A stretch of DNA of 64,000 nucleotides, from contig JAJDAN010000039.1 in the NCBI GenBank assembly GCA_029261855.1, forward strand, positions 124,001-188,000, read 5' to 3'. The position numbers and the translations under genes were made by a program. A model generated the notes under the pieces. The model saw nothing but the letters and a program-made list of their open reading frames with translations. It did not search any database and was not told where the DNA came from. Position 1 is the stretch's first letter. Each line of letters opens with the position of its first letter. This document shows positions 1-64,000 of the stretch, one piece after another. Origin of the DNA: Deltaproteobacteria bacterium. Its GTDB lineage: Bacteria > Myxococcota_A > UBA9160 > UBA4427.

Positions 1-348
1 GCCGAACTCGGACGCTACGGCATCACCTCGAACGCCATCGCCCCGGCCGCGCGCACCCGCATGACCGAGGCCATCTTCACGGACATGGCGGCGCCGCCCG
101 AGGGCCAGTTCGACGAGAACGCCCCCGAGAACATCTCGCCGCTGGTCGTCTGGCTGGGGAGCAGTGAGTCCCGAGAAGTCAGCGGTCGCGTCTTCGAGGT
201 GAAGGGCGGCATGATCGGCGTGTCCGACGGCTGGCGAGACGGTCCGACCGTGGATAAGGGCGCTCGCTGGGAGCCCGACGAAGTCGGCGCAGCCGTGGCC
301 GACGTACTCGCCAAGGCGCCCGCACCCCAGAAGGTCTACGGGACCTAG
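1..348 (+). CDS. SDR-family 3-hydroxyacyl-CoA dehydrogenase, C-terminal part
   Basis: The gene enters from the left edge, so only its last 115 codons are visible and the Rossmann core is missing. The visible part opens with the motif ITSNAIAPAARTRMTE, which follows the catalytic helix in SDRs of the HSD17B4 (multifunctional enzyme type 2) kind. These oxidise 3-hydroxyacyl-CoA with NAD+. The ending (EVKGGMIGVSDGW, then a Lys/Pro-rich tail) also fits that group. The stop is 18 nt before an acyl-CoA dehydrogenase gene, so it probably belongs to the same beta-oxidation operon. The exact substrate cannot be read from this fragment. Confidence 0.8.
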   Translation, partial: AELGRYGITSNAIAPAARTRMTEAIFTDMAAPPEGQFDENAPENISPLVVWLGSSESREVSGRVFEVKGGMIGVSDGWRDGPTVDKGARWEPDEVGAAVADVLAKAPAPQKVYGT

Positions 349-366
349 GTCGGGCGGGAGCGGCGA

Positions 367-1485
367 ATGGACTTCACCTTCAATGAAGAGCAGGAAGAGC
401 TGCGCGCCATGGCGCGCGCCTTTCTACTCGATCATTCCGGGCCGGAGCAGGTGCGCTCCGCAATGGAGACGGAACTGGGCTACGACCCTGGCGTCTGGAA
501 GCAGATCGCCCAGGAGCTCGGCTGGGCGGCGGTGAGCATTCCCGAAGCCTACGACGGGCTCGGACTGGGAGCCGTCGAGCTGACGGCCCTGATGGAGTGC
601 ATGGGCGAAACCCTGCTGTGCGCGCCCTTCTTCTCGACCGTCTGCCTGGGCGCGAACGCGCTCATCGTCGCCGGGACCGAGGCGCAGAAGCAGGAGTACC
701 TGCCGCGCATTGCCGCCGGCGAGACGACCGCCACCCTGGCCGCACCGCCGGACCCGGAAGCGATCGCGGTCACGTGGCGCCGAGACGGCGACGGCTTCCG
801 CCTCGAAGGCCACATCGATCCGGTCGTCGACGGCCACAGCGCCGATCTTCTCCTGGTGGCGGCCCGGGACGACGCCGGCCGAGTGGCGCTCTTCTGTGTG
901 CCGGGCGACGGAGCCGGCGTGACCCGCAACGGCCACGCCACGATGGACCAGACCCGGCGACTCGCACGCGTCGAGCTTTCGGGGGTGCGGCTCGGCGCCG
1001 ACTCGTGCCTGTCCGAAGATGCGGACGACGCGCTGCGGGAGATCCTCGACCGGTCCGCCATCGCGCTCGCCGCCGAGCAGGTAGGCGGCGCGCAGCGCTG
1101 TCTCGACCTGGCCGTCGCCTATGCGAAGGAACGCGTGCAGTTCGGGCGACCGATCGGCTCGTTCCAGTCGATCAAGCACAAGGCGGCGAACATGATGATC
1201 GAGCTCGAATCCGCTCGCTCCGCCGCCTACTACGCGGCCTGCGTCGCAGCCGAAGAAGACCCCGGGGCGAGCGCTGAGCTCGGCGCCGTCGCTTCCCTCG
1301 CGAAGGCCTACTGCTCGGACACGTACTTCCAGTGCGCGTCTGACTGTCTGCAGATCCACGGCGGCGTCGGCTTCACGTGGGAGTACGACGTGCATCTCTA
1401 CTTCAAGCGCGCCCGTGCCAGCGAGCAGCTGCTCGGCGACCCCGCCTGGCACCGGGAACGCGTGGCGCGCGAGATCGGGCTCTAG
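367..1485 (+). CDS. Acyl-CoA dehydrogenase, FadE27/29-like (beta-type) subunit
   Basis: 372 aa, usual length for the family: alpha-helical N-domain, central beta-domain, and a C-terminal helical bundle with KERVQFGRPIGSFQSIKH (about residues 255-275) and IHGGVGFTWEYD (about 330-341). It should dehydrogenate an acyl-CoA at C2-C3 with FAD. The usual C-terminal catalytic Glu (IYEGT) is absent; the region reads FKRARASEQLLGD. The helix-G Glu of the LCAD/IVD type is also not evident. That pattern is known from the partner subunits of heteromeric steroid dehydrogenases. A partner could be the alpha-type protein at 5024-6202. A GGGAG-type ribosome site precedes the ATG. It is co-oriented with the SDR and MaoC genes, with gaps of 18 and 7 nt. 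Confidence 0.85.
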   Translation: MDFTFNEEQEELRAMARAFLLDHSGPEQVRSAMETELGYDPGVWKQIAQELGWAAVSIPEAYDGLGLGAVELTALMECMGETLLCAPFFSTVCLGANALIVAGTEAQKQEYLPRIAAGETTATLAAPPDPEAIAVTWRRDGDGFRLEGHIDPVVDGHSADLLLVAARDDAGRVALFCVPGDGAGVTRNGHATMDQTRRLARVELSGVRLGADSCLSEDADDALREILDRSAIALAAEQVGGAQRCLDLAVAYAKERVQFGRPIGSFQSIKHKAANMMIELESARSAAYYAACVAAEEDPGASAELGAVASLAKAYCSDTYFQCASDCLQIHGGVGFTWEYDVHLYFKRARASEQLLGDPAWHRERVAREIGL

Positions 1486-1492
1486 CGTTCGC

Positions 1493-2278
1493 ATGAACGA
1501 TCCGCTCGACATGTCCGGCAAGGTCGTGATCGTCACCGGCGGGCCGCGGGGCGTCGGGCGCGGAATCTGCCTGCGCTTCCTCGAACGCGGCGCCGAGGTG
1601 GTGATGTGCGCCCGTCGGGATGCCGACGCGCCCGTCGCGGTCGGTGACCGAAAGGCCTTGTTCGTCGAGGCGGACCTCAAGCAGCTCGACGCCATCCAGC
1701 ACGTGGTGGACGTCACCACCGAACGCTTCGGGCGCCTCGACGTGCTCGTCAACAACGCCGGCGGGGCGCCTGCCGCCGACGCCGCAAGCGTCTCGCCGCG
1801 CTTCTCCGAGTCGATCATCCAACTGAACCTGGTCTCGGCGCTGCACTTCTCACAGTTGTCGAACGCCGTCATGCAGAAACAGGACGAAGGCGGCGCGATC
1901 ATCAGCATCGCCAGCGTCAGCGCCATTCGCCCGTCGCCGGGGACCGCCGCCTATGGCGCAGCCAAGGCTGGGCTCATCAGTCTCACCCAGACCCTGGCCG
2001 TCGAGTGGGCACCCAAGGTCCGCGTCAACGCCATTACGGCCGGGATGATCCAGACCGAGCTCGCGCACCTCCACTACGGAGACGACGAGGGCATCGCGAA
2101 GGTGGCCGCCACGGTGCCCCTGGGACGCCTCGGCACCCCGGGCGACGTGGGCGACACCTGTCTCTACCTCGCATCCCCGCTCGCGAGCTACGTCAGTGGC
2201 GCCAACATCCTGCTTCACGGGGGCGGTGAACGCCCCGCCTTCCTCGACGTCGCCGAGCCGACGGCTTCAAAGGACTGA
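1493..2278 (+). CDS. SDR-family oxidoreductase
   Basis: 261 aa classical short-chain dehydrogenase. The NAD(P)-binding motif TGGPRGVG lies at about residues 16-23, NNAG follows in mid-protein, and the catalytic YGAAK at about residues 161-165 is preceded by the Ser of SIASVSA. The ATG was chosen because it lies 7 nt after the previous stop and gives a normal SDR N-terminus; an upstream start would overlap the dehydrogenase gene. Its place between an acyl-CoA dehydrogenase and a MaoC hydratase suggests a hydroxyacyl-CoA or ketone/alcohol oxidation. The specificity is inference. Confidence 0.85.
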   Translation: MNDPLDMSGKVVIVTGGPRGVGRGICLRFLERGAEVVMCARRDADAPVAVGDRKALFVEADLKQLDAIQHVVDVTTERFGRLDVLVNNAGGAPAADAASVSPRFSESIIQLNLVSALHFSQLSNAVMQKQDEGGAIISIASVSAIRPSPGTAAYGAAKAGLISLTQTLAVEWAPKVRVNAITAGMIQTELAHLHYGDDEGIAKVAATVPLGRLGTPGDVGDTCLYLASPLASYVSGANILLHGGGERPAFLDVAEPTASKD

Positions 2279-2280
2279 CG

Positions 2281-2745
2281 ATGCCGAAGATCTTCGAGAC
2301 CCCCGCGGACCTGCAGAAGGCTGTCGGCGAACACCTGGGCCACAGCGACTGGCTCGTGATCGAGCAGGACCGGATCGATCAGTTCGCCGAGGCGACTGGC
2401 GACCACCAGTGGATCCACGTGGACCCGGATCGCGCGAAGGACGGACCCTTCGGCGCCTGCATCGCCCACGGCTATCTCACACAGTCCCTCGTCAACTTCT
2501 TCCTGCCCCAGATCGTCGAGGTGCGCGGCATCTCGATGGGTGTGAACTACGGCGCTGACCGCGTGCGTTTCCCGGCACCCGTACCGGTGGGATCCCGGAT
2601 CCGGGGCAGTGGCGAACTCGTGAGCGCCGACGCCACCAAGGACGGCGCGGTCCAGGCCGTCGTGCGGGTCACGGTGGAGATCGAGGGCAGCGAGAGGCCC
2701 GGATGCGTGATCGACACCATCAGTCGCTACTACCCCGCCTCCTAG
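2281..2745 (+). CDS. MaoC-family (R)-specific enoyl-CoA hydratase
   Basis: 154 aa, a single hot-dog domain. It carries the hydratase-2 signature: TGDHQWIHVDPDRA (about residues 39-52) with the catalytic Asp and His, then the substrate-gate sequence AHGYLT. The reaction is hydration of trans-2-enoyl-CoA to (R)-3-hydroxyacyl-CoA. That product would suit the HSD17B4-type dehydrogenase at the start of the window. The ATG is 2 nt after the preceding SDR stop, so the two are translated from one message. A perfect hairpin lies directly after the stop. Confidence 0.9.
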   Translation: MPKIFETPADLQKAVGEHLGHSDWLVIEQDRIDQFAEATGDHQWIHVDPDRAKDGPFGACIAHGYLTQSLVNFFLPQIVEVRGISMGVNYGADRVRFPAPVPVGSRIRGSGELVSADATKDGAVQAVVRVTVEIEGSERPGCVIDTISRYYPAS

Positions 2746-2748
2746 CAG

Positions 2749-2769
2749 GCCGACCCAAGATGGGTCGGC
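2749..2769. terminator. Perfect 9-bp hairpin after the MaoC gene
   Basis: GCCGACCCA, loop AGA, TGGGTCGGC, starting 4 nt after the MaoC stop codon. There is no T-run after it, so it is a plausible 3' end stabiliser or weak terminator rather than a classic intrinsic terminator. Confidence 0.5.
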
Positions 2770-2810
2770 GTGCGCGGCAAGCCGGAACCCGCGGTTCCGG
2801 CCGCTCGCGC
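2770..2810. repeat. Intergenic nested-hairpin repeat, copy A (partial)
   Basis: Contains GTGCGCGGC followed by CAAGCCGGAAC, then a 5-nt loop and GTTCCGGC (8-bp stem at 2781-2801). The same building blocks, GTGCGCGGC and GCAAGCCGGAA...TTCCGGC, recur in the gaps at 43363-43415 and 46948-47005. It therefore belongs to a dispersed repeat family. In this copy the first hairpin has lost its second arm. Confidence 0.6.
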
Positions 2811-2840
2811 AAAGTTTCGCCCGCATCTGGGGATCCGGGG

Positions 2841-2846
2841 TAGACT
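2841..2846 (+). promoter_or_regulatory. Leaderless-type -10 box (TAGACT) for the MFS gene
   Basis: TAGACT ends 8 nt before the ATG at 2855, so transcription would begin at or next to the start codon. No Shine-Dalgarno sequence lies between. The same layout occurs before seven other genes in this window. Confidence 0.5.
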
Positions 2847-2854
2847 GCTTCGCG

Positions 2855-4195
2855 ATGACGGCCGCCCCCCCTCCCCCGTCTCCGGACCGGCCGCAGTCGC
2901 CGTACTCGCCCGCCTATCTCCGCTATGCGCTGGGTCTGTTGTGCGCCGTCTACATCGTCAACTTCGTCGACCGGCAGGTGCTCTCGATCCTGCTGCAGTC
3001 CATCAAGGACGATCTCGGGCTCACGGACCTTCAGCTCGGACTGCTCTCGGGCACGGCATTCGGGCTCTTCTACGCGACCCTGGGCATTCCCATCGCGCGC
3101 CTGGCCGACCGCTTCTCGCGTAAGGGCGTGATCGCCATCTGTCTCACGATCTGGAGCGGCATGACCGCCTTGTGCGGAACCGCCAGCGGCTTCGCGACCC
3201 TGCTGCTCTACCGCGTCGGCGTCGGCGTCGGCGAGGCCGGCGGCAGTCCGCCCGCGCACTCGATGATCTCCGATTACTTCCCCCCCGAGAAGCGCGCCAC
3301 GGCGCTGGGCATCTTCTCGCTCGGCGTCCCGTTTGGAATCCTCGTCGGCTTCCTCGCAGGCGGCTGGCTCGACCAGGCGCTGGGCTGGCGCAACGCGTTC
3401 ATCCTGGTCGGGCTGCCCGGCTTGGTCCTCGCCGCGGTCGTCGCCCTCACCTTGCGCGAGCCCGTGCGCGGCGGCTCCGAGGGGCTCGCCATGGGCGACG
3501 GCGAGGCGCCGACCGCCTTCGAGGTGATCCGGTACCTGTGGAGCCTGCGCAGCTTCCGGCACGTATCCCTGGGTTCCGCCCTCTACGCCTTCGTCGGGTA
3601 CTCGTCGACCAACTGGATGCCGTCCTTCCTCGCCCGGTCCCACGACATGGAACAGGGGGCCATCGGCACGGCACTGGCGCTCATCATCGGACTCGGTGGC
3701 GGAGCCGGCATCTACCTGGGTGGCGTGCTCGCGGACCGGCTGGGTCGCACCAGCGAGACCGGCGTCGTCAAGGTGCCCATGTGGTCCGTGCTGCTGGCGT
3801 TCCCGCCGGGCTTCGCAGTCTTCCTCAGTCCGAATCTCACGGTCGTACTCGCGGCTTTCGTAGCGCCCGCCTTCCTGGGGCTGATGTACCAGGCGCCGGC
3901 CTTCGCCGTGACCCAGTCCCTGGCGACGCCGAAGATGCGCGCGACCGCGGCCGCGGTGTTGCTCTTCGTCATCAACATCATCGGCCTGGCACTGGGACCA
4001 CCGGTCACGGGCGTGATCAGCGATCTGCTCGAGCCGCGCTTCGGCGACGACTCCCTGCGCTACGCCCTGCTGATCGTGTCGGCCGTACTGATGTGGTCGG
4101 CGCTGCACTTCCACCTGGCAGCGCGCAGCCTGCCTGCCGATCTGGCGACCGCTCGCGCCGCCGCAGCGCGAGAGTCCGCCGGCACCGCCCTTTAG
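2855..4195 (+). CDS. MFS transporter, spinster-like family
   Basis: 446 aa with about 12 hydrophobic membrane segments. Family features are NFVDRQVLSILLQSIKDDLG at about residues 29-48, the loop 2-3 motif as ARLADRFSRKG (about 79-89), and RVGVGVGEAGGSPPAHSMI (about 118-136). These resemble Spinster/hexuronate-type permeases of the inner membrane. Members near beta-oxidation clusters are usually assigned to uptake or efflux of organic acids or lipids, but the substrate cannot be told from sequence. It has its own apparent promoter and is convergent with the following SDR gene, 49 nt apart. Confidence 0.85.
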   Translation: MTAAPPPPSPDRPQSPYSPAYLRYALGLLCAVYIVNFVDRQVLSILLQSIKDDLGLTDLQLGLLSGTAFGLFYATLGIPIARLADRFSRKGVIAICLTIWSGMTALCGTASGFATLLLYRVGVGVGEAGGSPPAHSMISDYFPPEKRATALGIFSLGVPFGILVGFLAGGWLDQALGWRNAFILVGLPGLVLAAVVALTLREPVRGGSEGLAMGDGEAPTAFEVIRYLWSLRSFRHVSLGSALYAFVGYSSTNWMPSFLARSHDMEQGAIGTALALIIGLGGGAGIYLGGVLADRLGRTSETGVVKVPMWSVLLAFPPGFAVFLSPNLTVVLAAFVAPAFLGLMYQAPAFAVTQSLATPKMRATAAAVLLFVINIIGLALGPPVTGVISDLLEPRFGDDSLRYALLIVSAVLMWSALHFHLAARSLPADLATARAAAARESAGTAL

Positions 4196-4244
4196 CCCCG
4201 GGCCTGGCAGGCACACATCCCCGGCAGAGCGGGCAGACCGGGTC

Positions 4245-5027
4245 TCAGGCGCGTTGGCTGCTCACGGACACGACCTCGCCCGTCATGTAGCTCGCGTAGT
4301 CGCTGGCCAGGAAGACGATCACGTTTGCGACTTCCCAGGGCTCGGCGCCGCGCCCGAACGCTTCCTTCGACTCGAGCTCGGCGAGCAGCTCTTCGCTCGT
4401 GACCTTCGCGAGGAACGCGTGGGTCGCGATGCTGGGCGACACCGCGTTGATACGGATGCCCTCCCCAGCGACTTCCAGCGCCGAGCAACGTGTCAACGCC
4501 ATCACGCCGGCCTTGGCGGCCGCGTAGTGGGCCTGGCCGACCTGGGCGCGCCAGCCCAGCACCGAGGCGTTGTTGACCACGCAGCCGCTGCCTCGATCGA
4601 TCATGTGCGGCAGCACGGCCCGGGTCATCCGAAAGGTCCCGGTGAGCGTGATGTCGAGCACCGACGACCACTGCTCGTCCGTCATGTCGACGACGTTCGC
4701 CGTGCCGCCGAGCCCCGCGTTGTTGACCAGCACGTCGACGCGGCCCAGCTCGGAAACGGCGGCCGCGACCAGCGCCTGGACCTCCTCTTCGCGGGTCACG
4801 TTGCAAAGCCGCGACGCCACCGGCTCGCCGGCGATCTTCGCGAGCGCCTCCGCGGCCTCACCGAGGCGCCGCTCGTGGATGTCGCTGACCATCACGCGCG
4901 CACCCTCTTCGATGCAGCGCTTCGCGGTCGCAAAGCCGATGCCGGTGCCCGCGGCCGCGGTGACCAGCACCGTCTTGCCGGCCAGCAGGTCGTGGGCGTC
5001 GGGATAGGGAGGCGCTTCGATGCTCAA
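4245..5027 (-). CDS. SDR-family oxidoreductase
   Basis: 260 aa. NAD(P) site TAAAGTGIG at about residues 23-31, NNAG near residue 104, and the active-site Ser with HYAAAK at about residues 165-170. The start is TTG at 5027-5025, which overlaps the TGA stop of the upstream acyl-CoA dehydrogenase (TTGA, positions 5027-5024). That indicates translational coupling. It resembles SDRs found with steroid and branched acyl-CoA degradation genes, where they act on hydroxyacyl-CoA intermediates. That role is inference from context. Confidence 0.85.
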   Translation of the reverse strand: MSIEAPPYPDAHDLLAGKTVLVTAAAGTGIGFATAKRCIEEGARVMVSDIHERRLGEAAEALAKIAGEPVASRLCNVTREEEVQALVAAAVSELGRVDVLVNNAGLGGTANVVDMTDEQWSSVLDITLTGTFRMTRAVLPHMIDRGSGCVVNNASVLGWRAQVGQAHYAAAKAGVMALTRCSALEVAGEGIRINAVSPSIATHAFLAKVTSEELLAELESKEAFGRGAEPWEVANVIVFLASDYASYMTGEVVSVSSQRA

Positions 5028-6202
5028 CGGGGCTCCCGGGGCAGGCCGAGGGTGCGTTCCGCGATGATGTTGCGCTGGATCTCGTTGCTGCCGCCGTAGA
5101 TGGTGTCGGACCGCGTAAAGAGGTACATGCGCTGAAGGGGCGAAAGCTCGTAGGGCGCGGCATCGATGACTTCGCCATCCGCTCCCAGCACGTCCATGGC
5201 GAGCTTCCCCAGGTCACGGTGCCAGGTGGCCCAGTAGATCTTGGTGATCGTGCCCGCCGGCGACAACTCTGCGCCTGTGCTCTCACTCAGGGTGCGCAGG
5301 GCGTTGTAGCGCTGGATCCGGAGACCCATCCAGGCCTTCGCGATGCGCTGCCGGATCAAGGGATCCTTCGCCTTGCCGTTCGCCCGGGCGGCGGCGATGA
5401 CCTCGTCGAGCTCGTTCTGGAAGGACATCTGCTGGCCGAGTGTCGAGGCACCGCGTTCGAAGGCGAGGGTCCCCATGGCAACCTTCCAGCCCTCGCCGGG
5501 CTCTCCCACCACGTTCTCGGCTGCCGTGCACGCTTCGTCGTAGAAGACCTCGCTGAACTCGGCGTCGCCCGTGAGCTGCACGATGGGCCGGATCTCGACG
5601 CCCGGTTGGTCCATCGGGACGAGCAGATAGGACAGTCCCTTGTGCTTGGGAGCATCGGGCTCGGTGCGGCAGAGCACGAAGCACCAGTTCGAGGTCGCCG
5701 CACCCGAAGTCCATACCTTCTGACCGCTGATCCGCCATTCGCCGTCCACGAGCACCGCGCGGGTCTGGACGTTGGCCAGGTCGGACCCGGCGTTGGGCTC
5801 GGAATAGCCCTGGCACCAGATCTCCTCTCCGCTCAGGATGCCGGGCAGGAAGCGATCCTTCTGCTGCTGGCTGCCATAGTGGATGAGTGTCGGCGCGAGC
5901 AGCCCCTCGCCGATGTGACCGACGCGCCCGGGCCCCCCGGCACGCGCGTACTCCTCGTAGAAGATCACCTGCCGGGACAGACCGAGGTCGCGGCCACCGA
6001 CGTCCCGGGGCCAGCCGATGCCGATCCACCCGGCCTCACCGAGCCGCCGTTCCCAGGCGTGCCGCTCTTCGAACAGCGCGTGCTCGTCTCCGGGTCCGCC
6101 GCGTCCGCGCACGACCTCGAAGTCTCCGCGCAGGTTCTGCTCGAGCCAGCCAGCGATCTCCCGACGGAAGGCCTCGTCTTCCTCGCTGAAGCGTGCCTGC
6201 AT
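5024..6202 (-). CDS. Acyl-CoA dehydrogenase, alpha-type subunit
   Basis: 392 aa from the ATG at 6202 (MQARFSEEDEAFRREI, a normal family N-terminus); longer upstream starts add an Arg-rich unrelated stretch. Visible features are the FAD/substrate loop YSEPNAGSDLA, VWTSGAATSNW, and the C-terminal IYGGSNEIQRNIIAERTLGLP. Gly replaces Glu at the classical C-terminal catalytic position. An LAFERG motif in helix G supplies a Glu, as in LCAD and isovaleryl-CoA dehydrogenase. It may pair with the beta-type protein at 367-1485. Its promoter region holds an operator-like site shared with the divergent ligase gene. Confidence 0.88.
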   Translation of the reverse strand: MQARFSEEDEAFRREIAGWLEQNLRGDFEVVRGRGGPGDEHALFEERHAWERRLGEAGWIGIGWPRDVGGRDLGLSRQVIFYEEYARAGGPGRVGHIGEGLLAPTLIHYGSQQQKDRFLPGILSGEEIWCQGYSEPNAGSDLANVQTRAVLVDGEWRISGQKVWTSGAATSNWCFVLCRTEPDAPKHKGLSYLLVPMDQPGVEIRPIVQLTGDAEFSEVFYDEACTAAENVVGEPGEGWKVAMGTLAFERGASTLGQQMSFQNELDEVIAAARANGKAKDPLIRQRIAKAWMGLRIQRYNALRTLSESTGAELSPAGTITKIYWATWHRDLGKLAMDVLGADGEVIDAAPYELSPLQRMYLFTRSDTIYGGSNEIQRNIIAERTLGLPREPR

Positions 6203-6260
6203 GATCTTCCCCGAGTTCGCGTCGCCTGGGCGGGAGCTGGGACTTGGAGGACGCGAGGAC

Positions 6261-6285
6261 ATTACGATACGCTCCGATCCGTATG
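6261..6285. promoter_or_regulatory. Operator-like site S1 between divergent dehydrogenase and ligase genes
   Basis: CATTACGATACG followed by CTCCGATCCGTATG. It has ATACG and CGTAT arms and starts with the same CATTACGATAC string as the TetR/P450 site at 10134. It overlaps a possible -10 (TACGAT, 6263-6268) for the ligase gene and lies about 60 nt upstream of the dehydrogenase start. Binding by the TetR protein at 9472-10086 is inference. Confidence 0.45.
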
Positions 6286-7860
6286 CCCGCCAGCCCTGTC
6301 GCCGAGACCATCCCCGCCCTCGCCCAGGCGAACGCTGTCCGATTCGGTGACCACGCCGCTCTCGAAGAGGACGGACGCGTGCAGAGTCACGCGGAGCTTG
6401 CCGCGGCCTGCCTCGTCGCAACGCGCGCCTTCATCGCAGCCGGCATCGTGCCCGGCGACCGCGTGGGCATCTGGGCGCCGAACATCTCGGAATGGGTGAT
6501 CGCCGCGGTCGGATTGCAGGGTGCCGGAGCGATCCTCGTCACCCTCAGCACGCGACTCAAGGGCGCCGAAGCCGCCTACGCGCTTCGCAAGAGCGGCGCG
6601 CGCATGCTGCTCACCGTGAACGACTTCCTCGACACGAACTACGTCGACCTGCTCGCGGATGAGGATCTCCCGAACCTCGAGCGGATCGTCTGCCTGCGCG
6701 GCGCGCGCGGGACCGACGAGTCGTGGGCAGACTTCCTGAACGGCGCGTCCGACGTCCCCGCGGAAGCCGCGAGCGCGCGCATCGCGGCCCTGTCGGGCGA
6801 CGACCTCGCCGACCTCATCTTCACGTCCGGAACCACCGGCCACCCGAAGGCCGTGATGAGTACGCACGGACAGAACACGAAGGTCTTCACGGTCTTCACC
6901 GACGTGATCGGACTGCGGCAGAGCGACCGCTATCTCATCATCAACCCCTTCTTCCATTCGTTCGGCTACAAGGGCGGCTGGCTGTCGTGTCTGCTCACGG
7001 GCGCCACCATGCTGCCCCACGCGGTCTTCGACGTGGACGAGGTGCTGCGCCGGATCTCCGACGACCGCATCAGCGTGATGCCGGGTCCGCCCACCCTGTT
7101 CCAGTCGCTGCTCGCACACCCGGACCTGTCGAAATACGACATCACGAACCTGCGCATGTGCACCACCGGCGCCGCGCCGACCCCCGTCGAGCTGATCCGG
7201 CGCATGCGCGACGAACTGGGTTTCGAGACGATCATCAACGCCTACGGACTCACCGAGAGCTGCGGCCTCGTGAGCATGTGTCGCCCCGAAGACGACCCCG
7301 AGACCATCGCCACGACGACGGGACGACCCATCCCGGACATCGAAGTCCGACTCGTCGACGAAGCCGGCCAGGAGGTGCCCCGGGGCGAGGCGGGGGAGGT
7401 ACTGGTCCGGGGCTACAACGTCATGAAGGGCTACTTCGACGACCCGGAGGAAACCGCCAGGACCTTCGACGCCGACGGCTGGCTCCACACCGGCGACATC
7501 GCGGTGATGGACGAGCGCGGAAACCTGCGCATCACCGATCGCATCAAGGACATGTACATCCTGGGCGGCTTCAACTGCTACCCCGCGGAGATCGAGAATC
7601 TGCTCTTCGGCAGCGGTCTCTTCGCACAGGTCGCCGTCATCGGCGTCCCCGACGAGCGCCAGGGCGAGATCGGGATGGCCTTCGTCGTGCCGGCGCCGGG
7701 AGTCTCGATCGACGCAGACCAGGTAATCGCCTGGGCGCGGAAGAACATGGCCAACTACAAGGTGCCGCGCCGCGTCGAGATCGTGGACACGTTGCCGACG
7801 AACCCGAGCGGCAAGGTGCTGAAGTACGTGCTGCGAGAACGGGCGGCGTCTTCCGCGTGA
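6283..7860 (+). CDS. AMP-forming acyl-CoA ligase, FadD3-like
   Basis: 525 aa from the ATG at 6283. It activates a carboxylic acid to its CoA thioester through an acyl-adenylate. Motifs: P-loop FTSGTTGHPK (about residues 181-190), NAYGLTES (about 318-325), hinge GDIAVMDERGNLRITDRIKD, GGFNCYPAEIE, and the catalytic Lys of NPSGKVLK near the C-terminus. The GGFNCYPAEIE form resembles FadD3/FadD17-type ligases that act on ring-containing acids. That is suggestive only. The stop overlaps the next ligase start (GTGA), so the two ligases are coupled. Confidence 0.88.
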   Translation: MPASPVAETIPALAQANAVRFGDHAALEEDGRVQSHAELAAACLVATRAFIAAGIVPGDRVGIWAPNISEWVIAAVGLQGAGAILVTLSTRLKGAEAAYALRKSGARMLLTVNDFLDTNYVDLLADEDLPNLERIVCLRGARGTDESWADFLNGASDVPAEAASARIAALSGDDLADLIFTSGTTGHPKAVMSTHGQNTKVFTVFTDVIGLRQSDRYLIINPFFHSFGYKGGWLSCLLTGATMLPHAVFDVDEVLRRISDDRISVMPGPPTLFQSLLAHPDLSKYDITNLRMCTTGAAPTPVELIRRMRDELGFETIINAYGLTESCGLVSMCRPEDDPETIATTTGRPIPDIEVRLVDEAGQEVPRGEAGEVLVRGYNVMKGYFDDPEETARTFDADGWLHTGDIAVMDERGNLRITDRIKDMYILGGFNCYPAEIENLLFGSGLFAQVAVIGVPDERQGEIGMAFVVPAPGVSIDADQVIAWARKNMANYKVPRRVEIVDTLPTNPSGKVLKYVLRERAASSA

Positions 7861-9437
7861 CGCTGGGAACCCGTGGCGCCTCCGACTTCTGGTCCCTGCT
7901 GGAACGGCGCGTCGCCGACACCCCGGACGGGCTCTTCTCGATCGACGAAGACGGACGCCAGCTTTGCTTCGCCGAGTACCGGGAAGCGGCGCTGCGCTGT
8001 GCGGCAGGCCTGGCCGCGCGCGGCATCCAGGCGGACACCCCGGTCTCGTGGATGCTTCCCACCTGGACCGATTCGCTGGTGTTGGTGGCCGCGCTCGCGC
8101 GGCTCGGCGCGCGCCAGAATCCGATCCTGCCAATCTATCGCGGGCGAGAGGTCCGCTTCATCTGCCGTCAGTCGAGCGCTCGCTTCCTGTTCGTCCCGTC
8201 GGTCTTTCGGGGCTTCGACTACGCCGAGATGGCGCGCGAGGTCGTTTCGGAGGGGGGAGCGGAAACGGTCGGGCTCGAAGTCATCGTCGTCGACCCCGGT
8301 GACCGCGAGACCCTGCCCACCGGAGATCCCGCGACACTCCCCGCGGCGCCGCCGCCGGGCGGCTCGGCTGCAGACGCACCCGTGCGTTGGCTCTTCTACA
8401 CGTCGGGCACCACCGCGGACCCCAAAGGTGCGCTCCACAGCGACGCGACCCTGCTCGCGGCCTCTGCCGGCATGGCGGACGTGGTCGATCTGCAGAGCGA
8501 CGACCGCATCGCTCTCGTGTTCCCCCTGACCCACATCGGCGGCATCAACTGGCTGATGGCGGGCCTGCTGGCCGGTGCCGCCCAGCTCGTCGTGCCGGTC
8601 TTCGACCCCGCCACCAGCATCCCCTTTCTCTCGCGCCACGGCGTCACCCAGGCGACGGCGGGAACCGCGTTCCACCAGGCGTACCTCGAGGCCCAGCGCC
8701 GCTCGCCGGGAACGCCTCTCTTCCCGGATGTTCGCTGCTTCCCGGGTGGTGGTGCCCCGAAGCCTCCCCAACTGCATCGGGACGTGCGCAGCGAGCTCGG
8801 CGGCGTGGGCATCGTGTCCGGCTACGGCATGACCGAATGTCCCATCGTCGCCATGAACCGGGTGAGCGACCCCGACGCCAAGCTCGCCCACACCGAGGGC
8901 CGCGCGAACCCGGCGTCCATGCGGATCAAGATCGTGGACGGCAGCGGAAACACGGTGGGTCCGGGACGCGAAGGCGAGGTGCGCGCCCGCGGCCCCCAGC
9001 TCTTCCGGGGCTACCTCGACGACGCACTCAACACAGCGGCCCTCGACGAAGACGGCTACTTCCGCACCGGTGACCTCGGCTACCTCGACGAAGACGGCTT
9101 CATCGTCATCACGGGCCGTCTCAAGGACGTGATCATCCGCAAGGGCGAGAACATCAGCGCCAAGGAGATCGAGGATCTCCTGCACCAGCATCCGAAGGTG
9201 GCGGAAGCGGCGGCCATCGGCTTGCCCGACCCAAAGAGCGGCGAACGCTGCTGCGCGGTCGTGGCCTGTCGCGACGTCGCCGACCCCCTCGGCTTCGACG
9301 AGATGGTCGTCTTCCTGAAACAACGCGAGCTGATGACCCAGAAGATCCCGGAGCAGCTCGAGATCGTCGACGCCCTGCCCCGCAACCCGACGGGCAAGGT
9401 CCTCAAGCAGGAACTGCGAAGCCGCTACGCGACCTGA
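7857..9437 (+). CDS. AMP-forming acyl-CoA ligase
   Basis: 526 aa from a GTG that overlaps the TGA of the upstream ligase by the GTGA arrangement. Adenylate-forming motifs: FYTSGTTADPKG (about residues 180-191), GYGMTECPI (about 321-329), TGDLGYLDEDGFIVITGRLKD, the RKGENISAKEIE hinge, and NPTGKVLKQEL with the catalytic Lys. It is a different subtype from the preceding ligase (short CoA-pocket variant, ENISAKEIE), so the pair probably covers different acids of one pathway. It is convergent with the TetR gene, 34 nt apart. Confidence 0.88.
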   Translation: MTLGTRGASDFWSLLERRVADTPDGLFSIDEDGRQLCFAEYREAALRCAAGLAARGIQADTPVSWMLPTWTDSLVLVAALARLGARQNPILPIYRGREVRFICRQSSARFLFVPSVFRGFDYAEMAREVVSEGGAETVGLEVIVVDPGDRETLPTGDPATLPAAPPPGGSAADAPVRWLFYTSGTTADPKGALHSDATLLAASAGMADVVDLQSDDRIALVFPLTHIGGINWLMAGLLAGAAQLVVPVFDPATSIPFLSRHGVTQATAGTAFHQAYLEAQRRSPGTPLFPDVRCFPGGGAPKPPQLHRDVRSELGGVGIVSGYGMTECPIVAMNRVSDPDAKLAHTEGRANPASMRIKIVDGSGNTVGPGREGEVRARGPQLFRGYLDDALNTAALDEDGYFRTGDLGYLDEDGFIVITGRLKDVIIRKGENISAKEIEDLLHQHPKVAEAAAIGLPDPKSGERCCAVVACRDVADPLGFDEMVVFLKQRELMTQKIPEQLEIVDALPRNPTGKVLKQELRSRYAT

Positions 9438-9471
9438 TCGCGCGTGCAGCACCGGTTGGTGGGGGCGTTCG

Positions 9472-10086
9472 CTACCGGCCGGGCGCGATGCCTGAAAGCG
9501 CCATGTCCACCATGGGCCCGACCATGCGCGGGTTCAGCCGGCCGCCCTTGAAGAACAGGCTGACCGCGATGGGTCCGACCACCAGGTCCGCAGCCAGCTC
9601 GACATCCGTGTCCGCGGCGAGCTCGCCGCGAGCCACGGCTCGCTCGAAGGCCTCGATGAGCGGCTGGCGCCGGCCCTTGCTGACCGGCTCGAACAACTCG
9701 GACAGCTCCGGGTTGTGGGCTCGTTCGCCCGCCAGGCTCGGCAACACGGCAGATAGCGGCGTCGAGTTGAACGCTTGCAGATAGGACCTCAGCATCTTCT
9801 TCAGATCTTCGGCGAGGGTCCCTGTATCTACAGGTTCGAAGCCCGGAAGTTGGCCGAACGCTTCGACGACCAGGGGGAGCTTCGAGGGCCAACGTCGGTA
9901 GATCGTCGCCTTGCCGACCCCTGCACGGCTCGCGACACCTTCCACGGTCATGGCCGAGAACCCCACCTCGACGAGCAGCTCGAGGGTGGCGTCGAGGATG
10001 GCCTTGTGGGCCTCTTCGCTGCGGGGGCGGCCCGCCGTCGCGGACGAGTTCGTCGAGGCCTGAGATGAGTTCTCGTTCGTGCTCAT
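9472..10086 (-). CDS. TetR-family transcriptional regulator
   Basis: 204 aa. A Ser/Thr-rich leader of about 20 residues precedes a TetR helix-turn-helix (about residues 26-72; recognition part GVGKATIYRRWPSK). The C-terminal ligand/dimer domain is helical and diverged. It is transcribed away from the cytochrome P450 gene, and the shared intergenic region holds operator-like site S2. TetR proteins in such places usually repress the divergent catabolic genes and release DNA on binding an acyl-CoA or substrate. The ligand here is unknown. Confidence 0.88.
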   Translation of the reverse strand: MSTNENSSQASTNSSATAGRPRSEEAHKAILDATLELLVEVGFSAMTVEGVASRAGVGKATIYRRWPSKLPLVVEAFGQLPGFEPVDTGTLAEDLKKMLRSYLQAFNSTPLSAVLPSLAGERAHNPELSELFEPVSKGRRQPLIEAFERAVARGELAADTDVELAADLVVGPIAVSLFFKGGRLNPRMVGPMVDMALSGIAPGR

Positions 10087-10133
10087 GAGCGGGATCCGAG
10101 TGAATTCGGCACCCTGGAACGCGCCAGGGAAGG

Positions 10134-10160
10134 CATTACGATACTATACGTTCCGTTCCT
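10134..10160. promoter_or_regulatory. Operator-like site S2 in the TetR/P450 intergenic region
   Basis: CATTACGATACTATACGTTCCG lies within this span, in the 119-nt divergent region. It shares the CATTACGATAC start with S1 and the ATACGTT-CGT core with the perfect palindrome S3 at 32337-32353. It could serve as TetR autoregulatory and P450 operator. AT-rich TACGAT and TATACG inside it could act as -10 elements. Confidence 0.5.
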
Positions 10161-10205
10161 TTTCATGCCTCCGCGCCCCGCGCCCGGACCCAGGAGCCTA
10201 CGAAC

Positions 10206-11390
10206 ATGGCCAGCCAAACGGTCGAATACGATCCCTTCTCCGCGGAGGTGATGAACGACCCGGGTCCGATCTACAAGCGCATGCGCGACGAAGCACCCGC
10301 CTACTACAACGAGAAGTGGGACTGCTGGGCGCTGTCGCGATTCGCGGACATCTGGCGCGCCTCCGCTGACATCAAGCACTTCACCGCCGCCAAGGGCACG
10401 ACGTCCGCTCACCTGCTCACCAAGGTGCAGCCGGTCACCCCGATGCTGAACCTGATGGACCCCCCGGAGCATTCGAAGCTTCGTTCCGCGATGCGCGCGT
10501 ACTTCGCGGCACCCGAAGTCGCGCCGCTCGAGTCCATGATCCGGCAGATGGCTCGAGACAGCCTCGCCGCGGCCCGGGACGCGGGCGGGCTCGACGCCAT
10601 GGGGGACTACTCGTCACTCATCGCCGTGACCGTCGCGTGCAAGGTGAACGGCCTGCCCGTCGAAGACGGCGCGCTCCTCAACGATCTGGTCTGGCGCTTC
10701 TTCGCCCGGGAAGAGGGCACCGAGGGCATGACGGCGGACGGCCTCGCCGCCTTCGGCGAGCTGGACGCCTACTTCCGCAAGCTGATCGCCGAGCGGCGCA
10801 AGAAGCCCGGCCCCGATTCCGTGCTGCAGACCCTTCTCACCACCGAGGTGGGGGGTGAGAAGCTCGACGACGCCGCCATCTCGTCGCACCTCGCCATGCT
10901 GATCATCGGTGGCTCCGAGACCTTCCCCAAGACCTTCGCGAACATCGCCCGCCGGCTGGCCGAGCATCCGGACCAGCGCGCCGAGTGTGTTGCGGACCCG
11001 TCGCTGCTGCCCGACGCCTTCACGGAGGGCCTGCGCTACGACATGCCGACCCAGTTCCTGTGCCGATCGGTCACCAAGGAGATCGAGTTCCACGGCAAGA
11101 CGATGAAGCCGGGCCAGCCCGTCCTCTTCCTCTACCCGTCGGGCAACCACGACGACCGCGAGTTCGAGAACCCGGAAATCTTCGACATCCATCGCAAGCC
11201 GGCGCGCATCCTGTCCTTCGGCTACGGCGCGCATTCGTGCATCGGCATCAACGTGGCACGCCTCGAGGCCAAGGTGTGTCTCGAAGAGCTGCTGGCGGTC
11301 GCCCCGGACTATCAGCTCGACCTCGACAACGCCGAGCGCCTGGTGACCGATTTCGTCCAGGGCTACGCGAAGTTCCCGATCACCTTCTAG
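10206..11390 (+). CDS. Cytochrome P450
   Basis: 394 aa soluble bacterial P450. I-helix oxygen-activation motif GGSETFPKT (about residues 235-243), ExxR as EGLR (274-277), and heme-binding FGYGAHSCIG (338-347) with Cys345 as thiolate ligand. There is no membrane anchor. It would hydroxylate a hydrophobic substrate with electrons from a ferredoxin/reductase that is not encoded nearby. The neighbours (TetR, acyl-CoA ligases) suggest a lipid, terpenoid or sterol side chain. A CCAGGAG ribosome site lies about 10 nt before the ATG. Confidence 0.92.
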   Translation: MASQTVEYDPFSAEVMNDPGPIYKRMRDEAPAYYNEKWDCWALSRFADIWRASADIKHFTAAKGTTSAHLLTKVQPVTPMLNLMDPPEHSKLRSAMRAYFAAPEVAPLESMIRQMARDSLAAARDAGGLDAMGDYSSLIAVTVACKVNGLPVEDGALLNDLVWRFFAREEGTEGMTADGLAAFGELDAYFRKLIAERRKKPGPDSVLQTLLTTEVGGEKLDDAAISSHLAMLIIGGSETFPKTFANIARRLAEHPDQRAECVADPSLLPDAFTEGLRYDMPTQFLCRSVTKEIEFHGKTMKPGQPVLFLYPSGNHDDREFENPEIFDIHRKPARILSFGYGAHSCIGINVARLEAKVCLEELLAVAPDYQLDLDNAERLVTDFVQGYAKFPITF

Positions 11391-11416
11391 CCAGCCGCCT
11401 CGTCCGGGCGCCGGTC

Positions 11417-12949
11417 ATGACCTCGATCGCCGAACACATCGCCGAACACGCAGCCGCCCGCCCCGAAGCGGCTGCGTACCTCTGCGCGGACGAGCGCATG
11501 AGCTGGTCGGAGTACGACGCGCGCTCCAACGCCGTCGCCGCCCATCTCGTCCAGCAGGACTTCGCGCCCGGTGACCGCGTCGCCGTGCTGCTGCCCGACG
11601 GCCCGGCGGTCCATTGCGCGCTGGTCGGCTGCGAGAAGGCGGGCGTGGTGGCGGTCGGAATCGGCCCCCGTGCCGGCTACAAGGAAATCGAGCACCTGCT
11701 CCGCAAGACCGGCGCGACCGGTTTCTGGACGCAGCCGACCCACGAAGGCCGCGAGGTCGCGGACTTCGTCGCGGATCTCAACCGCGCCGGCGGAGACGTC
11801 CGGCATCTCGTCGACGGAGCGGAAGGCCCGGGTGTGGCGACGCGCGTCCGGGACCGCTGGATCGGCGCCGACGATGTCTTCCTGCTGAACTCGACGTCGG
11901 GAACCACGGGCATGCCCAAGGTGGTCGTGCACGACCAACGGCGGTGGTTCGCCTTCCACGAACTGGCGGTCGCGACCGGCGCGCTTTCCGGCGATGACGT
12001 GTTCATGAGCGTGGTCCCGGCGCCCTTCGGCTTCGGCATCTGGACCAGCCACGTGACGCCGACCCTGTTGGGCGTGCCCACCGTCGTCCAGGCGCGTTTC
12101 TCGGCGGAAGACACTCTCGCCGCGATCGCTCGCCACCGGGTCAGCGTGCTGGCGGCGGTCTCGACCCAGTTCGTGATGCTGCTCGAGTCCGAGGCCTTCG
12201 CGACGGCTGATCTGTCGAGTCTGCGCGTGCTGTACACCGGCGGCGAAGTCGTCCCCTATGCCCGGGCAGCGGAATTCGAGGATCGCAGCGGCGCCGCCGT
12301 CTTGCAGTTCTACGGCTCGAACGAGACCGGCGCCGTCAGCGGCACGAGCCTGGACGACGACCGCGAGCGCCGGCTTCGCAGCTCGGGGCGCGTCATCCCC
12401 GAAATGCAGGTCCGACTCTTCGACGAAACGGGCCAGGACGTGACCGCCAGCGGACGCGGGCAGCCTGGGTGCAAGGGCCCCACGCTGAGCCGCGGCTACT
12501 GGGACGATGCCGAGGCCAACGCGCAGCTCATTCGCAAGGACGGCTGGATGATGCTCGGTGATGTCGTCACCCTCGATGGCGACGGCACCCTCTGCGTCGT
12601 CGGACGCACAGACGACTTCATCATCCGCGGCGGCAAGAACATCAGCGGGCCTGCCGTCGAACAGGAGGTCGCGACCCATCCCGCCGTCGCCCTGGCGGCC
12701 GCCGTGGCGATGCCGGACCCGATCTTCGGCGAGCGCGTCTGCGTCTACGTCGAGCTGCGCCCGGGAACCAGCCTGGACCTCGACGAACTCGTCGCCCACC
12801 TGCGGTCGAGGCAGGTCTCGAAGGAGAGCCTGCCCGAGCGCCTCGAGGTACTGGACGCCCTGCCCCGTGGATCCGGCGGCAAGGTCGCCAAGCAGAAGCT
12901 GCGCGAAGACATTCGCGCAAAGCTCTCGTCGGCTGCGGGGCTGGCCTGA
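11417..12949 (+). CDS. AMP-forming acyl-CoA/aryl-CoA ligase
   Basis: 510 aa from the ATG at 11417, 27 nt after the P450 stop. Motifs: TSGTTGMPKVVVHD (about residues 159-172), YGSNETGAVSG (about 298-308), GWMMLGDVVTLDGDGTL, GRTDDFIIRGGKNISGPAVE, and GSGGKVAKQKLRED with the catalytic Lys. The NET form of the A5 motif departs from the common GxTE and occurs in long-chain and aryl-acid ligase subgroups. Position directly behind the P450 suggests it activates the acid made after hydroxylation. The exact substrate is unknown. Confidence 0.87.
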   Translation: MTSIAEHIAEHAAARPEAAAYLCADERMSWSEYDARSNAVAAHLVQQDFAPGDRVAVLLPDGPAVHCALVGCEKAGVVAVGIGPRAGYKEIEHLLRKTGATGFWTQPTHEGREVADFVADLNRAGGDVRHLVDGAEGPGVATRVRDRWIGADDVFLLNSTSGTTGMPKVVVHDQRRWFAFHELAVATGALSGDDVFMSVVPAPFGFGIWTSHVTPTLLGVPTVVQARFSAEDTLAAIARHRVSVLAAVSTQFVMLLESEAFATADLSSLRVLYTGGEVVPYARAAEFEDRSGAAVLQFYGSNETGAVSGTSLDDDRERRLRSSGRVIPEMQVRLFDETGQDVTASGRGQPGCKGPTLSRGYWDDAEANAQLIRKDGWMMLGDVVTLDGDGTLCVVGRTDDFIIRGGKNISGPAVEQEVATHPAVALAAAVAMPDPIFGERVCVYVELRPGTSLDLDELVAHLRSRQVSKESLPERLEVLDALPRGSGGKVAKQKLREDIRAKLSSAAGLA

Positions 12950-12962
12950 AGACGAGGCCCGG

Positions 12963-13004
12963 TCAGGCGCCGAAGCGATCGATCAGTGCCCGAAGCGATC
13001 TATC
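12963..13004. repeat. 20-bp imperfect tandem duplication spanning the epimerase stop codon
   Basis: Read on the minus strand, GCACTGATAGATCGCTTCGG is followed at once by GCACTGATCGATCGCTTCGG, differing at one base. The first copy encodes the present C-terminus ALIDRFG. The second copy begins inside the current stop region and would encode the same residues with the ending FGA and a TGA 20 nt later. Confidence 0.85.
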
Positions 13005-14059
13005 AGTGCATCCTCGAACCCGAAGTCGAAGGCCAGGCTCTCGTCCAGGCCTTCCTGCTGCATCCATTCCCAGGTCTGCTGCACGGCGCTGCGGAAGGTG
13101 TACTCGGGCGCCCAGCCCGTGTCCTCCTTCAAGCGCTCGATGCTGAACAGGACGCTGCGGTTCCAGTGGTGCAGGTGCGGGGCGAGTCGCTGCAAGATCC
13201 GCTGCACGCCGAAGAGCGCACGCTCCCGTGCCTCCTGGTTGCTGCGGATGTCGATCTTGACCTGCATGCCGCCTCCGCCCAGGTCCTCGCGTCCGGCATA
13301 GAGATCGTCCATGAACGCCGCCGGCAGGAAGATCTTCTCGGGGCTCACACCCACGACCTCGGCGAAGGTGTCGACGTAGCCCTCGTCCGAGTAGTAGTCG
13401 CTTCCCGTCAGGTTGTAGCGGCGCCCGAAGGTGCGCGGGTTCTGCATCATCGCGCACAACGCGCGCGCCTGGTCCTCCACGTGTCCCACCTGACCGAGAG
13501 TCGTGCCGTCGCCAGGGATCAGGACCTTCCGGCCCTTCGCAAGGCGGACGAACATGCGCTGCTCGCGGTCCGGGATGATGTTGCGCGGGCCGAACACCAT
13601 CGAGTACGCGGTGATCGATGCCGGAAAGCCCCGCTCGCGGTGTTCGCGAACGAGGATGTCCTCGCACAGCAGCTTCCCCATGCCGTAGTCGTTCTGGGCG
13701 TCGCTGCGGTCGACGGGATCGTTCTCCGTGATCGGCAGGCGGTTCGACGCCGCATAGATGACCGTCGAGCTCGCGAACACATAGTGGCCGCAGCGGCCGC
13801 GAAACAGATCCACCATGAGCTGGACGTCGTCGGGCCGATAGGCGCTGACGTCGTGGATGCAGTCGAACTCGAGCCCGCCCAGGGTCGCGCGCATGGCCGC
13901 GTGGTCCGTGCGGTCGCAGATCAGCCGCGAAATCGATGCGGGCAGGGGCGCCTCAGTCTTCCCGCGGTTCAGGATCGTGACGTCGTGCCCGCGACGCACC
14001 AGCTCCCGAACCAGCGCGTAGCCATTGAACTGCGTGCCGCCCATCACGAGGACCTTCAT
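12983..14059 (-). CDS. NAD-dependent epimerase/dehydratase (extended SDR)
   Basis: 358 aa. The N-terminal Rossmann motif is [14 protein letters not shown] (about residues 7-20), with ILNRGK marking the cofactor loop, and DYGMGK (YxxxK) is the catalytic pair. The fold matches nucleotide-sugar epimerases and the atypical SDRs related to CSP41. The substrate cannot be assigned. The 3' end carries a recent 20-bp duplication that replaced the last residue (ending FGH instead of FGA). It is convergent with the acyl-CoA ligase and divergent from ilvD. Confidence 0.82.
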
Positions 14060-14102
14060 GCCATCACACCTCCCGACTGTCGTCTGAGGGCGTGAGGGTA
14101 GC

Positions 14103-14108
14103 TACACT
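14103..14108 (+). promoter_or_regulatory. Leaderless-type -10 box (TACACT) for ilvD
   Basis: TACACT ends 7 nt before the ATG at 14116, in a 56-nt divergent gap with no Shine-Dalgarno sequence before the start. Confidence 0.5.
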
Positions 14109-14115
14109 GCCTGCC

Positions 14116-15984
14116 ATGTCGGGCCCCGGATATCGAAGTCGCAGAACCACCCACGGTCGCAACATGGCCGGCGCGCGCGCCCTCTGGCGCGCGACAGGGA
14201 TGACGGACGCCGATTTCGGCAAGCCGATCATCGCGATCGCCAACAGCTTCACCCAGTTCGTGCCGGGCCACGTCCACCTGCACGACGTCGGACAGCGGGT
14301 CCGCAAGGTGATCCAGGACGCCGGCGGCCACGCCGCCGAGTTCAACACCATCGCCGTGGACGACGGCATCGCCATGGGCCACGACGGCATGCTGTACTCG
14401 CTCCCCAGTCGCGACCTGATCGCCGACTCGGTCGAGTACATGGTGCAGGCCCACGTGGCGGACGCCCTCGTCTGTATTTCGAACTGCGACAAGATCACGC
14501 CGGGCATGCTGCTCGCCAGCCTGCGCCTGAACATCCCGACCATCTTCGTGACCGGCGGGCCCATGGAAGCGGGCAAGGGGCAAGGCACCCGCGACCGTGA
14601 AGGCAAGCCGCTGTCCCTGAACTTGATCGACCCCATGATCGCTGCCGGCGACGACAGCGTGAGCGACGCCGAGGTCGACTTCCTCGAGCGCTCCGCCTGC
14701 CCCACCTGCGGCTCGTGCAGCGGAATGTTCACTGCCAACAGCATGAACTGCCTGGCCGAGGCCATCGGCCTGGCGCTGCCGAGCAACGGGACCATCGTCG
14801 CCACCCATGCGCGCCGCTGGGAACTCTTCGAAGAGGCCGGTCGGCGCATCGTATCCCTGGCCGAGCGCTACTACGTGGAGGGGGACGAGTCGGTGCTGCC
14901 CCGCAGCATCGCGACCTTCGACGCCTTCGAGAACGCCATGACCGTCGACATCGCCATGGGCGGGTCCACGAATACCATCCTGCATCTGCTCGCCGCAGCC
15001 GAGGAAGCGAACGTCGACTTCCGCATGCACCACATGGACGAGCTGTCCCGGCGCGTACCCCACCTCTGCAAGGTCGCGCCGTCGACTCCGGACTATCACA
15101 TCGAGGACGTGCACCGGGCCGGTGGGATCTTCACCCTGCTCGGCGCCCTCGACCGCGCCGGCCTCATCCACCGGGACGTCCCCACCGTGCACAGCGCGAG
15201 TCTCGGCGAGGCCATCGACACCCACGACATTCGACGGCCCACCGCCAAGCAGGTCGCTCGCGACTTCGCGCTGGCGGCTCCCGGCGGTATCCGCACCACG
15301 GAAGCCTTCTCCCAGGACACCTACTTCGACAGCGTCGACGACGACGGCGAGCGCGGCTGCATCCGCGAGAAGGAATTCGCCTACAGCCAGGACGGCGGGC
15401 TCGCGGTGCTGTTCGGGAACATCGCGCGCGACGGCTGCGTGGTGAAGACCGCCGGCGTCGACGAATCGATCCTCCGTTTCGACGGGCGCGCGCGTGTCTA
15501 CGAGTCCCAGGACGCGGCCGTCGAGGCCATCCTCGGCAACCAGATCGAGCCCGGCGACGTCATCCTGGTGGTCTACGAAGGGCCCAAGGGAGGACCCGGG
15601 ATGCAGGAGATGCTGTACCCGACGTCCTACATCAAGTCCAAGGGTCTCGGGAAGCAGTGCGCCCTGGTCACGGACGGCCGCTTCAGCGGCGGCTCCTCCG
15701 GGCTCGTGATCGGCCACGTCTCTCCCGAAGCCGCCGAGGGCGGCGAGATCGGTCTCGTCGAAGAAGGCGACCGCATCGAGATCGACATCCCCAATCGCTC
15801 GATCACCCTGGCCGTCGACGACGCCGAACTCGAGCGCCGTCGCACCGCGATGGACGCGCGGTCGGACGGGTGGAAACCGGGGCCCCGCCCGCGCCAGGTA
15901 TCCGCAGCCCTTCGCGCCTACGCGCTGCTCACCACCAGCGCGGCCCGCGGTGCCGTCCGAGACGTCTCCCAACTCGAGCGCTGA
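14116..15984 (+). CDS. ilvD: Dihydroxy-acid dehydratase
   Basis: 622 aa, matching the long bacterial IlvD form. It dehydrates 2,3-dihydroxy-isovalerate and -methylvalerate to the 2-keto acids of valine and isoleucine synthesis and needs an Fe-S cluster. Visible motifs are [18 protein letters not shown] near the N-terminus, [12 protein letters not shown] (Cys120, Cys124) and [17 protein letters not shown] (Cys195, 198, 201). DHAD residues rather than those of Edd or xylonate dehydratases are seen in the N-terminal block. It starts a long forward run of transport genes, which is an unusual setting for ilvD. Confidence 0.93.
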
Positions 15985-15992
15985 CACGCCGC

Positions 15993-17453
15993 ATGTCCGA
16001 AACACCCGCTCGGCCCGGGCCGATCCGCTGGATTTCCGTCGGCGCCTTCGTGGCCTGGGCGTGCCTGTTCGCGACGACCTACGGCTATGCGCCCGGGTTC
16101 GGGCGCGCCTGGGGCTTCAATCTGCTCGCCTACCTCCCCGAGTGGTTCGCGTGGGGAACGACGGCATTCGCCCTCGTGATGACGACGGACGAGGCCCGTC
16201 GCGGAGTGATCGCCGCCGGCCGCTGGCTGGGCGCCCGCCTGGCGGCGTTGCCCGCCCCCGCCCAGGGCGCCCTGCTCTTTGCTCTCGCCTTCGGCGTGCT
16301 GTGGCTGCTCCGTCAGCGCGTGCAACCCGGTGATGCCGAAATCACGATCCTGGTGCTCGCACAGCCCAGTCGGCCGGCCTTCCCGGAAACCGGCGGCACC
16401 TGGCTGCTGACCCAGCTCTTCTCGCTGGCCGGGGCCAGCGGTTGGAACACGCTCGGGTTCCTTCAGGCCGTGCTGTGCGCGACGGGCGCGGGGGCCGTGC
16501 TGTTCGTGACCCGCGCCGCGCGGATGGCTGCGCCCGAAGGTCGCGCCACCGTCGCCGTCGCCTTGCTGGCGTTCTCCGGCGGCGTCGGCGCCGCGATCGC
16601 GGGACGGATCGACGTCCAGGTCCTCTCGATCGCCGCGGCGGGGGTGTACTTCTGGGCCGGGCTCCGACATCTCTCGGGCCGCCCGGGCGTGATGACGCCG
16701 GCGCTTGCGCTGGGGGTCCTCGTATGGCTCGAGCCCTTCGCCCTGGTCCTGATCCCGAGTCTGCTGTGGATTTCGAGAGGCCGCGGCGCGCGGCACCTCG
16801 TCGCTGCGCTGGGCCTCGCTCTACTGCCCCTCGCATTGCACATCGCCTTCCTGCTGGCCGTCAATCCAAAGGATCTCTCCGCGGCAACGGTGGTACTGCG
16901 CGCGCTGGGCTCCGCCCGGGGCTGGGTCGGTCTCCCCGGCGTCGCATCCGGGCTCGGCACGGACTACGTCCTCGGCAGCGCCGGGCACCTGAAGTACCTG
17001 GCGAACGCGATCTTCGTCCTGGCAGGCGGCGCCTTTGTCGTGGCAGGCGGCGCCTTCGTCGTGGCAGGCGGCGCCGGGCTCGTCGCCACCCACCGCTGGA
17101 AGCTCGTTGCGGATGCGCCGAGCGTGTTCCTGTCGGTGGCTGCGGCGGGGCTCGTGGTGGCAACCGTGCTGACGCGCCCGTCGTGGGGCCCCTGGGACTG
17201 GGACCTGTTTGGGATCACCGGCGTCGCCCTCGCGCTCCTCGCCGGGACACTGCTCGCCCATCTCGCCGATGCGCGGCGCCTCCACATTGCCGTCGCAGTG
17301 GCCAGCCTGCAGCTCTGCTTCCTCGGGATACCGCTGATCGGCCTCGGCTTCGGAACCCGCACCGACGCCGGGCCCTTCTTCGAGAAGCGTTTCGACGCCG
17401 GCCTGTTCCAACGAGATCGGGTGCCCGAACCGCGCATCGCGCCCTGGCTCTGA
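15993..17453 (+). CDS. Multi-pass membrane protein of unknown function
   Basis: 486 aa, starting 8 nt after ilvD. About 10-12 hydrophobic segments cover most of the length, for example around residues 12-35, 80-105, 140-170, 225-260 and 340-430. A polar first loop and a C-terminal cytoplasmic or periplasmic tail (FEKRFDAG...EPRIAPWL) follow. The general plan resembles glycosyltransferase-C-like or polyprenyl-sugar membrane enzymes, but I see no diagnostic motif, so no function is given. A triple 7-residue repeat of the AGGAFVV type occurs in one membrane segment. Confidence 0.75.
   Translation: MSETPARPGPIRWISVGAFVAWACLFATTYGYAPGFGRAWGFNLLAYLPEWFAWGTTAFALVMTTDEARRGVIAAGRWLGARLAALPAPAQGALLFALAFGVLWLLRQRVQPGDAEITILVLAQPSRPAFPETGGTWLLTQLFSLAGASGWNTLGFLQAVLCATGAGAVLFVTRAARMAAPEGRATVAVALLAFSGGVGAAIAGRIDVQVLSIAAAGVYFWAGLRHLSGRPGVMTPALALGVLVWLEPFALVLIPSLLWISRGRGARHLVAALGLALLPLALHIAFLLAVNPKDLSAATVVLRALGSARGWVGLPGVASGLGTDYVLGSAGHLKYLANAIFVLAGGAFVVAGGAFVVAGGAGLVATHRWKLVADAPSVFLSVAAAGLVVATVLTRPSWGPWDWDLFGITGVALALLAGTLLAHLADARRLHIAVAVASLQLCFLGIPLIGLGFGTRTDAGPFFEKRFDAGLFQRDRVPEPRIAPWL
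17020..17082. repeat. 21-bp tandem repeat, three units, inside the membrane-protein gene
   Basis: The unit GGCAGGCGGCGCCTTTGTCG plus T occurs twice almost identically and a third time with a diverged 3' part. It encodes AGGAFVV, AGGAFVV, AGGAGLV. The unit length keeps the reading frame, so the copy number could vary without breaking the protein. Confidence 0.85.
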
Positions 17454-17457
17454 ACGG

Positions 17458-18693
17458 ATGGCGCTGAAGGAACCGCGACCCCCCGCCCAAGAGCGCTTCG
17501 GCTTTCTGGGCGACCTGCGTGGCCGCGCCGCACTCGTGGTGATCGGTTGCCTCGTCTGCCAGCTGGCCCTCGGCTACGGCTACGTGTTCTCGCCCCTCGC
17601 GTCGATGATCCTGCCGGACTTCGACTGGACGCGGACCGAGTACTTCGCCGTCCGCATCCCCCAGTTGGTCGCCATGTCCCTGGCGAGCCCGCTGCTCGGC
17701 ATCCTCATCGCGCGCACCGGCGCACGCACCACCCTGCTCTGCTCGGCGATCCTGCTCGGCATCAGCTACGCGCTGCTCAGCCAGATCCAGACGCTCTGGC
17801 ACCTGTACGCGTTGCTGATGATCTCCGCCCTGCCCCTCGTCGGCCTCGGGGACATCAGCGTCGGACAGCTGGTGACGCACTGGGTGAAGCGCCGTCGTGG
17901 GCTCGCGCTCGGCCTGGTCTATTCGGGCTCGAATCTGGCGGGCTTCGTGCTGGTTCCGATCTGGGTGGGCGTGGCCCGGGCCGACGACTGGCGCGCCGCG
18001 TTCCTCGTGATGGGACTCGGCGCCTTCGCGCTGATGGTGCCGGCCGTCTTCTTCTTGATTCGCGATCGGCCCCTCGATCTGCAGCCGGACGGCGCCCGGC
18101 AGCCGGTGGGGAGCGATCACGACCTCGGCCTGGCGCAGGCCGTCCGCACCCGATCCTTCTGGATTCTCGCCTTCTGCCTGTTCAGCTTCTTCTTCTACTT
18201 CGTGGGCGTGCTCGACCACCTCGTGCTGTTCCTCACGGACAGCGGCATGACCGGCAAGGAGTCCACCGCCTTCTTCAGCCGCGCTCTCGGACTCGGGCTC
18301 GCGAGCAAGCTCATCCTCGGCTTGATCTCGGACTACATCCCCGAGAAGACGGCCATCCTGGCGGACCACGGCCTGCTCGCCATCAGCTCCGTCCTGCTGA
18401 TCGCGCTTCCGAACGACTCGCTGCTCTGGGCCTTCATCGTGACCTATGGCTTCGCGACTGCGGCCCGAGACGTCGTCTACCCGCTCATCATCAACCGCTG
18501 CTTCGGCGAGCGGTACATGGCCGAGGTCTACGGCGCCCTGATGCTGGCGCTGCCGGGCGGCGCCGTCGGGTCCATCTTCGCGGCGCGGGTCCACGACCAG
18601 ACTGCGAGCTATGACCTCGCCTTCGGATCCTTCGTGCTCCTCACCTTCGCGGCCTTCGGGGCACTGCTCTTCGTCCGAGACGAGCGCGCCTAG
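17458..18693 (+). CDS. MFS transporter, oxalate/formate- or monocarboxylate-like
   Basis: 411 aa with 12 predicted membrane segments. The ATG is 4 nt after the previous stop. The sequences PDFDWTRTEYF, SPLLGILIARTGAR (loop 2-3 motif) and GQLVTHWVKRRRGLALGLVYSGSNLAGF follow the pattern of the OFA/MCT branch of the major facilitator superfamily, which moves small organic anions. The next genes (isomerase, sodium symporter) suggest uptake of carboxylates or sugars. The substrate is inferred only at class level. Confidence 0.83.
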   Translation: MALKEPRPPAQERFGFLGDLRGRAALVVIGCLVCQLALGYGYVFSPLASMILPDFDWTRTEYFAVRIPQLVAMSLASPLLGILIARTGARTTLLCSAILLGISYALLSQIQTLWHLYALLMISALPLVGLGDISVGQLVTHWVKRRRGLALGLVYSGSNLAGFVLVPIWVGVARADDWRAAFLVMGLGAFALMVPAVFFLIRDRPLDLQPDGARQPVGSDHDLGLAQAVRTRSFWILAFCLFSFFFYFVGVLDHLVLFLTDSGMTGKESTAFFSRALGLGLASKLILGLISDYIPEKTAILADHGLLAISSVLLIALPNDSLLWAFIVTYGFATAARDVVYPLIINRCFGERYMAEVYGALMLALPGGAVGSIFAARVHDQTASYDLAFGSFVLLTFAAFGALLFVRDERA

Positions 18694-18704
18694 TCGTGGG
18701 CTTC

Positions 18705-18710
18705 TAGGCT
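18705..18710 (+). promoter_or_regulatory. Leaderless-type -10 box (TAGGCT) for the isomerase gene
   Basis: TAGGCT ends 6 nt before the ATG at 18717, within the 23-nt gap after the MFS gene. It may give a second transcription start inside the run. Confidence 0.4.
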
Positions 18711-18716
18711 CGCGCA

Positions 18717-19547
18717 ATGGCACTCGGGCCCGACGACCTCGTTCTCTGCGCAGGCACCCTTGCGAAGGCCTCGATCCCGGAACGTATCGAGGCGGCGGTC
18801 GCCGGGGGGTACCGCGGCCTGTCCCTGTTCCCCTCGGACGTTCGGCGGGCCCGCAGCGAGGGCCTCGACGACGCCGGCCTGCGCGGACGGCTCGCCGACA
18901 ACGGCCTCGAGATCGCCGAACTAGACCCCCTGATGAGCTGGATCCCGGGCGTCGCGGCGGGCGAGGGCCCCTTCGCGACCAACGAGGACGAGTGCTACGA
19001 GATCGCCGAGTCCGTCGGCGGTCGCGGCATCAACTGCGTCGTATTCGCGCCGGCTGCCGTACCTCAGGGGCTGCTCGTCGAGTCCTTCGCCGCGCTCTGT
19101 GACCGCGCCGCCGAACGCGGGCTGTTGGTCCATCTCGAGTTCATGCCGTGGACCCAGGTCGCCACCGTGCTCGACGCCCTCGCCATCGTCGAGGCCGCGG
19201 ACCGCCCGAACGGCGGGATCATGTTCGACACCTGGCATCACTTCCGTGGCCCGGTCAGCAACGCGACGCTGGCCGCCGACGTGCCGATTCCGCGCATCCT
19301 CGCCGTGCAGCTCGACGACGCCCCCGCCGAGGCCGAGACGAACCTCGTCGAAGAGACCCTGAACCGAAGGCGCGTACCCGGCGAGGGCGACATCGACCTG
19401 CCCGAGATCCTGCGGATCCTGCGAGACGGTGGATCCCCCGCGCCGCTCGGTGTCGAGGTCTTCTGCGAGGATCTCTTCTCCCTGCCGCCGTCGGACGTCG
19501 CCGTGCGCTGCGCCGACGGCGTGCGCCAGGCGCTCGCCCGGCGCTGA
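18717..19547 (+). CDS. Sugar phosphate isomerase/epimerase-like TIM barrel
   Basis: 276 aa. The pattern of the AP-endonuclease-2/xylose-isomerase-like barrel is visible: GGYRGLSLFPSDV on strand 1-2, LLVHLEFMPWTQ, IMFDTWHHFRGP, and ILAVQLDDAP, followed by RRVPGEGDIDLPEIL and LGVEVFCEDL. The acidic residues and His (E in LEFMP, D and H in FDTWHH, E in EVF) would bind a divalent metal. Such proteins isomerise or epimerise sugars, inositols or hydroxy acids. It sits between two transporters, consistent with catabolism of an imported compound. Confidence 0.82.
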   Translation: MALGPDDLVLCAGTLAKASIPERIEAAVAGGYRGLSLFPSDVRRARSEGLDDAGLRGRLADNGLEIAELDPLMSWIPGVAAGEGPFATNEDECYEIAESVGGRGINCVVFAPAAVPQGLLVESFAALCDRAAERGLLVHLEFMPWTQVATVLDALAIVEAADRPNGGIMFDTWHHFRGPVSNATLAADVPIPRILAVQLDDAPAEAETNLVEETLNRRRVPGEGDIDLPEILRILRDGGSPAPLGVEVFCEDLFSLPPSDVAVRCADGVRQALARR

Positions 19548-19558
19548 GCTCCTCGCGA

Positions 19559-21097
19559 ATGACGCTGCATTGGCTCGACTGGGGGATGATCGGCCTGTAC
19601 GCGGGCGGAATGCTGGCGATGGGCATCTTCTTCGCGCGGCGCAACCGCGACACCGAGGAGTACTTCCTGGGCGGCCGTTCCTTTCCGGGCTGGGCCATCG
19701 GCCTCAGCATCGTCGGTACCGCCATCAGCTCGATCACCTTCCTGTCCATGCCGGCAGATGCGTACAAGACGACCTGGGTGCGCTTTCTGCCCTACATCTG
19801 CATGCCGCTCGCGGCGGGGATCGCCGCCTGGGTGATCGTTCCGTTCTTTCGCCAGGGCCGGACCACCTCGGCCTACGAGTACCTCGAAGCGCGCTTCGGT
19901 CCGTCGATCCGGGTCTACGGCGCGGCGACCTACATCCTGGCGCAGCTGCTTCGCCTGAGTCTGGTGCTGTACTTGATCGCGCTGCTCGCCCACGAACTGA
20001 CGGGCGTCGACGTCACCACCTGTATCGTCGTCGCCGGCGTGTTCGTCGCCCTCTACACGGTCCTCGGCGGGATCGACGCGGTGATCTGGACCGACGTCAT
20101 CCAGACCGTCGTGCTCGCGTCCGGCAGCCTGCTCTGCCTCGGCATCATCGTCCACGCGCTGCCGGGCGGGTTCGGACAGATCCTCGAGATCGCCGAGGCC
20201 CACGACAAGCTCAGCCTCGGCAGCTTCGTGGACGGAACCCTCGTCCCCCTCGGCTGGGGCTTCGACCTCGGTGCCAAGACCGCACCCTTGATGCTGCTGA
20301 TGAGCGCGTCGTTCTTCCTGACGGAATTCACGACGAGCCAGCACTACGTGCAGCGCTACTGCGCCGCTCGCTCGCTGCGCGAGGCGCGCAAGTCCCTGGC
20401 CTGGGCGGTCGCCGTCGCCATGCCCACCTGGCTCTTCTACATGTTCCTCGGCACGGCGTTGTTCGCGCTCTTCACGGTCTTCCCGGACCCCGAGGCCACG
20501 GCAATGCTCGACGGCAGCCAGCGCGCCGAGCAGATCGTCCCCTACTTCGTGCTCGGATGGCTGCCGCCCGGCGTCGCCGGCCTGGTCGTGGCCGCCGCGC
20601 TCGCGGCGGGCATGTCGTCCCTGGATTCGAGTATCAACGCGATCTCCACGGTCGCGATCGTCGACATCTACCGGAGACATCTCGTCCCGGACCGGGACGA
20701 CAGACACTATCTGCGAGTCGCCTGGGGGATCGCCGCCGTTGCCGGCGCCGCGATGATCGTCGGCGCGACGGGCCTGCTGTACGCCGAAGGCCCGACCCTG
20801 CAGGACATATCGATCAAGCTGACTTCCCTGCTCGGGGGCGGCATCCTGGGTATCTACGCGATCGGCTTCACCACCCGCCGCGGCGATGCCCGGGCCGTCT
20901 GGGGCGGCATCGTCTGCACCGTCGCGTTCACCTTGTGGACGACGGGATTCTTCCCGGCGGCCTGGACGGTTCCCTTCGACACGTACTACACGGCCTTCAT
21001 CGGGAACTTCGCCATGTTCGTCGTGGGCTACGCGCTCGCGCGCGTCCTACCCGCCCGGGTCCGCGACCTGCGCGGACTGACCCTCTGGAGCCGCTAG
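19559..21097 (+). CDS. Sodium:solute symporter (SSS family)
   Basis: 512 aa from the ATG at 19559, 11 nt after the isomerase stop. It has about 13 membrane segments. Family marks are NRDTEEYFLGGRSFPGWAIG (about residues 26-45), SSITFLSMPADAYKTTW, and AAALAAGMSSLDSSINAIST near residues 345-365, which contains Ser residues of the sodium site. It should couple inward Na+ to solute uptake at the inner membrane. The solute may be the substrate of the neighbouring isomerase; this is inference. Confidence 0.88.
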   Translation: MTLHWLDWGMIGLYAGGMLAMGIFFARRNRDTEEYFLGGRSFPGWAIGLSIVGTAISSITFLSMPADAYKTTWVRFLPYICMPLAAGIAAWVIVPFFRQGRTTSAYEYLEARFGPSIRVYGAATYILAQLLRLSLVLYLIALLAHELTGVDVTTCIVVAGVFVALYTVLGGIDAVIWTDVIQTVVLASGSLLCLGIIVHALPGGFGQILEIAEAHDKLSLGSFVDGTLVPLGWGFDLGAKTAPLMLLMSASFFLTEFTTSQHYVQRYCAARSLREARKSLAWAVAVAMPTWLFYMFLGTALFALFTVFPDPEATAMLDGSQRAEQIVPYFVLGWLPPGVAGLVVAAALAAGMSSLDSSINAISTVAIVDIYRRHLVPDRDDRHYLRVAWGIAAVAGAAMIVGATGLLYAEGPTLQDISIKLTSLLGGGILGIYAIGFTTRRGDARAVWGGIVCTVAFTLWTTGFFPAAWTVPFDTYYTAFIGNFAMFVVGYALARVLPARVRDLRGLTLWSR

Positions 21098-21100
21098 AGT
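21095..21100 (+). promoter_or_regulatory. Leaderless-type -10 box (TAGAGT) for the CoA-transferase gene
   Basis: TAGAGT begins with the symporter stop codon TAG and ends 8 nt before the ATG at 21109. No Shine-Dalgarno sequence is visible between them. Confidence 0.4.
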
Positions 21101-21108
21101 ACGGCGCC

Positions 21109-22290
21109 ATGCCCGGGCCCCTCGCTGGAATCCGCGTCGTCGATCTCACTGCCATGGCCTCGGGGCCATTCGCGACGGCCCTGCTCGGAGACCAGGGCGC
21201 GGACGTCATCAAGGTCGAGCCTCCGGGCAGCGGCGACCTGCTCCGCCACATCGGCAACACCCGCAACGGCCTGTCCGCCGTCTTCGCGAACCTCAACCGG
21301 AGCAAGCGATCGCTGGTGCTGAACCTGCGCGAGACACGCGGCGTCGAGCTCCTGCTGCGGCTTGCGGACAGCGCGGACGTCTTCATCCAGAACTTCCGGC
21401 CGGGAGTCGCCGAGCGCATGGGCATCGGCCCCGCGCTGCTCCGGGGCCGCAACCCGAATCTCGTCTACGTGTCGATCAGCGGCTTCGGGCTGGCGGGTCC
21501 GGACGCCGATCGGCGGGTCTACGACTCGGTGATGCAGGCCTACGCCGGCTTCGCCGCACATCAGTCCGACCCCGAGACCGCTGAGCCCGCCTACGTGCGC
21601 AACATCGTGTGCGACAAGTCCACGGCGCTCACCACCGCCCAGGCGATCACCGCCGCGCTGTTTGCGAGGGAGCGCGGTGCCGGAGGCCAGCACCTGCAGA
21701 TCTCGATGCTGCACGCGAGCATCGCCTTCCTGTGGCCCGACGGTCTACAGAATCACACCTGGCTCGAGGGGGATGCCGGCGAGATGCCCCGGGCCACCCT
21801 GCCGGCCATCCGTCGCACCGCCGACGGATGGATGGCGATCACGACGATCGGCGACACCGAATGGAAGGGGCTCTGTCGAGCGTTGAGGCGCCCCGACCTC
21901 CAGGACGACCCGCGCTTCGCGGCCGCCGGCGCGCGCGCCCGCAACGCGGGCGAACTTCACGCGATCGTCGCACCGCTGACCCGGGTGCTCTCCTGCGACG
22001 AGCTGACCACGCGCCTGGTCGCCGAGGACGTCCCTCACGCACGCGTGACGCCGCTAGCAGAGCTCCACGAGCATCCGCAGGTGCAGGCGAACCACCTGCT
22101 GCGCGAAGACCACCATCCCATCGGCGGCCGCATGCGGGGCCCCGAGCCCGTCGGTGACTTCGAGAAGAAACCCCTCGAGGTCACGCGGCTGGCACCGGGG
22201 CTCGGCGAACACAGCGACGAGCTGCTCGCGGAGCTGGGCGTCGACCCGCAGGACATCGCCGCTCTGCGCGAACGCGGGATCGTCGCGTGA
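21109..22290 (+). CDS. CaiB/BaiF (class III) CoA transferase
   Basis: 393 aa. N-terminal [34 protein letters not shown], then [14 protein letters not shown] and [14 protein letters not shown], are hallmarks of the interlocked-ring class III family. [10 protein letters not shown] provides the Asp region for the CoA ester intermediate. It would move CoA between acids or racemise a methyl-branched acyl-CoA. The AMACR-specific GHDINY signature is absent, so CoA transferase is favoured. The stop overlaps the start of the xylF-like gene (GTGA), an odd coupling of a CoA transferase to a sugar importer. Confidence 0.87.
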
Positions 22291-23345
22291 AGTGGCTCCG
22301 CTCGCGCTGTCTGCTGTCGACCCTGTTCGTGTTTCTGTTCCTGTTTCTGTTTCTGGGCCTCGCCGGCGATGCTGCGGCCGAGAAGCCCGGAATCACCGTC
22401 GGGGTCAGCTGGTCGAACTTCCAGGAGGAGCGCTGGAAGACGGACGAGAAGGCTCTTCGTGAAGCGCTCGACCGGGCCGGCGCCCGTTACCTTTCCGCAG
22501 ACGCCCAGAGCTCGAGCGAAAAGCAGGTCTCGGACATCGAGACCCTCCTCGCGCGCGGAGCCGACGTGCTCGTGGTCCTGGCCCAAGATGCCGACGCCAT
22601 CCGGCCCGCCATCCAGGCAGCCCGCGCCGAAGGCATCCCGGTCATCGGCTACGACCGCCTGATCGAGCTACCCGGCGTCTTCTATCTGTCCTTCGACAAC
22701 GTCGAGGTCGGCCGCGTCCAGGCGCGGGAGGTCCAGCGCGTTCGGCCGAATGGCCGCTACGTCTTCATCAAGGGCGGCGCGACGGACCCGAACGCCGACC
22801 TCGTCTACGGGGGGCAACGCGAGGTGCTGGCCTCAGCGATCGACGCCGGCCGGATCGAGGTGGTCGGCGATCAGTACGTCGACCAGTGGCTTCCCGAGCT
22901 GGCGCAGCGCGTGATGGAGCAGATCCTCACGGCCAACCGCGACCGGGTCGACGCGGTGGTGTGTTCGAACGACGGCATGGCCGGCGGTGTGCTGGCCGCG
23001 CTGCGCGCCCAGGGCCTCGAGGGCCTGCCGCTTTCCGGGCAGGACGGCGACCACGCCGCCCTCAACCGCGTCGCCCGGGGCCTGCAGACCGTCAGCGTCT
23101 GGAAGGACTCGCGTGTCCTCGGACGTCGGGCTGCCGAGATCGCCGTCGCCCTCGCATCGGGGCAGGCCATCGACGACGCCGTCTCCTGGCAGCACGGCCC
23201 ACGCGGCGTCGCCGTCGACGCCGTGCTGCTGACACCGGAAGCCATCACCCGCGACCGACTCGACGTGGTGATCGACGCGGGCTGGATCTCGCGCGAGACG
23301 GTCTGCCGCGGCGTGAGTGTCTCGCCTCCCCCGGCCTGCCGTTGA
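22287..23345 (+). CDS. xylF: Xylose-type ABC transporter substrate-binding protein
   Basis: 352 aa with a Sec signal peptide of about 32 residues (hydrophobic [11 protein letters not shown] core, cleavage near DAAAE). The mature part follows XylF closely: [79 protein letters not shown] and SGQDGD. It would bind a pentose in the periplasm and deliver it to the membrane components encoded next. Start GTG overlaps the previous stop and the stop overlaps the permease TTG, so the importer genes are tightly coupled. Confidence 0.9.
22326..22355 (+). repeat. Hexanucleotide repeats in the xylF signal-peptide codons
   Basis: Five consecutive hexamers of the form TTCGTG/TTTCTG/TTCCTG encode the Phe-Leu core of the signal peptide. 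Unit changes would lengthen or shorten the hydrophobic core by two residues without a frameshift. Confidence 0.7.
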
Positions 23346-24535
23346 AGCGCGCGTGGATGCAGACGGGCCTCGACCCCCGGACCCTCGGGCTGGGCATCGC
23401 GGGGCTCGGGATCTGGCTGCTGCTCGACTTCGCGAGCGACGGCCTCTTCCTCAGCCCCCGCAACCTCTACAACCTGGCGGTGCAGAGCAGCGTGGTCGGC
23501 GTCATGGCCAGCGGCATGGTGCTCGTCATCACCGCGAGGCACATCGATCTTTCCGTGGGAAGCGTGCTGGCGGTGACCGGCATGGTCATCGCCTTGCTGC
23601 AGGCCGAGGGCGTGGCCGGCAGTGGCTTGTGGACCTGGCCCGCGGCCGTCGCGGTGGGACTCGTCGCCGGTGCGGTCATCGGCGCCAGCCAGGGGTGGTG
23701 GGTGGCCTATCGCGCCGTACCCGCCTTCGTCGTCACCCTGGGTGGCCTGCTGGTATTCCGAGGCGCTGCCTACTTGGTGGCCGATGGTCGCACGGTTGCG
23801 CCCCTGGCCGCGAGCTTCGGCGCGCTGGGCGGCGGCGTCGCGGGGTCCATCGGTGAGACCGCCAGCTGGTGGCTCGGGGTCGCAGCGATCGCGGGCTTCG
23901 CGGCGGTGACCGCCCGGGCCCGCACGGCGGAACGCCGACACGGCTTCGCGCCCCGACCCCGGTGGCTGGACGCGGCGCGGGTTGCCGCCGTAGCACTCGC
24001 CGTCGGTGGCTTCGTGGCCGTCATGAACGCGTACCCGCGACCCCAAAGCGACCTGGGACGGGGCATTCCGGTGCCGGTGCTGATCTGGATCGCGAGCGCC
24101 CTCGTCGTCGCGCTCCTGTTCCGGGCGACTCGTTTCGGTCGCTACGTCAGCGCGATCGGCGGCAATCCCCAGGCGGCCGTACGAGCGGGGATCGACGTTC
24201 GCCGGGTGACCCTCGGCGTGTTTGCCTTGATGGGCGTGCTCGCCGCCCTGGCCGCGGTCATCACCACGGCCCGCCTGGGCGCCGGGACCAACAGCATGGG
24301 TACGCTGGCCGAGCTCAACGTGATCGCGGCCGCTGTCATCGGCGGGACCTCGCTCGCGGGCGGGCGCGGAAGCATCGCGGGGGCCGCTCTGGGCGCCGTG
24401 CTGATGCAGAGTCTCGAGAACGGCATGGTGCTCCTCGGGGCGTCGAGCGCCGTGCGTCAGATCGCCATCGGCGGCGTTCTCGTCGCAGCAGTCTGGGTCG
24501 ACGTTGCGAGCCGCGGCCGGAGCGAAGCAGCGTGA
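23342..24535 (+). CDS. xylH: Xylose-type ABC transporter permease
   Basis: 397 aa if the TTG overlapping the xylF stop (TTGA) is used; an internal ATG at 23357 would remove five residues. About 10-12 membrane segments fit the XylH/RbsC family. Marks include [30 protein letters not shown] split across strands, [29 protein letters not shown], and [24 protein letters not shown] followed by [12 protein letters not shown]-type sequence. It forms the membrane channel of the sugar importer. It is coupled to the ATPase gene by a GTGA overlap. Confidence 0.88.
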
Positions 24536-25305
24536 CCCATCTCGTCGAAATGACCGGGGTGCAGAAGTCCTTCGGAGGCGTGCACGCCGTCGACGGCGCC
24601 AACTTCCATCTCGACGCGGGCGAAGTGGTCGGGTTGCTCGGCCACAACGGCGCCGGCAAGTCGACCCTGATGGCGCTGCTCGCCGGCGCCCTGCCCCTCG
24701 ACGCGGGCTCGATCCGCGTCGACGGACGCCCGGTGGCGATCCGCTCCCCACGCGACGCGCGCCGCCTGGGCATCGAAGCCCTCTACCAGGACCTGGCCCT
24801 CGCCGACAACCTGCCCGCCTCCGCGAACCTGTTCCTGGGTCGCGAGCTCACCGGTCGCTTCGGTCTGCTCGACGAAGCCGCGATGGAACGCATCACCCAC
24901 GAAGTCGTGCACCGGGTGAATCCAGCGTTCCGCGACTTCCAGGGCCCGGTGAAGTCCCTGTCGGGCGGCGAGCGCCAGTCCATCGCCATCGGCCGGGCCA
25001 TGCACTTCGAGGCCCGGGTCTTGATCCTCGACGAGCCCACTGCAGCGCTCGGGCCCGCCGAGACCCGCGAAGTCGGCCGGCTGGTGGGTCGCCTGCGCGA
25101 TCAGGGCCTCGGTATCGTGCTCGTCAGCCACGACCTGCACGACGTCTTCCGCCTGTCCGACCGGGTCGTGGTCATGAAGGCCGGATGCATCGTCGCCTCG
25201 CGTCGCACCGAGGACACCCACCCCGACGAGGTCCTCGAGTGGATCATTGCCGGAGCGCAGCGCGACGCCGCTCGAGGAACGCCCGTTCGGCCGGAATCTG
25301 TGTGA
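24532..25305 (+). CDS. Sugar ABC transporter ATP-binding protein, single-domain form
   Basis: 257 aa starting at a GTG that overlaps the permease stop. It powers the importer. Walker [10 protein letters not shown] (residues 37-45), signature LSGGERQS (about 143-150), Walker [11 protein letters not shown] (about 164-173) and switch SHDLHD (about 200-205) are intact. XylG, RbsA and MglA are normally about 500 aa with two ATPase domains. This protein has only one, like FrcA-type ATPases, so two copies would be needed per transporter. Its last 62 nt overlap the end of the convergent sigma-factor gene. Confidence 0.87.
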
Positions 25306-26506
25306 GCGCGATCGCCCGCGCGTAGGCTCGGTCGGCGTCGCGGGGACGCTCGGCGCGTGCCAGCAGGTCTGCGCAGGTGGCGTGGAACGGCTGGTAGCGT
25401 TCGAGCGCCGCCCGTGCCGCCGGGTCCCCGCGCAACGCGTCGAGCGCCTTCAGCCCGGCTTCGGCGCCGTCGGCGCGCGACACCGCGACCGCACGATTCA
25501 GGGCCACCACGGGCGACGGCTGCAAGTGGGCGAGCGCGTCATAGAGCGCGACGATGGCGTGCCAGTCGGGCGGGCTGCCGTCGTGAGTTCGCGCGTGCAC
25601 GGCGGACAGCTGGGCCTGGAGGCGATAGGGGCCCGCGGGCTCGGCGGCCGCCGCCCCATCGATGGCAGCCAGCAGCGCGAGTCCCTCGCCGATCTCGGCC
25701 TCGTCCCAGCGGGCGCGTTCCTGCTCTTCCAGGGGAATCATCTCGCCGTCTTCCCCGACCCGGGCGCTCCGGCGCGAGTCGTGCAACAGCATCAGCGCCA
25801 GCAAGCCGGCGACCTCGGGCTCCCGGGGAAGCAGCACCCGGAGCACGCGGCCCAGGCGGATCGCTTCGGCGCACAGCTCCCGGCGCACGAGCGCGTCGCC
25901 TCCGGTGGCCGCGTAGCCTTCGTTGAAGATCAGATACACGACGGCCAGCACCGCTCCGAGGCGAACCCCCAGCTGGTCCGGCGGCGGCACCCGATACGGG
26001 ATGCGCGCATCGCGGATCTTCTTCTTCGCGCGCACCAGGCGCCGGGCCATGGTCGCCTCTGCGACCAGGAACGCGCGTGCGACCTCGCCAGTATCGAGGC
26101 CGCCCAGGGTGCGCAGGGTCAATGCCACCTGCGCCTCGCGCGCCAGTGCCGGATGGCAGCAGGTGAAGATCAGTCGCAGCCGTTCGTCCGGTACGGGTTG
26201 CATGGCTTCGTCCTCCTGCAACCGCCGCTCGAGCTCGGTCCTGCGCAGCTCGGGCAGCTTGCCGTCACGCATGGCTCCGTGCCGCAGACGATCGACGGCG
26301 CGGTTGCGGGCGGCGGTGGTCAGCCACGCCGCGGGACGGCTCGGGATGCCGTCCCGCGGCCAGCTTTCGAGCGCCTGCGCGAAGGCGTCCTGCAGCGCGT
26401 CCTCGGCGAGATCGAAATCGCGAAAGCGCGTGATCAAGGACGCGAGGACGATCCCCGACTCCTCGCGAAACACCTGGGAGATCGCCGCATCAGACGCTTC
26501 GCTCAC
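25244..26506 (-). CDS. ECF sigma factor with long C-terminal extension (ECF42-like)
   Basis: 420 aa from a GTG at 26506 that overlaps the upstream stop (GTGA). Region 2 (about residues 8-75: [24 protein letters not shown], then [10 protein letters not shown]) and region 4 (about 108-165: [37 protein letters not shown]) are clear. A C-terminal part of about 240 residues with [10 protein letters not shown] and TPR-like helices follows. This architecture plus an adjacent DGPF protein defines the ECF42 group, in which the extension is needed for activity. No anti-sigma factor is adjacent. The 3' end overlaps the convergent ABC ATPase gene by 62 nt. Confidence 0.9.
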
Positions 26507-26856
26507 GCGTACCGCTTGATCGGCCTCACCTCGACGGAACCGACCCGCGCAGAGGGCAGCTTCGCCGCCCAGGCGAGAGCCTGGTCGAGATCGTCTGCCT
26601 CCACCAGCAGGAAGCCCGCCAGGCACTCCTTCGTTTCCGCGAAGGGACCGTCGGTGGTGACCAGGGATCCGTCGACGACCCGCTGCGTCGTGGCCGTGTC
26701 CACGGTGTCGAGGCGGCGACCCGCCTGGAAGGCGTCCTTCGCCTCGATCTCCTGGACGACCTTGCGGAAGTCCGCATAGAACGCTTCGCGCTCGGCGTCC
26801 GGGAGGTTGTCGGGAAGCGCGCTCTCCTGAGAGTAGATCAGCAGTGCGTACTCCAT
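26503..26856 (-). CDS. YCII/DGPF-domain protein, partner of the sigma factor
   Basis: 117 aa ferredoxin-like small protein. The sequence [16 protein letters not shown] contains the DGPF motif that names this family, and the N-terminus [10 protein letters not shown] is typical. Such proteins are encoded next to ECF42 sigma factors in many bacteria, but their biochemical role is not established. Its stop overlaps the sigma-factor start, so the two are made together. It lies 4 nt downstream of a GST gene on the same strand. Confidence 0.9.
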
Positions 26857-26860
26857 GGCG

Positions 26861-27487
26861 CTACCCCAGGGCCGGCATGGCGCTCTTGAAGGAGGGTCGC
26901 GCCAGCATCTCGTCGAAGTAGCTGGCGAGCTTCGGCGCCTGGCTCGCGTCGAGGCCGATCCCCGTAAACACGAGCCCCATCAGCTGCGCGCAGAGCGCGG
27001 CATCCGCCACCGAGAAGCGCGACAGCAAGGTCCCTCCGTCGTCGGGCGCGAAGCCCTCGAGCTGGGCGAGCAGAGGGGGCAGCTCGTCGGCGAGGACCCG
27101 TTCGACCACCGCGTCATCGGTCTCCTGCTGGAAGACGTTCGGCTTGACCCACTTCTCGAAGAACAGCGGCCCCAGCACGTCCACCACCCGGGTGTCCGCG
27201 AGCTCTTCGAGGAACAGCGCGCGGGCGTACTCGGCCGGGTCCTCGGGGTAGAGCGACGGACCGGGCTGCGTGCGTTCGAGATACGCGATGATGACCGACG
27301 AGTCGGGCACGTGGACGTCGCCGTCCTGCAGGACCGGGATCTTCCCGAGCGGTGAGATCGCGAGCAGCTCGGGCGTCTTGGGGAACGGGGCCAGGTTCTC
27401 GAGCTGATACGGGATGCCCTTCTCTTCCAGGGCAACGATGACCTTGCGGACGAACGGCGAGGGCTTGGCACCCTTCAGGATGATCAT
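26861..27487 (-). CDS. Glutathione S-transferase-like protein
   Basis: 208 aa. An N-terminal thioredoxin-like domain (about residues 1-78, MIILKGAKPSPFVRKV, then GKIPVLQDGD and the glutathione gamma-Glu site PDSSVIIAYLE) is followed by an all-helical C-terminal domain. A Ser near residue 10 could activate the thiol. A strong GGAGGAG ribosome site precedes the ATG. Members conjugate or reduce small electrophiles or act as lyases/isomerases; the substrate is unknown. Together with the DGPF protein and sigma factor it suggests a small stress-response unit. Confidence 0.85.
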   Translation of the reverse strand: MIILKGAKPSPFVRKVIVALEEKGIPYQLENLAPFPKTPELLAISPLGKIPVLQDGDVHVPDSSVIIAYLERTQPGPSLYPEDPAEYARALFLEELADTRVVDVLGPLFFEKWVKPNVFQQETDDAVVERVLADELPPLLAQLEGFAPDDGGTLLSRFSVADAALCAQLMGLVFTGIGLDASQAPKLASYFDEMLARPSFKSAMPALG

Positions 27488-27608
27488 GGTGTCTCCTCCG
27501 GTGTGGCGGCACGCGGCCGGCTTCAGCGGACCGACGAACGACCACCCCGGAATACGACACCGATGTCACGCGCTCCGCAACTCCCCAGGGGAAGCTCGCG
27601 AGCGGACT

Positions 27609-28733
27609 TCAATCCAGGACGCTGGCCGCGATGCGCTCCTCGAGCTGGCTCGTGTCCCACCAGGAAAGCTGTAGCTGCTTGGCACGGCGGAAGTACAGCT
27701 GGGCGTCGTACTCGATGGTGAAGCCCACGCCGCCGAAGATCTGCAGGGAGACCGCCGTCACGTCGCGGTAGACCTGGCACATGAAGAGCTTCGACATGGG
27801 CGCGAGCCGCGACGTGTCCTTGCCTTCCGAGTGGGCCCAGGCCGCCTCGTAGACGAGCGTCGTGCCGCCCTCGACGTTGGTGGCCGCGTCGGCCAGGTAG
27901 TGGGCAATGGCCTGGAAGGCGCCCAGGGGCTTGTCGAACTGCTCGCGCTCCTTCGCGTACGCGACGGTCAGCTCGAGCGCGCGCTGTGCGCCCCCCGCTG
28001 CCTGTGCGGCCGCCAGGATCACGGCGTCCTGCATGACCTTGTCCCAGTTCGCCCAACCGGCGCCCGCGGCACCGATGCGATCCGCAGCCGACACCCGCAC
28101 ACCGTCGAGTTCGACCGCGTACTGGGTGTCCGACGCCAGGTTGAGCTGCTGGGTGAGCTTCACGCCGGGCGCGTTCGGGTCGACCAGGAAGAGATCGATG
28201 GCCGCGAGGGCGTCGCCTGTTCGAGCCACCACGACGAGACGGGTTGCGGCGCTCGCGAAGAGCACATGCCACTTGGTCCCCGTGATCACGAAGCCGTCCC
28301 CGTCTGCCTCGGCGCGAACCTGTACGCCCTTGGGTCCATAGCTGTTGCGGGGCTCGAGCCAGGCCGGAGACAGGATGGCTTCGCCACTGGCGATCTTCGG
28401 CAGCCATTCGCGCTTCTGGTCCTCGCTCCCGGCCGCAGCGATGGCGCCGGCGGACAGAACGCAGCTCACGAAGTGCGGAGACGGCGCCAGGGCCCGTCCG
28501 ATTTCTTCGTAGACGATCGCGGCCTCGATCATGCCCTGTTCCGAGCCGCCGTACGCCTCGGGGATCGTCAGCCCCAGCAGGTCGAGCTCGGCCAGCTGCT
28601 TCCACAGCTCGTCGGGAAAACCCTTGGGGTCGTCTTCGAGCTCGCGCACGGTCTCGATCGACGCATATTCGCTGAACACGCCGCGAACCATGTCCCGCAG
28701 CATCAGCTGCTCTTCACTGAAATCCAGATCCAT
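27609..28733 (-). CDS. Acyl-CoA dehydrogenase, beta-type subunit
   Basis: 374 aa, last gene of the 32.2-27.6 kb reverse operon. N-domain MDLDFSEEQLMLRDMVRGVF, C-domain VAYAKEREQFDKPLGAFQAIAHYLAD and IFGGVGFTIEYDAQLYFRRAKQ. The classical C-terminal Glu is absent (reads LQLSWWDTSQ) and no helix-G ER motif is seen, just as in the protein at 367-1485. It probably pairs with the alpha-type protein at 31057-32241 to form a heteromeric dehydrogenase, as known for FadE28-FadE29 in cholesterol side-chain breakdown. Confidence 0.87.
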   Translation of the reverse strand: MDLDFSEEQLMLRDMVRGVFSEYASIETVRELEDDPKGFPDELWKQLAELDLLGLTIPEAYGGSEQGMIEAAIVYEEIGRALAPSPHFVSCVLSAGAIAAAGSEDQKREWLPKIASGEAILSPAWLEPRNSYGPKGVQVRAEADGDGFVITGTKWHVLFASAATRLVVVARTGDALAAIDLFLVDPNAPGVKLTQQLNLASDTQYAVELDGVRVSAADRIGAAGAGWANWDKVMQDAVILAAAQAAGGAQRALELTVAYAKEREQFDKPLGAFQAIAHYLADAATNVEGGTTLVYEAAWAHSEGKDTSRLAPMSKLFMCQVYRDVTAVSLQIFGGVGFTIEYDAQLYFRRAKQLQLSWWDTSQLEERIAASVLD

Positions 28734-28785
28734 CGTTCAATCCTTCCGATTCTCTCGAGGTACGAGGCCAGGAGCCTTCAGCACA

Positions 28786-28808
28786 GCAAGTCGGCACCGC
28801 CGACTTGC
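28786..28808. terminator. Perfect 10-bp hairpin between MaoC and dehydrogenase genes
   Basis: GCAAGTCGGC, loop ACC, GCCGACTTGC, placed 9 nt after the MaoC stop on the minus strand. It lacks a T-run. The GCAAG-CGG arm resembles the intergenic repeat family seen at 43395 and 46948, so it may be a diverged member or an RNA-stability hairpin within the operon. Confidence 0.5.
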
Positions 28809-28816
28809 GGAAACAG

Positions 28817-29287
28817 TCAGGGCTTCCAGTCGTTGCCGGTTCGGCTCCAGGGGTTGTCGTCACCGTCCTTGGGCAGGGCCATGCGGGCCGTGCAGCCCGT
28901 CACCACCTTGTCGCCGACGGTCAGCTCCATCTCCAGATCGACCCAACCTGCCTCGGCGTCCACACCGGCCACGCTGCCGTGGAAGACCATGGTGTCGTCC
29001 GGAAAGACGGAGTCCTTCATGCGGAACTTGATTCGACCCAGACGGCCCTTGGGGCCCGTCCAGTCCGTCACGTAGCGCTCGAACCAGGCGGCCTGGTTGG
29101 GGGTGTTCAAGAAGATGTTCCGGGTGCCGTTCCGGTTGACCGCGAAGTCGTAGTCGTGGTGCATCGGTCGCCAATCGCGCGTCGCCAGGGCGCCGAGCAC
29201 GATCGTGGTGGCGGTGACGTCCACCGACAGCTCGGGCAGCGCATCGCCTTCCTTGACGTCCTGGATCGTGAGATTCGCTTCGCTCAT
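28817..29287 (-). CDS. MaoC-like hydratase, catalytic small subunit
   Basis: 156 aa from the ATG at 29287, which overlaps the stop of the upstream MaoC gene (ATGA). A single hot-dog domain with ATRDWRPMHHDYDFA (about residues 46-60) supplies the Asp and His of hydratase-2 enzymes. It lacks the second half of double-domain MaoC proteins and is coupled to the larger-domain partner at 29284-29814. The arrangement matches heterodimeric hydratases such as ChsH1-ChsH2 or HadAB, where only one subunit carries catalytic residues. It would hydrate the enoyl-CoA made by the operon's dehydrogenases. Confidence 0.85.
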   Translation of the reverse strand: MSEANLTIQDVKEGDALPELSVDVTATTIVLGALATRDWRPMHHDYDFAVNRNGTRNIFLNTPNQAAWFERYVTDWTGPKGRLGRIKFRMKDSVFPDDTMVFHGSVAGVDAEAGWVDLEMELTVGDKVVTGCTARMALPKDGDDNPWSRTGNDWKP

Positions 29288-29814
29288 GACGCAGTCCTCT
29301 TGTAGCCGTAGCCGGTGTACCACTCGGTGCCGACGAGCTCGCCGTTCTGGTTCGTGTAGCGGACCTCGATCTCCCAGAAGCGTCCAGTTCCGAGCTTCGT
29401 CTCCTTCAGAGCGGACACCGAGTGCAACACCTGGCAGGTCGTCAGCACGTCGCCCGGTCGCACGGGGACGCCGAAGACGATGGTGTTGTCGGTCATCACG
29501 GCCTCGGGTAGCCCGAGGCGGTCCTTCAGGTCGAAGTGGACCTGCAGGGGAAGCGACTGCTCGGTCTGGTTCGGCACCCAGTGATGCGGACGGAACCAGG
29601 CGGACAACATGCTCGGCGGCGCGATCGGGCCGCCCGTCAGCTCGCCGGCCACCTGCTCGTCCCAGAACAGCGGGTTGCCGTTCTCCACCGAGGCACAGGA
29701 CGTGTACACGTACCCCATCTCGATCGGAAAGGTCGTCGTCTCGACGTAGCGTTCCTTGCCGAGCCAGCCTTCCACCTCGGCCGACAGGTCTTCGGCGTTC
29801 TTTGCAGCGCCCAT
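29284..29814 (-). CDS. MaoC-N/FAS1-like dehydratase domain protein, partner subunit
   Basis: 176 aa hot-dog protein of the MaoC dehydratase N-terminal kind (TFPIEMGYVYTSCASVENGN, then GGPIAPPSMLSAWFRPH). The catalytic Asp-His pair of hydratase 2 is not seen; Asn/Pro-rich NGNPLFWDEQVA stands in its place. The ATG at 29814 was preferred over a much longer upstream start that would run through the CoA-transferase gene. Its stop overlaps the start of the catalytic partner. It is most likely the structural/substrate subunit of a heterodimeric enoyl-CoA hydratase. Confidence 0.83.
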   Translation of the reverse strand: MGAAKNAEDLSAEVEGWLGKERYVETTTFPIEMGYVYTSCASVENGNPLFWDEQVAGELTGGPIAPPSMLSAWFRPHHWVPNQTEQSLPLQVHFDLKDRLGLPEAVMTDNTIVFGVPVRPGDVLTTCQVLHSVSALKETKLGTGRFWEIEVRYTNQNGELVGTEWYTGYGYKRTAS

Positions 29815-29846
29815 GTGTCGTCCTCCCTCCTCGCTCTGTGTGCCCG

Positions 29847-31001
29847 CTACTCGACGCAGCCTGTCGCGCGCAGCTTCTCGATCTCTGCCGGGGCCAGGCC
29901 GGCCCCCTGCAGCAGCTCGTCGGTATCGGTCTCGTCCGCCGGTCTCACGCGGTGCGGCGGCGTGTCGCGTCGGCCGCCCGCCAGCACCGCCGCGGTCTGC
30001 TCGAAGCGACCTTCGTCTGGGTGCTCGGCGTCGACAAAGGCGCCGCGGGCGCGGAAGTGCGGGTCCCGGGTGACTTCGGGCAGGCTTCGCACGGGCGCCA
30101 CGCAGGTGTCCTCCGCAGCCAGCGCGTCGACCCATTCCTGTTGGGTCTTCTTCGCAAAGCACTCGGCAAAGGCCTTGCGGATCTCGTCCTGAGCCGCGTC
30201 GTCGTGCTGCTTCGACGCGTAGTCCTCGAGCCCGAGCAAACGACAGAGGTTCGCGAAGAAGTGCGGCTCGATCGCGCCGACGGAGATCCACTTGCCGTCG
30301 CTGCACGCGTAGACGTCGTAGCAGGCGTAGCGTCCGGTCAGGAGAGCCTGGCGCGGCCCCGCCACTTCGCCCGTCGCCAGGTACTGGTCGAGAGACAGCG
30401 ACATCAGCGACAACACGCCCTCGGCCGCCGAGACATCGAGGTAGGCCCCTTCTCCGGTCGCGCTGCGACGCACGAGCGCGGCGAGGATCGAGATCACCGC
30501 GTGCATGCCTCCCCCGGCGCTGTCGGCCACGGTCGCGCCGGGAATCGGCGGCCCGCCGTCGGCGCGGGGCTCACTGCACGCAAGGAAGCCCGCCATGGCG
30601 AGATAGTTGATGTCGTGGCCAGCCCACTGGGCGGCGGGGCCGTCCTGGCCGTAGCCGCTGGTCGAGCAGTAGACGAGACCCGGGTTGCGCTTGGAGACGC
30701 TGTCGTAGCCGACACCCAGTCGCGCAGCGACGCCGGGGCGATAGCTCTCGATCAACACGTCGGCCTGCTCGACCAGTCGCAGCAGCACCTCGACGCCGGC
30801 TTCCGACTTGAGATCGATCCGCATGCGCGCCCAACCGCGACCCGCACCGTAGGTGTGGTAGACGGGCTGGATCTGCTTGGCACCCTTGCGCGAGGTCGGG
30901 GCGATCTTGACCACGCGTGCTCCGAAGTCTGCCAGCATGCGCGAGGCTCGCGCGGCCGGCCCGACGCTCGCCAGGTCGAGGACCGTGACGCCGTCGAGCA
31001 T
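29847..31001 (-). CDS. Alpha-methylacyl-CoA racemase
   Basis: 384 aa from the ATG at 31001 (MLDGVTVLDLASVGPAARAS). Racemase-specific residues are in place: GHDINYLAMAG (His-Asp), GATVADSAGGG (Asp), and SVGAIEPHFFANLC (Glu). These match the catalytic His, Asp and Glu of mycobacterial MCR. It would interconvert (2R)- and (2S)-methylacyl-CoAs so that stereospecific dehydrogenases can act. Its place between an alpha-type dehydrogenase and hydratase subunits points to breakdown of a methyl-branched chain, such as a sterol or isoprenoid side chain. The substrate is inference. Confidence 0.87.
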   Translation of the reverse strand: MLDGVTVLDLASVGPAARASRMLADFGARVVKIAPTSRKGAKQIQPVYHTYGAGRGWARMRIDLKSEAGVEVLLRLVEQADVLIESYRPGVAARLGVGYDSVSKRNPGLVYCSTSGYGQDGPAAQWAGHDINYLAMAGFLACSEPRADGGPPIPGATVADSAGGGMHAVISILAALVRRSATGEGAYLDVSAAEGVLSLMSLSLDQYLATGEVAGPRQALLTGRYACYDVYACSDGKWISVGAIEPHFFANLCRLLGLEDYASKQHDDAAQDEIRKAFAECFAKKTQQEWVDALAAEDTCVAPVRSLPEVTRDPHFRARGAFVDAEHPDEGRFEQTAAVLAGGRRDTPPHRVRPADETDTDELLQGAGLAPAEIEKLRATGCVE

Positions 31002-31056
31002 GGCCCTACCGGTCCCAGCGAACGGAGAAGACGAGGAAGCCACCACCGAACCTGTC

Positions 31057-32241
31057 CTAGAAGTTCTTCGGCAGGCCCAGGTGCCGCCGGGCCAGGATGT
31101 TCTTCTGGATCTCGGAAGCGCCGCCACCGATGGTGTCGATCACGGTGTAGCGATACGTCGATTCCGCGCGTCCCTGCATCGGCGCTTCCTCGGTCTTGAC
31201 CCGAAGCTGCGCTCCAATACCCCCGATGTCCATCGACGCGTTGGCGAGCTTCTTCGACAGCGTCGTCGCGAACAGCTTGTACATCGAAGCCTCCGCGGTG
31301 GGCGGCTTGTCGCCGACTCCGGCCTTCGAGACGAAGCGCAGTCCCAGCACCCGGGCGACCTCTCCCTCGGTGACCAGATGGGCGACCTTCGCGCGCACCA
31401 GCGGATCGTCCTTGAGCGGCTCGCCGTCCTTGGTCTCGGTCTTCACGTGGTCGATCAGCACTTCCAGTCGCTGCTGGATGGGCGCGTACGTGAACATCGT
31501 GAAGCGTTCGAGGTCGAGGGCCTCGGAGATGTACTGGAAGCCCGAGTTGACCTCGCCCACCACGTGGTCGTCGGGGACGAAGACGTCCTCGAAGAAGACC
31601 GAGTTGGTGATCTCGTCGCCGATCGTCGGGATGCCCTGGATCTCGAGACCCGGGTGGTCCATGGGAACCAGGAAGAGCGTGATGCCCCGGTGCTTGTTCT
31701 CCATGTCGGTGCGGGCGCCGACCCAGTACCAGTCCGCGAAGTGCGCCGACGTGGTCCAGATCTTCGCGCCGTTCAGCACCCAGCCGCCGCGTTCGTCGTC
31801 GTGCACCGCCTTGAGCTGCATGTTCGCCGCGTCCGAGCCCGCCTGGGGCTCGCTGTAGCCGACGGCGAACTCGACCTCCGCGTTCAGGATCTTCGGCAGG
31901 AATTCCTTCTTGAGCTTGTCGTTGCCGTGGCGGATCAGCGTCTTGCCGATGATGCCGACGCCCTTGCCGATCTGCGGCCCCCCGCGATACGCGAGTTGCT
32001 CGTTCAGCAGGTACTCGTAGACGCCTTCGCTGTCCTGCCCGCCGAGTTCCTTGGGCCAGGTCATGCCGAGCCAGCCCTTGTCGGACAGCTTCTTCATGAA
32101 GGCCCGGCGCGGAGGCGTGTCCACGATCTGCGCCATGTTCTCGCGCGTGACGTCGAAGACTTCCGGGTCGTCGTTGGCGTCGAGGAAGGCGGAGACCTCC
32201 TCGAGGAAGTGCTGCTGCTCGGGATCGAACTCGAAGTTCAT
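31057..32241 (-). CDS. Acyl-CoA dehydrogenase, alpha-type subunit
   Basis: 394 aa, first gene of its operon. It carries GYSEPQAGSDAANMQL, KIWTTSAHFADWYWVGARTD, ALDLERF (helix-G Glu) and the C-terminal IGGGASEIQKNILARRHLGL, with Gly at the classical catalytic position. It is a close paralogue of the protein at 37429-38610; both share long blocks and end in LGLPKNF. The upstream gap holds a perfect 17-bp palindrome (S3), a likely operator for the whole 32.2-27.6 kb operon. It probably pairs with the beta-type subunit at 27609-28733. Confidence 0.89.
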   Translation of the reverse strand: MNFEFDPEQQHFLEEVSAFLDANDDPEVFDVTRENMAQIVDTPPRRAFMKKLSDKGWLGMTWPKELGGQDSEGVYEYLLNEQLAYRGGPQIGKGVGIIGKTLIRHGNDKLKKEFLPKILNAEVEFAVGYSEPQAGSDAANMQLKAVHDDERGGWVLNGAKIWTTSAHFADWYWVGARTDMENKHRGITLFLVPMDHPGLEIQGIPTIGDEITNSVFFEDVFVPDDHVVGEVNSGFQYISEALDLERFTMFTYAPIQQRLEVLIDHVKTETKDGEPLKDDPLVRAKVAHLVTEGEVARVLGLRFVSKAGVGDKPPTAEASMYKLFATTLSKKLANASMDIGGIGAQLRVKTEEAPMQGRAESTYRYTVIDTIGGGASEIQKNILARRHLGLPKNF

Positions 32242-32336
32242 GGGGCGCCTCGTTGGCTCGAACTCGCGTCGCGTGACGTGTGAGCCGGTACGGATGTGGC
32301 GTGCGCGCGCGAGCCGCGCAACTCGGGAATCATATA

Positions 32337-32353
32337 CGATACGTTGCGTATCG
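32337..32353. promoter_or_regulatory. Perfect palindrome S3, likely operator of the dehydrogenase operon
   Basis: CGATACG, TTG, CGTATCG: a 7-3-7 perfect inverted repeat about 95 nt upstream of the dehydrogenase start on the minus strand. The size and symmetry suit a TetR-family dimer. The core ATACGTT-CGT also occurs in S2 (10134-10160), and ATACG-NTC-CG occurs in S1 (6261-6285). Confidence 0.6.
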
Positions 32354-32393
32354 CAAAGGCGCGAAGCGCGCCCGCGGGGCCAGGAGTGGCCTG

Positions 32394-33089
32394 CTAGCGG
32401 TCGAGATCCCCGACCAAGCCCAGGGCGGAAGGATCCATCACTTCGCGCGACAGGGTCGAGATCGTGAGCCCAGCACTTCCCGAACGCGGGGGCACGGGCG
32501 GCGGCGGCAAGTGTTGGAGGAGCTGGAAGTTCCAGGAGAGCCCGACCGTGCCCGATCCGACGGGGAGATTCGCTCGTTCGCTGATCTGCCCGCGTCCCCG
32601 GAAGCGGACGCTGCCCTTGGCATCGATCTCACCGAAGTCGCCGGACGCGACGCACTGGATCTTGTACTGGGACCGCACCTTGACCTCGCTGCCCCGCGCG
32701 CGGCCCTTCAGCTTGGCCTTGGTGACCTCGCACTCGACCGCATCGGGGTCGAGCCCGTCCCGCCGGAGGCTGTCGCCGTACGACGCTTCCCAGGACCGGG
32801 CGTAGCGCTCCAGCATGACCGGATCGACGCGGAACCGCAGCTTGTTGCCCTTCTGCACGTAGCGGCCAGACACGCCGGCGGCCGAGAAGGTGTCGGACCC
32901 GAAACGCAGGTCCATGTAGTCGAGGCGGCGCGACCTGCCCCCGAAGCTGGCCTTCTCGCGCGTCAATCCCGAGACCCGCACCACGGCGCCGGCCACGGAG
33001 TCTTCCCGCGAGCCGGCCGAAACACTGGGAGCGGGCAGGACGACGACCGCGGCGAGAGCGATCCCGATGGCGTGGGTCCGGAGGCGCAC
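32394..33089 (-). CDS. Exported protein of unknown function
   Basis: 231 aa with a clear Sec signal peptide (MRLRTHAIGIALAAVVVLPAP..., cleavage near VSAGS at about residue 25). The mature part is rich in beta-prone, basic segments (FRVDPVMLERYARSWEASY, KAKLKGRARGSEVKV, SGDFGEIDAKGSVRFRG) and ends with a Pro-rich linker (PPPPVPPR). No Cys pair or enzyme motif is obvious, though one Cys occurs in VECEVTK and one in IQCVASG, which may form a disulfide. I do not recognise the family. It is divergent from the hydroxylase-family gene that follows. Confidence 0.7.
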   Translation of the reverse strand: MRLRTHAIGIALAAVVVLPAPSVSAGSREDSVAGAVVRVSGLTREKASFGGRSRRLDYMDLRFGSDTFSAAGVSGRYVQKGNKLRFRVDPVMLERYARSWEASYGDSLRRDGLDPDAVECEVTKAKLKGRARGSEVKVRSQYKIQCVASGDFGEIDAKGSVRFRGRGQISERANLPVGSGTVGLSWNFQLLQHLPPPPVPPRSGSAGLTISTLSREVMDPSALGLVGDLDR

Positions 33090-33153
33090 CCCCGCATTCT
33101 AGACGAATCCGCCCCCGAGAAGGCCCGCTATCGGCCCCTCCGGGCCGGATTGC

Positions 33154-33159
33154 TACCGT
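33154..33159 (+). promoter_or_regulatory. Leaderless-type -10 box (TACCGT) for the hydroxylase-family gene
   Basis: TACCGT ends 9 nt before the ATG at 33169, in the 79-nt divergent gap. The sequence between is GC-rich without a Shine-Dalgarno match. Confidence 0.4.
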
Positions 33160-33168
33160 CCCGGGATC

Positions 33169-33741
33169 ATGCCCGACGAGATCCTGACCGCGTCCAACTG
33201 GTGGCTGTTGGCCACAGTCGCCCTGGGCTGGCTGTCCTGGAGCTTCGTCGAGTACCTCATCCACGGGATCCTCGCGCACCGCTTCAAGACGCCCGTATCG
33301 CCCCTCCACTGGGGGCACCACCGGACCCCCGCCGCCGTCTTCACGTCGCCGATCGCCTGGGTGCCGACCGGTCTCGTGATCTTCGGGGCGACGGCAGGGA
33401 TGTTCGGGATCCCGCTGGCGATCGCGTTCATCGCGGGGCTGCTCGCCGGCTTCTTCCGCTACGAGTACGTCCACTGGCGCATCCACTTCCGGGAACCGCG
33501 GAGCCGTCGCCAGGCGAGGCTCCGCAGCCACCACCTGGCTCACCACTTCGTGAACCCCCGCGCCTACCACGGGGTGACCACCCGCTTCTGGGACCACGTC
33601 TTCCGGTCGTTGCCCGACGGCTGGGAGAAGGACTACGCGCGAGCCGCCGGGCGCCCACCCATCGACGGCCCGAGCAACCTGCGCGCAAGCCTGAGCCCGC
33701 GCGCGACCTGGGCAGTCGTCTCGAACGCGATGCGCCGCTAG
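33169..33741 (+). CDS. Fatty acid hydroxylase/sterol desaturase superfamily protein
   Basis: 190 aa integral membrane protein. The histidine clusters of the di-iron superfamily are HGILAH (32-37), HWGHH (47-51), HWRIH (102-106) and HHLAHH (121-126), with further His at 134 and 143. About four hydrophobic segments surround them. It would hydroxylate or desaturate a lipid at the inner membrane using O2. It is short for the family (often 200-300 aa). The natural lipid is unknown; related bacterial proteins act on fatty acyl chains, hopanoids or carotenoids. Confidence 0.82.
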   Translation: MPDEILTASNWWLLATVALGWLSWSFVEYLIHGILAHRFKTPVSPLHWGHHRTPAAVFTSPIAWVPTGLVIFGATAGMFGIPLAIAFIAGLLAGFFRYEYVHWRIHFREPRSRRQARLRSHHLAHHFVNPRAYHGVTTRFWDHVFRSLPDGWEKDYARAAGRPPIDGPSNLRASLSPRATWAVVSNAMRR

Positions 33742-33876
33742 GCGGACCGACCCAGGCGGCTCGCCTACCCCCGAATTCTGTCGCGTCCCGCCCCGGCGAT
33801 CGGGTCCTGCGAACCCGAAGCGCGCGCTCGTTCGCACTGCGGACGAGCCAGACGCACCGGCAGCCGATGGGCCACC

Positions 33877-33892
33877 TGGCACGATGCATGCA
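33877..33892 (+). promoter_or_regulatory. Possible sigma-54 promoter upstream of the OmpA-family gene
   Basis: TGGCACGATGCATGCA fits the -24/-12 consensus TGGCAC-N5-TTGCA with one mismatch. GG (33878-33879) and GC (33890-33891) are separated by exactly 10 nt. The predicted start would be near 33903, giving an untranslated leader of about 100 nt before the ATG at 34005. Confidence 0.45.
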
Positions 33893-33962
33893 CTCCTGAT
33901 TCACGAGGGGTGAGGAACCGTGGCGCCGGGTGTCCGGTGCTGGGGAACTCCTGCCCGTACGG

Positions 33963-33985
33963 CCGGTCGCGCAACCAGCGACCGG
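33963..33985 (+). other. Hairpin in the 5' leader of the OmpA-family gene
   Basis: CCGGTCGC, loop GCAACCA, GCGACCGG: a perfect 8-bp stem that ends 8 nt before the AGGAG ribosome site (33994-33998 region). It could affect translation or mRNA stability. I do not recognise a known riboswitch in the leader. Confidence 0.5.
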
Positions 33986-34004
33986 AAGAGAACAGGAGAT
34001 CTCA

Positions 34005-35537
34005 ATGCACGGTGTACAAACGACAAGACGCTTCGACTTCCAGCGAGCCACTTTCGGACTCGCGGGGATGTTCGCCCTCTTCGGCTTCTTCCTGCTGGGC
34101 TGCGCGGGAAGCGGGCTCGACATCCAGCCGATCCCCGTCACGACGAACCCGTCCGAGCAGGTGGCGTCGCTGGCGTCCGAGCTGGACGCCGCCCAGGCAG
34201 AGGGTGTCGCTGTGCTGTCGCCCACGTGGTTCGGCAAGGCGCAGGCTTCCCTCGACACCGCTCGCCAGCGACTCGACGGCGGATCCGGCGTGCAGAAGGT
34301 GCTCGAGACCGTGTCCCAGGGCCGCGCCGAGCTGGCGCGCGCGCGTTCCTACGCGCAGGTCACCCACACCGCCATCCCGAAGGCCGTCGAGGCGCGCGAA
34401 GCCGCGCGCAACGCCGGTGCCACCAGCCTCGGCGGTGAAGGCTACGCCGAGGCGGAGAGCCACTTCCTGGCGCTCAGCGCCGCCGTCGAAGACGACGAGC
34501 TCGCCTGGGCGACCCGCAAGCAGGCCGAAATCGTGAAGGAGTTCCGCGACCTCGAGCTGGCCGCCATCGAGCAGAACACCCTGGGCGAAGTGCGTCGCCT
34601 CATCAAGGAGACGAGCAAGCAGGGCGGCGTCGAGTTCGCCCCGAAGGCCCTCGCCCGCGCGAAGTCATCGCTGGCCGACGTCGAGCAGTTCATCGAGAAG
34701 GATCGCTACGCGTCGGAGCAGATGTCCGAGCTGGCCGCCCAGGCCCTGTTCGAGGCCAAGCGTGCGCTCCAGACGACGCAAGAGGCAAAGCTGCTCTCGA
34801 AGCAGTCGCCCGAGCAGATCGCGGCGGCACAGGAGAGCGTGCTCGCCAGCTACGCCAAGGGCCTCAACCTGGCGGACCTGCGCGACCAGAGCTTCACCAC
34901 CCAACGCGACACCATCCGCACGGGCATCGACCAGCTCACCAAGGACCGGGACTTCCTGGTCAATCGCACTGAAAAGGCGCGCGCCCAGGTCGAAGAGCTG
35001 CGGGGGCAGATTGCCCAGCTCGAGGGGCAGAACGCAACGGAACGAGCGCGCAGCGACGAGCTCGAGTCCGAGCGCCAGTTCAACGCGCTCTACTCCGAGG
35101 TGAGCAACTACTTCGACCCGTCCGAGGCGGAAGTCTACAAGCAGGGTCAGAGTCTGGTCGTGCGGCTCCGGGGCATCCAGTTCCCGGTCGGCCAGCACGT
35201 CCTGATGCCCGACGACTACGCGTTGCTCGCCAAGGTGCAGCGCGCGGTGCGGGCCTTCGGCGAGCCGAAGGTCGTCATCGAAGGTCACACGGATACGACG
35301 GGCTCCGCCGACATGAACGACCTGCTGTCCCAGCAGCGTGCCGAGGCAGTGATGGAGTACCTGGTGGCGAACAACACACTGGCAAGGGAGCGCATCGTCG
35401 CCATCGGCAAGGGCTTCGCGGTTCCGCTGGCCTCCAACGTCAGCGCGGAAGGACGCGCGCTCAACCGCCGCATCGACGTCATCATCGACGCCAGCGGTCC
35501 GGTGGCGACGCCCGCGGTGTCGTCCGGCGGCAAGTAG
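34005..35537 (+). CDS. OmpA-family outer-membrane lipoprotein
   Basis: 510 aa. The N-terminal signal ends in a lipobox LLGC with Cys33, so the protein is a lipoprotein. Residues about 45-400 are long helices with coiled-coil character (for example ARAQVEELRGQIAQLEGQN). The C-terminal OmpA domain (about 385-500) contains VIEGHTDTTGSADMNDLLSQ and NRRIDVII, the peptidoglycan-binding signature. It should tether the outer membrane to the cell wall. An AGGAG site precedes the ATG, and a sigma-54-like promoter and a leader hairpin lie upstream. Confidence 0.88.
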   Translation: MHGVQTTRRFDFQRATFGLAGMFALFGFFLLGCAGSGLDIQPIPVTTNPSEQVASLASELDAAQAEGVAVLSPTWFGKAQASLDTARQRLDGGSGVQKVLETVSQGRAELARARSYAQVTHTAIPKAVEAREAARNAGATSLGGEGYAEAESHFLALSAAVEDDELAWATRKQAEIVKEFRDLELAAIEQNTLGEVRRLIKETSKQGGVEFAPKALARAKSSLADVEQFIEKDRYASEQMSELAAQALFEAKRALQTTQEAKLLSKQSPEQIAAAQESVLASYAKGLNLADLRDQSFTTQRDTIRTGIDQLTKDRDFLVNRTEKARAQVEELRGQIAQLEGQNATERARSDELESERQFNALYSEVSNYFDPSEAEVYKQGQSLVVRLRGIQFPVGQHVLMPDDYALLAKVQRAVRAFGEPKVVIEGHTDTTGSADMNDLLSQQRAEAVMEYLVANNTLARERIVAIGKGFAVPLASNVSAEGRALNRRIDVIIDASGPVATPAVSSGGK

Positions 35538-35564
35538 CCACTCAACTAGCGACTCGAAGAGAAA

Positions 35565-35608
35565 CGGCCCTCGCTGGCGCGCACAGAGCGCGCCCGGCGG
35601 GGGCCGTC
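35565..35608 (+). terminator. Long GC-rich hairpin after the OmpA-family gene
   Basis: ACGGCCC at 35565 pairs with GGGCCGT ending at 35608, and the inner CGCGC/GCGCG arms also pair around an ACAGA loop. The hairpin lies 28 nt after the stop codon and is a likely terminator, although the T-run is weak. Confidence 0.6.
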
Positions 35609-35689
35609 GTGCTTCGTCTCGGGAATTCCGCTTGACCGGACGGCGACGCGTCCGTCAGTATCGGGGGCCGACTCCCACCGGAGGCCCGA

Positions 35690-36430
35690 ATGGATTCTCG
35701 CTCCACGCTGAAGCTGTCGCATAACGCCGGACTCGCACTCGCCGCCGCGATGGCCGCTCTCGGGATCTCCGTCGCGGGGCCCGCGCAGGCAATCTCCCAG
35801 GACTTCGCCTTCGAGCTCACGACCGTAGACATCGACCTGCTGGGCACAGGTCTGCAGCCGGGAGACGTGCTCCAGGGGAACTTCAGCCACAGCAGCTGCC
35901 TGAGCCAGGGCTGCCGCGACCAGTACACCATCAGCTCGACGTTCGGGTACTACTACGATCTCTCGATCGGCCTCGACCTGCTGCTGGGCAGCTTCCAGGT
36001 GGAATCCAATGCGTACGTGACGGACATCTACATCACGAACGGCACCGCGTACGATTCGTACTCCTTCACCACCTGGTACGACGTCGGCAACGGCACCATC
36101 AACCCGTTGCCGTCGACGATCCTCGGAGAGCCCGTTCTCGATGTATTCCTGCTACAGACCTCGGCACACCTGACGCTCGTCGATCCCGACCACAATGCCC
36201 TCGTCTCGGGCTACATCCCGGCAGAGCTCCCGTCCCTAGCCATCTTCGAAGAGATGAGCTTCGACGTTCACGTCTACCTCGACTACTACACGGCGAGCGG
36301 GGCGGTCTACGGTCGTGAGGTGTTCAGCGCGACCGCCCTCCTGCCCCAGGTGCTGCCGGAGCCCTCGACCGCACTCCTGCTCGGAATCGGGCTGGCCGGA
36401 GCGGCCGCCACGCGGCGCCGGAGCACCTGA
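35690..36430 (+). CDS. PEP-CTERM secreted protein
   Basis: 246 aa. The signal peptide (about residues 1-34, ending GPAQA) is followed by a beta-rich, Tyr- and Asp-rich body and one Cys pair in SSCLSQGCRD. The C-terminus has the sorting signal: LPEPSTALLLG, a hydrophobic segment, and RRRS. Such proteins are sorted to the outside by exosortase, which is not encoded here, and are often linked to exopolysaccharide or cell-surface structures. Two similar proteins follow at 41940 and 42672, without obvious common body sequence. Confidence 0.85.
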   Translation: MDSRSTLKLSHNAGLALAAAMAALGISVAGPAQAISQDFAFELTTVDIDLLGTGLQPGDVLQGNFSHSSCLSQGCRDQYTISSTFGYYYDLSIGLDLLLGSFQVESNAYVTDIYITNGTAYDSYSFTTWYDVGNGTINPLPSTILGEPVLDVFLLQTSAHLTLVDPDHNALVSGYIPAELPSLAIFEEMSFDVHVYLDYYTASGAVYGREVFSATALLPQVLPEPSTALLLGIGLAGAAATRRRST

Positions 36431-36431
36431 C

Positions 36432-36452
36432 AGAGCCCACAGGGCTCTCTTT
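36432..36452 (+). terminator. Rho-independent terminator after the PEP-CTERM gene
   Basis: AGAGCCC, loop ACA, GGGCTCT followed by CTTTG; it starts 2 nt after the stop codon. Confidence 0.7.
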
Positions 36453-36535
36453 GCGGCGGGTCGGCCTCCTAGCTGCGGTCTGACGACCTTTGCGTCGTCG
36501 CCAGTTTCCCCAAGACTCCGTCTTGGAACTGACAC

Positions 36536-37411
36536 CTAGTCGCGCCAGCGCGTCACGCTGTCGACGAGGCGCGCGTCCCCGATCTCGTCGCAGAACGCCT
36601 CGAGGGCCGCGCGGTCGGCGCCTCGCCAGCACAGATCGTCGAGGGTCTCGTCGAGAGGCACGTCCCGGCGCAGGGTCGCGAGCTGCTTGTACAGGTCTGC
36701 CTCTTCGCGGCCGGCCGCGAGGTTGCCCGCCAGGCGCTTGGCTCCGCGAACGGCCACCTCCCACTTCTCCGGGTCGTCGGGAACCCGCTCGAGATGCTCG
36801 TAGTGCGCGAGCACCGTCGCCGTCGACTTCGCCCCCCAGCCGGGGATGCCGGGGATGCCGTCGGCGCTGTCGCCGACCAGCGCCAGGTAGTCGGGGATCG
36901 ACGCCGGTCCGACGCCGAACTTCTCCCGCACGCCGGCGTCGCCGCGCTCGACGCGACGCACCCGATCGACGGTCACGACGCGGCTCCCCTCCACGCACTG
37001 GCACAGGTCCTTGTCGGGCGAGCACAGCACTACCTGCTCGACGGCGGGTTCCGCGCCGTAGCGCGCTGCCCCCGCGGCCAGGGCGTCGTCCGCCTCGAAC
37101 TCGGTCATGCCCCAGACCGTCAGGCCGAGCGCCGTACAGCCGCGTTCGGCCAGCGGGAACTGCTGCCACAGATCCGGCTCGAGCCCCTCGCCCCGCTTGT
37201 AGCCGTCGAACATCTCGTTGCGGAACGACTCGATCACCGTGTCGAACGCACAGGCGACGTGACTGACATCGCCCTGGCGCAGCAGCGAAAGCATCGACCG
37301 CAGCAAACCGCGGGTCGCGCCGACTTCCTGACCGCTCGGGGACTTCGCGCTCGGCGCACCGAAGTGGGCGCGGAAGAGCTCGAAGGTCCCGTCGACGAGA
37401 TGGACTTTCAC
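36536..37411 (-). CDS. Stand-alone 5'-3' exonuclease / flap endonuclease
   Basis: 291 aa, the size of the DNA polymerase I 5'-nuclease domain alone. Metal-binding and DNA-binding signatures: HLVDGT (Asp7), TEFEADDALA, CSPDKDL, and the H3TH block GDSADGIPGIPGWGAKST. It would remove RNA primers or 5' flaps. No polymerase domain follows. It is 17 nt downstream of an acyl-CoA dehydrogenase on the same strand, an unrelated pairing. Whether the chromosome also has a full PolA cannot be told here. Confidence 0.9.
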   Translation of the reverse strand: MKVHLVDGTFELFRAHFGAPSAKSPSGQEVGATRGLLRSMLSLLRQGDVSHVACAFDTVIESFRNEMFDGYKRGEGLEPDLWQQFPLAERGCTALGLTVWGMTEFEADDALAAGAARYGAEPAVEQVVLCSPDKDLCQCVEGSRVVTVDRVRRVERGDAGVREKFGVGPASIPDYLALVGDSADGIPGIPGWGAKSTATVLAHYEHLERVPDDPEKWEVAVRGAKRLAGNLAAGREEADLYKQLATLRRDVPLDETLDDLCWRGADRAALEAFCDEIGDARLVDSVTRWRD

Positions 37412-37428
37412 GGTCGATCCCCCACGGA

Positions 37429-38610
37429 TCAGAAGTTCTTCGGCAGGCCCAGGCCTCGCCGGGAGATGATGTTCTTCTGGATCTCGGACGTCCCGCCGCC
37501 GACGGTGTCCACCACCGTGTAGCGATACGAGCGCTCGAAGCGTCCGTCCAGCGGTGCACCCTCCACACCGGGCTTGAGCTGTCCCGCCGGTCCCATCATG
37601 TCGAGCGCCGCGTTCGCGACGCGCTGGCCCAGCTCGGACTGGAACAGCTTGTACATGGCCGCCTGCACGGTGGGAATGCGGCCCTTGAGTGCCTCGCTGA
37701 TGACCTTGCGCTGGAGCATGCGCGCGACCTCCAGCTCGGCGACCAGCCTGGCCAGGACGCTGCGCACGCCGGGATCGTCGCGCACCGGCTCACCATCGCG
37801 GCTGGCGTTCCGCGCCCAGTCGCACAGGGCGGCGATCTTCATCTCGTGGGGGCCCACGGGCAGCATCGCGAAGCGCTCGAGGTCCAGGGCTTCGCAGATG
37901 TAGGTCCAGCCCTTGCCGACCTCTCCCACCACGAAGTCGTCTTCGACGAAGACGTCGTCGAAGTAGACCTCGTTCGTGCGCTCGTCGCCGATCGTCCAGG
38001 TGGGATGGATCTCGAGACCGGCGTGGTCCATGGGGACGAGGAACAAGGTGATGCCGCCGTGCTTGCTGGCGGGGTCGGTGCGCGCGCCCACCCAGTACCA
38101 GTCGGCGAAGTGCGCCGAGGTGGTCCAGATCTTGTGGCCGGAGAGCACCCAGCCCCCCCGAGCATCGTCGCGGGTGGCCCGCAGCTGCATCGACGCGGCG
38201 TCCGATCCCGCCGCCGGCTCGCTGTAGCCGATCGCGAACTCGACCTCGCCGCGGATGATCTGCGGCAGGAAGGTCTCTTTGAGACGTGGGTTGCCGTGCC
38301 GGATGATGGTCTTGCCGACGATGCCCACGCCCTTGCCGGGCTGCGGCGCACCGACCCGCGACAGCGCCTCGGTCAGCACGAAGTCGTAGATGCCGGCGCG
38401 CTCGGCGCCGCCGTACTCCTCGGGCCACGACATGCCGAGCCAGCCCTGCTTCGCGAGCTTGCCCATGAAGACCCGCTTGGCCGGGGTCTCCACGGTCTGC
38501 GAGAGCTGCTCGGGATTGGCGTCCATGACGTCGTCCGAGTGGTTTGCAGCGAGGAAGCGCTCGACCTCCAGCTCGAAGTCGCGTTCCTCGGGATTCAACT
38601 CGAAGTTCAC
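37429..38610 (-). CDS. Acyl-CoA dehydrogenase, alpha-type subunit (paralogue)
   Basis: 393 aa starting at GTG 38610 (family N-terminus MNFELNPEERDFELEV; the shorter alternatives would cut it). It shares GYSEPAAGSDAASMQL, KIWTTSAHFADWYWVGARTD, ALDLERF and the C-terminal VGGGTSEIQKNIISRRGLGL with the protein at 31057-32241, indicating an old duplication. The helix-G Glu is kept. No beta-type partner gene is adjacent; it may share a partner or act alone. It is divergent from a CoA transferase and followed by the exonuclease gene. Confidence 0.88.
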   Translation of the reverse strand: MNFELNPEERDFELEVERFLAANHSDDVMDANPEQLSQTVETPAKRVFMGKLAKQGWLGMSWPEEYGGAERAGIYDFVLTEALSRVGAPQPGKGVGIVGKTIIRHGNPRLKETFLPQIIRGEVEFAIGYSEPAAGSDAASMQLRATRDDARGGWVLSGHKIWTTSAHFADWYWVGARTDPASKHGGITLFLVPMDHAGLEIHPTWTIGDERTNEVYFDDVFVEDDFVVGEVGKGWTYICEALDLERFAMLPVGPHEMKIAALCDWARNASRDGEPVRDDPGVRSVLARLVAELEVARMLQRKVISEALKGRIPTVQAAMYKLFQSELGQRVANAALDMMGPAGQLKPGVEGAPLDGRFERSYRYTVVDTVGGGTSEIQKNIISRRGLGLPKNF

Positions 38611-38723
38611 AGGGGGTCCTCATGAGTGGAACGAGTCGGACAGATCGAACGGACCGGCACGGTAGCCGACGGCATCGGAGACGGCCGGCGATCCCCTGCG
38701 CGGGACGTGTGGCGCGGCGCGCG

Positions 38724-38729
38724 TATACT
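38724..38729 (+). promoter_or_regulatory. Leaderless-type -10 box (TATACT) for the CoA-transferase gene
   Basis: TATACT ends 7 nt before the GTG at 38737. This placement is the main reason for choosing that GTG as the start. Confidence 0.5.
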
Positions 38730-38736
38730 CCCGCCC

Positions 38737-39984
38737 GTGCGAATCGGCGAGATTCGGAGACCCGAGCGGGCGCAGTGGGGAAAGCCGCTCGACGGCGTGC
38801 GGATCCTCGCGGCCGAGCAGATGCAGGCCCTGCCCTACGCGACCCAGCTGATGAGCCACCTCGGCGCGGCGGTCGTCAAGGTCGAGCACCCTCGGAACGG
38901 GGAGTCCGGTCGAGGCGCCCGCCCCTTCCTGATCGACGAGGACGGTCGCCAGGTGGGCGCGACCTATCTGCGCAACAACCTCAGCAAGCAAAGCATCGGC
39001 ATCGACCTCAAGCGGCCCGCCGGGCGCGACCTCTTCAAGCGCCTCGTGCCGCACTTCGACATCGTGGCCGAGAACTTCACGCCGGGGACCATGGACCGCC
39101 TCGGACTCGGGTACGCGGCGTTGTCCGAGCTGGAACCCCGGCTCGTGTACGCGTCCATCTCCGGCTTCGGGAACCAAGGCGATTCGCCGTACGCGAGCTG
39201 GCCCGCCTACGCGCCGATGGTCGAAGCCATGGCCGGCATCTACGAGCCGAGCCGCAAGCCAGGGCAGCCGCCGCCGGTGGTGGTCGCCGGCGCCCTGGGC
39301 GACAACGGCGCCGGGCTGTTCGCGGTCATCGGCGTGCTGGCGGCCCTGCTGCACCGGGAGCGCACGGGCCTCGGCCAGCACGTGGACATCTCGATGTACG
39401 ACGCCATGGTCGCCATGTCCGACATGGTTCCGCACCTGTGGTCCATGGACGCCCCCGCGGCCTGGGCCACCGCCGGGTCCATCGCCATCGTCGCGGGCTT
39501 CCGCGCCCGAGACGGATACTTCGTGGTCTCGGTCATGCGCGAGCACCAGTTCGAGCGACTGGCGCACACCGTGGGCCACCCGGAATGGTGCGACGAACCG
39601 CGCTTCGCGACCCGCGAAGGCTGGGCCGAGAACATCGAAGGCGTGATCCGCCCGGCCGTCGAGGCCTGGTCGGTCGACCTCACCCGACTCGAAGCCTGCA
39701 GCGTGCTGTGCGGCGAGGGCATCCCGTCGGGACCCAGCAACCTGGCCCACGACATCCACGCCGACCCGCATGTGCAGGCGCACGACATGCTCATCGAGGT
39801 ACCGCGGCCCGACAGCGACAAGCCGATGCAGGTCGTGGGCAACCCAGTCAAGCTGTCGCGGGTATCGGAGGGTCCCGTCACACCCTTCCCCCGGCTCGGC
39901 GAGCACACCGAACAGGTGCTGCGCGAGACCCTCGATCTCGGCGACGAGGAGATCGGCGGCCTGCGCGAGCAGGGAGTCATCTGA
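38737..39984 (+). CDS. CaiB/BaiF (class III) CoA transferase
   Basis: 415 aa from GTG 38737; an ATG farther upstream at 38626 would add 37 residues that look unrelated and would swallow the promoter. Family features are LDGVRILAAEQMQALPYATQLMSHLGAAVVKVEHP-type N-terminus (seen in parts), NLSKQSIGIDLKRPAGRDLF, ENFTPGTMDRLG and GQHVDISMYDAMVAM. The lack of the racemase GHDINY signature favours a CoA-transfer role. It is divergent from the alpha-type acyl-CoA dehydrogenase, so both may be controlled from the shared gap. Confidence 0.86.
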   Translation: MRIGEIRRPERAQWGKPLDGVRILAAEQMQALPYATQLMSHLGAAVVKVEHPRNGESGRGARPFLIDEDGRQVGATYLRNNLSKQSIGIDLKRPAGRDLFKRLVPHFDIVAENFTPGTMDRLGLGYAALSELEPRLVYASISGFGNQGDSPYASWPAYAPMVEAMAGIYEPSRKPGQPPPVVVAGALGDNGAGLFAVIGVLAALLHRERTGLGQHVDISMYDAMVAMSDMVPHLWSMDAPAAWATAGSIAIVAGFRARDGYFVVSVMREHQFERLAHTVGHPEWCDEPRFATREGWAENIEGVIRPAVEAWSVDLTRLEACSVLCGEGIPSGPSNLAHDIHADPHVQAHDMLIEVPRPDSDKPMQVVGNPVKLSRVSEGPVTPFPRLGEHTEQVLRETLDLGDEEIGGLREQGVI

Positions 39985-40014
39985 CGCGGTCTCGCGCAGG
40001 ACCCAAGGCAGCGG

Positions 40015-40803
40015 CTACTCGACAGGCTCTCCGACCTGGCCCGCGAAGCGCGCGTTGAGGCGCCGCATGCCCGATAGCCAGCGGTCGTAGTCCCCTGCCT
40101 TGCGCTGGATGTACTGCTCGACGACCGGATGCGGCAGGATCAGGAAGCGTTCCTCGGCCAGCCCCTCGATGACGCTGTCCGCGAGGTCCTCGGGCTCGAG
40201 CATGCCGTCGACACCGGCAACCCCGCCCCCCTGCATGCCTGCGGTCATGGCTGTCCGCACCGCCTGCGGACACAGCACGGACACCTTGATGCCCTGATCG
40301 CCGTGGGTGATCGAGAGCCACTCGGCCAGCGCCACGGCTGCGTGCTTCGTGACCGCGTACGGCGCCGAGCCGATCTGGGTCAGCAGGCCGGCCGCGGAAG
40401 CGGTGTTCAGCAGATAGCCCTCTCCCCGGGCGATCATGCCGGGCAGCACCGCGCGCGCGGCGTAGATGTGCGACATCACGTTGACGCCCCAGATCTGCAT
40501 CCAGCCCTCGTCGGGGACTTCGACGCCGCCTTCCATGCCGATGCCGGCGTTGGAGCAGAAGAGATCGATGGGGCCGTTCGCCTTCTCCGCATCTGCAACC
40601 AGAGCCTGAAGCTGCGACTCGTTGCTGACGTCGAGGCCGACTCCGATGCCACCAATCTCCTTCGCCACGGCTTCAGCGCCGGCGGCGTCCAGGTCCGCGG
40701 CCACGACGGCGCTGGCCCCTTCCGCCTTGAAGCGACGCGCGAGGGCACGTCCGATGCCCGATGCAGCGCCGGTCACGACGACGTGCTTGCCTTCGATCTT
40801 CAT
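40015..40803 (-). CDS. SDR-family oxidoreductase
   Basis: 262 aa. NAD(P) motif TGAASGIG (about residues 11-18), CSNAGIG (NAG), and catalytic YAVTK (about residues 150-154) with Ser in NTASAAG. The long C-terminal part ([26 protein letters not shown]) is typical of a group of uncharacterised SDRs found near acyl-CoA genes in actinobacteria and proteobacteria. It is convergent with the CoA transferase (30 nt) and divergent from the next gene. Confidence 0.84.
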
Positions 40804-40935
40804 GCTCGCTCCTCTGCTGCGCCGTTCACTCTCGCCCCAGTCTCTCCCCAGTTGGCGCCCCGCTTGGCGAGGGACCGCCGATGGTAGTGTTTCGCGCGCC
40901 CCTGGGCGTACCCCTCGCCCGCGTATTCACACGAG

Positions 40936-41676
40936 GTGACCGTGGCCCGCGATCTGTACCTGCACGAAACCGTCGACATCGTCGGACAAGGTGCCGTCCC
41001 CTACATGGAGAACAGCGTCGTCGGGTTCGACGCCGACGTCGTCGCCGACCGCGGGCTGACCCTGTACGGCACCTGGTACGTGCAGGGGTCGACCGGGCGC
41101 TGGCCCCAGGTCGTCAACATCTGGGAGCTGGTCGACGGATGGGAAGGCTGGAGACGCCTGTGTCAGCGCACGAATCTGCGACGGGAAGCCAACCGCGAGC
41201 TGTCGTCCTGGTGGGCCGAGGCGGCAAGCTGGCGCAGCGGCGGCTTCGATCGACTGCTCGGCGCGACGGAGGGAAGCCTTTCGTTGGCCGACGTGCGCGC
41301 AGGCGAGATCGAGGGGGAGCTCTTCATCCACGAACTGAGCCGCGTGCAGCCCGGAGCCGCACTCGACTTCCTCGCGGCCGTCGCTGAAGAGTGGGCGCCG
41401 GTGATGGCCGACCACGGTCACCGGCTGGTCGGGGCCTGGGAGGTGCTCTTCGGAGAGAGCGAAGTCTGCACCCTGTGGGCGACGGATCTCGACAGCCACA
41501 TCGCGCTCTGCCGAGCGACCGAAGCGGCGCGAGGCTTCGCATCCCCGGGTGCGACTGCCGACGAACGCATCCCCGCATGGCGCGAACGGATGCGACCGCT
41601 TCGGACGGACTGGCGCGAGGAGGTGCTCATCCCCTGTCCCGGATCGCCGATGGGGCCGGCGCGCTGGGCGGACTGA
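40936..41676 (+). CDS. NIPSNAP-like small-molecule-binding-fold protein
   Basis: 246 aa starting at GTG 40936 (a second GTG two codons on is possible), with GAGG a few bases upstream. Two ferredoxin-like halves are suggested by LYLHETVDIVGQGAVPYME...LYGTWYVQGSTGRWPQVVNIWEL and, in the second half, LFIHELSRVQPGAALDF...HRLVGAWEVLFGESEVCTLWA. This is the NIPSNAP/dimeric alpha-beta barrel pattern. Its function is not known. It stands alone between divergent SDR and PEP-CTERM genes. The fold assignment is by eye only. Confidence 0.65.
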   Translation: MTVARDLYLHETVDIVGQGAVPYMENSVVGFDADVVADRGLTLYGTWYVQGSTGRWPQVVNIWELVDGWEGWRRLCQRTNLRREANRELSSWWAEAASWRSGGFDRLLGATEGSLSLADVRAGEIEGELFIHELSRVQPGAALDFLAAVAEEWAPVMADHGHRLVGAWEVLFGESEVCTLWATDLDSHIALCRATEAARGFASPGATADERIPAWRERMRPLRTDWREEVLIPCPGSPMGPARWAD

Positions 41677-41939
41677 GGCGCCGATCGGGGCCACGAATGG
41701 CGGCCCCAGGGGGTTCAAGGGATCTCTGCAGAGCGTCCGCAAGTTTCCGGAAGGAAACATATTTATTCTGAAACTCTTTCTTACTCCTGCCACACCATTC
41801 TGGGTATGATGACGGGGTTCCTGACACCACCTGGGAAGGGGGTCGGAAGCGAGGGCGAGCCTCTTGGCCCCCGCATCCGAGCGTCGAAACGCCGAAACGA
41901 ACGCTCGCTCGATCCGCTTTCTTCCTAGGACTGGCCACC
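41677..41939. other. 263-nt gap with hairpins and a promoter region
   Basis: It holds a GC-rich inverted repeat (GGGGCC...GGCCCC, 41695-41717 region) just after the upstream stop, then GTTTCC-GGAA-GGAAAC (41743-41758), an 8-bp-free AT-rich stretch ATATTTATTC that stands out against the GC-rich genome, and TATGAT (41805-41810) as a possible -10. About 130 nt of leader would remain before the ATG at 41940. I see no small gene. Confidence 0.5.
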
Positions 41940-42617
41940 ATGCACGCAAAACTCTCGTTCCTCGTCGCCGCTGCGACTGCCGCACTTCTCTTCGCGGCGC
42001 CTTCGTTCGCAGCACCCATCCGCTACGAGTTCGATTCGGGATTCGTGACGCTGACCGCATCGGTCGGGGGCGTCGCCATCGCCGACCCGGTCACCGCGTC
42101 CCTGTCCGGAACCCAGGTCACGATCGACGAAGATCCGATGGCACCGCAGCTGGTCTCGATCCAGCTCGACGTCGCGGGCCCGATCCCGATCGTACTCACC
42201 ACTCCCTACGCGGGGTACGACGACATCGTCCTCGAGAGCCTGTCGCTGTCCGGCAGCTCGGGTCTGCTCGTCCCGCTCACGCCCGGACCGCCCACCGCCG
42301 AGTACTTCTTCCTCGTGAATCCGCTGGCGATCGATGCCGTCGTCTCCGCCGACGGTCCGCCCCCGATCGAGTCCCTTGCGGTCGGCACCGAGGCGCCCGC
42401 AAGCGGCAGCCTGTTCGTGTCTTCGGAGCTGAACCAGCTGTCCCTGTCCGGCATTACCATCGGGTCCTTCGCACCGTTCGGCGTGGATTCACCGCCGTTG
42501 GTCGTGAAGGCCGACTTCGTCTTCTCGGGATCGCCGATCCCGGAACCCAACGCTGCTCTGCTGTTCCTGGTGGGAACCCTCACCCTGACCAGCTGGACTC
42601 GAAGCAAGAGGACCTGA
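41940..42617 (+). CDS. PEP-CTERM secreted protein
   Basis: 225 aa. Signal peptide residues 1-23 or so (LLFAAPSFAAP). The body is low in charged residues and rich in Ser, Pro, Val and Leu, as in many exported beta proteins. The C-terminal signal is PIPEPNAALLFLVG, hydrophobic residues, then RSKRT. It has no Cys. It is followed 54 nt later by another PEP-CTERM gene; the two probably form an operon. Function unknown beyond sorting to the surface. Confidence 0.83.
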   Translation: MHAKLSFLVAAATAALLFAAPSFAAPIRYEFDSGFVTLTASVGGVAIADPVTASLSGTQVTIDEDPMAPQLVSIQLDVAGPIPIVLTTPYAGYDDIVLESLSLSGSSGLLVPLTPGPPTAEYFFLVNPLAIDAVVSADGPPPIESLAVGTEAPASGSLFVSSELNQLSLSGITIGSFAPFGVDSPPLVVKADFVFSGSPIPEPNAALLFLVGTLTLTSWTRSKRT

Positions 42618-42671
42618 CGAACACCTGAGCTCGTCTCCTCGATTCCTTGGGAAGGGGAATGGGGAGGAAAG

Positions 42672-43358
42672 ATGCTGTTCCACCGGTCCATCGCTCGCAC
42701 CACTGCGGTTGCTGCGCTGCTGTTCTGTGCCTCTCTCGCCTTCGGCGGGAACGCCCAGGCACTCACCATCTCGAGCGGCGGCTTCGATCAAGCCCTCGGT
42801 TGCTCGGACGTCGCGTGCGGCGCGACCCAGACACTCACCTTCGATCCGAACGGCGATCCCGTCGCGGTGGTCTCCGGCAACGTCGACCTCGACACGATGG
42901 CGCTGACCCTGAGCTTCTCGTTCAGCGTGGTCGAGCTGTCGATGACGCCGGTCTCGGGAACCGACGACAACGGCGCCTCGGCAGTCGTCTTCACGAACAC
43001 CACCTACGCGGCGAGTGGCGTTCCGGTGATGAACCTCGGTGGCGGCAACTTCCTCGTGGGGCCGGCCCAGACCGCCAGCGTGTCCGGGTCCCAGGAACAG
43101 GTCGGCGTCTCGGCCGCGGCCGCCTTCGCGGCACCCCTGGCGCGCCTCAACGGCAGCTGCCTGGTCGTCGGCGACGGACTCAGCTGTGGCCTCTCGTTCG
43201 GTCAGTCGGGCTTCAGCTTCGACGTCGGGGCCACTCCGGATGAAGAAGCCCGCTACTTCCAACACACCGCGAACATCCTCGCGGTTCCCGAACCGACGAC
43301 GGCGGCCCTGATGGGCCTGGCGCTGTTCGGGATCGCAGTCGCCGGCCGCCGGCGCTAG
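42672..43358 (+). CDS. PEP-CTERM secreted protein
   Basis: 228 aa. A GGGAGGAAAG ribosome site directly precedes the ATG. Signal peptide about residues 1-27 (ending NAQA). One Cys pair in GCSDVACG and another in GSCLVVGDGLSCG probably make disulfides. The C-terminus VPEPTTAALMGLALFG...AGRRR is a PEP-CTERM sorting signal. The body shares a general Ser/Thr/Val-rich character with the preceding protein but no clear repeat. Its 3' end is followed by intergenic repeat copy B. Confidence 0.83.
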   Translation: MLFHRSIARTTAVAALLFCASLAFGGNAQALTISSGGFDQALGCSDVACGATQTLTFDPNGDPVAVVSGNVDLDTMALTLSFSFSVVELSMTPVSGTDDNGASAVVFTNTTYAASGVPVMNLGGGNFLVGPAQTASVSGSQEQVGVSAAAAFAAPLARLNGSCLVVGDGLSCGLSFGQSGFSFDVGATPDEEARYFQHTANILAVPEPTTAALMGLALFGIAVAGRRR

Positions 43359-43362
43359 GACC

Positions 43363-43415
43363 GTGCGCGGCAGAACGCCGCGCACCCGCAGCAAGCCGGA
43401 ACCGCAGGTTCCGGC
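43363..43415. repeat. Intergenic nested-hairpin repeat, copy B
   Basis: GTGCGCGGC, AGAAC, GCCGCGCAC (9-bp stem, 43363-43385), then CCGCAGCAA, then GCCGGAAC, CGCAG, GTTCCGGC (8-bp stem, 43395-43415). It starts 4 nt after the PEP-CTERM stop. Copy C has the same two hairpins in the opposite orientation. Confidence 0.75.
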
Positions 43416-43455
43416 GGCTAGCGCGGGACCGACGAAGACCCATCGGCGCGTCCGC

Positions 43456-43461
43456 TACAGT
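43456..43461 (+). promoter_or_regulatory. Leaderless-type -10 box (TACAGT) for the carboxyltransferase gene
   Basis: TACAGT ends 9 nt before the ATG at 43471, with no Shine-Dalgarno sequence between. Confidence 0.5.
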
Positions 43462-43470
43462 CGGGCGCCC

Positions 43471-45030
43471 ATGAGCTGGAAGCCCGAAGCGGACGCGATC
43501 CGCCGCCGACGCGAGCTGGCGGCCGCCCTCGGAGGCGAGGCCGCGGTCGAGCGCCAACACGCCCGCGGCCGAGGCACCGTCCGCGAACGCATCGACGGCC
43601 TGCTCGACCGCGATTCGTTCCGCGAACACGGCGGCATTGCCGGTCGGGGCGAAGTCGACGACGACGGCCAGCTGGCGTCCTTCACGCCGGCGAGTGTCGT
43701 CGCAGGAACGGGCGAGATCGACGGCCGACGCGTGGTCGTCTGCGGCGACGACTTCACGATCCGGGGAGCGGCCTACTCGGCCGTGGGCCTGAAGAAGGCC
43801 CTCTACGCCGACGCCCTGGCAGTGCGCCGACGCGTCCCCCTGGTGCGGTTGCTGGAAGGAGGCGGAGCGTCCATCGCGGGCGCGGGCGAGACGCGTGGCC
43901 GTTCGGGCTACGACATGACCGCGCCGGCGCCGCTCAACCTGCTCTCGATGGAGAGTCTCGCGACGGTGCCGGTCGTGTGCGCCGCGTTGGGACCGGTTGC
44001 GGGCTTCCCCGCTGGGCGGCTCGTCGCTTCCCACCTTTCGATCATGACCCGGGACACCGCGCAGGTCCTCACGGGCGGTCCGGCACTGGTGGAGCGCGCC
44101 CTCAAGGAAAGCTCCAGCAAGGAGGAGCTCGGCAGCGCCAAAGTCCATCTTCGGAGCGGCGTGGTCGACAACGTCGCCGAGGACGAGGAGGACGTCTTTC
44201 GACAAGCTCGCAAGTTCTTGTCCTACCTGCCGTCGAGTGTGTGGGAACGATCGCCCGTATTCGACACGGGCGACCTGCGTCAGCGCGCGGAAGAAGAGTT
44301 GCTCTCGATCATCCCGCGCGAGCGCCGCAAGGTCTACAAGATCCGTCGGCTGATCGGGCTGGTGGTGGATCGCGACTCCTTCTTCGAGATCACGACCGGC
44401 TTCGGCCGCAGCCAGGTCACCGGCTTCGCCCGCGTGGACGGGCGAGCGGTAGGCGTGCTCGCCAACGACTGCCGCTTCGACGGCGGCGCGATGACCGCCG
44501 AGGCCGCCCAGAAGATCCGGCGCTTCGTCGAGACCTGCGATGCCTTCGGCCTGCCCATCGTCAGCTTCGTCGACGAGCCCGGCTTCATGATCGGTGCCGC
44601 CGCCGAGCGAGCGGCCACCATCCGTCACGGCATGGCTGCCATGTTCGCGACCCTCCAGACCACCGTGCCGTGGTTCGCCGTCCTGGTCCGCAAAGCGTTC
44701 GGCGTGGCCCAGGGCATCCACCTCGGGCCTGCCAGCACCGTCGTCGCCTGGCCGTCGGCGGAGAGCGGCGCGCTTCCGGTGGAAGCCGGCGTGGCTCTCG
44801 CCTACCGCGCGGAGATCGAGGCTGCCCCCGACCCCGACGCCCGACGCCGGGCCCTGGAAGAGGAGATGGCCGCCGCCCAGTCCATCCTTCCGCGCGCCGA
44901 GGAGTTCGGCGTCCACGACCTGATCGATCCGCGCGAAACGCGTCCGCGGCTGTGCGACTGGCTGGACGAAATCGAGCCGCAGCTCGCGCAACGCGAGCGC
45001 GGGCCGCGCCGCTACTCGATGCGCCCCTGA
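43471..45030 (+). CDS. Acyl-CoA carboxylase carboxyltransferase (beta) subunit
   Basis: 519 aa, the usual length of PCC/MCC-type carboxyltransferases. Two crotonase-like halves: N-half about residues 20-250 (GRGTVRERIDGLLDRDSF; LVRLLEGGGASIAGAGETRG) and C-half about 270-510 (FVDEPGFMIGAAAERAATIRHG; VPWFAVLVRKAFGVAQG). It moves CO2 from biotin to an acyl-CoA. No biotin carboxylase or biotin carrier gene is adjacent, so it must use a distant partner. The gene is followed 12 nt later by an XdhC-family gene, which is not a known partner. Confidence 0.88.
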   Translation: MSWKPEADAIRRRRELAAALGGEAAVERQHARGRGTVRERIDGLLDRDSFREHGGIAGRGEVDDDGQLASFTPASVVAGTGEIDGRRVVVCGDDFTIRGAAYSAVGLKKALYADALAVRRRVPLVRLLEGGGASIAGAGETRGRSGYDMTAPAPLNLLSMESLATVPVVCAALGPVAGFPAGRLVASHLSIMTRDTAQVLTGGPALVERALKESSSKEELGSAKVHLRSGVVDNVAEDEEDVFRQARKFLSYLPSSVWERSPVFDTGDLRQRAEEELLSIIPRERRKVYKIRRLIGLVVDRDSFFEITTGFGRSQVTGFARVDGRAVGVLANDCRFDGGAMTAEAAQKIRRFVETCDAFGLPIVSFVDEPGFMIGAAAERAATIRHGMAAMFATLQTTVPWFAVLVRKAFGVAQGIHLGPASTVVAWPSAESGALPVEAGVALAYRAEIEAAPDPDARRRALEEEMAAAQSILPRAEEFGVHDLIDPRETRPRLCDWLDEIEPQLAQRERGPRRYSMRP

Positions 45031-45042
45031 GCGCGAACACCG

Positions 45043-45126
45043 ATGCCCCGCCAACCTCCCGACGTGCCCCGCCACCCTCCCGACATGCCCCACCACCCTC
45101 CCGACATGCCCCGCCACCCTCCCAGC
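45043..45126 (+). repeat. 21-bp tandem repeat at the start of the xdhC-like gene
   Basis: Four units close to ATGCCCCGCCACCCTCCCGA plus C. They encode MPRQPPD, VPRHPPD, MPHHPPD and MPRHPPS. The units are in frame with the gene and three of them begin with ATG or GTG, so each could serve as a start codon. Confidence 0.85.
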
Positions 45127-46182
45127 GACCCCCGAGAGCAGCCCCCGGGCACACCCGACGTCCTCGATGAGATCGCACGCTGGCGCGAGGCGGGTCGGGG
45201 CGTGGCCCTGGCCACCGTCATCGCGACATGGGGGTCGTCGCCACGTCCCGCCGGCAGCCTCCTCGGCGTCGACGACGCCGGGCACATGGTCGGCTCGGTC
45301 TCGGGAGGCTGCGTCGAAGGGTCGGTGGTGGAGACGGCGCTCGCCGTCATCGCGTCGGGCCGCCCGGAGATCCTCGACTTCGGCGTGACCGACGAGATGG
45401 CCTGGGAGGTGGGACTGGCCTGCGGTGGCGAGATGCAGGTCTACGTCGACCGCGTCGCCGCTCCGGGCGAAAGTTCCGGGCAAGCGGGCGCCTGGCTCGA
45501 CGGGCTGTTGCAGGACCGCGCCGACAAGCGCCCCGTCGCCCTGGTCGTCGATCTCGCCAGCGGCCGTCGGGAGCGGCTCCACCCCGGGCCCGGCGACGCA
45601 CCGGACGCGTCCGCTGACGCCGACGTCGCGGCCTCTGCGCGGGAAGCGCTTCGCAGCGACCTGGCGCGACTACTCGACCACGACCCGGTGCCGCTCTTCG
45701 TCCAGCCCTTCAACCCGCCCCTGCGATTGGTCGTCGTGGGCGCCGTACACATCGCGCAACCCTTGTGTCGCATGGCTTCCGAGATCGGCTACGCGGTCAC
45801 GATCGTCGACCCGCGTCGGGCGTTCGCGAACGCGGACCGCTTTCCCGGGGTCGATCTCCTGCACGACTGGCCCGACGACGCCCTCCGCGCTCTCGCGCTC
45901 GACGCGCGAACTGCCGTCGTCACGCTTACCCACGATCCCAAGCTCGACGACCCCGCGCTTGCCGTCGCGCTCCGGTCCCCGGCCTTCTATGTGGGCAGCC
46001 TCGGCAGTCAGCGCACCCAGGCGAGACGGCTCGAGCGGCTCGCTGCTCTCGGGCTCAGTGAGGCTGAGAGTGCCCGCCTCCACGGACCGGTCGGACTCGC
46101 CATCGGCGCGCGCTCCCCGGCAGAGATCGCGGTCTCGATCCTGGCCGAGATCACCGCCCGGCTTCGCGAGCGCTCCGCCTGA
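45043..46182 (+). CDS. XdhC/CoxI-family protein
   Basis: 379 aa from the first ATG. Residues 1-28 are a Pro/His/Arg repeat tail unlike other members, so the true start may be later. The N-terminal XdhC domain follows (VALATVIATWGSSPRPAGSLLGV; SVSGGCVEGSVVE; GLACGGEMQVYV) and then a C-terminal Rossmann domain from about residue 227 (RLVVVGAVHIAQPLCRMA; FYVGSLGSQRTQARRLERL). XdhC proteins bind and sulfurate molybdenum cofactor for xanthine-dehydrogenase-like enzymes. No such enzyme is encoded here. Its last 32 nt overlap the convergent CarF-like gene. Confidence 0.86.
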   Translation: MPRQPPDVPRHPPDMPHHPPDMPRHPPSDPREQPPGTPDVLDEIARWREAGRGVALATVIATWGSSPRPAGSLLGVDDAGHMVGSVSGGCVEGSVVETALAVIASGRPEILDFGVTDEMAWEVGLACGGEMQVYVDRVAAPGESSGQAGAWLDGLLQDRADKRPVALVVDLASGRRERLHPGPGDAPDASADADVAASAREALRSDLARLLDHDPVPLFVQPFNPPLRLVVVGAVHIAQPLCRMASEIGYAVTIVDPRRAFANADRFPGVDLLHDWPDDALRALALDARTAVVTLTHDPKLDDPALAVALRSPAFYVGSLGSQRTQARRLERLAALGLSEAESARLHGPVGLAIGARSPAEIAVSILAEITARLRERSA

Positions 46183-46906
46183 AGCGGGTAAGAATGCGCG
46201 CCAGGACGACCTCCGCGCGAACGAAGAAGCCGACCCGGTCGAGCGCCGGATTGAGCCAGCCCGCGGTCACGCAGTAGCTCTGGTCGTGGGACGCCCGGTG
46301 ATGACGCGCGTGCATCTCCGGCGAGAGCACCAGGCCGACTCGCTGCAGCCACGCCACGCCCGGGGGAGGCACGGCCATGTGGGCCCAGCAGTGGAACGCG
46401 TTCGTCGCGAAGAGCGCGATCGCGAGTGCCGAGACGACGACATGCAGCGCCTGCCCCGAAAGTGACATGCCGGGCCCCCCGCTCACGAGGAGCGCAAGGC
46501 CGAGGGGCAAGGTCGCCAGCGCGTTGTTCCCCAGTAGCTCGAGGAAGCCGTGCTGCGTGATCTCCGCGGGGTCGCTGTGATGGGCGCGAAACGGAGCGAC
46601 GAGCAGCGGCCCCAGCAGTGGCGTTCGCGGATGGAAGTAGGTGTCGGCCACCCAGTGGACGCAGCCTCCCACGAAATCCGCCGCCGCGAATCCAACCAGG
46701 CCCCCCAGCGGAGCCAGCCACAGTAGACGGCCCGCAGGCGAGACCGAGACGATCCCTGCGATCACCGCGCCCCAGAGCAGGACGAACGAGGCCACCGAAA
46801 TAACCTCGATGGCGACGATCCAGCGGGGCCGGGCCGCTCGCGCGGCCACTCCTGCGCGCGCTCTCGCGATGGAAGCGGCCGATCGTCTCGTCACAACGCT
46901 CCACAC
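46151..46906 (-). CDS. carF: CarF/TMEM189-type plasmanyl lipid desaturase
   Basis: 251 aa if GTG 46906 is used; GTG 46894 is better spaced from the GGGAGG site. The histidine pattern of CarF/PEDS1 is complete: HWVADTYFH (84-92), FRAHHSDPAEITQHGF (106-121), FHCWAH (171-176) and HARHHRASHDQSYCVTAGWLNP split across 199-220. Four membrane segments flank them. In Myxococcus xanthus this family makes the vinyl-ether bond of plasmalogens and is needed for the singlet-oxygen response. The same reaction is inferred here, at the inner membrane with O2 and di-iron. It overlaps xdhC by 32 nt at the 3' ends. Confidence 0.87.
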   Translation of the reverse strand: MWSVVTRRSAASIARARAGVAARAARPRWIVAIEVISVASFVLLWGAVIAGIVSVSPAGRLLWLAPLGGLVGFAAADFVGGCVHWVADTYFHPRTPLLGPLLVAPFRAHHSDPAEITQHGFLELLGNNALATLPLGLALLVSGGPGMSLSGQALHVVVSALAIALFATNAFHCWAHMAVPPPGVAWLQRVGLVLSPEMHARHHRASHDQSYCVTAGWLNPALDRVGFFVRAEVVLARILTRFRRSAREAGR

Positions 46907-46947
46907 CTCCCGGTGTCGCGGTCGGGCCGAGCTTGGAACCGCGTGCT

Positions 46948-47005
46948 AGCAAGCCGGAATCGCAGATTCCGGCTTGCTGCGGGTGCGCGGCCTTACGCCG
47001 CGCAC
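46948..47005. repeat. Intergenic nested-hairpin repeat, copy C
   Basis: AGCAAGCCGGAAT, CGCAG, ATTCCGGCTTGCT (perfect 13-bp stem, 46948-46978), then GTGCGCGGC, CTTAC, GCCGCGCAC (9-bp stem, 46983-47005). It lies 5 nt after the stop of the serine hydrolase gene (minus strand). It is the reverse-orientation counterpart of copy B. Confidence 0.78.
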
Positions 47006-47009
47006 GATC

Positions 47010-48068
47010 CTAGACCGTGTCACGGAAGCAGTCGACGACTTCCTTCATCCATGCGTTCATGCGCGGCGCGAACTCGATGGGCGTCACGCCCAGGCGCACG
47101 ACGATGAGATCGAGCCCCGGTACCAGGGTGATCCGCTGGCCGTTGTAGCCGTTGGCCTGGAAGATCCCGAGACTGCCCGGAATCACCCACCAGTGCGACC
47201 CGTAGGCGAAGTTCTCGCTCGGCGCCTCGTCGCTCAAGCGCCTTGCGTGGTCGACCCAGCCGGCGGGCAGGATGCGGCGTCCGGCGAAGACCCCGTCCCG
47301 GAGATACAGCAAGCCGAAGCGGGCGAAGTCGCGGGCCGTCGCGTAGGCGAACGAGGATCCGATCCAGGTGCCCGCCTCATCGAAGCGAAGGGTCGCGCTG
47401 CGCATACCCAGGGGATCGAAGAGCCGCTCTCGCATGAAGCGCTCCACGGGCGGACCCGCCCCGAGCACGCCCGACACGAGAGAGGACACGATGTTGCTGG
47501 TGCCGCTCGAATAGTAGAAGGAACTACCGGGCGGGTGTGCGAGCGGGCAGCTCGCCGCGTAGCCGGCGACATCGTCCTTGCCGGGCCCGAAGAGCATGTC
47601 GATGACGTTGCGCTGGGCGTCGGTCTTGTCCGTGTAGTCTTCGAGGAAGTCGAGGCCGCTGCGCATCTTCAGCAGCTGATCGAGGGTGATGCCGTGCCGG
47701 TCGTCGGACGGATCGCTCCAGGCTTCGACACCGGCGGGACCGTCCAGGGACAGCTTGCCCTCCCCGACGAGCAGACCACACACCGCGTGCAGGACGCTCT
47801 TCGCCATGGACCACGACAGGTGGGTGGTGGTCGCGTCCATTCCCTCGGCATAGCGCTCCGCAACGATCCGACCCCGGTGCACGATCAGGCTGGCGTTCGT
47901 CTCGGGCATCTCGGCCGGCTGGCAGAACGCGTAGTCGAGCAGCTTGTCGAGGGACGCGACATCGACGCCGGCGCCGGGGCTGCCTTCGGGCCAGTCCGGT
48001 TCCGGCCACGCCGTCCGCTCGGGCTGCGGCGGGAGCGGCACCAGGGGCGCATCGGCTTCGTCGAGCAT
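47010..48068 (-). CDS. Serine hydrolase, beta-lactamase class C-like
   Basis: 352 aa without a signal peptide, so probably cytoplasmic. The SxxK motif SMAKS (Ser87, Lys90) follows THLSW, and YSSGTSNIVSSL takes the YxN position, with Ser-Gly-Thr-Ser-Asn after the Tyr. Later segments (FAYGSHWWVIPGSLGIFQANGYNGQ) supply the third motif region. It probably hydrolyses an ester or amide; lactam resistance is unlikely without export. It is transcribed with the enoyl-CoA hydratase genes just upstream (gap 37 nt), so a thioester or lactone substrate is possible. Confidence 0.82.
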   Translation of the reverse strand: MLDEADAPLVPLPPQPERTAWPEPDWPEGSPGAGVDVASLDKLLDYAFCQPAEMPETNASLIVHRGRIVAERYAEGMDATTTHLSWSMAKSVLHAVCGLLVGEGKLSLDGPAGVEAWSDPSDDRHGITLDQLLKMRSGLDFLEDYTDKTDAQRNVIDMLFGPGKDDVAGYAASCPLAHPPGSSFYYSSGTSNIVSSLVSGVLGAGPPVERFMRERLFDPLGMRSATLRFDEAGTWIGSSFAYATARDFARFGLLYLRDGVFAGRRILPAGWVDHARRLSDEAPSENFAYGSHWWVIPGSLGIFQANGYNGQRITLVPGLDLIVVRLGVTPIEFAPRMNAWMKEVVDCFRDTV

Positions 48069-48105
48069 GTGGAGTCGCCTCCTCGTCGCGGCTTCGGGTT
48101 CGGGG

Positions 48106-48939
48106 TCAGCGCCCTCGGAACACCGGCGGACGCTTCTCGGCGAAGGCCGAGACGGCTTCCTGGTAGTCCTCGGTCATGGCGCCGCGCACCATCCGGTCCG
48201 CCTCGTAGTCGAGGCAGGTCCGCAGGTCGGCTTCCTGGGCCCGGTTCAGGTTTGCCTTCATGAAGCGGTGGGCGACCGGTGGGCCGGCTGCAATCGTACG
48301 CGCCAGCTCGAAGGCTTCGGCCTGCAGGACGTCGTCGGCCACGACGCGGTTGACGAGACCGAGCTGCTCGCATTCCCGGGCGGACACGCGCTTGTTCGTG
48401 AAGTAGATCTCGCGGGCCCGAGCCGTTCCGACGAGCTGGGTGAGGAGCCAGGTGCCGCCGTAGTCGCCCGAAAGGCCGAGACGCGAAAACGACGTCAACA
48501 AGAAGGCGCTCTCGGCTGCGATCCGGATGTCCGCGGACAGCGCCAGGGAAAAGCCCGCCCCGGCCGCCGCGCCGGGCAGCGCCACGATCACGGGCTTCGG
48601 GAGCGCCCGGATCTTCGCCGGAAGCCGGTGCTCCCAGCGCAGCAACCGTTGCCGGTCCTCCATGGAAGGCGGGCGGCCGGCACTGGCCATGACCTTGGTG
48701 TCGCCTCCGGAGCAGAAAGCCTTGCCTGCACCCGTCAGCAACACGCAGCCGACGCCTTCGTCGACCTCGAGCACGTCGAAGACCCGGTGCAGCGCCTCCT
48801 TGAGAGGGACCGACAAGGCGTTTCGGGACTCGGGTCGATTGAGGGTCACGACCGCTACCCGCTCCTCGACGCGGCACAACAGCTCTTCCGTCCCGGTGTC
48901 GATGCTTCGCACTTCGGACGCGGCTTCCATGGGGGCCAT
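48106..48939 (-). CDS. Enoyl-CoA hydratase/isomerase-fold protein
   Basis: 277 aa crotonase-fold protein. The oxyanion-hole region is LPGAAAGAGFSLALSADIRIAAES (seen in parts), followed by SFSRLGLSGDYGGTWLL. The two Glu residues of true hydratases (in CELAM- and PEILLG-type positions) are not present; Ser takes both places. An Asp in SGDYGGTW could act instead, as in PaaG-type isomerases. It may therefore be an isomerase or a lyase rather than a hydratase. It is 2 nt downstream of the next crotonase gene. Confidence 0.83.
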   Translation of the reverse strand: MAPMEAASEVRSIDTGTEELLCRVEERVAVVTLNRPESRNALSVPLKEALHRVFDVLEVDEGVGCVLLTGAGKAFCSGGDTKVMASAGRPPSMEDRQRLLRWEHRLPAKIRALPKPVIVALPGAAAGAGFSLALSADIRIAAESAFLLTSFSRLGLSGDYGGTWLLTQLVGTARAREIYFTNKRVSARECEQLGLVNRVVADDVLQAEAFELARTIAAGPPVAHRFMKANLNRAQEADLRTCLDYEADRMVRGAMTEDYQEAVSAFAEKRPPVFRGR

Positions 48940-48941
48940 GC

Positions 48942-49721
48942 TCAGCGTCCCCGATAGACCGGCTCGCGCGTCTCCGCGCGTGCCTGCTTCATCTCGGCGT
49001 AGTCATCGGAAGCAAAGACCAGGGTCTGGGCCACGGACTCTTCCTGCATCGAGTGGTCTACCAGGGGCGTCGCCAGCCGGTCGAGGGTCCGACGGAACAT
49101 CTTCACGGTGAATGCCGGCGCCTTGGCGATGGCGGCAGCGATCTCGAGTGCGGTTTCGTCCAGCGCCTCGTCGGGAACCACGCGGGAAACGACGCCGTGT
49201 CGCAGCGCTTCCTGGGCGTCCATCGGCCTCCCGGTGAGGGCCAGGTCCGCCGCCAGGCCGTGCCCCGCCATCTGGAAGAGCCGCGCGGTGCCGCCCGAGT
49301 CCGGGACGACGCCGTGCCCGATCTCCGGCAGCATCATTCGCGTACTCTCCGCCGCGATCCGGATGTCGCACAGCAAGGCGCGTTCGAAGGATCCACCGAT
49401 CACCCAGCCCTTCATGGCCACGACCACGGGCACCGGCAGGGAGAACAACAGGCGCGTGCCCGCGTGCCCCCGTTCGATGAAGTCGAAATCGGTGATGTCC
49501 TCCGTCCGAACGCCGAGCTCGGAAACGTCGCGTCCGGAAGAGAAGGACTTGCCATTGCCCCGCCACACGACCACGCGAAGGCCCGGCCGGTCGTGCAGCT
49601 CGCGCAGGCAGTCGAAGAGACGGCGGTCCATCGCGTCGTTGGCGGCGTTGTGCTTTTCCGGGCGGTTGTTGCTCAGCACCGCGACGGGGCCGTCGTAGTC
49701 GAGGGTGATCAGCTCGCTCAT
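48942..49721 (-). CDS. Enoyl-CoA hydratase
   Basis: 259 aa from ATG 49721, with an AGGAGAAG site just upstream; a longer start at 49787 has no support. Both catalytic Glu residues appear (GGSFERALLCDIRIA and MMLPEIGHGVVPDSGGT). It should add water to trans-2-enoyl-CoA to give (S)-3-hydroxyacyl-CoA in beta-oxidation. It is divergent from the dienoyl-CoA reductase-like SDR (102 nt) and leads the reverse set 49721-46151. Confidence 0.87.
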   Translation of the reverse strand: MSELITLDYDGPVAVLSNNRPEKHNAANDAMDRRLFDCLRELHDRPGLRVVVWRGNGKSFSSGRDVSELGVRTEDITDFDFIERGHAGTRLLFSLPVPVVVAMKGWVIGGSFERALLCDIRIAAESTRMMLPEIGHGVVPDSGGTARLFQMAGHGLAADLALTGRPMDAQEALRHGVVSRVVPDEALDETALEIAAAIAKAPAFTVKMFRRTLDRLATPLVDHSMQEESVAQTLVFASDDYAEMKQARAETREPVYRGR

Positions 49722-49823
49722 CGGCTTCTCCTGCCTTGTCGCACCGGGATCTCGGCGGGCTCGACGCCCGGCTCCAGAAGCTATCATGGCACGCCCTTCG
49801 AGACGCAGAGGAGAGATCGCGGC

Positions 49824-50696
49824 ATGGGCCTTCCTGAACCGCCGTCACTGGGGGCGTCGGCACTCCCCGCTGGCACCTTTGCCGACCAGGTCGTGATCGT
49901 GACGGGCGGTGGCACCGGGCTCGGCAAGGCCATGGCGGTGGAGTTCGCCCGGCTGGGCGCGCGCATCGCCATCGTGAGCCGCAAGGAAGAGCACCGCGCA
50001 GCCGGTGTCGCGGCCATCGAGTCGGTCGGCGCCAAGGCGATCGGGGTCGGCTGCGACATCCGGCAGCCGGATCAGATCTCCGAGGCCTTCGACGTCGTCG
50101 AGCGCGAGCTCGGGGCCGCAGACGTCCTCGTGAACAACGCCGCGGGCAACTTCCCGGTGCCTGCAGAGGACATGAGTCCGAACGCCTGGCGAACCGTCGT
50201 CGACATCGTGCTGAACGGAACCTTCTACTGCTCACGGGAATTCGGGCGGCGACATCTCAGCGCCGCGACGCCCGGCAACATCATCAACATCGGCGCCGCC
50301 TACGCGTGGACGGGCGGCCCGGGCTTCGCACATTCCGCCGCCGGCAAGGCGGGGGTCAAGAACCTGACGGAGACCCTGGCCGTCGAGTGGGCCCCCTACG
50401 GCATCCGGGTGAACGCGCTGGTACCCGGGCTCTTCCCCCACGAGGACGAAGTCCAGGCCATCCGTTCGGTCCCCGAGCGCCGCAAGAACGACGGCGCTCG
50501 CTCACCCGCCCTGCGCGTGGGACATCCTCATGAGCTCGGCTGGGCCGCGACCTTCCTGGCCTCTCCGTTCGCCTCGTACATCACGGGGCACACCCTGGTC
50601 GTCGACGGCGCCAACTGGCAGCGCCGGTCGATGCTCATGCCCGAATTCGTTCCGATCCGCGAGCAGCTCGGCAAGGGCCCCTTCGGCAGCGACTGA
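49824..50696 (+). CDS. SDR of the 2,4-dienoyl-CoA reductase type
   Basis: 290 aa from ATG 49824, with an AGGAGA site nearby and a possible TATCAT -10 at about 49781. NAD(P) site TGGGTGLG (about residues 28-35) and NNAAGNF. The catalytic Tyr of normal SDRs is missing: GFAHSAAGKAGV has His five residues before the Lys, as in peroxisomal-type dienoyl-CoA reductases (HAGSAKAAV). It would reduce 2,4-dienoyl-CoA with NADPH during breakdown of unsaturated acids. An enoyl-CoA hydratase gene follows after 23 nt. Confidence 0.84.
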   Translation: MGLPEPPSLGASALPAGTFADQVVIVTGGGTGLGKAMAVEFARLGARIAIVSRKEEHRAAGVAAIESVGAKAIGVGCDIRQPDQISEAFDVVERELGAADVLVNNAAGNFPVPAEDMSPNAWRTVVDIVLNGTFYCSREFGRRHLSAATPGNIINIGAAYAWTGGPGFAHSAAGKAGVKNLTETLAVEWAPYGIRVNALVPGLFPHEDEVQAIRSVPERRKNDGARSPALRVGHPHELGWAATFLASPFASYITGHTLVVDGANWQRRSMLMPEFVPIREQLGKGPFGSD

Positions 50697-50719
50697 GCGG
50701 CCCGTTCAAGGAGAGTTCG

Positions 50720-51559
50720 TTGACCGACTCCACGCCCGCGCCCGGCTCCGTCAGCGGCGCGCCCGCCTACATGCAACTGGAACAGGACGGCCCGATCGCG
50801 ACGATCGTGCTGAACCGCCCCGAAAAGCTGAACGCCTGGAGCTGGGAATCCGCCCGGCAGATCACCGCCCTGGCGGACCGCATCCGTTTCGACGACAGCA
50901 TTCGTGTCGTCGTCGTGCGCGCCGAGGGGCGAGCCTTCTGCGCGGGAGTCGATCTCGGCATGCCCGAGGACCGCATCACCGGGCGTTCCCCGGCAGAGAA
51001 GGTCCGCAACTACTACGAGCGCTTCCGCTGGGTGCACGAACGCTTCCAGGTGCTGTCCCAGCTGCCCCAGCCCGTGCTGATGGCGATCCACGGCTACTGC
51101 CTCGGCGCCGGCCTCGAGGTCGCGATGATGGGCGACATCCGGATCTCGGCAGACGACGCGCGCTTCGCACTGCCCGAGCCCCGGGTCGGCGTGTCCATCG
51201 ACGCCGGCGGCGACATGCGTCTGGCCAGCGAGGTCGGCGCAGGCTGGACGAAGCTGCTCGCCTTCACCGGCCGCCGCATCGACGCCGAGACGGCGCTTCG
51301 CATCGGCATCGTCCAGGAAGTCGTTCCCCGGGACGATCTCGTTCCCCACGTCCGGGCGCTCGCCGACGAGATCGCCGCCAATGCGCCCCTCGCGGTGCAG
51401 GGCATCAAGCGCACGATCAACAACTGGTCCGAACGCGGCCTGTCCGAAGCGCTGCGCTTCGAAGCCGCCAGCGCATCGGTGTTGTTCAGCTCGGAGGACA
51501 TGACCGAGGGCTACCGGGCGATGGCCGCCAAGGAGCCCCCGGACTTCGACGGCAAGTAG
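50720..51559 (+). CDS. Enoyl-CoA hydratase
   Basis: 279 aa from TTG 50720 with a good AAGGAG site 9 nt upstream. Both catalytic Glu residues are in place (GAGLEVAMMGDIRIS and FALPEPRVGVSIDAGG). It probably hydrates an enoyl-CoA formed by one of the dehydrogenases. The genes on either side are SDRs, giving a compact set of reductase, hydratase and dehydrogenase on one message. A more exact substrate is not visible. Confidence 0.88.
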   Translation: MTDSTPAPGSVSGAPAYMQLEQDGPIATIVLNRPEKLNAWSWESARQITALADRIRFDDSIRVVVVRAEGRAFCAGVDLGMPEDRITGRSPAEKVRNYYERFRWVHERFQVLSQLPQPVLMAIHGYCLGAGLEVAMMGDIRISADDARFALPEPRVGVSIDAGGDMRLASEVGAGWTKLLAFTGRRIDAETALRIGIVQEVVPRDDLVPHVRALADEIAANAPLAVQGIKRTINNWSERGLSEALRFEAASASVLFSSEDMTEGYRAMAAKEPPDFDGK

Positions 51560-51591
51560 CAGACGCCGAAGCGGTATCGAGAGAGCAACAC

Positions 51592-52422
51592 ATGACGAAT
51601 CGAACAGGGGACGCTCGGAAGGTCGCGTTCGTGACCGGCGCGAGCCGAGGCATCGGACGCGCGTCCGCCCTCGAGCTGGCACGCCACGGCTTTGACGTCG
51701 TCGTCACCGCGCGAACCCTCGTCGAGGGCGAGACCGCCGACGGCCGCCCGCTTCCCGGCAGCATCGAGACGACAGCGGCCGCCGTCCGCGAGCTGGGGCG
51801 GGACGCCCTGCCCTTGCCCCTCGACCTGCTCGACCGAAGCTCCATCGACGCCGCCGTGGCCGAGACCCTTGCTCGCTGGGGACGCATCGATCTGCTCCTC
51901 AACAATGGCATCTACGTGGGCCCGGCCAACATGCAGCACGTCCTGACGTTCGATCTCGAGGAGGTCGAACGCATGTTCGCGGCCAACGTGTTCAACCAGG
52001 TCCACATCACGCGCCTGGTCCTGACCGGCATGCTGGAACGCAAGAGCGGAACGGTCATCGACATGGTGTCGGGCGCGGGCCTGTCCGACCCGCCCATGCC
52101 CGCCGGTCAGGGCGGTTGGGGCTTCGCCTACGCGGCGACGAAGGGCGCCTTCCAGCGACTGGCGGGCGTACTCGCGGTCGAGCACCGGAACAGTGGCGTC
52201 CACTTCTACAATCTCGAACCCGGCTTCGTGATGACCGAATCGATGAAGCTCAACGACCCCGACGGCGCACTCGAGAAATTCCAGAAGGCGGCGCCGATGA
52301 CGGTGCCGGCAAACGTCATCCGCTGGCTGGCGACGGACCCCGGGGCCACGGAGTGGAACGGCCAGACCGTCTTCGCCCAGCCCTTCGCCCTCGAGCACGA
52401 CCTGCATCCGGACTGGCGCTGA
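51592..52422 (+). CDS. SDR-family oxidoreductase
   Basis: 276 aa. NAD(P) motif TGASRGIG (about residues 16-23), NNGIYVG in place of the common NNAG, and catalytic YAATK (about residues 183-187) with the Ser of MVSGAG. The loop GLSDPPMPAGQGGWG between Ser and Tyr is longer than usual. It could oxidise the 3-hydroxyacyl-CoA made by the hydratase just upstream. It ends 18 nt from the convergent AlkB-like gene. Confidence 0.85.
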   Translation: MTNRTGDARKVAFVTGASRGIGRASALELARHGFDVVVTARTLVEGETADGRPLPGSIETTAAAVRELGRDALPLPLDLLDRSSIDAAVAETLARWGRIDLLLNNGIYVGPANMQHVLTFDLEEVERMFAANVFNQVHITRLVLTGMLERKSGTVIDMVSGAGLSDPPMPAGQGGWGFAYAATKGAFQRLAGVLAVEHRNSGVHFYNLEPGFVMTESMKLNDPDGALEKFQKAAPMTVPANVIRWLATDPGATEWNGQTVFAQPFALEHDLHPDWR

Positions 52423-52440
52423 GCGCGTCAGTCGCTCGAA

Positions 52441-53886
52441 TCAGGCGAGCCACCCGAGCAGCCGTTCGCTCAGCGTGCCGAGCACGACCAGCAGCGTGAG
52501 GCCACCCGCCCAGGCGACGACCGGCCCGGTTTCGCGTTGCTCGATGCGGTTCACGACCCGAAACACGATCACGAAGGCCAACAGGATCCAGGCGTTCCAG
52601 AGCAGGCTCGACGCGAATGGCAGGCTCGCTTCTCCCAGCCACGCAGCGCCGGCGGTGACCGCCGTGAGGAAACCCGCCGCCGCGACCGGCACCCGCACCG
52701 TCGCCGGGAGCGCCCGCCAGCGACCGAGCCAGCCGACCGTGTCGGGCGCAGCCGATCCATCCGCAGACCCGACGTCGACGCCGTCGCGGAAGGGCCCGAG
52801 CCCGCAGCGGCGCAGCTCTTCCGTCGCCAGCTCCTGGAAGTCCGCGTTCTTCGTCATCACCATGTCGACCATGCCGACGTAGCCCGAAGGCAGCATCGGG
52901 ACGTCTTCGTAGACCCGCAGCTGCTGGAAGGGGCGCGTCTGCTCGTAGTGATGGTCTGCGTGCCGCGACAGGCCCGTGAGCCCGTAGTAGGTGAACCAGG
53001 AGTGCGTGTCCCAGGAATCTTCCGGACGGACGCGCGAGCCCTCCCGCATCAGGCCCCAGTGCTCGAAATAGTTGACGGCTTCGAGCAGCCGCGACGAGAA
53101 GAAGGCCTGCAGGACGAACGCCACGAAAGCCGCGAGTCCGGCGGCAGCCCCGACCCAGAACGCGAGCCCCCAGCCGACGGCCAGCCCATGGACGATGCGG
53201 TTGCCCAGCATGCGGGGGTCGAGGTTGGACATCTGCTCGTCGCCGAGACGCTTCTTCTCGAGCTTCCAGGCGCTGCGAAACTGCGCCGGGACGGTTCGGA
53301 GATAGAAGCTCTGATAGTCCTCCCCGAAGCGCGCCGTCGCGGGATCCTCGGGCGTTCCGACCCGCACGTGGTGGCCGCGGAGATGCTCGGTGAAGAAGTG
53401 CTCCTGGAGCACCGTACACAGCAGCAGGCGACCCAGATTTCGTTCCCAGGGCTTTCGGCGGTGGATGAGCTCGTGGGCCGTGATGATCGAGAAGCCCGAG
53501 CTACCGCCCACGACGGTGATCATCACCACCATGTCCACCGAGAAGACGGACTGGACGGCGAACATGCGAGCGATGCCGACGATGGCGAGCAGCTGCAGTC
53601 CCGCCAGCAGGTAGACGAGAGCGTCGAAGGGCCAGGCCGGCAACGCCTCGGTCGGTTGCCGCTGCTCTACCCGGTCGCCGTCGTCGAGCACGAAGGCGCC
53701 GACCACCGGCAGCATGAACAGGGGTGCGATGTACCAGGCGTGCGGTCCGCTGAACAGGAACGCCAGGGCGTTGACCGGGAGCAGCAACGAGGTGAGATGC
53801 TTCACCCAGACGCGCGCCACGTCGCCGGCGGCGAGGTGCGGGCTCTCGATGGGATCGGCGGTTCCAGGAGGGGATTGGGCGCTCAT
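52441..53886 (-). CDS. AlkB-family membrane di-iron hydroxylase (alkane monooxygenase type)
   Basis: 481 aa. The histidine boxes of AlkB are present: HELIH (138-142), EHLRGHH (167-173), NYFEHWGL (272-279) and RHADHH (308-313) followed by RPFQQLR. About six N-terminal membrane helices carry the active site. A C-terminal part of about 100 residues with two to three more membrane segments makes it longer than typical AlkB (about 400 aa). It would hydroxylate a terminal methyl group of an alkane or similar hydrocarbon with O2 and rubredoxin; no rubredoxin gene is adjacent. It is the last gene of the reverse set starting at HupE. Confidence 0.86.
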   Translation of the reverse strand: MSAQSPPGTADPIESPHLAAGDVARVWVKHLTSLLLPVNALAFLFSGPHAWYIAPLFMLPVVGAFVLDDGDRVEQRQPTEALPAWPFDALVYLLAGLQLLAIVGIARMFAVQSVFSVDMVVMITVVGGSSGFSIITAHELIHRRKPWERNLGRLLLCTVLQEHFFTEHLRGHHVRVGTPEDPATARFGEDYQSFYLRTVPAQFRSAWKLEKKRLGDEQMSNLDPRMLGNRIVHGLAVGWGLAFWVGAAAGLAAFVAFVLQAFFSSRLLEAVNYFEHWGLMREGSRVRPEDSWDTHSWFTYYGLTGLSRHADHHYEQTRPFQQLRVYEDVPMLPSGYVGMVDMVMTKNADFQELATEELRRCGLGPFRDGVDVGSADGSAAPDTVGWLGRWRALPATVRVPVAAAGFLTAVTAGAAWLGEASLPFASSLLWNAWILLAFVIVFRVVNRIEQRETGPVVAWAGGLTLLVVLGTLSERLLGWLA

Positions 53887-53917
53887 GGGGTCTCGGATTC
53901 CGGCTGGGGCTGGGCGT

Positions 53918-54586
53918 TCACTGCGCGACGCCGGCCTCGAGGACCGCGATGGCGTCCGCGTACATCTCGCGCTTCAAGGCGGCCATGGCCTCACGGCTCT
54001 TGCCCACGTGGGGAGAGGCCATGCTGATGGCAGCCCCCAGTACATCGACCTCCGGCGCGCAGTCCTGAACGATGGAGGCGGCCACCGCATCCTCCGCGCC
54101 GTAGCGGCGTCCGGTCACGATCGCCTCGTGAAAGGTCGGTTTGGGAAGCCTCGCGGTGATCAGGGCATTCATCCCCGGACGCAGAGGCATTCCCAGGTCG
54201 ACCTCGGGCAGGCACCAGAAGCCGCGATCGCTGCGCATCACACGGAAGTCGTGGCTGAGCGAGAACATGGCGCCCCCCGCGAACGCATGGCCGTTGAGAG
54301 CCGCGACCGTGACCATGGGGAACTGCAACATCCGCGAGAAGAGTCGCTCGAAGTCGTCCAGGAAGGCGCCAACCACCGGGAGCTCCTGCTGGGTCAGCCA
54401 GTCGAGATCGAGCCCGTTCGAGTAGAACTTGCCCTCCCCGACGGTGACGAGCGCCGCGGGCCCTTCGCTCGCTTCCACCTTGTCGAGGGCCTGGCCGAGG
54501 GCCGAAAGGAAGTCCCGGTTGAAGCGGTTCTCGCCGCTTCGCATGGTCAGGACGAAGACGTCCCCCTCGCGCTTCAGATCGATCAT
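53918..54586 (-). CDS. Delta3-delta2-enoyl-CoA isomerase-like protein
   Basis: 222 aa, shorter than hydratases. Crotonase-fold features are GHAFAGGAMFSLSHDFRVMR and CLPEVDLGMPLRPGM. Only the second catalytic Glu (LPEVD) is present; the first is Met. This single-Glu pattern and the sequence SHDFRVMR are those of monofunctional enoyl-CoA isomerases. It would shift a 3-double bond to the 2-position so that beta-oxidation can go on. It fits with the dienoyl-CoA reductase-like SDR encoded 4 kb away. Confidence 0.83.
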   Translation of the reverse strand: MIDLKREGDVFVLTMRSGENRFNRDFLSALGQALDKVEASEGPAALVTVGEGKFYSNGLDLDWLTQQELPVVGAFLDDFERLFSRMLQFPMVTVAALNGHAFAGGAMFSLSHDFRVMRSDRGFWCLPEVDLGMPLRPGMNALITARLPKPTFHEAIVTGRRYGAEDAVAASIVQDCAPEVDVLGAAISMASPHVGKSREAMAALKREMYADAIAVLEAGVAQ

Positions 54587-54616
54587 CCCGCGTTCCTGCT
54601 CCCTAGCTGCCGCGCA

Positions 54617-55396
54617 CTAGCGCATCAGCTCGCCGGCGTTCACCAACAACTTCTGACCCGACACCATGCGCGCGCGATCCGATGCGAAGAAGCAGATCAC
54701 CTCTGCCACGTCGTCGTCGAGGGGGATCTCACCGAGGGGCATGTTGGCTGTGATGCCGGCGACCACCTCGTCCTCGCCAACGCCCTGTTGCTTGGCGGTC
54801 ATCTTCACGTAGGCCTCGACCGGCGGACCCCACATCCAGGTGGGAACCACCATGTTGACCCGGATGCGGTCGGGCCCCAGCTCCTTGGCCATGTAGTACA
54901 TGGCAGACAGCAACCCGCCCTTGGACGCGCCGTACGCGATCTGCGGAGTCTGCGGCAGCAGCATGGCCTGAGATCCCACGAGCACGATCGAACCGCCGCC
55001 CGCCTGCTTCATGGCCGAACGCACGGCCCGCGCCAGGCGGATCGGGCCGAGGACGTTCGTATCGTAGGCGCGTGCGAAGTCCTCGAGGGGTGCGTCCTCG
55101 AAGGACCCGAAGACCGCGTCGAGCGCGGCCACCTGTACGAGGGCGTGCAAGGCGCCGAAGCGTGCGACCGCGGCGTCCGCCAGGGCGACGCACTGCGCCT
55201 CGTCCGTCAGGTCGGTCGGCACACAGGCCACGCGCTCGCCCGACGGATCCAGTTCCTTCGCGATCGCTTCGAGCTTGGCCGCCGTCCGCGAGGCCATCAC
55301 CACACGGGCGCCGTCGCGCAGCGCCTTCTCGGCGACCTCGCGACCGAGTCCGGGACCCACACCACAGACCACCACCGTCTTGCCTTCCAGGATCAC
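54617..55396 (-). CDS. SDR-family oxidoreductase
   Basis: 259 aa from GTG 55396, which overlaps the stop of the upstream hydrolase gene (GTGA). The cofactor motif is altered to CGVGPGLG (about residues 10-17), and NAG is replaced by VAALD. Catalytic YGASK (about residues 155-159) remains. These changes occur in a group of SDRs from steroid-degrading actinobacteria and others. The reaction is not known. Coupling to an esterase and an isomerase gene suggests lipid catabolism. Confidence 0.82.
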   Translation of the reverse strand: MILEGKTVVVCGVGPGLGREVAEKALRDGARVVMASRTAAKLEAIAKELDPSGERVACVPTDLTDEAQCVALADAAVARFGALHALVQVAALDAVFGSFEDAPLEDFARAYDTNVLGPIRLARAVRSAMKQAGGGSIVLVGSQAMLLPQTPQIAYGASKGGLLSAMYYMAKELGPDRIRVNMVVPTWMWGPPVEAYVKMTAKQQGVGEDEVVAGITANMPLGEIPLDDDVAEVICFFASDRARMVSGQKLLVNAGELMR

Positions 55397-56355
55397 TGAA
55401 GCGCCTCCCGCAGTGCCTCGGACGCTTCCTCCAGCAGCTTGCGCCCGTCCTCGACGATGGGGCTGAGCTGGAAGAAGACGTGGGGCATCCCGTCGTAGCG
55501 ATGCAATCGTACAGGTACTCCTGCGCTCTCGAGGGCGCGTGCGTACGCCTCGCCCTCGTCGCGCAGGGGATCGAACTCCGCCGTCACCACCAGCGCCGGC
55601 GGCAGGCCGCGATGAGACCGCGCGAGCAACGGCGAGAGCCGGATGTCCTCGCGCGGCTCGGAAGAGCCCCCGGCCCCGCGGTTCGCAGTTCCGAGATAAT
55701 GCCCGAGGAAGTACTCGACGGCGGCCCACGGCAGGAACGGCCCTTCGGCGTTGGACACGCGCGAGCCGTACTCATTGACCGGCCGGGCATCGACCGCGGG
55801 ATACACGAGCAGCTGGAACTGCAACGCGGGGCCGCCGGTATCCCGAGCCAGCAGCGTCATGACGGCGGACAGGTTGCCACCCGCACTGTCCCCGCCGACC
55901 GCGAGCCGCTTGGGGTCGCCCCCAAGACTACTGGCGTTCGCCGCGACCCACTGCAACGCGGCGAAGGAATCTTCGACCGCCGCGGGGAATGGGTGCTCCG
56001 GCGCCAGGCGATAGTCGACGGCGACGACGATGCAACCGGCGCCGGTGCAGATAGCGCGGCATTCCCGGTCATGGGTCTCGAGGTCGCCGATCACCCAGCC
56101 GCCGCCGTGGTAGAAGACGAGAATTCCGAAGGGGCCTTCGCCCGCCGGTCGGTAGACGCGCACGGGGATCTCTCCCGCTGGGCCCGGGACCTGGCGGTCG
56201 GCAACGGATGCGACGTCGGGCGGCGGCCCGAGCATGGCGACCAACGCGCGGTAGCCGTCGCGGGCTTCCTTCGGCGTCTGTTCTTGGAAGGGCTTCGCGT
56301 CGGGGTTGGCGGCGAGGCCGTCGACCAGAGCCTGGATCTGGGGATGAAGGGGCAT
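55393..56355 (-). CDS. Alpha/beta hydrolase of the hormone-sensitive lipase family
   Basis: 320 aa. The oxyanion-hole motif HGGG (83-86), the nucleophile elbow GDSAGG (Ser157), the acid in FDPLRDEG and the His in DGMPHVFF form the full family IV set. It hydrolyses carboxyl esters of short to medium acids in the cytoplasm. A role in freeing acids or alcohols made by the AlkB/Baeyer-Villiger-like steps is possible but not shown. It is coupled to the following SDR. Confidence 0.89.
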   Translation of the reverse strand: MPLHPQIQALVDGLAANPDAKPFQEQTPKEARDGYRALVAMLGPPPDVASVADRQVPGPAGEIPVRVYRPAGEGPFGILVFYHGGGWVIGDLETHDRECRAICTGAGCIVVAVDYRLAPEHPFPAAVEDSFAALQWVAANASSLGGDPKRLAVGGDSAGGNLSAVMTLLARDTGGPALQFQLLVYPAVDARPVNEYGSRVSNAEGPFLPWAAVEYFLGHYLGTANRGAGGSSEPREDIRLSPLLARSHRGLPPALVVTAEFDPLRDEGEAYARALESAGVPVRLHRYDGMPHVFFQLSPIVEDGRKLLEEASEALREALQ

Positions 56356-56409
56356 CGCGCGAACGTAGCAGGCGCGAGGCGGACCCCGGGTCCGAAGCGA
56401 CCGAAACGG

Positions 56410-57486
56410 TCAGGGGAACAGATTGCGAGCGCGCTCGATGCACCACATGGCGGCCAGGGATCCCATCACGTAGACGGGTAGTCGAGGCGCCCACGTCGGC
56501 AGCCAAGCGTCGGACCGCAGGACGTGCAGCAACCCGCGCGCAGCCAGAACGAGGCAGACGAACGCGACCTGTCCGACCTCGATCCCGACATTGAACGACA
56601 GCAACGCCAGCAGGATCTCGCCTTCGGGCAGCCCCGCTTCGACGAGCGCGCCGGCGAAGCCCAGGCCGTGCAGCAGCCCGAAGCCTCCCGCGAGCAACCA
56701 CGGCAGCCGGGCGGTGCGCACCGCATCGGGCGCCGCGCCTTCTACAGCCGTGGGTCGCGCAAGCTCGACGGCAAGCAGCAGCACACTGAGTGCGATCGCG
56801 AACTCGACAGGCGGCCCCGGGACCCGCACCCAATTTAGTGCTGCGAGACTCAGGGTCGCACAGTGCCCCACTGTGAACGCCGACAACGTCAGCAGCAAAC
56901 GCCCCAGATAGCCGGGCCCCGGCGCCACCAACAGCACCAACCCGAGTACGAAGAGCAGATGATCGAGGCCACTGAAGATGTGCCGGGCACCCATGTCGAG
57001 GTACGACGAGAAGACCTGGACCCGGCTCGGGCGGACTGGCACCTCGACCGTCGACGCACCGGCACGCAGCACCCGTTGCAGACTGCGGCCATCCTCGAGC
57101 TGCACCCGCAGTAGCGCGTCGATCGCGTTCTCGCCGAGACCGCCGACGCCGACGACCTGGCCCGTCAGCGGCTCGTCGCAGGCCAGAGTCCAGCGCTGAA
57201 CGCGTCCCGTTCCCTCCATCTCGAGCGCGACCTCGCCAACCCGGCGACAGCTGTCGGGCAGGATCGGGGCGAGCCGCTCCGCCGCCCGGCGAGAGCGGAC
57301 GTAGCGCGTGGTCTTGAAGCGGACCTCGACCCGTCCGTTCGGCTGCTCGCGCAGCTCGAGCAACGCGGGGGCAAGTGGGTGCGCGGCGGCGACTCCCGCC
57401 AGGGTTCCCGTGACTGCGACCACGACCGCGACAACGACAGCGGCCAGCAGCCACGAGGCACATCGCATGCGGGTTGCGGTCTTCAT
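56410..57486 (-). CDS. HupE/UreJ-2 family membrane protein
   Basis: 358 aa from ATG 57486. A signal peptide or first membrane helix of about 37 residues ends in GVAAAHPLAP. A soluble extracytoplasmic domain follows (to about residue 165), with a Cys pair likely between SCRRVG and ACDEPL. Then come about six membrane segments containing GARHIFSGLDHLLFVLGLVLL and TLSAFTVGHCATLSLA, the HupE/UreJ-2 signature with Asp-His and Gly-His. Such proteins may transport nickel or other metals; this is not shown for the long form. It heads the reverse set that ends with AlkB. Confidence 0.84.
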   Translation of the reverse strand: MKTATRMRCASWLLAAVVVAVVVAVTGTLAGVAAAHPLAPALLELREQPNGRVEVRFKTTRYVRSRRAAERLAPILPDSCRRVGEVALEMEGTGRVQRWTLACDEPLTGQVVGVGGLGENAIDALLRVQLEDGRSLQRVLRAGASTVEVPVRPSRVQVFSSYLDMGARHIFSGLDHLLFVLGLVLLVAPGPGYLGRLLLTLSAFTVGHCATLSLAALNWVRVPGPPVEFAIALSVLLLAVELARPTAVEGAAPDAVRTARLPWLLAGGFGLLHGLGFAGALVEAGLPEGEILLALLSFNVGIEVGQVAFVCLVLAARGLLHVLRSDAWLPTWAPRLPVYVMGSLAAMWCIERARNLFP

Positions 57487-57581
57487 CCCGGTGGCTCCTC
57501 GCCGCCCGGCAGTCCCAGGCCGCGCGGACGCTACCATCCTCCGACCGGGCCGCCTGTCTCGACCCGACGAGAGGAGACGAC

Positions 57582-58514
57582 TTGCTCATCGCGGAGGGAC
57601 TCCGCAAACGCTTCGGCGACCGGGAGGCGGTTGCCGGGGTCGGCTTCGAGATTGCGCCGGGTGAGATCTACGGCTTGCTCGGGCCGAACGGCGCGGGCAA
57701 GACCACGACGATCTCGATGATCACCGGCGTACTGCCCCGCGACGGCGGGCGCGTATCCGTCGACGGCATCGACCTCGACACGGGTCCGCCGGCAAGACGG
57801 CGGATCGGCCTCGTCCCCCAGGCGATCACGCTCTACCAGGACCTGACCGCGCGCGAGAACCTGCTGTTCTGGGGTCGCATGTACGAGCTGCGCGGCAGTG
57901 CTCTCGACTCGGCGGTGGATGAGGCCCTGGAAGCGGTGGGCCTCGCGGATCGTGCGGCCGACCGCGTCGGCACCTTCTCGGGGGGCATGCAGCGGCGTCT
58001 CAACCTGGTGGCCGGCCTGCTGCACGGCCCGGGGCTCCTGACTCTGGACGAGCCGACAGCCGGAGTCGACCCCCAGAGCCGCAGCGCGATCTTCGACCTC
58101 CTCGAACGTCTGCGAGACGACGGCATGGCCATCCTCTACACGACCCACTACATGGAGGAGGCCGAACGACTCTGCGACCGCATCGGCATCATCGACGGCG
58201 GTCGGCTGATCGCGGAGGGAACCCGGCGCGAGCTCATCGCCCAGCTCGACGACGACGCCCGGATCGAGCTTGCCTTCACCGGCGGTCACGCGAGCGAGCG
58301 GTCGGAAGCGGTCGCCAAGACCGTCCCGGGCGTGCGACAGGCCCACTGGAACGGCGAGCACCTCGCCGTCTTCGCCGAGGACGGCAGCCGCTGCCTGCCA
58401 GGCCTGCTGTCGGCGATGCTCGAAGCGGACCTGCCCCCCGCCCGCATCGAGGTGGTCGAGCCGGACCTCGAGGACGTGTTTCTCGAGCTGACCGGCCGGG
58501 CACTGCGGGACTGA
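57582..58514 (+). CDS. ABC-2 type exporter ATP-binding protein
   Basis: 310 aa from TTG 57582, preceded by GAGGAG. Walker A GPNGAGKTT (about residues 35-43), Q-loop LVPQAITLYQDLTAREN, signature FSGGMQRRLNL, Walker B LLTLDEPTAGVDPQ and switch TTHYMEEAE. The C-terminal extension ending EDVFLELTGRALRD is typical of DrrA/CcmA-like exporters. It drives the two permeases encoded next. The exported compound is unknown; similar systems export drugs, lipids or polysaccharides. Confidence 0.9.
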   Translation: MLIAEGLRKRFGDREAVAGVGFEIAPGEIYGLLGPNGAGKTTTISMITGVLPRDGGRVSVDGIDLDTGPPARRRIGLVPQAITLYQDLTARENLLFWGRMYELRGSALDSAVDEALEAVGLADRAADRVGTFSGGMQRRLNLVAGLLHGPGLLTLDEPTAGVDPQSRSAIFDLLERLRDDGMAILYTTHYMEEAERLCDRIGIIDGGRLIAEGTRRELIAQLDDDARIELAFTGGHASERSEAVAKTVPGVRQAHWNGEHLAVFAEDGSRCLPGLLSAMLEADLPPARIEVVEPDLEDVFLELTGRALRD

Positions 58515-58522
58515 CTCGACTC

Positions 58523-59659
58523 TTGCGCTTCGCCCTCGTCATCTGCCTCAAGGATCTGCGCCAGCGCGTGCGCGATCGCACCGCGATCCTGGTCGCCGTC
58601 GTCGTGCCGATGCTGCTGGCAGGCCTGGTCGGCTTGTCCCTGGGCTCGAACCGGGCCGGGGTCAGCCTGCGCCTCGCCCTCGTCGACCTCGACGGCGGCC
58701 CGGACGTCGTGCGCTTGCGCGAACACCTCGCCCGCCCGTGGCTCGAGGACGTCGTCACGATCGAGGAGGTCGGCAGCCTCGAGATCGCGACGGAACGCCT
58801 GGCCGACGATGACGCCGACGCCGCGCTGGTCCTGCGCAAGGACTTCGCGCAGACTCCGGTGTCCGCCATGGCAGGCACTGCGCCTCCGGTGGAGGTGCTG
58901 GCCAGCGGCAACAACCCCTTCGCCACCCGGATGACCGTCGCCCTCGCCGAACGCTTTCTCAGCGAGAACGCGACGGGAGGAACCGAATCCGAAGCTTCCC
59001 CGGTACCCCTGCCATCCCTGCTCGCGGTTTCCCCGACCGGTCGCCTGCGACCCGTCGACTTCTATGCGTTCTCGATGACGGTGCTGTTCCTCACCTTCAC
59101 GGTGCTTTCCGGAGTGAGGTCCCTGCAGGAGGAAGTCGAGGCCGGCACCCTCGCACGCCTGATCGCCTCGCCGGCGTCCGCACGCTCGGTCATGGCGGGC
59201 AAGCTGCTGGGCCTGTTGATTCTCGGCTGTCTCCAGATGGCGGTCATGATCGCCGCCACGAGCCTCGTGTTCGGCACCGAGTGGGGGCACCCGCTCACGG
59301 TGACTTGCCTGGTGCTCTCGAGCGTCTGGATGGCCATCGGCATGACGTCGTTCTTCATGGCCATCGCCGCCAACGCGGAGCAGGGACAGATGCTCGCCTC
59401 CATCTCGATCTTCCTGCTCGCCATCGTGGGCGGTCAGTTCATGCCGGCCCAGGGACTGCCGGACGTCTTCGACACCCTGCAACGCCTCACTCCGAACGGC
59501 CAGGCGTCCCGCGGCTTCATGGACGCGGCGGCGCTCGCTCGGGACGGCGGACTGTCCGCGCTGCTCGAGCCCCTGGCCGTGACCCTCGGTGTCGGCACGG
59601 CCGGGATCCTGTTCGCCGGTCGGCGGGCGGGCTGGACACTCGAACGGGCGATGCAGTGA
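58523..59659 (+). CDS. ABC-2 type exporter permease
   Basis: 378 aa from TTG 58523. One N-terminal membrane helix, a large extracytoplasmic domain (about residues 40-170), then five membrane segments with SGVRSLQEEVEAGTLARLIASPAS and GGQFMPAQGLPDVFDTLQRLTPNGQASRG split over the loop. This is the YhhJ/NatB-like ABC-2 layout. It lies 8 nt after the ATPase stop, and its own stop overlaps the second permease start. The two permeases probably form a heterodimer. Confidence 0.86.
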   Translation: MRFALVICLKDLRQRVRDRTAILVAVVVPMLLAGLVGLSLGSNRAGVSLRLALVDLDGGPDVVRLREHLARPWLEDVVTIEEVGSLEIATERLADDDADAALVLRKDFAQTPVSAMAGTAPPVEVLASGNNPFATRMTVALAERFLSENATGGTESEASPVPLPSLLAVSPTGRLRPVDFYAFSMTVLFLTFTVLSGVRSLQEEVEAGTLARLIASPASARSVMAGKLLGLLILGCLQMAVMIAATSLVFGTEWGHPLTVTCLVLSSVWMAIGMTSFFMAIAANAEQGQMLASISIFLLAIVGGQFMPAQGLPDVFDTLQRLTPNGQASRGFMDAAALARDGGLSALLEPLAVTLGVGTAGILFAGRRAGWTLERAMQ

Positions 59660-60759
59660 GCGCGGATCCCGGGCGCCGCTCCCGCGCACTCTCGACCCTG
59701 ATCGCAGCCTCGGCATCGGGCGCATCCTCCATGGCGCGCGACGGGAACATCGCGGTCGGGATCTTCCTGCTGCCGGTCGTGGTCATCGCGGTCGTCGGCA
59801 TCGCGATGCAGGGCTACAGCGACCCCGTCTTCACGGTCGGGTTCCTCGACGAGAACGGCGGGCCCACCGCGAGCGCCCTGCGCAGCGCCCTCGCCGACGA
59901 GCCCACCGTGCGCATTCGGGACTACGACGACCCCCAGCTGATGCGCGCGGGGGTCTACCGCGGCCGATTGCATGCGGGCATGGTCGTGCCGAAGAACTGG
60001 GACGGTCGCGGCGACCTCGAGATCCACGCCACCGCCGCCGGGGTCGGGGCCATCGTGGTACGGGCCATCGCGGAGGCGCGTCTGGCCCGGGCGGTCGCGC
60101 CCGCCGCGACCCGGGCCGTGCCCCATCGGGTCTACGACGGCGGCTCCGAGGGCAGCCCGCCGATTGGCTTCCATTACACGGCGCCGAGCAACCTCGTCCT
60201 GTTCCTGATGGTCAGCGGCCTGGTGTCCTGTTCGGGCCTGCTGCTGATGCGACAGCGGGGCATCACCCGGCGACTGCTCGCGACGCCCGCCCGCACCTCG
60301 GAACTCGTGCTGCTGACCCTCGTCGGGCCGGCGCAGATGATGGTCGCCCAGGCCGCCTTCCTGCTGGCGAGCACCGCCCTCGCCTTCCGCGTGCCCTGGG
60401 GTGACCCCATCGGCGTCGGCCTACTGACCCTCGCCCTCCTGTTGGTCGCAGTCGCGCTCACGCTCTTCATGAGCACGGTCTTCCGCAGCCCCCAACAGGC
60501 CTTCTCCCTGGCACCGCTCCTGGCCATTGCCGCCGGGATGATCGGGGGATGCATGTGGCCGCTCTCGATCGTGCCGGCCTGGCTGCGCGACGCCGGACAC
60601 GCGCTCCCCACCGCATGGGCGATGGACGGATTTCTCAGCCTGATCTTCGGGCGGGAGAGCTACGTGCAGATCCTGCCGAACGTCGCCGTGCTGCTTGCCA
60701 TGGCGGCCGCCCTGGGAACTGCGGGCTTCATCCGCTTCCGGAAACGGCTCGCCCTCTAG
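59656..60759 (+). CDS. ABC-2 type exporter permease, second subunit
   Basis: 367 aa from GTG 59656 that overlaps the previous TGA (GTGA). It has the same plan as the first permease: one N-terminal helix, an extracytoplasmic domain (about residues 55-175) and five further membrane segments. MRQRGITRRLLATPARTSELVLL is the cytoplasmic ABC-2 signature. Its TAG stop forms the palindrome CTAG with the stop of the convergent gene, so both genes end on the same four bases. Confidence 0.86.
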   Translation: MSADPGRRSRALSTLIAASASGASSMARDGNIAVGIFLLPVVVIAVVGIAMQGYSDPVFTVGFLDENGGPTASALRSALADEPTVRIRDYDDPQLMRAGVYRGRLHAGMVVPKNWDGRGDLEIHATAAGVGAIVVRAIAEARLARAVAPAATRAVPHRVYDGGSEGSPPIGFHYTAPSNLVLFLMVSGLVSCSGLLLMRQRGITRRLLATPARTSELVLLTLVGPAQMMVAQAAFLLASTALAFRVPWGDPIGVGLLTLALLLVAVALTLFMSTVFRSPQQAFSLAPLLAIAAGMIGGCMWPLSIVPAWLRDAGHALPTAWAMDGFLSLIFGRESYVQILPNVAVLLAMAAALGTAGFIRFRKRLAL

Positions 60760-61286
60760 CCAGACGAGCCGTCGTCGGACCAGAAGCGCTTCCAGCTCTC
60801 CCAGCTCTCGGGGATGCTTCCCTTGCCGGTGTGATGCTCGGGCCAGTTGGCGTCGGGCAACGCAAGCGGGTTCATCGGGCTGTCCGGACCGTGCACCGTC
60901 CCGTACCACAGCAGGTGCGTTCGTCGCACGAAGAACCAGTTTCGGTCTCGCCTCTCATAGCGGTCCCGATACTGGATCGCCTGATGGATCCAACGGTCCC
61001 CGTCCTGGATCTCGCCTTTGCAGTACACGATCCCACGGGCGTGATCGTCGTCGTCGAAGTCGATCACGTGATTCCCGACGAACAGGATCGAAATGCCGAT
61101 CGCTCGCAGCTGCTCGTCGAAGTTCTCGCGCAGGGCCGAGCGACCGAAGCGTTCCCTTCCCACTTGCACGTCGTCGACGAACAGCGCCACCAGCGCGTCG
61201 AGGTCCCGAGCGTCCAGGGCGACGGCATAGCGCGCGGCGAGTTGTCGGATCTGGTCCGTCGCGAGCAGTCGTTCGAGATCGTCCAC
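60756..61286 (-). CDS. SnoaL/NTF2-like domain protein
   Basis: 176 aa. N-terminus LERLLATDQIRQLAARYAVALDARDLDALVALFVDD is the classic start of the NTF2-like cone fold. A later IDFDDDDHARGIVYCKGEIQ strand and QAIQYRDRYERRDRNWFFVRR close the pocket. Members include steroid isomerases, dehydratases and binding proteins. The common Tyr/Asp steroid-isomerase set is not certain here. The stop overlaps that of the ABC permease. Confidence 0.83.
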   Translation of the reverse strand: MDDLERLLATDQIRQLAARYAVALDARDLDALVALFVDDVQVGRERFGRSALRENFDEQLRAIGISILFVGNHVIDFDDDDHARGIVYCKGEIQDGDRWIHQAIQYRDRYERRDRNWFFVRRTHLLWYGTVHGPDSPMNPLALPDANWPEHHTGKGSIPESWESWKRFWSDDGSSG

Positions 61287-61333
61287 GAAGTGCCAGGGTG
61301 GCGGACGGCCCCGGGCAACGCCACCGTCCAGCC

Positions 61334-61954
61334 ATGGCCATCGATCTCGCGACCCTGGCGGCGCCGGGGCGAACCGCCCTGGTCACCCAGGAGTGCCAGC
61401 GTGGCGTAATCGGCGATCGGTCTGCCTTGCCGGGCCTGGCCGAGGCCGCCCAGGGAGACATGATCCGGAACGTCGCGCGCCTGGCGGAAGCGGCACGTAG
61501 CGTCGGCATCCCCGTCATCCACTGTACGGCCCTGCGTCGCGCAGACGGCCGGGGCGCAAACCAGAACGCCCGCCTTTTCCAGTACATGGCCCGGGCCGAC
61601 GAGAAACTGCTTCCGGGTTCCGAGGCCGCTGCCCTGGTCCCGGAACTGCGGGTGGACGCCGCAGACATCGTCCTGCCGCGCCTACACGGGCTGTCCCCGT
61701 TCCAGGGCACCGAGCTCGACTTCCTGCTGCGCAACCTGGGCGCGACCACCCTCGTCGGCGTTGGTGTCTCGGTGAACGTGGCGATCACGAATCTCAGCTT
61801 CGACGCGGTGAACGCGTCGTACCAGGTGGTGCTCCCGCGCGACGCGGTGGCGGGCTTCCCGGCGAGCTACGTGGACGCCGTCTTCGAACACACCCTCTCC
61901 GCCATCGCGACGGTCACCACCACGGACGCGCTGCTCGACCTCTGGCGAGCCTGA
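61334..61954 (+). CDS. Isochorismatase-like protein with altered active site
   Basis: 206 aa with the alpha/beta fold of cysteine hydrolases (TALVTQECQRGVIG near the N-terminus, SPFQGTELDFLLRNLGATTLVGVGVS later). The nucleophile Cys is missing: GVSVNVAITN has Val-Ala where members carry a Cys. The Lys of the triad is also replaced (LPRLHGLSPF), and the Asp position reads Glu (TQE). It may be a non-hydrolytic member or use other residues. It is divergent from the SnoaL-like gene. Confidence 0.8.
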   Translation: MAIDLATLAAPGRTALVTQECQRGVIGDRSALPGLAEAAQGDMIRNVARLAEAARSVGIPVIHCTALRRADGRGANQNARLFQYMARADEKLLPGSEAAALVPELRVDAADIVLPRLHGLSPFQGTELDFLLRNLGATTLVGVGVSVNVAITNLSFDAVNASYQVVLPRDAVAGFPASYVDAVFEHTLSAIATVTTTDALLDLWRA

Positions 61955-61968
61955 CCGCGGGAGTCGAG

Positions 61969-63054
61969 TCAGGCGTCGAAGGTCAGCACGGTCCGGGCCA
62001 CCTCGCCCTGCTTGAGCGCGGCGAGGGCGTCGTTCACCTGTTCGAGCGGCAGGCGCTGGGACACCATCTCGTCGAGGTGGAGTTTGCCTTGAAGGTAGAA
62101 CTCGATGTAGCGCGGCATGTCGACCCGGAAGCGATTCGAGCCCATCGCGCAGCCCTGCAGTTTCTTCTCGGACAGGAAATCGACGCCGTGGATCTCGACC
62201 ATCGTGCCCACCGGAATCATGCCGATCACGGTCGCAGTGCCGCCCCGGGCCAGCATCCGGAACGACTGCTCGGTGGTCAGCTTCAGGCCGATCGCCTCGA
62301 ACGAGTAGTCGACACCTCCGCCCGTCAGCTCTCGCACCTGGGCAACCGGATCGCCGTCCGCAGCGTTGACCAGATCCGTGGCGCCGAAGGTCTTCGCCAG
62401 CTCGAGCTTTCCAGGCACCGTGTCGATGGCGATGATCCTGCCCGCCCCCGCAATCGCCGCGCCGTTCACGCAGGCGAGACCGACTCCGCCGCAACCGATC
62501 ACCGCGACGCTGCTGCCCGGTTCGACGCCGGCGGTGTTGTGCACGGCGCCGACACCGGTCGTCACCCCGCAGCCAATGAGCGCAGCGCGATCCAGGGGCA
62601 TGTCCTTGCGAACCTTCACCAGGGCGTGCTCGTGGACGAGCATCTGTTCCGCGTAGGACGACAGGTTCACGAACTGATTGACGACCTCGTCTCCCTTCGA
62701 GAGTCGCGGCGGGTCGCCGGGGGCGCGCTGGACGTCCGGGCTTTGGCAGAGGGACATGCGACCGGTCAAGCAGTAGGAGCAATCCCCGCAGAAGGCCGAG
62801 AGACAGGTGATCACGTGGTCCCCCGGCGCGACGTAGCGGACGTCGGAACCCACGGCCTCGACGATGCCTGCGGATTCGTGACCGAGCACCGTCGGAAGCT
62901 GGTGCTTGTAGGACCCTTCGACGAAGTGCAGGTCGCTATGGCAGACGCCCGCCGCCGCGGTCCGGATCAACACCTCACGAGCCGCAGGCTTCGCGACCTG
63001 GATGTCCTCGATGACGAGCGGCTTTCCCACCTCACGCAAGACTGCAGCCTTCAC
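61969..63054 (-). CDS. Zinc-dependent alcohol dehydrogenase (MDR family)
   Basis: 361 aa from GTG 63054. Catalytic zinc ligands are in GVCHSDLHF, GHES and a later Cys (IGCGVTTG). The structural zinc lobe is CGDCSYC plus a Cys seven residues on. The cofactor motif is VIGCGGVGL, followed by AIDTVPGKLELAK, whose Asp favours NAD. It resembles class III-like and mycothiol/NDMA-type enzymes that oxidise long-chain or aromatic alcohols. It could act on alcohols made by AlkB or the P450. The divergent gap with the selenoperoxiredoxin gene holds repeats and a palindrome. Confidence 0.88.
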   Translation of the reverse strand: MKAAVLREVGKPLVIEDIQVAKPAAREVLIRTAAAGVCHSDLHFVEGSYKHQLPTVLGHESAGIVEAVGSDVRYVAPGDHVITCLSAFCGDCSYCLTGRMSLCQSPDVQRAPGDPPRLSKGDEVVNQFVNLSSYAEQMLVHEHALVKVRKDMPLDRAALIGCGVTTGVGAVHNTAGVEPGSSVAVIGCGGVGLACVNGAAIAGAGRIIAIDTVPGKLELAKTFGATDLVNAADGDPVAQVRELTGGGVDYSFEAIGLKLTTEQSFRMLARGGTATVIGMIPVGTMVEIHGVDFLSEKKLQGCAMGSNRFRVDMPRYIEFYLQGKLHLDEMVSQRLPLEQVNDALAALKQGEVARTVLTFDA

Positions 63055-63081
63055 GGATCGAGCCTCCTGGACAATGCCCCC

Positions 63082-63114
63082 GAGAGATTCCGGAGAGATC
63101 CCGGACAGATCCCG
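63082..63114. repeat. Three 11-bp direct repeats in the ADH/peroxiredoxin divergent gap
   Basis: GAGAGATTCCG, GAGAGATCCCG and GACAGATCCCG follow one another without gaps, about one helical turn per unit. Such spacing suits side-by-side binding of a regulator on one DNA face. They lie 28 nt upstream of the alcohol dehydrogenase start. Confidence 0.7.
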
Positions 63115-63159
63115 GAGAACGAGCCCTGAAATGAGCCGAAAAACGTGCTTCGCGGCAGG

Positions 63160-63174
63160 GTAGCCCGGGGCTAC
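63160..63174. promoter_or_regulatory. Palindrome overlapping the peroxiredoxin -10 box
   Basis: GTAGCCCGGGGCTAC is a perfect 7-1-7 inverted repeat. Its right arm overlaps the first bases of TACAAT (63172-63177), so a protein bound here would block that promoter. Confidence 0.5.
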
Positions 63175-63177
63175 AAT
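63172..63177 (+). promoter_or_regulatory. Leaderless-type -10 box (TACAAT) for the selenoperoxiredoxin gene
   Basis: TACAAT ends 6 nt before the GTG at 63184 and is the closest match to TATAAT among the boxes of this kind in the window. It supports GTG 63184 as the start rather than the upstream TTG-type start at 63145. Confidence 0.55.
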
Positions 63178-63183
63178 GAAGCG

Positions 63184-63762
63184 GTGCGAAATCTGGCCTT
63201 GCTTGCGCTCCTGCTGCTCCTGTGGCCGACCTCGGCCGGAGCCGCAGATCTGTCCGTGGGCGATGTGGCGCCGCCGTTCACCCTGGCCGGGTCCGACGGG
63301 AAGCAGTACTCGCTGGCGGAGATCCTGAAAGCCAACCAGGGGGCCGTGCTGGCGTGGTTCCCAAAGGCCTTCACCCCTGGCTGAACGGCCGAGCTTCGCT
63401 CGCTGCGTGACAGCGAGAAGGGCCTGACGGAGTACGACAGCGCCGTCTTCATGGTGAGCCTCGACGACGCGGAACGGAACCGGGCCTTCGCGGATTCCAT
63501 GGGCGCCGACTTCATTCTGCTGAGCGACCCGAGCGGCCAGGCCGCCGAAAGCTACGGCGTGCTCGCCATGGGGGGCCTCTACGCGCGGCGGATCACGTAC
63601 TACATCGACGCCCAGGGTCGCATCGCACACATCGATCGCGACGTCGCCACGGAGACCCACGGCGAGGACGTGCTCCGGAAGCTCGGCGAGCTGGGCTTCC
63701 CGAAGAAGGCGTCCTCATCCTCGCCGGATGCCGTCGAATCTCCGCCCCAGGACGGGAAGTAG
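63184..63762 (+). CDS. Exported peroxiredoxin with selenocysteine at the peroxidatic site (in-frame UGA)
   Basis: 192 aa if TGA 63382-63384 is read as selenocysteine (residue 67). Signal peptide about residues 1-21 (LALLALLLLLWPTSAGAA). AhpC/TSA-type thioredoxin fold: VGDVAPPFTLAGSDGKQYSL, then AVLAWFPKAFTPG-U-TAELRSLRD, where the family has PGCT with the peroxidatic Cys. The frame stays open and well conserved in type after the TGA (VFMVSLDDAERNRAF, FILLSDPSGQAAESYGV, YYIDAQGRIAHID) to TAG 63762. The protein has no Cys at all, so it would be a one-Sec enzyme reducing peroxides outside the cytoplasm. A SECIS-like hairpin follows the TGA. A nonsense mutation is the alternative. Confidence 0.78.
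63394..63420 (+). promoter_or_regulatory. Candidate bacterial SECIS hairpin
   Basis: CTT, bulge CG, CTCGCTG, loop CGTGA, CAGCGAG, AAG. The upper stem has 7 perfect pairs, the loop has 5 nt with G as its second base, and the loop begins 21 nt after the TGA. These values fall in the range described for bacterial SECIS elements that bind SelB. The hairpin lies inside the coding region, as is usual in bacteria. Confidence 0.65.
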
Positions 63763-63783
63763 CGAACTAGTCGGCCCCGAAAC

Positions 63784-63815
63784 CGGCTGCGGGTGTGCGG
63801 CCTTTCCCCGTCCTA
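63784..63815. repeat. Decayed intergenic repeat, copy D
   Basis: CCGGCTGCGGGTGTGCGGCC, then TTTCCCCGTCCTAG. It aligns with copy C (CCGGCTTGCTGCGGGTGCGCGGCCTTAC...ATCCTAG, in parts) with small losses, so neither hairpin can form fully. It lies between two convergent genes. Confidence 0.5.
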
Positions 63816-64000
63816 GCCGACGTCGGCAGGGTCGACGCCCTCTCGCAGCAGCACCTCGACCTCGTGGGCCGGCTTCGGAACGCTGAAGCGATAGCCCTGG
63901 AGGTAGTGGCACCCGAGCCCTCGCAGGAAGACTTCCTGTGCCTCTGTCTCGACTCCCTCGGCGACCACGTGCAGCTGCAGCCCCTTCGCCATGGCGACGA
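63813..64000 (-). CDS. EAL-domain protein, C-terminal end (gene runs off the right edge)
   Basis: Only the last 62 codons are visible. The sequence AKGLQLHVVAEGVETEAQE, then LRGLGCHYLQGYRFSVPKP, is the conserved end of EAL domains, which hydrolyse cyclic di-GMP (the VAEGVET Glu and the LQGY motif are present). Whether a GGDEF, sensor or receiver domain precedes it cannot be seen. It is convergent with the selenoperoxiredoxin gene. Confidence 0.88.
   Translation of the reverse strand, partial: VAMAKGLQLHVVAEGVETEAQEVFLRGLGCHYLQGYRFSVPKPAHEVEVLLREGVDPADVG

Follow-up and report, generated by a model that had tools for sequence, protein, structure and literature searches.

A probable selenocysteine peroxiredoxin with a predicted signal peptide and no cysteine, in a selenoprotein-rich deltaproteobacterial genome

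Introduction

The TxxU type of bacterial selenocysteine peroxiredoxin (Sec-Prx; COG1225/PF00578) has been recognized since 2001 and ranks with the commonest selenoproteins of marine bacteria; published sets comprise 43 sequences from the Sargasso Sea, 253 from the GOS and 12 from early genomes (PMC1088965, PMC2398784, PMC1794560, PMC13188914). As described there, these proteins combine an AhpC/TSA domain and a peroxidatic selenocysteine (Sec) with a SECIS element right after the UGA and with widespread cysteine (Cys) homologues, all of which are shared by the gene analyzed here. An exported, wholly Cys-free branch is not singled out in the relevant passages of those reports. For Prx, an early survey found five Cys-to-Sec events and no Sec-to-Cys event among 12 selenoproteins (PMC1794560).

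Several other families are related by sequence or fold. PrxU of Eubacterium acidaminophilum (NF040737) is likewise a Sec peroxiredoxin, but the present protein scores only 24.5 bits against its cut-off of 270, and 21.7 bits against the cut-off of 298 for Prx-SUH (NF045827). Nearest by both profile and fold is PrxQ/BCP (NF006960; Sulfolobus Bcp1, 3drn), where the score of 85.7 bits also lies below the cut-off (140). PrxQ/BCP proteins can carry a second Cys at +5, whereas the protein of 63184-63762 has none and is predicted to be exported; in our homologue set, the two members with a +5 Cys (L150 and L151) sit on a long outer branch. AhpE, the 1-Cys Prx of Mycobacterium tuberculosis, is alike in fold (TM 0.85 over the target) and has no resolving thiol, but it is a Cys enzyme rather than a selenoprotein, with ~31% identity over the match. 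AhpE is cytosolic. Since TxxU Sec-Prx have long been described, the gene belongs to an already known kind; what it would add, judging from sequence comparison, is an exported Cys-free branch and a probable reversal to Cys. Our search of the open-access literature returned no report of an exported or Cys-free Sec-peroxiredoxin, although one may exist elsewhere.

Results and Discussion

The window analyzed is a stretch of 64,000 nucleotides, and the features of the gene within it are collected in Table 1. The plus-strand frame translates as VRNLALLALLLLLWPTSAGAADLS...AWFPKAFTPG*TAELRSLRDSE...QDGK*, with the TGA of codon 67 as its sole internal stop; the GTG start was picked from the signal peptide and the homologue alignment. 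Read through, the protein contains no Cys and carries the motif FTPGU (TxxU), while the CxxC/UxxC motif of thiol oxidoreductases is absent from it. The AhpC-TSA profile PF00578 (E 2.8e-27, cut-off 26 bits) matches residues 25-149, so that the domain spans the TGA, and the TGA aligns with the peroxidatic Cys of solved peroxiredoxins. The AlphaFold model (pLDDT 91.9) has a peroxiredoxin fold, with Bcp1 and BcpB (BCP/PrxQ) and AhpE as the closest solved structures. Invariant columns of a 65-row alignment include T64, residue 67 (C/U), R136 and T138, and P60 is nearly invariant. An earlier note, written from the DNA letters, had placed the lone stop of an intact peroxiredoxin frame on the catalytic Cys and had called the rest of the protein Cys-free; translation, the PF00578 match and the structure alignments bear out the first point, and translation the second.

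Table 1. Features of the peroxiredoxin locus (window coordinates)
Feature	Position	Strand	Description	Basis
Probable selenoprotein peroxiredoxin gene	63184..63762	+	GTG start, TAG stop (63760-63762), 192 residues, Sec at 67	Translation with TGA=U; PF00578 95.5 bits
Predicted signal peptide MRNLALLALLLLLWPTSAGA	63184..63243	+	AxA-type cleavage near residue 20	Simple rules and homologue N-termini
In-frame UGA, read as selenocysteine 67	63382..63384	+	Peroxidatic position, PxxxTxxU	Homologue rows: TGA 75, TGC or TGT 36, TAA or TAG 0
SECIS upper stem, 5' arm CUCGCUG	63399..63405	+		Pairing and covariation in TGA forms
SECIS apical loop CGUGA	63406..63410	+	G at position 2, then U or G	
SECIS upper stem, 3' arm CAGCGAG	63411..63417	+		Pairing and covariation in TGA forms
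Catalytic Arg 136 codon	63589..63591	+		Invariant in 65-row alignment

As that note had also anticipated for standard gene callers, mechanical ORF calling splits the gene into two pieces, 63145-63384 and 63451-63762. Both pieces would be listed equally if the UGA ended an exported peptide of 66 residues and 63451-63762 were a separate gene. The domain match and the fold cross the codon, however, and the Cys homologues are single open frames; two genes would offer nothing to preserve TGA over TAA or TAG, or a SECIS, in 61 sequences, and we regard such an arrangement as extremely improbable. An ORF on the opposite strand, 61969-63660 (-), covers most of the peroxiredoxin gene. Its 563 open codons might speak for a real coding frame, but only the downstream part resembles zinc alcohol dehydrogenase, the usual-type start MKAAVLREVGKP lies outside 63184-63762, and long antisense ORFs recur opposite the GC-rich homologues (36 loci), which leaves next to no probability for coding on that strand. 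A gene caller that overextends the dehydrogenase may thereby hide the selenoprotein.

Conservation of codon 67

Homologues were gathered from a genome-collection scan and from 60 related genomes, giving 111 rows that cover the codon. TGA stands there in 75 of them and TGC or TGT in 36, with no TAA or TAG, and a chance origin of the TGA is rejected on account of this pattern; the earlier note had proposed exactly this comparison, with TGA or Cys in relatives as the supporting outcome. Removal of duplicates left 61 TGA forms and 35 Cys forms. Most homologues come from metagenome-assembled genomes labelled Myxococcota or Deltaproteobacteria, Acidobacteria, Planctomycetota, Verrucomicrobia or Proteobacteria, and the closest has 62-65% identity. 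Additional TAG or TAA codons beside some homologues were considered as Sec-codon stops and rejected, as the Sec codon is TGA, TGC or TGT in all rows; the extra stop of L137 lies downstream of the domain. One acidobacterial contig carries two adjacent UGA-containing peroxiredoxin copies (L066, 4965-6308).

A single in-frame stop would also fit a young pseudogene, with the TGA arising by ordinary nonsense mutation in a decaying gene. Against decay, purifying selection persists downstream of the TGA, with dN/dS of ~0.07-0.15 in most close pairs and similar values upstream (the pair L026/L030, at 0.53, is an exception, and distant pairs are saturated). Decay would further have to account for 61 distinct sequences with TGA, and never TAA or TAG, at the same codon, and for the covarying SECIS described below; its probability is accordingly negligible.

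A covarying SECIS hairpin

The UGA is followed by a hairpin whose 7-bp stem begins 14 nt, and whose apical loop begins 21 nt, after it. A published model for bacterial SECIS elements (PMC13188914) specifies a loop of 3-9 nt, an upper stem of 4-16 bp, a spacing of 16-37 nt, a G within the first two loop positions following a G(G/U) rule, and a minimum free energy of at most -7.5 kcal/mol; the hairpin agrees with all of these rules: its loop has 5 nt with G in second place, its stem has 7 bp, the spacing is 21 nt and the fold of 63382-63429 reaches -18.1 kcal/mol. Its stability in this single gene is mild, with z scores of -1.35 against shuffles and -1.76 against synonymous recoding. Because single-gene fold statistics are weak, a comparative test was used, and the SECIS case rests on the comparison.

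Nearly all TGA forms have the same hairpin at the same distance, with pairs 18-24/30-36 counted from the U of the UGA and a loop of CGUGA or a near variant. Pairing amounts to 74-100% in the 61 TGA forms (lowest at the outermost pair, 95-100% at the inner six) vs 31-86% in the Cys forms. Covariation was tested on 35 TGA forms chosen to span the observed variation, with 500 shuffles and slid-partner controls. Paired cells made up 93.5%, compared with 74.5% in shuffles, and 39 cells had changed on both sides of a pair, compared with 12.2, a count reached in none of the 500 shuffles; when the partner was slid by 1-3 columns, both-side changes fell to 0-10. The covariation score was 0.479 (0.164 when shuffled). 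The closing pair swaps between C-G and G-C in myxococcotal and planctomycetal rows alike, the pairing and codon counts ignoring kinship. Loop position 2 is G in 61/61 TGA forms, and the next base is U in 51 and G in 10. The Arg codon of the loop is CGU in 50/60 and CGG in 10/60, never CGC or CGA; elsewhere in the same genes CGU accounts for 13%, and CGC is the commonest Arg codon. This synonymous-site constraint corresponds to p ~2e-29 when kinship is ignored.

Rfam SECIS_1 (RF00031) matched neither the genome nor any control genome, so its silence carries no weight; a permissive Rfam scan run on the gene returned chance matches only. The possibility that the hairpin is a generic element used throughout the genome was rejected, as the folds after UGA differ in other UGA genes of the genome.

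Selenocysteine machinery of the genome

The source genome (6.96 Mb, 98.6% complete) encodes selA (517 bits), selB (273 bits), selD (338 bits) and tRNA-Sec (66 bits), all above cut-off, and ARAGORN confirms the tRNA-Sec with anticodon UCA; the machinery for which the earlier note had advised a search is thus complete. For a TGA read as Trp or Cys, through a changed code or unspecific read-through, we found no specific support: many ORFs in the genome terminate at TGA, a Sec-type UCA tRNA is present together with SelA, SelB and SelD, and the homologues swap TGA with Cys codons only, so that decoding as another residue is barely credible. The reading as a selenoprotein, by comparison of sequences, is strongly supported, and 63184-63762 very probably encodes a selenocysteine peroxiredoxin.

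Twenty AhpC-TSA matches occur in the genome; in nine, the present gene among them, the codon of the redox Cys is TGA. Among the other eight (L104, L105, L109, L110, L114, L118, L119, L121), the redox motif is UGC in L114, GULFC in L118 and WUPxC in the remaining six. The selD gene is itself a UGA gene, with the motif GGUARK (L098, C24:63971-64897). The source organism is, by these predicted genes, selenoprotein-rich. SelA is found above cut-off in 57/61 genomes (the source and its relatives); among distant genomes, selA (above cut-off or split over two contigs) accompanies the TGA form in 24/25 and the Cys form in 17/25. SerRS charges tRNA-Sec with serine, and a pairing of serS with selB is therefore functionally sensible. 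In the source genome serS (TIGR00414, 440 bits) is the gene immediately upstream of selB (L001 352-3600, C32), and the same adjacency was seen at every one of the 30 SelB loci inspected from this taxonomic order (including L152-L180).

Predicted export

Export was judged from hydrophobicity and sequence by simple rules. The N-terminus has a short basic n-region, a long Leu-rich core and AGA before AD; direct reading finds neither a lipobox Cys nor twin Arg in it. These features suggest export into the cell envelope through the general secretory route. Hydrophobic N-termini are general across the homologues, and most exceptions reflect the choice of start. Of the earlier note's view that a signal peptide places the protein outside the cytoplasm, unusually for a selenoperoxiredoxin, the signal-like N-terminus stands as a prediction, but what had seemed an oddity of this gene is shared and conserved among its homologues.

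A branch without the +4 cysteine

Quick trees with SH-aLRT support were built, the second with the +4 and Sec columns omitted. Outside the branch that holds the present gene, a second Cys at +4 (UxxxC/CxxxC) occurs in 32 Sec rows and in 30 Cys rows; within the branch, the +4 Cys is found in 0/30 Sec rows and 0/3 Cys rows. It is likewise missing from the two distant outgroup rows. The tree calls for a single change at +4 and nine switches between Sec and Cys; as the two trees place the outgroup at different points, the change at +4 may be a gain or a loss. The branch is mostly myxococcotal and predicted to be exported, and it lacks both the +5 Cys that PrxQ/BCP can carry and the +4 Cys present in its nearest relatives.

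The three Cys forms inside the branch (L133, L136 and L148) come from one genus and form one group within the Sec forms (SH-aLRT 99). L133 and L136 keep most of the seven SECIS pairs, five in one and six in the other (counted by eye), while the loop has become CGC with loss of the U; the SECIS-like stem is likely the remains of a former SECIS, and a Sec-to-Cys reversal inside the branch is probable. G041, one of the genomes with these Cys forms, has no selB above cut-off and a partial selA at a contig end. The absence of such a selB makes loss of the Sec trait in G041 likely, with an assembly gap as a possible explanation.

Proposed mechanism

We infer the following scheme for Sec insertion, export, substrate and reductant. 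UGA codon 67 would be decoded by tRNA-Sec(UCA) with SelB, directed by the SECIS within the coding sequence, and the protein would be exported along the general secretory pathway. Thr64 and Arg136 would activate the selenolate at 67, which would then reduce H2O2 or organic hydroperoxides and itself become a selenenic acid. A thiol from outside the protein, either a small molecule or a thiol-redox partner located in the envelope, would restore the selenolate. An external thiol would be needed because the chain has no Cys to resolve the selenenic acid; 1-Cys peroxiredoxins and glutathione peroxidases work likewise. By sequence, the protein lacks a resolving Cys in the chain, as 1-Cys-type enzymes do, and AhpE-like working is probable given the similar fold and the lack of a resolving thiol in either. 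The product is likely a GPx-like peroxidase of the 1-Cys type that acts outside the cytoplasm with a single selenol. The earlier note went further in holding that a Sec-only mechanism is needed; the absence of Cys elsewhere in the protein agrees with such a mechanism, but the need itself is an extrapolation, and L133, L136 and L148 carry Cys at the site, also without the +4 Cys.

The selenoprotein might alternatively use its peroxiredoxin fold mainly for another task, as an envelope selenol oxidoreductase or as a redox sensor. The homologue loci have no conserved neighbour genes beyond antisense ORFs, and a cytochrome-c-like gene follows the peroxiredoxin in three relatives only; no neighbour indicates a pathway or suggests a reductant, and no reductant is assigned, as could be expected of such a protein. 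The invariance of T64, residue 67 and R136, the near invariance of P60 and the lack of CxxC/UxxC argue for a peroxidase instead, and we consider the alternative unlikely.

Significance

An active-site UGA causes ORF calling to split this gene in an uncultured, selenoprotein-rich order. We tentatively propose an exported multi-phylum family with a mostly myxococcotal branch that lacks the +4 Cys and is almost always in the Sec form, in which Sec would remove the need for a resolving Cys and yield a one-selenol, GPx-like envelope peroxidase, and from which one genus may have returned to Cys with remains of the SECIS. The family forms a natural set of Sec proteins with and without the +4 Cys and Cys proteins with and without it. 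Such a set lets one ask whether Sec frees a peroxidase from its resolving thiol and, as a further question for the family, what the reductant of such an enzyme would be outside the cytoplasm.
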